A stretch of DNA of 18,790 bases. It comes from an uncultured Candidatus Saccharibacteria bacterium (GTDB lineage: Bacteria; Patescibacteria; Saccharimonadia; Saccharimonadales; UBA4665). The notes below the pieces were generated by a model. The model was not told the origin of the DNA, did no database searches, and worked only from the letters and a program-made list of their open reading frames with translations. The stretch lies in assembly GCA_903925195.1 (NCBI GenBank), contig CAIYEO010000017.1:1-18790 (forward strand), written 5' to 3'. Shown piece after piece: positions 1 through 18,790 of this stretch. The translations under genes were made by a program, and so were the position numbers. Positions within the stretch are counted from its first letter, which is position 1. Every line of letters starts with the position of its first letter.

Positions 1-33
1 ACCTGTAAATTTTACCATAACAGAGAGGAAATT

Positions 34-66
34 GAAATACCCTAGTTTTTTAGGCTAGGGTATTTC
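34..66 (-). terminator. Stem-loop, likely terminator of the surface-protein operon
   Basis: A perfect 12-bp inverted repeat (GAAATACCCTAG at 34-45, CTAGGGTATTTC at 55-66) encloses a 9-nt T-rich loop. It lies about 100 nt past the stop codon of the minus-strand PKD protein gene, where a transcription terminator would be expected. The U tract is short and partly within the stem, so efficiency is uncertain; the hairpin is symmetric enough to act from both sides. Confidence 0.6.
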
Positions 67-67
67 G

Positions 68-106
68 TTAACTTAAGAGAGCGGTCAGTCATGCTCGTTA
101 AGTTAA
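68..106. repeat. Inverted repeat between the terminator and the PKD gene
   Basis: TTAACTTAA (68-76) is the exact reverse complement of TTAAGTTAA (98-106). Inside it, GAGC (79-82) can pair with GCTC (93-96), which would give a two-tier hairpin. There is no open reading frame here. It may be a second RNA hairpin at the 3' end of the minus-strand transcript or a protein-binding palindrome; nothing in the sequence decides between these. Confidence 0.4.
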
Positions 107-165
107 ACATAACACAATTGAGTTATTATTACTAGTGTTTATCCACAGCTTTGAAGCTTAGGTTA

Positions 166-1263
166 TTACTTGCGGGCTAATACTTTAGTATAAACTCGGT
201 GAGCAATTGCTCCTACTAAAGTAACTAAGGCGAATATTCCTAGTACTTCTCCAGGGCCTGTGTTAACAAGTGTAGTTGGAGGAGTAACTACTGGAGGTAC
301 GGTCTTGCCTTTGAAAGTTATATTAGATGCACATTTATCTGAAGTAATGTTTCCGACTGATGTATCTAAAGTTGCACGTATTAAGTATGTGCCATCAGCA
401 GTATATGTATGACTAATAGGTAACTGATTGAAATTAATACTATTTTTAGTACCGTCACCGAAATCAAGGTTGAGCTTGTTTACAGTTGCACTTCCAGCTG
501 TATAAGTAACATTACTGACACGAACAGTTCTATTGTCACCGTCTAAAGTAATCAGGTTACAGGTTGGAGGAGTAACTACTGGAGGTATAACTACCTTAAC
601 AGCTAATACTACGTAAACTCTTTCATCCCAACATCCCCAAACATCGCCTGGAGTTTGTTCGCTTCGGATAGAAGTACCATTACCAACAATTGAATCACTT
701 AGAGCAACAACGCCAGTGCCTCTACTATATTGACTTGCAGATCCAGGAACATACTGAAGAGTTACGTTCTGACCGTTACAATTAATTGTAACGTTATCTG
801 AAACAGTAGCTGCGTTACTAGCACTTAGTGTAGCACTAGGACTAAAAGTTGAAGCTTTGTCTGAAGATCCAGGTAAAGCAACTTTTAACATAGCGCCGTG
901 AATTACGCTTGGGCCTGTTCCGTTGTTATTTCCATCAACACTAGCACCATTATGAACATATACATGTAGTTGGATAACTTGTCCGTTAGTACAGTTTGAA
1001 CTAACTGGATCAGTAAAAGGAGTAGTTCCTTCGTTTAGATTTCCGCCAACCGGTACTCGACCTTGTAGAAAGTCTTGTTCACCGTCTGCAGGCATTGGAG
1101 CAGATAAATTATTTCCAGTAAAAACATTATATGCAGGTACTGGTGAAGCTAGAGTAGTTGATCCAGTGTAGGGTATAGCGCTTGAAACGCCACCAGCTAA
1201 TGCTAGCACCATTCCAAAACTTGTAAGTCCTAGGGTTATTTTCTTTAGTAGATTTAATTTCAT
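166..1263 (-). CDS. Secreted surface protein with PKD domain and C-terminal LVNTG-type anchor
   Basis: Predicted exported cell-surface protein of 365 aa. Residues 1-29 form a classical signal peptide (KK n-region, hydrophobic core, VSSA before the probable cleavage site). Residues about 40-225 form a CPR-type extracellular domain ending in an aromatic WGCWDERVYV stretch. A PPVVTPPT linker (227-234) leads into a PKD-like domain (about 235-318) with DFGDGT (267-272) and SHTYTADGTY (284-293). The linker recurs at 323-330, followed by LVNTG (332-336), a hydrophobic helix (340-357) and a basic tail. That is the layout of a sortase substrate, although LVNTG departs from LPXTG and may simply be a membrane anchor. 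An AAGGA ribosome binding site precedes the ATG. It lies 23 nt behind the lipoprotein gene and is probably cotranscribed with it. The ligand is unknown; PKD domains usually mediate adhesion or protein contacts. Confidence 0.8.
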   Translation of the reverse strand: MKLNLLKKITLGLTSFGMVLALAGGVSSAIPYTGSTTLASPVPAYNVFTGNNLSAPMPADGEQDFLQGRVPVGGNLNEGTTPFTDPVSSNCTNGQVIQLHVYVHNGASVDGNNNGTGPSVIHGAMLKVALPGSSDKASTFSPSATLSASNAATVSDNVTINCNGQNVTLQYVPGSASQYSRGTGVVALSDSIVGNGTSIRSEQTPGDVWGCWDERVYVVLAVKVVIPPVVTPPTCNLITLDGDNRTVRVSNVTYTAGSATVNKLNLDFGDGTKNSINFNQLPISHTYTADGTYLIRATLDTSVGNITSDKCASNITFKGKTVPPVVTPPTTLVNTGPGEVLGIFALVTLVGAIAHRVYTKVLARK

Positions 1264-1286
1264 AATATATATTCCTTTTTCTCTAA

Positions 1287-2597
1287 TTAATTACAAATTA
1301 CGTAAGGTGGGTTAGGTACACATCCAGGTTGAGTTCCTTTGGTAGGAGCTGTTGTTGTGGTAGTTGTTTCTGGAGTAGTAGTTGTAGTCGTAGGATGAGT
1401 TGTGGTAGTTGTTTCTGGAGTAGTAGTTGTAGTGTTATATGGACCAGTAGTTGTAGTTGAGCCCTCAGGTGATGTAGTTGAAGTGCTACCACCGCCGCCA
1501 TTACCACCGCCACCGTTTCCAGTGCCAGTTCCGCCATTGCCATTACCACCGCCACCGTTTCCAGTGCCAGTTCCGCCATTGCCATTACCACCGCCACCGT
1601 TTCCAGTGCCAGTTCCAATTCCAGATCCACCAGATGCTACTACAGTTGTAGCACCATTTGGATATTGAGTTGTAATAGTTATTTCGCCATTTGGACCAGT
1701 TTGAGTTGTTGTCTTCAAGCCATTTGGACCAATAGTAACATTGGTTTTTGCATTAGGTGCATTATTTGGAGTTACATTTTGCTGGGGAGCATTTTCTTGA
1801 AAATTAACCGAAGTGTTGCCTATAAAGTTATTGAATACAACAGTACCGTCAGTCTGGAATAATATTAGACTTTGTAGTTTAGAATATAGAGCAGCTTCAG
1901 CTGGAGTTATATTTTGATCTACTTGGTTAAAACCAACTTCAAAACCTTGAAGCGTACCAGTAGTATTGATTGTAATAGTTTTAAGGCCTGTAACTTTTTT
2001 ATCTTCTCTTACGGCAGCAATCTCTGTTGCTTGACCTTTTGTAATGGCAAAGTTTTTAGCAGGAGTAAGGAAAGTTAGAAAAGCAGATGCTTGTATTTCA
2101 GCATTTTTAGCAGCTTCAGGACTATTGATGAATGATGTATTTAATTGATTAATACGATCTAGTACGTCTTGACCAGGTAATTGCTTAGTTTGTCTTAGTT
2201 CTTGAACGTAAGAAACTATTGCAAGTGAACGAGTATCTGTACAGATTCTTTCTCTAAGTCTTGAAGTAGCTTCAGTAGTTGAAGCTAGTACTTGTTGACC
2301 GTGCTTATTTAGATTGTATAGTGCAGGAAACATTGATTCAGGCTTAACAAAGTTATCGTTTGCAGATTCTTTATATATATCACCAGTAGTAACACATTCA
2401 GCGCCTTTTTCATTTGGGTTAGTAGTAGAGTGAGAAGCTCCGCGATTGTGATGAGTAGCTTCTTGAGTGGCACCACAGGCAGATAAAATCATCGAACCGG
2501 CCGCTACTAAAGCACCAGCTTTTGCCCAAAAAGGTATTTCACGATTTGAAGTTGAGTTTATATTTTCCTGAGTACTTGTAGATCTTGCTAATTCCAT
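1287..2597 (-). CDS. Putative lipoprotein with Gly/Asn-rich and Thr-rich repeats
   Basis: Uncharacterised 436-aa envelope protein. After a 22-residue polar N-terminus comes a hydrophobic segment (about 23-40) ending in LSAC-G, a good lipobox with Cys41 as the lipidation site; the long n-region is unusual but acceptable. The middle part (about 60-270) is globular and helix-rich without a family I recognise. The C-terminal third is low complexity: a 14-residue Gly/Asn/Thr repeat present three times, then a Thr-rich stretch with TTTTPETTTTT-like units, then a short Cys-containing tail (CVPNPPYVIC) that could form a disulfide. The Thr/Gly region is probably an extended, possibly glycosylated, stalk. 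A strong AGGAGAT ribosome binding site sits just upstream of the ATG, and a separate promoter precedes it. It is probably expressed together with the PKD surface protein. Confidence 0.7.
   Translation of the reverse strand: MELARSTSTQENINSTSNREIPFWAKAGALVAAGSMILSACGATQEATHHNRGASHSTTNPNEKGAECVTTGDIYKESANDNFVKPESMFPALYNLNKHGQQVLASTTEATSRLRERICTDTRSLAIVSYVQELRQTKQLPGQDVLDRINQLNTSFINSPEAAKNAEIQASAFLTFLTPAKNFAITKGQATEIAAVREDKKVTGLKTITINTTGTLQGFEVGFNQVDQNITPAEAALYSKLQSLILFQTDGTVVFNNFIGNTSVNFQENAPQQNVTPNNAPNAKTNVTIGPNGLKTTTQTGPNGEITITTQYPNGATTVVASGGSGIGTGTGNGGGGNGNGGTGTGNGGGGNGNGGTGTGNGGGGNGGGGSTSTTSPEGSTTTTGPYNTTTTTPETTTTTHPTTTTTTPETTTTTTAPTKGTQPGCVPNPPYVICN
1354..1432 (-). repeat. Duplicated Thr-rich coding repeat
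   Basis: Two near-identical 34-nt copies (1354-1387 and 1399-1432, period 45 nt) lie in frame in the lipoprotein gene and encode the TTTTPETTTTT segments. The period is a multiple of three, so copy-number change would keep the frame. Confidence 0.75.
1501..1616 (-). repeat. 42-bp tandem repeat, ~2.8 copies, encoding a Gly/Asn-rich stalk
   Basis: Direct repeats starting TTACCACCGCCACCG occur at 1501, 1543 and 1585, exactly 42 bp apart, and are nearly identical. They encode the 14-aa unit GNGGGGNGNGGTGT on the minus strand. Near-identity at the nucleotide level points to recent expansion; slippage would change stalk length by 14 residues per unit. Confidence 0.9.
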
Positions 2598-2657
2598 TTT
2601 ATATCTCCTGATTACTGTTACACAATTGCTTTTTAATAAATAAAAAGAATTTACACT

Positions 2658-2686
2658 AGTTTATCATAACTTTGTGCTTATGTCAA
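2658..2686 (-). promoter_or_regulatory. Sigma70-type promoter of the lipoprotein/PKD genes
   Basis: On the minus strand TTGACA (2686-2681) is followed after exactly 17 nt by TAAACT (2663-2658), with an upstream TG giving an extended -10 element. It lies about 60 nt before the lipoprotein ATG. The leader contains a 7-bp A/T hairpin (2629-2647) and an AGGAGAT ribosome binding site. Confidence 0.75.
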
Positions 2687-2716
2687 TGTTTAACCTTAAT
2701 ATTGTTATGCTTACAA

Positions 2717-3709
2717 TTACCTTAATTTAGCTCTTAATTGTTCTCTTAAGCTAGTTAGCCATAGGCCGTTATCTGTTTTTAGCTCAATGTGAGCCTCACA
2801 AGAGTCTGCTAAGGCCTCATCTATTGCCTGTTTCTTAATTAATGCTGCCTTGGAATAATTTCGTCTGATGTCTTGTCCAATTTTGTCTTTTTTATCACTT
2901 CCAATATGGAGAACCCTTCTTCTTGTAGAAAAAGTTTCTGTTTTGTCGTGTAGTTCAAAATCACCAGGTTGTATCAGCTCTACGGCAACAACTGAGTTAT
3001 CTTGGCTTTTTAATGCTTCGAGAGCTTCAAGCCAACCATTATCATCACTAGGTAAATAACTATCTCCTCGAAAATCTGAAACAACGAAGATTATACTTCT
3101 AGTTGCTAGTTTTCCTACCCTATCTATGACTGTAGAAAGTCTTATATCTTCTTTTTTATCAGTTTCGAATCTTCCTGAGGCTAATTGCTGGCTGATATAT
3201 TCACCATTACTTAGCAAAGAAATATCCTGAAAAGTTCTAGCTAGTCTTCCAATGACTGGATTTGGCTGAACATATATACCCTCGTCTGTTCCAGCAATAA
3301 GTGCTGTTGGTATATCCTGTTTGATAGCAGTCTTAAGCAGACTAGCAATAACTGACGCGCCTAGATTTTTTTCAGAAAAGTGCCCCTGATTCACGCTCGA
3401 TCGATCTTTAAATACATCTGTTGCAATATATATAGATGGAGTGACTTCACTAACATGAGTTCTTATGACTGGCATAGAACCTTCTGATTGCCGTGCAGTT
3501 AGTCTCCAATCAATATCTTTAACGTTATCACCGAACTGATATTCTCTAACGCCATCTCTTTCTCTACCGCGGCCTCTGTTCCTTGAAATATGCTCACCTC
3601 CAACAAAACCACTCAAATTAGGTGATTCTATGGAGGGCACAGAACCAACACCTTCTACGCCTTGATCAGGCTGAAAGACCGGTTCATATTTATTATTTTC
3701 AAGTGACAT
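2717..3709 (-). CDS. DUF58 domain protein of the MoxR/VWA cluster
   Basis: The 330-aa protein carries the DUF58 signature: a basic RGRGRERDGVREY segment, then FGDNVKDIDWRLTAR (59-73), matching the family pattern Y-x-x-GD-x-x-R-x-IDW-x-x-(T/S)AR. The rest follows a VWA-like fold (ATDVF near 96-100, IIFVVSDFRGD near 200). Unlike many DUF58 proteins it has no N-terminal membrane helices, so it is probably cytoplasmic. DUF58 proteins are commonly encoded next to MoxR ATPases and VWA proteins and are thought to act in a chaperone-like complex; the client is unknown. It is the third gene of the operon, 30 nt after MoxR, with an AGGA too far from the ATG to be a strong ribosome binding site. Confidence 0.85.
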   Translation of the reverse strand: MSLENNKYEPVFQPDQGVEGVGSVPSIESPNLSGFVGGEHISRNRGRGRERDGVREYQFGDNVKDIDWRLTARQSEGSMPVIRTHVSEVTPSIYIATDVFKDRSSVNQGHFSEKNLGASVIASLLKTAIKQDIPTALIAGTDEGIYVQPNPVIGRLARTFQDISLLSNGEYISQQLASGRFETDKKEDIRLSTVIDRVGKLATRSIIFVVSDFRGDSYLPSDDNGWLEALEALKSQDNSVVAVELIQPGDFELHDKTETFSTRRRVLHIGSDKKDKIGQDIRRNYSKAALIKKQAIDEALADSCEAHIELKTDNGLWLTSLREQLRAKLR

Positions 3710-3739
3710 ATCTGTAATTATCCTAAACTTTCAGTAATT

Positions 3740-4753
3740 TTATTGAATAGTTTTTTGAGGATTCATCTTAAGAGCATCTTCATATAGCTCATCGAATGTT
3801 GCCTTAGAACCAAATTTCAAACCAGTTCTGTGCTGAAGTACATATTTAGCAACCCGATCAACATCAGTATCATAAACTTCTTGTTGACCATTCTTGATAG
3901 CATTTAATGTAGCTAACCTATAAATAATAATCGCAGGTCTAGCACCAGCAAGTACTGTTAACTCTGGATCTAATTCACGACTAAGTTCAGAATCTCTTAA
4001 AGATATGATTATGTTAGCAGTACGATATTTAACTGATTTAGATAATGCTACTAGACCTACAGCTCTTTGAACTAAAGCTAAATCACCTGGACTAAGTCTC
4101 TGATTGGCTTTAACGCCTTTTATGCCATATTCAGCAGCTGTAACCATATCGTCAGTGTCATATGGGGCAAACTTCATACTAACTGCAAATCTATCTCTAA
4201 GGCCGTTTGTAAGCAGTTGAGTACCTGTCTCAATGTTCTGCGCGTTCTGAGTTGCAAGAAGCATGTGATGAGCAGGTAGTTCATAAGTTACGCCATTAAC
4301 CGTTACTTGAGATTCGGCCAATGGTTCAATAAGAGCAGCTTGTTCTCTTGCATTAGATCTATTTACTTCGTCTCCAAGTACTATATCACCGAAGATTGGT
4401 CCAGGGATAAACTGAAAATCTCCATTTTTATAGATTACATTGCCAGTTATATCACTTGTAGTAAGATCTGGAGAACCTTGAAACCTAGTATAAGTTCCAC
4501 CCCTAATATCTGCTAAAGCTTTAGCGATAGTCGTCTTACCAAGTCCTGGATGAGAATCCATTAAGACATGACCATCACGACCCATAGAAGCAGCTAAACT
4601 TAAGATTGTCCTGTGTTCTGGATCCATATGTACGGATTGAGCTAATTCTGCACCAATCGCATTAATGATTCTTGATCCTTCATCTATGTATATGTGACTA
4701 TCAATTGATAAGTTAGAATCTTCTTGTTTTAAAATATATCCTTCGTGTTTCAT
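3740..4753 (-). CDS. MoxR-family AAA+ ATPase
   Basis: A 337-aa AAA+ protein of the MoxR subfamily. Walker A is HPGLGKTT (68-75), Walker B is IVLGDEVNR (124-132), and sensor 1 lies in MLLATQNAQN (164-173). The stretch after Walker B (AREQAALIEPLAESQVTV) is the characteristic MoxR segment. MoxR ATPases are proposed to remodel or insert metal into client proteins together with VWA proteins. The gene lies between the VWA and DUF58 genes in the same operon, 24 nt after VWA, with a strong AAGGAG ribosome binding site. All ATPase motifs are intact, so activity is expected even though the partner VWA has a degenerate metal site. Length is normal for the family. Confidence 0.93.
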   Translation of the reverse strand: MKHEGYILKQEDSNLSIDSHIYIDEGSRIINAIGAELAQSVHMDPEHRTILSLAASMGRDGHVLMDSHPGLGKTTIAKALADIRGGTYTRFQGSPDLTTSDITGNVIYKNGDFQFIPGPIFGDIVLGDEVNRSNAREQAALIEPLAESQVTVNGVTYELPAHHMLLATQNAQNIETGTQLLTNGLRDRFAVSMKFAPYDTDDMVTAAEYGIKGVKANQRLSPGDLALVQRAVGLVALSKSVKYRTANIIISLRDSELSRELDPELTVLAGARPAIIIYRLATLNAIKNGQQEVYDTDVDRVAKYVLQHRTGLKFGSKATFDELYEDALKMNPQKTIQ

Positions 4754-4777
4754 AATATTCTCCTTAATTATCTGCTA

Positions 4778-5818
4778 TTAAACAGTTACCTTTCTGACTT
4801 TTCGTCCATATTTTGCATATCCTGCATACACTAGCGCTGCACCTAAAATATATGGTGGATACCAGTTCTGTGTATTTTTAGATGAGCCTACAGCTAATTG
4901 ATCTGAATTAATTGCGCTAGCTATAGTTTCATGGCTTGTAACAACGTCGATATTCTTAGAGCCAAAACTAGAAAATATGTTCTCAGAGACAGATGACGGG
5001 AAATTTGTTCCACCATAGTTATAGCTTGCAGGTGATTTGCCAGGAATAATTACCTTTACATCTATTCCTTGCATAGTTAGAGCCATTGTTTCTTCGGCAA
5101 TCTGTTGAGAATTAGAAGTAGAATCTAAAACACCATCAGATATTAAGATGACTTCTCCATTTTTCTTGGCAGGATTATTGGCTTCATTCGGTAGACCAGA
5201 TGCGGCGACACTAAGACCGGCAACAGCATTAGCACCATTCTGATCAATATTCGTATTTTTTTTAACTGCATCAATTAAATTATTATTCTTTTTGCCCATA
5301 GGAACAGATACATAAGTGTTTGCTCCAAATTGTACAACCGATAAGTTACCGGAGTAATTTGAGTCTTTAATTCCTTGAATGGCTGCATCAAATCTCGTCT
5401 GATGATTACTCATATCTGATGTGTTTTGCATAGCAAGTGAACTATCTAGAGCTATAGCAATGTTTTGATTACTATTTTGGGATACTATTTCTGTAGTTGG
5501 ATGAGTGACTAAAGAAGCTGCAAAGATTGCAAATCCAGCTGTCATAAGAGTTCTTGGACCAAGGCGTCTACGTGTATCGTAGGCTAGGTTTGTTCCTGGA
5601 TTACTAGATTCACTCATAGATAAAGCCTGTTCAAGGACTGTATCGTCATGATTACCATAATTACTTGCAAGTTCGTCTTTAGATGCACTAGACTCTTTTC
5701 TATCTTTGAGCCATGAGCCCATAGCTACGGCTGCTATTACTGGCGCAGCAAGAAGGTACCTACCTGAATTTGGTAGGTTAGATACCTGTTCATAAATTTG
5801 TTCTGGAATATTAGCCAT
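4778..5818 (-). CDS. Membrane-anchored VWA domain protein with degenerate MIDAS
   Basis: A 346-aa protein with hydrophobic segments at about 21-36, 91-106 and 322-335 around a von Willebrand A domain (about 118-300). Core VWA features are visible: NIAIALDSSLAMQ strand (119-131), a GANAVAGLS loop (195-203) and VILISDG (223-229). The metal-ion-dependent adhesion site is incomplete: the DxSxS motif reads DSSLA (125-129), and the usual Thr of the second loop is Ala196, while the Asp of SDG is kept. The order TM-VWA-TM resembles BatA/BatB-type proteins that work with MoxR and DUF58 partners. It is the first gene of the operon, preceded by a consensus promoter. No strong ribosome binding site precedes the ATG. 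Confidence 0.85.
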   Translation of the reverse strand: MANIPEQIYEQVSNLPNSGRYLLAAPVIAAVAMGSWLKDRKESSASKDELASNYGNHDDTVLEQALSMSESSNPGTNLAYDTRRRLGPRTLMTAGFAIFAASLVTHPTTEIVSQNSNQNIAIALDSSLAMQNTSDMSNHQTRFDAAIQGIKDSNYSGNLSVVQFGANTYVSVPMGKKNNNLIDAVKKNTNIDQNGANAVAGLSVAASGLPNEANNPAKKNGEVILISDGVLDSTSNSQQIAEETMALTMQGIDVKVIIPGKSPASYNYGGTNFPSSVSENIFSSFGSKNIDVVTSHETIASAINSDQLAVGSSKNTQNWYPPYILGAALVYAGYAKYGRKVRKVTV

Positions 5819-5853
5819 AAATATTTATATCCACTTAAATGAATAAGAAGCAT

Positions 5854-5882
5854 ATAATACAGTGTTTATGCTAATTTGTCAA
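5854..5882 (-). promoter_or_regulatory. Sigma70-type promoter of the VWA-MoxR-DUF58 operon
   Basis: Minus-strand TTGACA (5882-5877), 17-nt spacer, TATTAT (5859-5854). It sits in the 74-nt gap between the end of the histidine kinase gene and the VWA start codon, giving a predicted leader of about 30 nt. Confidence 0.8.
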
Positions 5883-5892
5883 GGTTATGGAG

Positions 5893-8013
5893 CTATTTCT
5901 TTGGCAAGCTAAATCCAAAAGTACTCCCCTTATTTTCAACAGAATCGAAGATAACTGAGCCACCTTGAGCGATGATAACCTTCTTAGCCATAAACAGACC
6001 AAGCCCGGTACCATCTGGCCTAGCCTTTTTAGCATTATCTGCCCGATAAAACTTAGTGAATAGATGATGGACAACGTCTTTTGGAACACCAATACCTGTA
6101 TCGATGATTTTTAGTTCTATATTTGGGCCTTTTTCTTCTAATATGACTGTTATTTTGCCACCTGAGGGAGTGTAGTAAATTGCATTGTCCAAAAAGTTCA
6201 TCATAACTTGTCGTGTCTTTATCTCATCCAGATTAAGAGTTGGGAAATTAGTTGGCTTATTGAATGTTATTTTGAGTCCTCTAGACTTGGCTGTCTCGGT
6301 TAATAGATAAATTTCTTCTTCGATGATTTTTGGAATATTGCACTCTGTTTTCTCTATGATGAATTTTCCAGATTGTAATCTAGATATATTAAGCAAATCT
6401 GCAATTAGATAAACCATTCTTTGAGAACTATCAAAAGCCTGAGTCAGCATTTTATTCTGCTCTTTGGAGATAGCGCCAGCATCACCCTCCAAGACCATAC
6501 TGAGATAACCCTTAACAGACGTCAAAGGAGTTCTTAACTGATGAGAGGCCATGCTAATGAAGTCATCTTTAGTTTGATCAAGAGTTTTTAGTTTTGAATT
6601 AGCTCTAGTTAGTTGTCTAGTGGCAACTTCTATTTTTTCTTGCAAGGTTGCGTTGAATCTCTGAATTTCTTGGTATCTTAGTGCATTTTGTAAACTTATA
6701 GCAATTTCATCCGAGGCAATACTCATAAGCCTTATATCTTTTTCGCTATATACTGCTCCCGATTCTTTGTAGCCAACGAATATATATCCAATCTCATCAT
6801 CACCGGTTCGTAGTTTCATGACCACAGCAATATCTTTTTTAATCAAAAGATTGTATAGACTTGAGTCATTCATCTGATTGATTTCATCTAAGACGATAAC
6901 ACTGTTAGATTCTTCACTTATTAGTCTATGAAGCTCATTTAAGTGCTTGTCTTTTGATTGGTTTTTACTAAAATCGAACTTCAAAAACTTGGGACGTATT
7001 GCTTCCTCTAATATTTTAGAACTTCCTTCTATGATTAACTTAGAGTTAATACTACCTACAAGTAGATTACTTAATTTATCGAGAACAATCTGAGGCTCAT
7101 AATAATCTCTATAAAATAACCTATTTGTATACTTATTGAATAGAATTGTTATTGGCTGAAAAATTACAGAAATAATAAAAGTCACCAATGATATTAAAAG
7201 AATAGCTCCAAAACTGAGATTTATATTGAGTATCCTTGTGAGAATCATAATTAGAGGAGTAATTAATATCAAAGAGATAAAAATAAGAGTTAAGAAATAA
7301 GAGAAAGATCTAGCTATAATGAGTCTTATATCGAATAGTTTATGCTTAATGATTGCATAAGACAGGAAGAAAACTACAAAAAGTGAACTTACTGCACCAA
7401 ATTTGGATATATACCAATTATGAGTAATCGCAGGAATTATAGCAGCAGTTAAAATTGACCATATAAATGATAGAAAAAAACCAAGAGAAAGATAAATTAC
7501 CTGCTGTCTCTGTATCTGCGATAATGATTTTAATCTATATGATTTGTAGAAATTAAAACTAAGAAATACTAGAAAAATAAATGATGTGAATATATACAGA
7601 AAATACAAATTACCGTTATTAATCTGAGCCACACTATCTGATTTTATATATTTTACACTCGATACTATTTCATTCGTAAATAAAGTCAATACAAGCAAAA
7701 TAGGAGTCACAATAAGAGCAATAATCTTTTGAATAGGATGCTTGATTATATGCTGAGGGAAATAAATAGATAATAACCAAACACTAATGACTAGCAGTAA
7801 ACCAACGAAGAGACTTAACTTATTGATGAATAGTAATAAATCATACGAAGAAATATGATTGCTAAAGTAATTAGCGACAAACCAGGTTACGGCTATAATA
7901 TTAAATAATCCAAAAAGTTGAAATGATAGGTTTTTGATATTTCTAAAAACTATCAAAGTACCTAGAATGGTTATTATTAAGATAGAGATTAGTAAAACAA
8001 TTAGGTCCAGCAT
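5893..8013 (-). CDS. Membrane sensor histidine kinase (multi-TM, GAF-like, HisKA, HATPase_c)
   Basis: A 706-aa hybrid-free sensor kinase. Residues 1-290 contain about eight to nine hydrophobic helices, like the multi-TM sensor regions of 7TMR/HTPsase-type kinases. A GAF-like region (about 305-445) follows, then a coiled-coil linker (450-482). HisKA carries the H-box SHQLRTPL with His491 as phosphoacceptor. The ATPase domain has the N-box NFLDNA (606-611), G1 DTGIG (638-642) and G2 GTGLGL (668-673), so it should be active. There is no receiver domain. The two REC-only proteins encoded from 9988 and 10397 on the opposite strand are plausible partners, which is inferred only from proximity. The start codon seems leaderless: TATATT ends 6 nt before the ATG and no ribosome binding site is seen. 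The ligand is unknown. Confidence 0.92.
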   Translation of the reverse strand: MLDLIVLLISILIITILGTLIVFRNIKNLSFQLFGLFNIIAVTWFVANYFSNHISSYDLLLFINKLSLFVGLLLVISVWLLSIYFPQHIIKHPIQKIIALIVTPILLVLTLFTNEIVSSVKYIKSDSVAQINNGNLYFLYIFTSFIFLVFLSFNFYKSYRLKSLSQIQRQQVIYLSLGFFLSFIWSILTAAIIPAITHNWYISKFGAVSSLFVVFFLSYAIIKHKLFDIRLIIARSFSYFLTLIFISLILITPLIMILTRILNINLSFGAILLISLVTFIISVIFQPITILFNKYTNRLFYRDYYEPQIVLDKLSNLLVGSINSKLIIEGSSKILEEAIRPKFLKFDFSKNQSKDKHLNELHRLISEESNSVIVLDEINQMNDSSLYNLLIKKDIAVVMKLRTGDDEIGYIFVGYKESGAVYSEKDIRLMSIASDEIAISLQNALRYQEIQRFNATLQEKIEVATRQLTRANSKLKTLDQTKDDFISMASHQLRTPLTSVKGYLSMVLEGDAGAISKEQNKMLTQAFDSSQRMVYLIADLLNISRLQSGKFIIEKTECNIPKIIEEEIYLLTETAKSRGLKITFNKPTNFPTLNLDEIKTRQVMMNFLDNAIYYTPSGGKITVILEEKGPNIELKIIDTGIGVPKDVVHHLFTKFYRADNAKKARPDGTGLGLFMAKKVIIAQGGSVIFDSVENKGSTFGFSLPKK

Positions 8014-8019
8014 TTACTA

Positions 8020-8048
8020 AATATAACCTTATTAAGCATAATCGTAAA
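8020..8048 (-). promoter_or_regulatory. Possible leaderless promoter of the histidine kinase gene
   Basis: Minus-strand TTTACG (8048-8043), 17-nt spacer and TATATT (8025-8020) end 6 nt before the ATG at 8013. Transcription would begin at or next to the start codon. The -35 box matches consensus at only four of six positions. Confidence 0.4.
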
Positions 8049-8063
8049 CTATATTGTTACCAT

Positions 8064-9014
8064 TTATATACTATCAAGACCATTTATCTCGTTGGAATAT
8101 ACTTCGGGCATATATTCATTCGGTAATAAGGCATTATCATTCAAGTTCATTCCGTCTATAAAGACCCTGCCGATATCTTTAGAATTATCTCTAATTTTAT
8201 TCATTCCACGCTCAATTACACAATACGCAGGTAATGTATCATAAGGACCTCCGTAAGGATGGGGGTTGAGCTCGCTATAGGTTTCAAAAGGATTACCAAA
8301 CTGCTGCAAGTTTTCTAGTGGTGGGATATCAAAAATAGCCAGTAAGTTATTTTTTTGATGAGCTAGGGCATATCTTAGGCATGAATGATAGAAAAGCATA
8401 CTTACTCCATTTATATCTCCATGAGCACCTCTGTATTCATCAGAAGATGCATGTGTGGCTATATCAAGAGATTCATTTAAGACTAGATTAACGCCCTCCC
8501 TTTCTCCTAGCCTTGCCCATGCTAACGATGGTGAATATTCTTCGTCTTTAGAAAAATATTGAGATTTAATCTCATCAATCCAGGGATTATCTACTTCGTC
8601 CTTTACAAGGTCATTGACATCTTTAAAGCCAACTTCACTATGGTGCTGTATAATTCTCAAAATTCCTGCTGGAACAGGCCTTTCAGCTGAGGCGTCAATA
8701 ACTGTTGCGAATATGCTTTGACTGTCATACTTACCATAATCTTCTATAATCTGACTAGGTTTTTGTTTAAAGATCTTAGAAAATACATCAGTTTCAACTG
8801 ATAATGGTATGTCTGCGAACTGACTATCACCTTTTATATAGGAAACGACAAATTTTCTATCTCCTAATTCGCTCTTAATGTCACATTCAATACCTTCTTC
8901 TAGGTATTGTTCAGTTAAATCCATTATTCTATCCTTCTTGAATCTTTGCGCTATAGTTTCGTCGCTATCATATGGAAAATCTGAACAAGATTCTCTGGTA
9001 ATAATTTCACTCAT
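8064..9014 (-). CDS. Uncharacterised protein, possible GNAT/N-acyltransferase fold
   Basis: A soluble 316-aa protein I do not recognise with confidence. Features visible: an acidic N-terminus; a strand-like IFATVIDASAERPVPAGILRII (about 106-127), which resembles the central strand pair of GNAT-type acyltransferases; a DIATHASSDEYRGAHGD stretch (about 184-200) followed by a helix and an FDIPPLENLQQFG segment, the arrangement seen in autoinducer-synthase-like or N-acyl amino acid synthase folds. No signal peptide or TM helix is seen. The start overlaps the stop of the upstream membrane protein gene (ATGA), so the two are translationally coupled, and a strong AAGGAGAT ribosome binding site precedes it. 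A lipid- or acyl-modifying role alongside a membrane partner is only a suggestion. Confidence 0.5.
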   Translation of the reverse strand: MSEIITRESCSDFPYDSDETIAQRFKKDRIMDLTEQYLEEGIECDIKSELGDRKFVVSYIKGDSQFADIPLSVETDVFSKIFKQKPSQIIEDYGKYDSQSIFATVIDASAERPVPAGILRIIQHHSEVGFKDVNDLVKDEVDNPWIDEIKSQYFSKDEEYSPSLAWARLGEREGVNLVLNESLDIATHASSDEYRGAHGDINGVSMLFYHSCLRYALAHQKNNLLAIFDIPPLENLQQFGNPFETYSELNPHPYGGPYDTLPAYCVIERGMNKIRDNSKDIGRVFIDGMNLNDNALLPNEYMPEVYSNEINGLDSI

Positions 9015-9817
9015 AATTGATCTCCTTGATTCATTTTATCTTTATTCCTGGCTTTTCTTTTATTGACATAGCCCATTGATCTAGTGATAGCAAAAAGGCC
9101 TATGTAGGTTAATGGACTTTTTAGTACTGGTAGTGCGATATTAGACCCTTCTTGAGAATTAAGCATGTTATTTGTTATCCATAATCCTCCAGAAGCAGCA
9201 ATGCCAGCAGCAAAATTTGAAGCAGCTAGTGCACCAACAGCAATAGATCCAGTCTTCATGTCCTCTTTAAAAGTTTTAGTGTTATCTCTAGCATGATTTC
9301 TAATAATAACCCCTGGAGAACCAAGACCAAGTGCTAATCCTGCGGTATCAGCTGCATCAATTAAATTATCTTTAATCCCCTTGCCAGTTTTCGAGACTGA
9401 ATCTGAGATTGAATCAGAATTGCTATTAAACCTTTCGCCCATAGCTTTGGATGCTCTTTTATTATTCATAAGACTAGCAGACACACCTAAAGTTAGTGCA
9501 CCTTCAATAACGGCACTAGTAGCACCCATGGCGCCCCCAGTTATAAATGGATTGTTCCAGTGCTCAAAAGACCATACACCTACTCTCCCAAGAGTAAATT
9601 CCATGCCAACTTCATGAAAGCCCAGTAAGGCAATACTTCCTATTGTGGTTATTCGATTAAAAACAGATCCTTCTGCAAGATCTTTGCGTGCTTCATGTCC
9701 CACAGCTTTAGTATCAGAAATGAAGGTTTTCAAATCCCTAATAGCATCCTGGCTTAAATTACGATTTAATGATGGATCTTCTTGGTCTTGAGTATTATTG
9801 GATAATATTTCTGACAT
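9011..9817 (-). CDS. Uncharacterised multi-pass membrane protein
   Basis: A 268-aa protein of unknown family. After a polar N-terminus (about 1-50) there are several small-residue-rich hydrophobic segments, near 53-70, 90-118, 155-172, 195-222 and 228-250, ending in a basic tail (KRKARNKDK). I choose the ATG at 9817 because AAAGGA lies just upstream. A TTG at 9868 in the same frame would only add a low-complexity Phe/Leu/Lys leader encoded by the hairpin region. The gene overlaps the next one by 4 nt and is expected to be cotranscribed with it. Alternating Gly/Ala-rich helices suggest tight packing rather than transport, but no function can be assigned. Confidence 0.6.
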   Translation of the reverse strand: MSEILSNNTQDQEDPSLNRNLSQDAIRDLKTFISDTKAVGHEARKDLAEGSVFNRITTIGSIALLGFHEVGMEFTLGRVGVWSFEHWNNPFITGGAMGATSAVIEGALTLGVSASLMNNKRASKAMGERFNSNSDSISDSVSKTGKGIKDNLIDAADTAGLALGLGSPGVIIRNHARDNTKTFKEDMKTGSIAVGALAASNFAAGIAASGGLWITNNMLNSQEGSNIALPVLKSPLTYIGLFAITRSMGYVNKRKARNKDKMNQGDQL

Positions 9818-9846
9818 GATTTTTCCTTTTTTTAATTTTAAAAATA

Positions 9847-9892
9847 AAAAAACGAAATCCAAGCACAATTAAATGCATGAATTTCGTTTTTT
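9847..9892 (-). promoter_or_regulatory. Terminator-like hairpin in the leader of the 9817 gene
   Basis: AAAAAACGAAAT (9847-9858) and ATTTCGTTTTTT (9881-9892) form a 12-bp perfect stem with a 22-nt loop. Read on the minus strand it is followed by a long U-rich tract (TTTTTTTATTTTT partly overlapping the stem), so it has the form of an intrinsic terminator. It lies about 30 nt before the ATG at 9817 and not after any minus-strand gene. It may attenuate that gene, or its promoter may lie between the hairpin and the ATG. Confidence 0.5.
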
Positions 9893-9987
9893 CTAATAAA
9901 GTACTATTCTCAATTTAATAAGAATAATGGTAGTATTTTAATAGATAAATACCCAAAGCGCAAGTACTTTTACGATAGGAATATATA

Positions 9988-10350
9988 ATGCAAAAAATTG
10001 TTATAGTAGAAGACGATAAACCAATAAGAGAAATGTATGAGTTTAAAATTAAAAGTGCGGGTTATGATGTCCATACAGCTAGCGATGGCCTGGAAGGTTT
10101 AAGTACTGTAGAAAATGTTAGACCAGATTTAATTCTATTAGATATAAAAATGCCTATCATGAATGGTGATGAGATGCTCAAGAAACTCCGGGAAACAAAA
10201 TGGGGATCTAGCGTAAAAGTAATAATTTTAACTAATCTTAGTAAGGATGAAGCACCTGCTATATTAAAACTATTGCACGTAGATAGATATGTCGTAAAAG
10301 CTCATTTCACACCCACTGAAATTATAGATATTATTAAGGAAGTACTTTAA
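9988..10350 (+). CDS. Single-domain (REC-only) response regulator
   Basis: The 120-aa protein is a receiver domain with no output domain. Acidic residues Glu8-Asp9-Asp10, phospho-acceptor Asp52 (LLDIKMP), Thr82 and Lys104 are all present, so phosphorylation is expected. An AGGA ribosome binding site lies 7 nt before the ATG. A second REC-only gene follows 46 nt downstream. Such proteins work as phosphate shuttles or by binding a target, as CheY does. A nearby histidine kinase is encoded divergently at 5893-8013 and may be the donor. No DNA-binding domain is present, so direct transcriptional control is unlikely. Confidence 0.92.
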   Translation: MQKIVIVEDDKPIREMYEFKIKSAGYDVHTASDGLEGLSTVENVRPDLILLDIKMPIMNGDEMLKKLRETKWGSSVKVIILTNLSKDEAPAILKLLHVDRYVVKAHFTPTEIIDIIKEVL

Positions 10351-10396
10351 TTGCAATATGTACAAAAGCCTAAAATAGTCGTAGAATAAGCTTATA

Positions 10397-10804
10397 ATGA
10401 AAAAAATAGCTATCATTGAAGACGATCAGGCTATCTCCCAAATGTATCGTATGAAATTCGAATCTGAGGGTTACCAGGTAGAAACAGCTGAAAACGGTAA
10501 ACTTGGTCTAGAACTTGCTGAAAAAATGAAACCCGATATGATTCTGTTAGATATAATGATGCCAGAAATGAATGGCGATGAGATGTTAGCTCAGATGCGT
10601 GAACAGCCTTGGGGTAAGCATATAAAAGTAATGGTATTAACAAATGTTGGCGAGGAAGAATTACCTCATCGACTTTCTACTCTCGATGTTTTAGATGTAA
10701 TACTTAAGGCCAATATGACACCACGACAAGTATCTGACAAAGTTAAAGAAGAGCTTTCCAAAATAAAAAATGAATTATTAAATCATAATCTAGAAGAAGC
10801 CTAA
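10397..10804 (+). CDS. Second REC-only response regulator, linked to murD
   Basis: A 135-aa receiver domain closely similar to its upstream neighbour (same QMY/EMY helix, LLDIMMPEMNGDEML), indicating tandem duplication. Asp9-Asp10, Asp52, a Thr in VLTNVG and a Lys in ILKAN are conserved. It has a longer charged C-terminal helix (about 118-135) not present in the first copy. The stop codon is one nucleotide from the murD ATG, and the AGAAGAAG near its 3' end can serve as the murD ribosome binding site, so the two genes are very likely coexpressed. This suggests a phosphorylation-controlled link to peptidoglycan precursor synthesis, which is inference. Confidence 0.92.
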   Translation: MKKIAIIEDDQAISQMYRMKFESEGYQVETAENGKLGLELAEKMKPDMILLDIMMPEMNGDEMLAQMREQPWGKHIKVMVLTNVGEEELPHRLSTLDVLDVILKANMTPRQVSDKVKEELSKIKNELLNHNLEEA

Positions 10805-10805
10805 T

Positions 10806-12110
10806 ATGAAGATTGCAATACTAGGCTTTGGCCTTCAAGGAAAGTCTTCTTTTGAATATTGGAATAAAGGTAACGAAGTTACTATTTGTGACCAAAATAA
10901 TATAGACAATGCTCCAACTAACGCAAAGCTAAAAACTGGTGAGAACTACCTAAAAGATCTATCTGAATTTGATCTAATAGTTAGATCTCCAAGTATTTAT
11001 CCAAAAGATATCGTTTCTAGCAACGATGAGTCAATACTAGATAAAGTTACAACTAATACTAACGAGTTTTTTAAAGTTTGTCCTTCGAAAAATATTATCG
11101 GAGTAACAGGAACCAAAGGAAAAGGAACAACTAGTACTCTAATAACAAAAATGCTAGAGGCCGACGGCAAAACAGTACATCTTGGAGGCAACATAGGTAC
11201 ACCTCCGTTAGAAATGCTAAAATCCGGCATAAAAAGTGATGACTGGGTAGTTTTAGAATTAGCTAATTTTCAACTTATCGACATAAAATACTCACCACAT
11301 ATCGCTGTCTGTCTAATGGTCAGCGAAGAACATCTTGATTGGCATAGCAATATGGATGATTATGTTAATTCGAAAAAACAACTTTTTATTCATCAAAAGC
11401 CAGACGATATAGCAATATTCTTTGGCAATAACACTATATCTGAAACTATTGCTAATGCTTCTCCTGGTAAAAAGATATCTTATCTAACTAAATTAGGGGC
11501 TAATGTTATAGGCAATGAAATTGACATTGAAGGTAATAAAATTTGTGGTTTTAACGATATTAAACTTATCGGTGTTCACAATAACGAAAATATATGCGCT
11601 GCGATAACAGCGGCGTGGCAGATTACTCAGAACCAAAAAGCATTATTATCTGCCATAAGAGACTTTACGGGACTTCCGAATCGCTTAGAAATTATCAAAA
11701 GCTCCGATAACATAACCTATTACAATGATTCTTTCGCTTCAGCACCAGAAGCAACACTAGCGGCCATCAACTCAATAACAAATAATAAAATAATGATTAT
11801 CGGTGGACTAGACAGGAATCTTAATTTAGATAACCTTGTGATTGGTATTAAACAAAATTCTTTCGCCGTTAGAAAAGTACTCTTAATTGGTCAGAGCGCA
11901 TCAAGAGTTGCTGCCCAATTAGATAATATCGGCTATACAAATTATGAAATATGCACAGCAAAGACTATGGAAGAAATCGTAGATAAAGCTAAATCTCTAG
12001 CACTTCCTGGCGATAGCATAGTGCTCTCACCAGGCTTCCCTTCTTTCGATATGTTTAGAAACTTTGAAGAAAGAGGCGAAAAGTTTAGACAGGTAGTAAC
12101 TAGTCTATGA
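10806..12110 (+). CDS. murD: MurD-type ligase (UDP-MurNAc-L-Ala:glutamate ligase), probably L-Glu-specific MurD2
   Basis: A 434-aa Mur ligase. It has an N-terminal Rossmann-like domain (ILGFGLQGKSS), the ATP-binding GVTGTKGKGTTS (99-110), and the central-domain motifs LGGNIGTP and LELANFQL. The C-terminal domain follows NRLE and YYNDSFASAPEA. It adds glutamate to UDP-MurNAc-L-alanine in the cytoplasm, using ATP. Canonical MurD has NDSKATN at the last motif; here the Lys-containing segment is replaced by SFASAPEA. The gene overlaps the next one, which looks like MurL, by 4 nt (ATGA). In Xanthomonas oryzae a MurD homologue (MurD2) adds L-Glu and MurL then epimerises it, so I expect L-Glu specificity here. 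That assignment rests on the neighbour and is not readable from this protein alone. Confidence 0.9.
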   Translation: MKIAILGFGLQGKSSFEYWNKGNEVTICDQNNIDNAPTNAKLKTGENYLKDLSEFDLIVRSPSIYPKDIVSSNDESILDKVTTNTNEFFKVCPSKNIIGVTGTKGKGTTSTLITKMLEADGKTVHLGGNIGTPPLEMLKSGIKSDDWVVLELANFQLIDIKYSPHIAVCLMVSEEHLDWHSNMDDYVNSKKQLFIHQKPDDIAIFFGNNTISETIANASPGKKISYLTKLGANVIGNEIDIEGNKICGFNDIKLIGVHNNENICAAITAAWQITQNQKALLSAIRDFTGLPNRLEIIKSSDNITYYNDSFASAPEATLAAINSITNNKIMIIGGLDRNLNLDNLVIGIKQNSFAVRKVLLIGQSASRVAAQLDNIGYTNYEICTAKTMEEIVDKAKSLALPGDSIVLSPGFPSFDMFRNFEERGEKFRQVVTSL

Positions 12111-13405
12111 ATAAATATAATAAATTTATATTCAAGAAATATGAGTTTAATCAGGAATCAAAGGTATTAGATTTATTCTATAGCCTTGATGAAGAAATTA
12201 ATTTTAAGGAAAGTTTTGTTTTTGGCTTTGATTTCGTAGACTATGATAAAACAATTCTCGATCAAGCTTTCTTCTCATTATTTATTATGGCAGGAGTCTC
12301 ATATTACAAAAGCTTCATGCCTAGTCACATTGAAATAGATAACAATAATCTAGATGAAGCATCTAAGGCTTTTTTTGAAAGAACTTACGAAAAAGGACTA
12401 GGAGAATTATTTTATGTCAATCAACTAGACCCTAGTACAAAAATTAACTTCCCGTTTATTGAGAAGGATTCAACAGCAAAAACGTTAAGCGCTCTAAACA
12501 AGAACAAGCTTATTGGTATAGGTGGAGGTAAAGATTCTCTATTGACGCTAGAAATACTGCGAAATAGTGGTCAGCCCATCGTAACTTGGAGCGTTGGCCA
12601 TAGAGATCAACTCAGTCCACTCGTAGAGCTTATGGGAACTAAACATTTATTTATTGACAGGATAATAGATAAACAAATCCTAGAACTTAATAGCCAAGGT
12701 GCTATGAACGGTCACATCCCGATTTCTGCAATTCTAGCCTGCACTGGAACTGTTGTGTCAATTCTTAGCGGTAATTGTGAGGTAGTAGTTTCTAATGAAA
12801 AATCAGCGAATGAACCAAGTCTTTCATATCAAGGAATAGATATTAACCATCAGTATTCAAAGTCATCAGTTTTTGAACAAGATTACCAAGAATACCTAAA
12901 ATCAGAGTTAGATAACTATTCACATTATTATTCTTTCTTGAGGCCTCTTGGTGAACTATATATTGCTGAACTTTTTTCTAAAGTTGGATTCGCTAAATAC
13001 AAATCTGTATTTAGCTCTTGCAATAGAGCATTTACCCAAAATAATAATCAAATATTTTGGTGCGGCGAATGTGCTAAATGTGCATTTAGTTTTTTAATAT
13101 TTACTCCCTTCATAGACAAAGAAGAGCTGGAAGACTTATGGAATGATAAAAACCTACTACTTGATCCTAATCTGGAAAAAACCTATCAAGAGCTACTTGG
13201 AATTAATGGAGAAAAGCCATTGGACTGCGTCGGTGAAATTCGAGAATCAAGACTTGCTATGGAAATGGCTAAAAAAATATATCCTGAACTCACGAAATAC
13301 CAGTATGAATTAGACGATAACTACAACTACCAAGAAATTGGCCCTGATTTAATGCCAGAAGAAGTGAGAATAATTTTACTGAAAGCTTTGGGCGAAAAAA
13401 ATTAA
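12107..13405 (+). CDS. murL: MurL: UDP-MurNAc-L-Ala-L-Glu epimerase
   Basis: The 432-aa protein matches my memory of the MurL family, which inverts the terminal L-Glu of UDP-MurNAc-L-Ala-L-Glu to D-Glu in an ATP-dependent reaction. Seen in the sequence: GIGGGKDSLLTLE (137-149), a PP-loop-like nucleotide-binding motif; SNEKSANEPS (229-238); INHQYSKS (246-253); SSCN (303-306); and a CGECAKC cluster (319-325) that may bind metal. It starts inside the murD stop (ATGA), so expression is coupled. The murD-murL pair would replace glutamate racemase (MurI) and D-Glu-specific MurD. It converges with folD, with overlapping stop codons. The family assignment is from recognition of motifs, not from a search. 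Confidence 0.85.
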   Translation: MNKYNKFIFKKYEFNQESKVLDLFYSLDEEINFKESFVFGFDFVDYDKTILDQAFFSLFIMAGVSYYKSFMPSHIEIDNNNLDEASKAFFERTYEKGLGELFYVNQLDPSTKINFPFIEKDSTAKTLSALNKNKLIGIGGGKDSLLTLEILRNSGQPIVTWSVGHRDQLSPLVELMGTKHLFIDRIIDKQILELNSQGAMNGHIPISAILACTGTVVSILSGNCEVVVSNEKSANEPSLSYQGIDINHQYSKSSVFEQDYQEYLKSELDNYSHYYSFLRPLGELYIAELFSKVGFAKYKSVFSSCNRAFTQNNNQIFWCGECAKCAFSFLIFTPFIDKEELEDLWNDKNLLLDPNLEKTYQELLGINGEKPLDCVGEIRESRLAMEMAKKIYPELTKYQYELDDNYNYQEIGPDLMPEEVRIILLKALGEKN

Positions 13406-14211
13406 GCGACTTTAGTTCGACTAGCCTTTATAACATTTTCAAATAAAGAACAAACTGTTAGCGGACCAACTCCACCTTTTTTGGGAGTTATAACAATATT
13501 ATCCATTTCATAAACAGAGTCATCAAGATCCCCAACAGTAACACCCTTATCACTAGCAGTACCTGCGTCAACAATAACTGTTTTTGGTTTGATCATATCT
13601 GACGTGATAAGACCTGGTTGGCCAGTAGCAGTAATAATTATGTTCGCTTTCAAGCATTCTTCTTTTAATTTAGTAGTAGTTATATCGACTACTGTTAAAT
13701 CAATGTTAGAGGCAAGGAGCATTTTTTCTAATGGTCCGCCGACTAATTTACCTCTACCAACTAACAAAACTTTACTGTTCTTAATATCAACATTATAACC
13801 AGCAAGTAGCCATAAAATAGCATTTGGGGTTGCTGGATCATACACAGGATTGCTTCCTAGCGCATCTACATCTTTATTGCGATCTACTAAATTCAGTATT
13901 GAAGTCGTTTCTGTTTCATCTTCTAAAGGCAGTTGTACGATAATACCGTGTACAGATTCTTCCTTGTTTAAATCCTTAATCTTGTCCTGAACTGCAGATT
14001 GTTCTAATTTAAAAACTTCTACATCAACACCTATATCTGTTCCGTAAGCTTTTTTTAGTTTTACGTAGGTATTTATTGCTGGATCATCTTTACACTGAAT
14101 AATTGCAAGTTTTGGGATTACATGAAGAGACTGAGAAATAGATCTAACTTCTTTGGATTGTCTTAGCTTAATATAGTCCGCTAAATCTTTACCACTTAAT
14201 ATTTTGTTCAT
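13402..14211 (-). CDS. folD: FolD: methylenetetrahydrofolate dehydrogenase/cyclohydrolase
   Basis: A 269-aa bifunctional enzyme interconverting 5,10-methylene-, methenyl- and 10-formyl-tetrahydrofolate with NADP. Catalytic Tyr49 and Lys53 (NTYVKLK), the VHGIIVQLPL strand (87-96, Gln93), DVDAL (114-118), the nucleotide-binding GRGKLVGGP (152-160) and GGVGPLT (246-252) are present. Several motifs differ from the usual forms: GRG instead of GRS, DVDA instead of DVDG and PATPNA instead of PCTPxG. It is also slightly short (about 280-300 aa is usual), in line with a divergent CPR lineage. A TACAAT box ends 9 nt before the ATG and no ribosome binding site is visible. Its 3' end overlaps the murL stop codon. 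Confidence 0.93.
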   Translation of the reverse strand: MNKILSGKDLADYIKLRQSKEVRSISQSLHVIPKLAIIQCKDDPAINTYVKLKKAYGTDIGVDVEVFKLEQSAVQDKIKDLNKEESVHGIIVQLPLEDETETTSILNLVDRNKDVDALGSNPVYDPATPNAILWLLAGYNVDIKNSKVLLVGRGKLVGGPLEKMLLASNIDLTVVDITTTKLKEECLKANIIITATGQPGLITSDMIKPKTVIVDAGTASDKGVTVGDLDDSVYEMDNIVITPKKGGVGPLTVCSLFENVIKASRTKVA

Positions 14212-14257
14212 AATATCGCTATTGTATCATGACTAACAGATAGAGATTAATTTAAAG

Positions 14258-14287
14258 TTTTCAGATTAGGAACAGATATAGTAAAAT
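14258..14287 (+). promoter_or_regulatory. Possible promoter of the tRNA-Lys gene
   Basis: TTTTCA (14258-14263), 18-nt spacer, TAAAAT (14282-14287), 16 nt before the mature 5' end of the tRNA. Both boxes are imperfect; an alternative -10 is TATAGT at 14277. Confidence 0.35.
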
Positions 14288-14303
14288 AAGTGCTTGGAAT
14301 TAA

Positions 14304-14380
14304 GGGCCATTAGCTCAGCTGGTTAGAGCACCTGCCTCTTAAGCAGGGTGTCCTGGGTTCAAGTCCCAGATGGCCCTCCA
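14304..14380 (+). tRNA. trnK: tRNA-Lys (anticodon CTT), anchor of the cassette array
   Basis: A complete cloverleaf: acceptor GGGCCAT/ATGGCCC, D-stem GCTC/GAGC, anticodon stem CCTGC/GCAGG with loop CTCTTAA (anticodon CTT at 14338-14340), variable GTGTC, and T-arm CTGGG-TTCAAGT-CCCAG. The CCA end is encoded. It reads AAG codons. Position 73 (discriminator) is T, whereas bacterial tRNA-Lys normally has A73. The last ten bases TGGCCCTCCA recur at the end of downstream cassettes, so this gene appears to be the integration target that each insertion rebuilds. A terminator follows at once. Confidence 0.97.
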
Positions 14381-14396
14381 ATACGCTTATGCTTAA

Positions 14397-14423
14397 AACA
14401 GAGGTGAAAATGCCTCTGTTTTT
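14397..14423 (+). terminator. Intrinsic terminator after tRNA-Lys / start of cassette 1
   Basis: AACAGAGG (14397-14404) pairs with CCTCTGTT (14413-14420) around an 8-nt loop and is followed by TTT. It ends the tRNA transcript. A homologous hairpin stands at the same place behind the first array repeat, so it probably belongs to the cassette and not to the tRNA gene. Confidence 0.85.
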
Positions 14424-14426
14424 GTA

Positions 14427-14432
14427 TATACT
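14427..14432 (+). promoter_or_regulatory. -10 box of cassette 1, leaderless arrangement
   Basis: TATACT ends 6 nt before the ATG at 14439, so transcription would start at the start codon. A weak -35 (GTGAAA, 14404-14409, four of six) lies 17 nt upstream inside the terminator hairpin. Confidence 0.5.
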
Positions 14433-14438
14433 TTTCTT

Positions 14439-14936
14439 ATGACGTCCGATGATGTTTTAGATATTTACAATTTGTTTAACCAAAACAAAATAACCATATG
14501 GGTTGATGGCGGTTGGTGTATTGATGCGCTACTGGGTAAACAAACCAGAGAGCATCCCGACCTGGATATTGCCGTACAGCGTAAAGACAACACTAGGTTA
14601 CGAGAGTTGCTTGAAAGTAAGGGCTTTCAAGAGCAGAAACGCAATGATAGCGTCCAGTGGATGTATGTTTTGAGAAATGGTGACGGTAAGCAGGTTGATG
14701 TACACGCTTTTGAATATGATGACGCTGGCAAAAACGTTTACGGTATTGAATATCCATATGGTTCTTTAACTGGGAAAGGGACCATAAATGGCCAGGAAGT
14801 AAACTGTATATCTCCTGAATGGATGTTTAAATTCAAGACCGCATACAAGCCAAAAGACAAAGATAAAAGTGATGTTAACGCACTAGCTAATAAGTTTGGG
14901 TATTCTGTGCCTGATTCACATTTGCTTGAACAATAG
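14439..14936 (+). CDS. Nucleotidyltransferase of the lincosamide/aminoglycoside-modifying type
   Basis: A 165-aa protein with the minimal nucleotidyltransferase fold: WVDGGWCIDALLGK (21-34) followed by REHPDLDIAV (37-46), in which Asp41 and Asp43 are the expected metal ligands, and a VDVHAFEYD strand (about 88-96) with the third acidic position. Length and motif order fit LnuA/LnuC lincosamide and ANT(2'')-like aminoglycoside nucleotidyltransferases, which inactivate the drug by AMP transfer. Family members also include proteins of unknown substrate, so resistance is not shown. It is the array gene next to the tRNA. The -10 box lies 6 nt from the ATG without a ribosome binding site, and the last base of its stop codon is the first base of the following repeat, so the cassette is extremely compact. 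Confidence 0.8.
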   Translation: MTSDDVLDIYNLFNQNKITIWVDGGWCIDALLGKQTREHPDLDIAVQRKDNTRLRELLESKGFQEQKRNDSVQWMYVLRNGDGKQVDVHAFEYDDAGKNVYGIEYPYGSLTGKGTINGQEVNCISPEWMFKFKTAYKPKDKDKSDVNALANKFGYSVPDSHLLEQ

Positions 14937-14965
14937 TTGCGATAGCATCTACTGTGGCCCTCCAA
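14936..14965 (+). repeat. Cassette repeat 1 (att-like)
   Basis: Left arm GTTGCGATAGCATCTACTG (14936-14954), then TGGCCCTCCA (14955-14964), identical to the tRNA-Lys 3' end, then A. Downstream identity with the tRNA flank continues (ATACGCTTATGCTTAA, 14965-14980, equals 14381-14396). It overlaps the stop codon of the nucleotidyltransferase gene. Confidence 0.9.
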
Positions 14966-14979
14966 TACGCTTATGCTTA

Positions 14980-15006
14980 AACAGAGATAAAATGTCTCTG
15001 TTTTTT
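14980..15006 (+). terminator. Intrinsic terminator at start of cassette 2
   Basis: AACAGAGA (14980-14987) pairs with TCTCTGTT (14995-15002) around TAAAATG, followed by a T run (15001-15006). Sequence and position relative to the repeat match the hairpin behind the tRNA, with compensating stem changes (GG/CC there, GA/TC here). Confidence 0.88.
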
Positions 15007-15008
15007 GC

Positions 15009-15014
15009 TATAAT
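15009..15014 (+). promoter_or_regulatory. -10 box of cassette 2, leaderless arrangement
   Basis: Consensus TATAAT ends 6 nt before the ATG at 15021, the same spacing as in cassette 1. It directly abuts the terminator T run. The -35 region is poor (GATAAA at 17-nt spacing). Confidence 0.6.
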
Positions 15015-15020
15015 GACCCT

Positions 15021-15617
15021 ATGAAGATTCAGCATGACCAAACTTGCGTTATAATAGTAGACTTTCAGAACGACAGTTGTGGAGTTGGCCTAGGCAATCA
15101 AGAAAAGTATCAACCTATCATAGAAGCAGTTAATAAAACAAATAAGCTTATGGATGTGTTACGAAAGAAGGGTGTAGCCTGTATATTTACAAAACATATT
15201 GAAGAGCCTAATTCCCTACCAGATAACTTACAGCTTCTATATGACAACAAAGAAAATCTAAGTAATGGCCATTATACCAAGGGTCAATCTGGATCTGAGC
15301 TTTATGGTAACCTTATTCTTCCTTATGATCTTGTATTTGAAAAAACACTCTGGGGAGCTTTTAGTAATAAAGATCTTGAAAGCTATTTAATTTCAAAAGA
15401 TATTAAGAACCTAATTATCTGTGGTGCCGAAACAGAAACATGTGTACTGTCTACGATTACTGAAGCATTTGATCGTGGCTACAATATTTTTATGCCAATT
15501 AATTGTATAGCTACTAAAGCAAATAAAATAGACAGCCACCATATACCTATGATGGAAATATTCAATAGATACTATGGATATGTAATTGACGAATCAGATC
15601 TACTAAACATGCTTTGA
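15021..15617 (+). CDS. Isochorismatase-like cysteine hydrolase
   Basis: A 198-aa member of the isochorismatase/nicotinamidase superfamily. The catalytic triad is visible: Asp14 (IIVDFQND), Lys108 (FEKTLWGAF) and Cys141 (GAETETCV), and the family's cis-peptide segment precedes the Cys. Members hydrolyse nicotinamide, N-carbamoyl compounds, isochorismate and similar amides; the substrate cannot be read from sequence, and the metal-binding Asp-x-His pattern of true nicotinamidases is not obvious. NAD salvage is a reasonable guess for a host-dependent bacterium but remains a guess. The start is the ATG 6 nt after TATAAT, with no ribosome binding site. The stop lies 6 nt before repeat 2. Confidence 0.87.
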   Translation: MKIQHDQTCVIIVDFQNDSCGVGLGNQEKYQPIIEAVNKTNKLMDVLRKKGVACIFTKHIEEPNSLPDNLQLLYDNKENLSNGHYTKGQSGSELYGNLILPYDLVFEKTLWGAFSNKDLESYLISKDIKNLIICGAETETCVLSTITEAFDRGYNIFMPINCIATKANKIDSHHIPMMEIFNRYYGYVIDESDLLNML

Positions 15618-15623
15618 ATGTTA

Positions 15624-15653
15624 GTTGATATAGTAAGTACGGTGGCCCTCCAA
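15624..15653 (+). repeat. Cassette repeat 2 (att-like)
   Basis: Left arm GTTGATATAGTAAGTACGG, core TGGCCCTCCA (15643-15652), then A. It aligns without gaps to the other copies. The flank downstream differs from the tRNA flank (AGTTCTTATTCAC). Confidence 0.88.
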
Positions 15654-15665
15654 GTTCTTATTCAC

Positions 15666-15686
15666 AAACGACCTTCGGGTCGTTTT
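15666..15686 (+). terminator. UUCG-capped intrinsic terminator at start of cassette 3
   Basis: AAACGACC (15666-15673), TTCG loop, GGTCGTTT (15678-15685) and a further T. It stands in the same position behind the repeat as the hairpins of cassettes 1 and 2 but is unrelated in sequence. Confidence 0.88.
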
Positions 15687-15745
15687 GCTTTGCAATAGGC
15701 TTATGATAAGCTTGAGAGGTATACAGTCATTAATTAAGAGCGACT

Positions 15746-16390
15746 ATGGATCCCATTAAACCAGAATCAATACAGCCCACCGTAAGCACCGATTCTATCC
15801 CCGTTCCAACACAGGTAACTCCAGTTGTACCAATGGCATCACCCAGTCCCGTAGTGCCAACGACACCAACTGCTCCGGTAGTGCTGTCACAGCCAGTTAA
15901 GCAGAGTGGGACCCTCGGAGCTTGGTTAATGCTCATTATCGTCATTCCGTTTCTGGTGATATCGATACTCGCATCGATCTTCATCTCTATCTACTTCGCC
16001 CATGACACAAGGCTACTGAAGACGGGTACCCTCGGTACTGCCGTAGTGACTGCAACACGAGATACGGGTGGTCGGAATTCAGGACCAGCCTATCTGATCT
16101 CATATCACTTAATTGATGTCTCAGGCTACAGCACACAGACATACTCATCGCTTGTACCGGGAGTTGATGGACAAAACGTGTCGAGCGGTCAACATATGGC
16201 CGTTATTTATAACCCCTCTAACCCTTCAGACAACGGTCTTCAGGTGGCTCTCGAAAATAATAGCTCATCGCTTGCAACTGTCTTACCCTGGTTGTTCCCA
16301 GTGATACCAGTTATCGCGCTTATAGCGATCGTTATCAATATAGTCAGGGTTACTCGTCGTAAACGGGCAATCTCGAGTCTTAGCGCATGA
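15746..16390 (+). CDS. Membrane protein with DUF3592-like domain
   Basis: A 214-aa protein. Residues 1-52 are a Pro/Thr/Val-rich tail without charge clusters. A TM helix follows (about 58-85), then an extracytoplasmic domain (about 92-170) with GTAVVTATRD, YLISYHLID and VIYNPSNPSDN, the strand pattern of DUF3592 proteins. A second TM helix (about 180-204) leads to a basic C-terminus. Function is unknown. An AAGAG 6 nt before the ATG is a weak ribosome binding site. The stop overlaps the next start (ATGA), so the two form a coupled pair. GC content is far above the surroundings (34 of 60 bases at 15841-15900), which suggests acquisition from a different donor. Confidence 0.65.
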   Translation: MDPIKPESIQPTVSTDSIPVPTQVTPVVPMASPSPVVPTTPTAPVVLSQPVKQSGTLGAWLMLIIVIPFLVISILASIFISIYFAHDTRLLKTGTLGTAVVTATRDTGGRNSGPAYLISYHLIDVSGYSTQTYSSLVPGVDGQNVSSGQHMAVIYNPSNPSDNGLQVALENNSSSLATVLPWLFPVIPVIALIAIVINIVRVTRRKRAISSLSA

Positions 16391-17061
16391 TGCTTGGACT
16401 GTATCTAGGATTTTGGCTTGTTGCTATCGCAATACTATTCGTGGTGATTCGCAAGTATACCAAGAAGCGAGATAGTGCGCTCCAGGTATTTGCATCACAG
16501 CATAGTTTGACCTATGTACCACATCCTAATGCTGTATCGGTGGTTGAGCCAAAACTCATCAACGCTCAGAGGGGGATCTATGATCAGATGATAGACGCAA
16601 GTAACAACAGTACCTTCTTCTGTGATAGTGGTGCCGTTCAAAGTGGCGGTGGCAGTGGCCAGTCAACCGACAGATTCTTAGGCATTAGGCGGTTAGTTAG
16701 CAATCAGACATCCTTCGTCCTTGCTCCAAATGACGGCTCGACTATGCGGTTCTTTAACACAAATTCGTTCGAGCAAGTTAGCTTTGAAAGCGACGACCTC
16801 AACAAGGTCTACCGTCTCATGACTCAGCCCGGGCAAGAGGTCGATGCACTACAAATGTTATCACCGAATCTGCTACTATGGCTGGCTCAGAACGCGTCAA
16901 ACGCAACGATTGTCATGAAGTCGGGAAGCTTATATGTTTATATGCGCAATCGTGTAGTGTTCTCAGGTGATAGTGAGTCGAGCTACGAATCGCAGTATGC
17001 TCTTATAAATTCTATCGGTGATTACTTAATGCTTCACATGCCAAAGGCCCCAGTTGTATGA
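16387..17061 (+). CDS. Uncharacterised membrane-anchored protein, partner of the DUF3592-like protein
   Basis: A 224-aa protein with one N-terminal TM helix (about 4-21) followed by basic residues and a soluble, probably cytoplasmic, domain of mixed strands and helices. No family is recognised with confidence. An FASQHSLTYVPHP segment after the anchor is of a kind seen in membrane-anchored proteins of this phylum. Translation is coupled to the preceding gene through ATGA; the second Met at 16390 is an equally possible start. It shares the raised GC content of its partner (29 of 60 bases at 16441-16500). The stop codon is followed at once by a degenerate copy of the repeat's left arm. Confidence 0.6.
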   Translation: MMLGLYLGFWLVAIAILFVVIRKYTKKRDSALQVFASQHSLTYVPHPNAVSVVEPKLINAQRGIYDQMIDASNNSTFFCDSGAVQSGGGSGQSTDRFLGIRRLVSNQTSFVLAPNDGSTMRFFNTNSFEQVSFESDDLNKVYRLMTQPGQEVDALQMLSPNLLLWLAQNASNATIVMKSGSLYVYMRNRVVFSGDSESSYESQYALINSIGDYLMLHMPKAPVV

Positions 17062-17085
17062 GTTCAAACGGCATCTACTATCTAG
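17062..17085 (+). repeat. Degenerate left arm of a cassette repeat (vestigial)
   Basis: Directly after the stop codon at 17061, the sequence starts GTT and contains GCATCTACT in the same register as repeat 1 (14 of the first 20 positions match without gaps). The GGCCCTCCA half is missing. A complete repeat follows at 17110. Confidence 0.4.
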
Positions 17086-17109
17086 GTTGAGATATGAGCA
17101 CCAAGCTCA

Positions 17110-17139
17110 GTTCTAACAGCTAGTACGATGGCCCTCCAA
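17110..17139 (+). repeat. Cassette repeat 3 (att-like)
   Basis: Left arm GTTCTAACAGCTAGTACGA, core TGGCCCTCCA (17129-17138), then A. This copy has the most divergent left arm, but its core is unchanged. Confidence 0.85.
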
Positions 17140-17168
17140 TTCCGAACAACAGATGACCCTAATAAGAA

Positions 17169-17191
17169 AGTTAGAACTAACTAGTTTGCAA
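17169..17191 (-). terminator. Weak hairpin downstream of the reverse-oriented cassette gene
   Basis: AGTTA (17169-17173) pairs with TAACT (17178-17182) around GAAC; in the minus direction a T-rich stretch follows. It lies about 20 nt past the stop of the minus-strand gene. The stem is short, so this is a weak call. Confidence 0.3.
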
Positions 17192-17202
17192 TGACTGTAT
17201 TT

Positions 17203-17706
17203 TTATTCGTCCGATTCATAACCGTAAGTTACAGGGTAAAGACCAGTAGCCCCTCGCTGCATTTCTGTATATAGTAACTCTCTTTGTTCATTAGTTGGCT
17301 CGGATAAACCGTGTTTGCTATCAGCTCGCTTATGTAATTCTGCTTTTGCAATTTCTACGAATGAACCATTTGTAATTAAATTGTGGTAAATATCTATACA
17401 ACCGATATCGTCAATATCCATTCTGAACGTTACAACTTCAAAACCAGTTTCGCCAGGCGAGTTTAAAATACGCAATGTTGTTGGTATAAGCTTTGTCATT
17501 GTGGTGCTCTTATGGCGCAGACCCTCATCAATTAAATGTGCAGTACCGCCTTCTTCTGCCTGCCATTGAGCGTGAGCAATACCAAATGTAAATCCGCCAA
17601 TATTTCTTCGCCTACCTAGCCAGTGCGATTCAATTAAGGCACTATCTCTATATTCTCGCAAATGCTCTAAATACTCATTGCCGTGCAAACTAATAGGTAA
17701 ACTCAT
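17203..17706 (-). CDS. Uncharacterised cassette protein, reverse orientation
   Basis: A soluble protein of 167 aa from the ATG at 17706. An in-frame TTG at 17742 would add 12 residues. I prefer the ATG, though neither start has a clear ribosome binding site. No family is recognised. Visible features are a basic GRRRNIGGFTFGIAH segment (about 31-46), a strand pair around TLRILNSPGETGFEVVTFRMDIDDIG and an acidic C-terminus. There is no signal peptide or TM helix. It is the only array gene facing the tRNA; its 5' end lies 74 nt from repeat 4 and its 3' end 63 nt from repeat 3. Base composition is AT-rich (22 GC of 60 at 17461-17520), unlike the preceding cassette. Confidence 0.6.
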   Translation of the reverse strand: MSLPISLHGNEYLEHLREYRDSALIESHWLGRRRNIGGFTFGIAHAQWQAEEGGTAHLIDEGLRHKSTTMTKLIPTTLRILNSPGETGFEVVTFRMDIDDIGCIDIYHNLITNGSFVEIAKAELHKRADSKHGLSEPTNEQRELLYTEMQRGATGLYPVTYGYESDE

Positions 17707-17780
17707 TGCTACAATACTTTCATAAGCCCTAAACTGGTGCAAGCATAGGCATGATGTACGGCTTAGTATCTGCTAATTTA

Positions 17781-17810
17781 GTTGCAATAGTTTTCACTAA
17801 GGCCCTCCAA
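17781..17810 (+). repeat. Cassette repeat 4 (att-like)
   Basis: Left arm GTTGCAATAGTTTTCACTA, then AGGCCCTCCA (first core base A instead of T), then A. The flank contains TTATGCTTAAA (17817-17827), a motif it shares with the flanks of the tRNA and repeat 1. Confidence 0.88.
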
Positions 17811-17853
17811 GAGAATTATGCTTAAACTAATAATTTTTTAAGGATAGGCGTAA

Positions 17854-17881
17854 TTGAAATTTCTTTTTTTTCATGTAAGAT
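17854..17881 (+). promoter_or_regulatory. Promoter of the small membrane protein gene
   Basis: TTGAAA (17854-17859), 16-nt spacer, TAAGAT (17876-17881), 7 nt before the ATG. A leaderless or near-leaderless transcript is predicted. Confidence 0.5.
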
Positions 17882-17888
17882 ATAGATT

Positions 17889-18119
17889 ATGGCAACAAAC
17901 AAGCACAAAATACAGCTACAAAAGAGAGATTGGGCAATTATATTATTGTTCATACTAATGATAGTAACTAACCTTTGGTGGTGGGGTATAAACAATGTGC
18001 ATGATAGCGTCGAAAACGACTTACATAATATCAACTCAAGACAATTATTAATAAATAATCAATTGAAAACTTGTGTTAATGAAGGTACTAAGACCTGTGA
18101 TATAAGTTCTCCATATTAG
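17889..18119 (+). CDS. Small single-pass membrane protein
   Basis: A 76-aa protein: basic N-terminus (about 1-13), one TM helix (about 15-33) ending in WWW, then an external tail of about 43 residues with two Cys (TCVNEGTKTC) nine residues apart, possibly disulfide-bonded. The sequence gives no family. The ATG follows a plausible promoter by 7 nt with no ribosome binding site. It is the sole gene of the smallest cassette (368 bp), and the opposite-strand frame over it lacks comparable features. Coding status is supported by the signal-anchor layout and the fit between two repeats, not by homology. Confidence 0.6.
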   Translation: MATNKHKIQLQKRDWAIILLFILMIVTNLWWWGINNVHDSVENDLHNINSRQLLINNQLKTCVNEGTKTCDISSPY

Positions 18120-18148
18120 TAAAAGTAGACTTTTCTGCAAATATTTTG

Positions 18149-18178
18149 GTTGCGATAGCGTCTACAGTGGCCCTCTAA
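18149..18178 (+). repeat. Cassette repeat 5 (att-like)
   Basis: Left arm GTTGCGATAGCGTCTACAG, then TGGCCCTCTA (one change, TCTA for TCCA), then A. The left arm differs from repeat 1 at only two positions although it is the most distal copy. The flank has CTCTCGCTTAAAAT, a variant of the TATGCTTAAA motif. Confidence 0.88.
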
Positions 18179-18228
18179 AATGCTCTCGCTTAAAATTATG
18201 TATTATTTAAAATAACTTGAATGAATAC

Positions 18229-18257
18229 TTGACATTTATAACTACATAACATATACT
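18229..18257 (+). promoter_or_regulatory. Consensus promoter of the toxin-antitoxin pair
   Basis: TTGACA (18229-18234), 17-nt spacer, TATACT (18252-18257), 7 nt before the antitoxin ATG. Transcription would start at the start codon. No ribosome binding site is present. Antitoxins of this family usually repress their own promoter, but I see no clear palindrome over it. Confidence 0.85.
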
Positions 18258-18264
18258 CTGTAGT

Positions 18265-18534
18265 ATGAATACAGTAATAAGCGTAAAAATTGATAAAGAT
18301 GTAAAAACCTCCGCACAAGAAGTTGCTAAAAGTGCTGGTCTCACATTAAGTACTTTAGTTAATGCCTACCTACGTCAAGTAGCCGCTACTCGTCGCATTG
18401 AATTATATGCTCCAGAACAAATGACACCAAAATTAGAAAAACTTATCGAAGAAGTGGAAGCTGAACTTAAAGCAGGCAAAGCTAGCAAAGAGTTTAATAG
18501 CGTGGAAGAGTTTCTGGCTGATCTTAAAAAATAA
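18265..18534 (+). CDS. RelB/DinJ-family antitoxin
   Basis: An 89-aa protein with an N-terminal ribbon-helix-helix region (about 1-45): MNTVISVKID strand, then helices containing KTSAQEVAKSAGLTLSTLVNAYLRQVA. This is the RelB/DinJ DNA-binding and dimerisation type. The C-terminal half is a charged helix (about 50-89) suited to wrapping the toxin. It neutralises the RelE-like toxin encoded 5 nt downstream and probably autoregulates the pair. It is transcribed from a consensus promoter with the start codon at the predicted transcription start. Toxin-antitoxin pairs are common stabilising cargo in gene arrays such as chromosomal integrons. Confidence 0.9.
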   Translation: MNTVISVKIDKDVKTSAQEVAKSAGLTLSTLVNAYLRQVAATRRIELYAPEQMTPKLEKLIEEVEAELKAGKASKEFNSVEEFLADLKK

Positions 18535-18539
18535 TTTCT

Positions 18540-18790
18540 ATGACTATACGTTACCTACCAAAATTCAAAAAGCAATATAAAAAGCTTCCACTTAAAATGC
18601 AAACTCAATTTGATGACCGAGTTCAATTATTCGTTGTTGACCCCACCCAACCAAAACTCAAAGTACATCCACTAAAAGGAAAATTCGCTGGCTACTGGAG
18701 TATGAGTGTTAGTGGTGATATACGTGCACTTTATATTATAGAAGGAGACACAATTGTAATTTTTGCTCTTATTGGTACTCATAGCCAGCT
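18540..18790 (+). CDS. RelE/YafQ-family mRNA interferase toxin (3' end outside window)
   Basis: The first 83 codons of a RelE-fold toxin. The family pattern is clear: LPKFKKQYKKLP at the N-terminus, HPLKGKFAGYWSMSVSGDIRALY in the middle (with the conserved Arg) and FALIGTHSQL at the end, whose His is the usual catalytic residue. Such toxins cleave mRNA in the ribosome A site. Only a few C-terminal residues should be missing. It begins 5 nt after the antitoxin stop and is presumably cotranscribed. The cassette border beyond it cannot be seen. Confidence 0.9.
   Translation, partial: MTIRYLPKFKKQYKKLPLKMQTQFDDRVQLFVVDPTQPKLKVHPLKGKFAGYWSMSVSGDIRALYIIEGDTIVIFALIGTHSQ

What the first reader, a model, noticed from the sequence alone, without database searches (positions are those of the whole stretch)
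14371..18178. Integron-like cassette array anchored on a tRNA-Lys gene
Seen: five same-orientation 30-bp repeats (14936, 15624, 17110, 17781, 18149) that align without gaps, with GGCCCTCCA from the tRNA 3' end as their right half, separate unrelated one- or two-gene units. Known: tyrosine recombinases often use tRNA 3' ends as attB, and integrons collect single-gene cassettes at attI. Inference: here the two themes are combined. The tRNA acts as the entry site, each new cassette lands next to it and restores its 3' end, and older cassettes move outward. Cassettes of 368-1486 bp are too small to carry their own integrase. I do not recall a named system with this layout.
Basis: partly seen in the sequence, partly recalled or inferred. 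Interest (0 to 1): 0.95.

Follow-up and report, generated by a model that had tools for sequence, protein, structure and literature searches.

The report
Gene cassettes stacked behind a tRNA
In this DNA from a Saccharibacteria-like microbe, small one- or two-gene cassettes sit head to tail behind a lysine tRNA gene, each bounded by the same short repeat ending in a copy of the tRNA's tail; one relative has 22 such repeats in one row, and the cassettes are likely moved by serine integrases that target tRNA ends, which would make this a gene-capture system that resembles integrons but uses a different enzyme.

Summary
Five ungapped 30-bp repeats (AGTTGC-R-ATAR-N5-AC-NN-T + GGCCCTCCA) lie downstream of tRNA-Lys(CTT) in one orientation and delimit small gene cassettes; a sixth cassette (RelB/YafQ-like) runs off the window. 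A model of the repeat hits 96 of 294 genomes of the order. In loci chosen for matches, 90 of 93 sites lie downstream of tRNA-Lys on its strand, and 119 cassettes have a median of 706 bp. One genome has 22 sites in a row. A related contig carries cassettes 2-5, and 6 as far as seen, at 99.8% identity but joins cassette 2 directly to a tRNA-Lys end: cassette 1 came or went core to core.

The integron/tyrosine-recombinase reading is not supported. The better candidate is a large serine recombinase: such genes abut tRNA-Lys or an array core in 4 genomes, and abut many tRNA ends antisense (26 of 30); at other tRNAs, 6 of 53 core copies show GTTCC in the array arm's register. The closest published relatives are Dehalococcoides ssrA islands and SCC. 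New is the integron-like form: mostly single-gene, integrase-less cassettes in long rows at tRNA-Lys. Recombination itself is untested.

The parts
14304..14380 (+). tRNA-Lys(CTT); its last 10 nt (14371-14380, TGGCCCTCCA) are the inferred entry core
   Evidence: ARAGORN; core shared with the sites
14372..14955 (+). Cassette 1 (584 bp): nucleotidyltransferase ORF 14439-14936 + (PF10706 aminoglycoside-2''-adenylyltransferase-like); absent at this junction in G001
14399..14424 (+). Terminator-like hairpin plus T run just after the restored tRNA end, within cassette 1
   Evidence: sequence; class enriched at cassette starts
14935..14964 (+). Attachment repeat 1 (arm + core)
   Evidence: 49.5 bits
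14956..15643 (+). Cassette 2 (688 bp): isochorismatase-family ORF 15021-15617 +; terminator-like hairpin 14982-15006
   Evidence: 100% identical in G001
15623..15652 (+). Attachment repeat 2
   Evidence: 40.3 bits
15644..17129 (+). Cassette 3 (1486 bp): two unknown ORFs 15746-16390 + and 16387-17061 +
   Evidence: no Pfam hit
17109..17138 (+). Attachment repeat 3
   Evidence: 35.4 bits
17130..17800 (+). Cassette 4 (671 bp): unknown ORF 17203-17742 on the minus strand
17780..17809 (+). Attachment repeat 4
   Evidence: 37.3 bits
17801..18168 (+). Cassette 5 (368 bp): 76-aa ORF 17889-18119 +
18148..18177 (+). Attachment repeat 5 (core GGCCCTCTA)
   Evidence: 43.1 bits
18169..18790 (+). Cassette 6, cut by the window end: RelB-like 18265-18534 + and YafQ/ParE-like toxin 18540 onward +; in G001 its next site lies 671 bp after this core

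Best explanation
This is an array of small gene cassettes, each bounded by one attachment repeat whose right half copies the 3' end of tRNA-Lys, that was likely built by site-specific insertion at that tRNA by large serine recombinases (SCC/ssrA-island kind) supplied in trans. SHOWN: the repeats, their orientation and tRNA linkage, sharing of cassettes between genomes as units with other neighbours, one core-to-core presence/absence next to a tRNA-Lys end, and large serine recombinase genes sitting at the tRNA-Lys core or an array core in four other genomes. INFERRED: a cassette circularises at its repeat, recombines in the TGGCCCTCCA core shared with the tRNA, restores the tRNA end, often brings a terminator for it, and leaves its own left arm at the far end, so older cassettes are pushed outward. 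Integrase-less cassettes would be moved by the integrase of a co-resident or transient element with the same site, as is thought of SCC elements without ccr (recalled).
For: (1) Array statistics. (2) Shared units: a two-ORF cassette of G002 and G024, 81% over 690 nt, in mid-array and in first place; G001 vs G003 cassettes 98.7-99.7%. (3) Window 14955-18790 matches G001:C61 at 99.8% and starts at the core; cassette 1 is absent there. (4) Serine recombinase ORFs of 540, 557 and 577 aa abut tRNA-Lys antisense in G030, G156 and G020. In G257 a 558-aa one lies inside the array; it ends 4 nt beyond the core and its last residues (LGGP) are encoded by the core. In G030, G156 and G257 the next canonical array site closes the element. 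(5) 26 of 30 such genes lie within 150 bp of an antisense tRNA end (Lys, Glu, Arg, Pro, Met, Leu, Gly, Asn, Ala, Trp), 17 of 20 in the loci picked mainly by gene length and contig size. They group largely by target tRNA. (6) 53 copies of the tRNA 3' 9-mer lie downstream in 16 of 23 non-Lys loci: GTTCC stands 20 nt before the core, the array arm's register, in 6, and at most 1 at any other offset. (7) Four of six tested, G030 and G156 among them, match NCBIfam CcrB/CcrC/XisF below cut-off; G030's matches A118 integrase in the PDB. (8) Arrays occur where Xer is the only tyrosine recombinase found.
Against: Any serine recombinase (PF00239) is not more common with arrays: 12 of 15 relatives with two or more sites (none in G006, G025, G027) against 18 of 25 others; 24 of 41 further array genomes have one. 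Only four were seen at tRNA-Lys or its array. The Lys pair G020/G257 gives no Ccr or XisF match, and no canonical right site was found for G020. G156's 11.2-kb element also holds a tyrosine recombinase, and G137:C31 shows one about 7 kb from a canonical site. The array-arm matrix puts only 3 of 53 non-Lys copies above the 99th percentile of a shifted control and none above its maximum; GTT alone also peaks at offset 36 (6, against 9 in register). Classical serine integrases need attP x attB and would not re-enter an occupied site (recalled); Ccr-like permissiveness must be assumed. No circular form or reaction was observed.
Confidence: 0.68

Rival explanations
1. The cassettes are moved by a tyrosine recombinase: the single host Xer protein, or an integrase on a helper element, with the tRNA 3' end as attB (the first reader's view; similar in spirit to Xer-dependent modules and tycheposons).
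For: tRNA 3' ends are classical tyrosine-integrase targets (general knowledge). All 40 relatives show a conserved tyrosine recombinase of Xer type. A second tyrosine recombinase lies in G156's first element and on the same contig as a canonical site in G137:C31.
Against: 13 of 15 array relatives have one tyrosine recombinase only. No canonical dif was found around the skew switch of the single-contig genome G007, nor a shared one by a dif-like pattern. The right arm is not an ungapped inverted copy of the left arm. G030, G020 and G257, with a serine recombinase at the core, have no second tyrosine recombinase. In the stretches fetched around ten other second tyrosine recombinases (L193/L265, L243, L244, L246-L252; up to 19 kb each) no array site was seen; those of G035, G045 and G185 were not looked at.
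Confidence: 0.2
2. The array is a set of dead remnants: several ordinary islands inserted long ago at tRNA-Lys and were trimmed, or were shuffled by RecA-dependent recombination between repeats; no cassette mobility now.
For: Repeats vary (11-52 bits), some are decayed. Block sharing could be RecA-driven. Local divergence centred on one site between G001 and G003 fits gene conversion.
Against: Intervals between cores are 80% coding. Core-to-core presence/absence with 3.8 kb at 99.8% beside it. 144 of 164 protein clusters are singletons. Many near-consensus sites.
Confidence: 0.1
3. A true integron with an undetected integron integrase and folded attC sites.
For: Cassette size, array length and toxin-antitoxin cassettes look integron-like.
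Against: The three tyrosine recombinases typed score 137-141 bits against a 265 cut-off for integron integrase. Sites are conserved in sequence and carry tRNA 3' ends; the arm GTTGCGA does not fit GTTRRRY (motif recalled). attC folding was not run.
Confidence: 0.01

Closest known systems
Dehalococcoides ssrA-specific genomic islands with DsiB/DsiA (PMC3146451: abstract, passages and section 11 read)
   Same: Tandem islands downstream of an RNA gene, bounded by a direct repeat of its 3' end; a conserved motif just upstream of the repeat; a 540-residue CcrB-like serine recombinase on the reverse strand at attL, overlapping it at its 3' end with the stop only beyond; 15 of 31 islands lack the integration module.
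   Different: There the target is tmRNA and the vcr islands are ~12 kb; here the target is tRNA-Lys, cassettes have a median of 706 bp with mostly one gene, one row has 22 sites, and few integrase-bearing members were seen. A DsiA-like second small serine recombinase was not seen at the Lys loci.
Staphylococcal cassette chromosome (SCC) and CcrAB/CcrC
   Same: Large serine recombinase; insertion at a gene's 3' end; tandem composites; elements without recombinase (recalled; search listings only). NCBIfam Ccr hits below cut-off for four of six enzymes tested.
   Different: Target is rlmH, not a tRNA; SCC elements are tens of kb (recalled).
Integrons and superintegrons
   Same: Long one-orientation rows of small, mostly single-gene cassettes, toxin-antitoxin among them; one repeat per cassette; entry at a fixed end (integron side recalled).
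   Different: No integron integrase found; site is sequence-conserved and ends in a tRNA 3' end; many cassettes start with a terminator-like hairpin.
Additive island fGI-2 of Ca. Methylopumilus (PMC10872708, passages)
   Same: Recurring 20-bp repeats of a tRNA-Lys(CTT) fragment mark a variable island of 330 bp-42 kb.
   Different: The passages give no recombinase or arm motif for it; the repeat printed there looks like the other end of the tRNA (my reading).
Tycheposons (PMC10872708 passages); Xer/dif modules of Acinetobacter plasmids (search listing)
   Same: tRNA-anchored cargo; or recombinase-less modules moved by a resident enzyme.
   Different: Tyrosine recombinases; tycheposons are 4-200 kb; Xer sites have two 11-bp arms (recalled), not seen here.

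Membership tests
Integron | intI integrase gene | tested here: not met
   34 of 40 relatives have one tyrosine recombinase; three typed as Xer-like, integron-integrase model 137-141 bits vs cut-off 265. The window's own genome is not held.
Integron | attC sites: low sequence conservation, foldable inverted boxes | tested here: inconclusive
   Sites are conserved in sequence; right arm not an ungapped inverted copy of left. attC folding was not run.
SCC / ssrA-island kind (CcrB-DsiB-like) | Large serine recombinase at the left end, antisense, 3' end overlapping the attachment core | tested here: met
   G030, G156, G020 at tRNA-Lys; G257 in the array. Not in the window itself.
SCC / ssrA-island kind (CcrB-DsiB-like) | Sequence match of that enzyme to CcrB | tested here: inconclusive
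   G030 and G156 match NCBIfam CcrB at 60 and 41 bits (cut-off 900); G020 and G257 do not match.
SCC / ssrA-island kind (CcrB-DsiB-like) | Tandem elements bounded by repeats of the target gene's 3' end | tested here: met
SCC / ssrA-island kind (CcrB-DsiB-like) | Conserved motif directly upstream of the repeat | tested here: met
   AGTTGC-R-ATAR-N5-AC arm; GTTCC in the same register in 6 of 53 core copies at other tRNAs
SCC / ssrA-island kind (CcrB-DsiB-like) | Second small serine recombinase (CcrA/DsiA) | tested here: inconclusive
   121-150 aa resolvase hits precede the large one in G229 and G236; no such small hit listed beside the Lys ones
SCC / ssrA-island kind (CcrB-DsiB-like) | Excision and integration by the serine recombinase | not testable with these tools
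   needs an assay
SCC proper | Ccr equivalogs and rlmH target | tested here: not met
   NCBIfam Ccr scores 39-106 bits, or none, vs cut-offs 700-900 for six enzymes; target is tRNA
Xer/dif modules | Paired-arm Xer sites like the host dif | tested here: inconclusive
   No inverted arms in the site; the host dif itself was not identified
Tycheposon | Tyrosine recombinase-bearing tRNA element, 4-200 kb | tested here: not met
   median cassette 706 bp; no recombinase family among those listed for the cassette ORFs

The most novel reading that the evidence does not exclude
A natural gene-cassette capture system parallel to integrons, built on tRNA-targeting large serine recombinases: in Saccharibacteria, tRNA-Lys is the entry port and mostly single-gene cassettes with one shared attachment site form rows of up to 22 sites, moved in trans by SCC/DsiB-like integrases whose branches largely follow the tRNA they target.
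Probability: 0.6. Interest if true: 0.9.

Novelty: new variant of a known kind. Interest (0 to 1): 0.82.

Why it matters
Saccharibacteria have very small genomes and depend on hosts (general knowledge), and how they gain genes is poorly known. A dedicated cassette row at a tRNA would give them an integron-like way to add toxin-antitoxin, defence and metabolic genes one at a time. It would also show that cassette capture arose on serine recombinases. The 26 integrase genes found against a tRNA end, grouped largely by that tRNA, are a ready set for studying how such enzymes choose a site and for gene-insertion tools.

Tried and rejected
Xer/dif: a dif-like pattern in 31 genomes gave 25 unlike matches, about as many as its reversed control. 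The skew switch of G007 was located and 200 kb around it scanned; no canonical dif. Inverted-arm (tyrosine core) model: the ungapped reverse-complement arm matrix scored below shuffles (-6.8 vs -6.0), rejected. Viral helper: the corrected site pattern has 0 matches in IMG/VR contigs. Searches used a spacer one base too long; one search is void and serves only as background (20 matches in 288 genomes). Serine recombinase by mere presence: no association (one search's list of genomes without a match is cut, so the 25 'others' are those of the 40 not listed there with two or more sites). Horizontal transfer between species: FolD 66% and MurD 55% aa identity against a 99.8% array suggest it, but G001:C61 is a short contig whose tRNA is a TTT/CTT hybrid, with a switch at a short shared stretch. 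Misbinning or chimaera is possible, so transfer is not claimed.
Full report
WHAT IS THERE. The window is from a Saccharibacteria-like genome: of the seven best MurD relatives four are named Candidatus Saccharibacteria, two 'bacterium' and one an Oligoflexia bin. Its own assembly is not held. tRNA-Lys(CTT) lies at 14304-14380. Downstream are five repeats of 30 bp with cores starting at 14956, 15644, 17130, 17801 and 18169. They bound cassettes with a nucleotidyltransferase (PF10706), an isochorismatase, a pair of unknown genes, an unknown gene on the other strand and a 76-aa ORF. A sixth cassette, cut by the window end, has RelB and YafQ/ParE-like genes.

THE SITE. From 58 sites in the window and L101-L120 the site is AGTTGC-R-ATAR-N5-AC-NN-T then GGCCCTCCA-A. 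Arm positions -20 to -16 and -13 to -11 are at 87% or more, -15 at 75%, the nine core positions at 93% or more. Positions 0 to 9 (TGGCCCTCCA) are what the tRNA shares; the tRNA lacks the arm. After the core many cassettes start like ATnCGCTTATGCTTAAAC (TTATGCTT in 21 of 123 sites and 8 of 33 tRNA ends). A terminator-like hairpin with a T run lies in the first 86 nt of 46 of 119 cassettes, against 14 on the other strand, 7 in the interior and 8 at the end; for tRNA-adjacent cassettes 17 of 25. So a cassette that takes the place behind the tRNA tends to bring a terminator.

DISTRIBUTION. A sequence model of 45 sites hits 96 of 294 genomes of the order (E<=0.01, strict filters) and 9 of 379 drawn across the phylum (E<=0.001): six in the order, two in the same class, one elsewhere. 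The arm-plus-CCA pattern found 26 sites in 197 genomes, 25 with the tRNA-Lys core or a near variant, and 0 for the reversed pattern. For 41 stretches chosen because they had matches or tRNA-Lys (window, L101-L120, L192-L211), 90 of 93 sites of 20 bits or more on stretches with a tRNA-Lys lie downstream on its strand. The three exceptions are on two stretches with a tRNA-Lys inside the array. G032 has 22 sites. The 119 intervals between successive cores (under 6 kb) have a median of 706 bp (264-4673), 80% coding, 75 with one ORF, 145 ORFs with and 49 against the array direction; four of them are the same cassettes in the window and G001.

CARGO. 183 ORFs of 70 aa or more were scanned (75 + 108; those of the four G001 duplicates and shorter ones left out). 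Counts from the listed families: PIN 8, DUF6364 6, Phd/YefM at least 5, YoeB 4, YafQ 4, NUDIX at least 4. PADLOC gives a few hits to mads, viperin, AriA, PsyrT and others (only the top 25 families are listed in three of these four calls). No recombinase family is among those listed. 144 of 164 protein clusters are singletons.

MOBILITY. Window 14955-18790 and G001:C61 1706-5539 are 99.8% identical, and the match starts at the core; in G001 that core is the end of a tRNA-Lys, in the window it is preceded by cassette 1. This is the empty (or emptied) site. Caveat: the G001 tRNA is a hybrid whose 5' half and upstream bases match G001's tRNA-Lys(TTT) on another contig, so the upstream part of that contig may be chimaeric. 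G001 and G003 share a 520-bp cassette (98.7%) behind different neighbours, and a 706-bp one (99.7%). G002 and G024 share a two-ORF cassette (81% over 690 nt) in mid-array and in first place. Neighbours change while boundaries hold.

THE ENZYME. All 40 relatives have a tyrosine recombinase of the conserved Xer type; 6 have further ones, and 13 of the 15 with two or more sites have one only. Of 41 further array genomes 33 show any tyrosine recombinase. Following G156, whose second tyrosine recombinase lies between tRNA-Lys and the first site, I found that the gene next to the tRNA there is a 557-aa large serine recombinase, antisense, its end reading into the tRNA. The same holds for G030 (540 aa) and G020 (577 aa). 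In G257 a 558-aa relative of G020's (64% identical) lies inside the array and ends 4 nt beyond a repeat core: it once sat at the tRNA, or entered at a repeat (inference). In G030, G156 and G257 the next canonical repeat closes the element; for G020 none was found. Across 30 such genes in 30 stretches, 26 lie within 150 bp of an antisense tRNA; one exception is the G257 array case and three have none nearby. Ten stretches had been noticed for a tRNA or a repeat; the other 20 were picked mainly by gene length and contig size (one, G007, was also seen near a tRNA) and give 17 of 20. The stop codon lies inside or beyond the antisense tRNA's 3' end in 25 of 26. The tree of 27 groups them largely by target, with two separate Lys pairs and some mixing of Glu, Met and Arg. 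At other tRNAs, copies of the tRNA 3' 9-mer downstream carry GTTCC at the array arm's register in 6 of 53, against at most 1 at any other offset; GTT alone gives 9 there and 6 at offset 36. At tRNA-Glu of G032 two such copies stand 978 bp apart, a cassette behind an integrase element.

AGAINST. Serine recombinases as such are not more common in array genomes (12 of 15 vs 18 of 25; 24 of 41 in the second set). The G020/G257 pair has no NCBIfam Ccr or XisF match, unlike G030 and G156. Canonical serine integrases are one-way (recalled). Two tyrosine recombinases with a cytosine methylase, Vsr and HNH module lie in elements ended by canonical sites (for the module Pfam was run on the G156 copies, the G137 ones are read by likeness). 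Hence 0.68, not more.

LITERATURE. Ten searches (open-licence PMC only; listings seen) showed no report of cassette arrays at tRNA-Lys in Saccharibacteria. PMC12455944 (HGT in Patescibacteria; passages) has 0 mentions of tRNA, integron, cassette or recombinase; PMC13059738 (patescibacterial epibiont; passages) has 0 of serine recombinase or cassette. PMC3146451 (abstract, passages, section 11) describes the closest system, including integrase genes that overlap attL at their 3' end.

VERDICT. A real, widespread, tRNA-anchored cassette system; most likely an SCC/ssrA-island-type mechanism in integron-like form. A new variant of a known kind.

Noticed in passing
L242, L262, L263, L202, L265, L247, L250, L251, L243, L267, L274-L293: A family of large serine recombinases in Saccharibacteria relatives sits antisense against tRNA 3' ends (Lys, Glu, Arg, Pro, Met, Leu, Gly, Asn, Ala, Trp); in 25 of 26 the stop codon is at or beyond the tRNA's 3' end, so integration would change the enzyme's C-terminus.
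   Followed up: partly
L101 1640-1715 (G001:C61): A tRNA-Lys inside an array is a hybrid: 5' half and upstream bases of tRNA-Lys(TTT), 3' half of tRNA-Lys(CTT), joined to an array at a short shared stretch; probable assembly chimaera.
   Followed up: partly
L206 5213-5289 and 6861-6937 (G041:C2): Two tRNA-Lys(TTT) genes in one array, one apparently carried within a cassette interval.
   Followed up: no
L101 902 vs L105 1833: Two cassettes near-identical on both sides differ almost only within about 30 bp of the repeat between them, as if the site itself had been exchanged.
   Followed up: partly
L242 11234-15673; L245 5749-9841: A tyrosine recombinase lies with a C5-cytosine methylase, Vsr endonuclease and HNH protein in elements ended by array sites in two genomes.
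   Followed up: partly
G229:C7 67247-67549; G236:C28 984-1286: A short resolvase-domain ORF (121-150 aa) lies just before a large serine recombinase, reminiscent of the CcrA/CcrB and DsiA/DsiB pairs.
   Followed up: no
window 14439-14936: Cassette 1 encodes an aminoglycoside-2''-adenylyltransferase-like protein, a type of gene also known from integron cassettes (the integron remark is recalled).
   Followed up: no
G007:C1 around 750 kb (L235-L238): GC skew switches near 750 kb, yet no canonical dif was found although a Xer protein is conserved; the Xer site of these bacteria may be unusual.
   Followed up: partly
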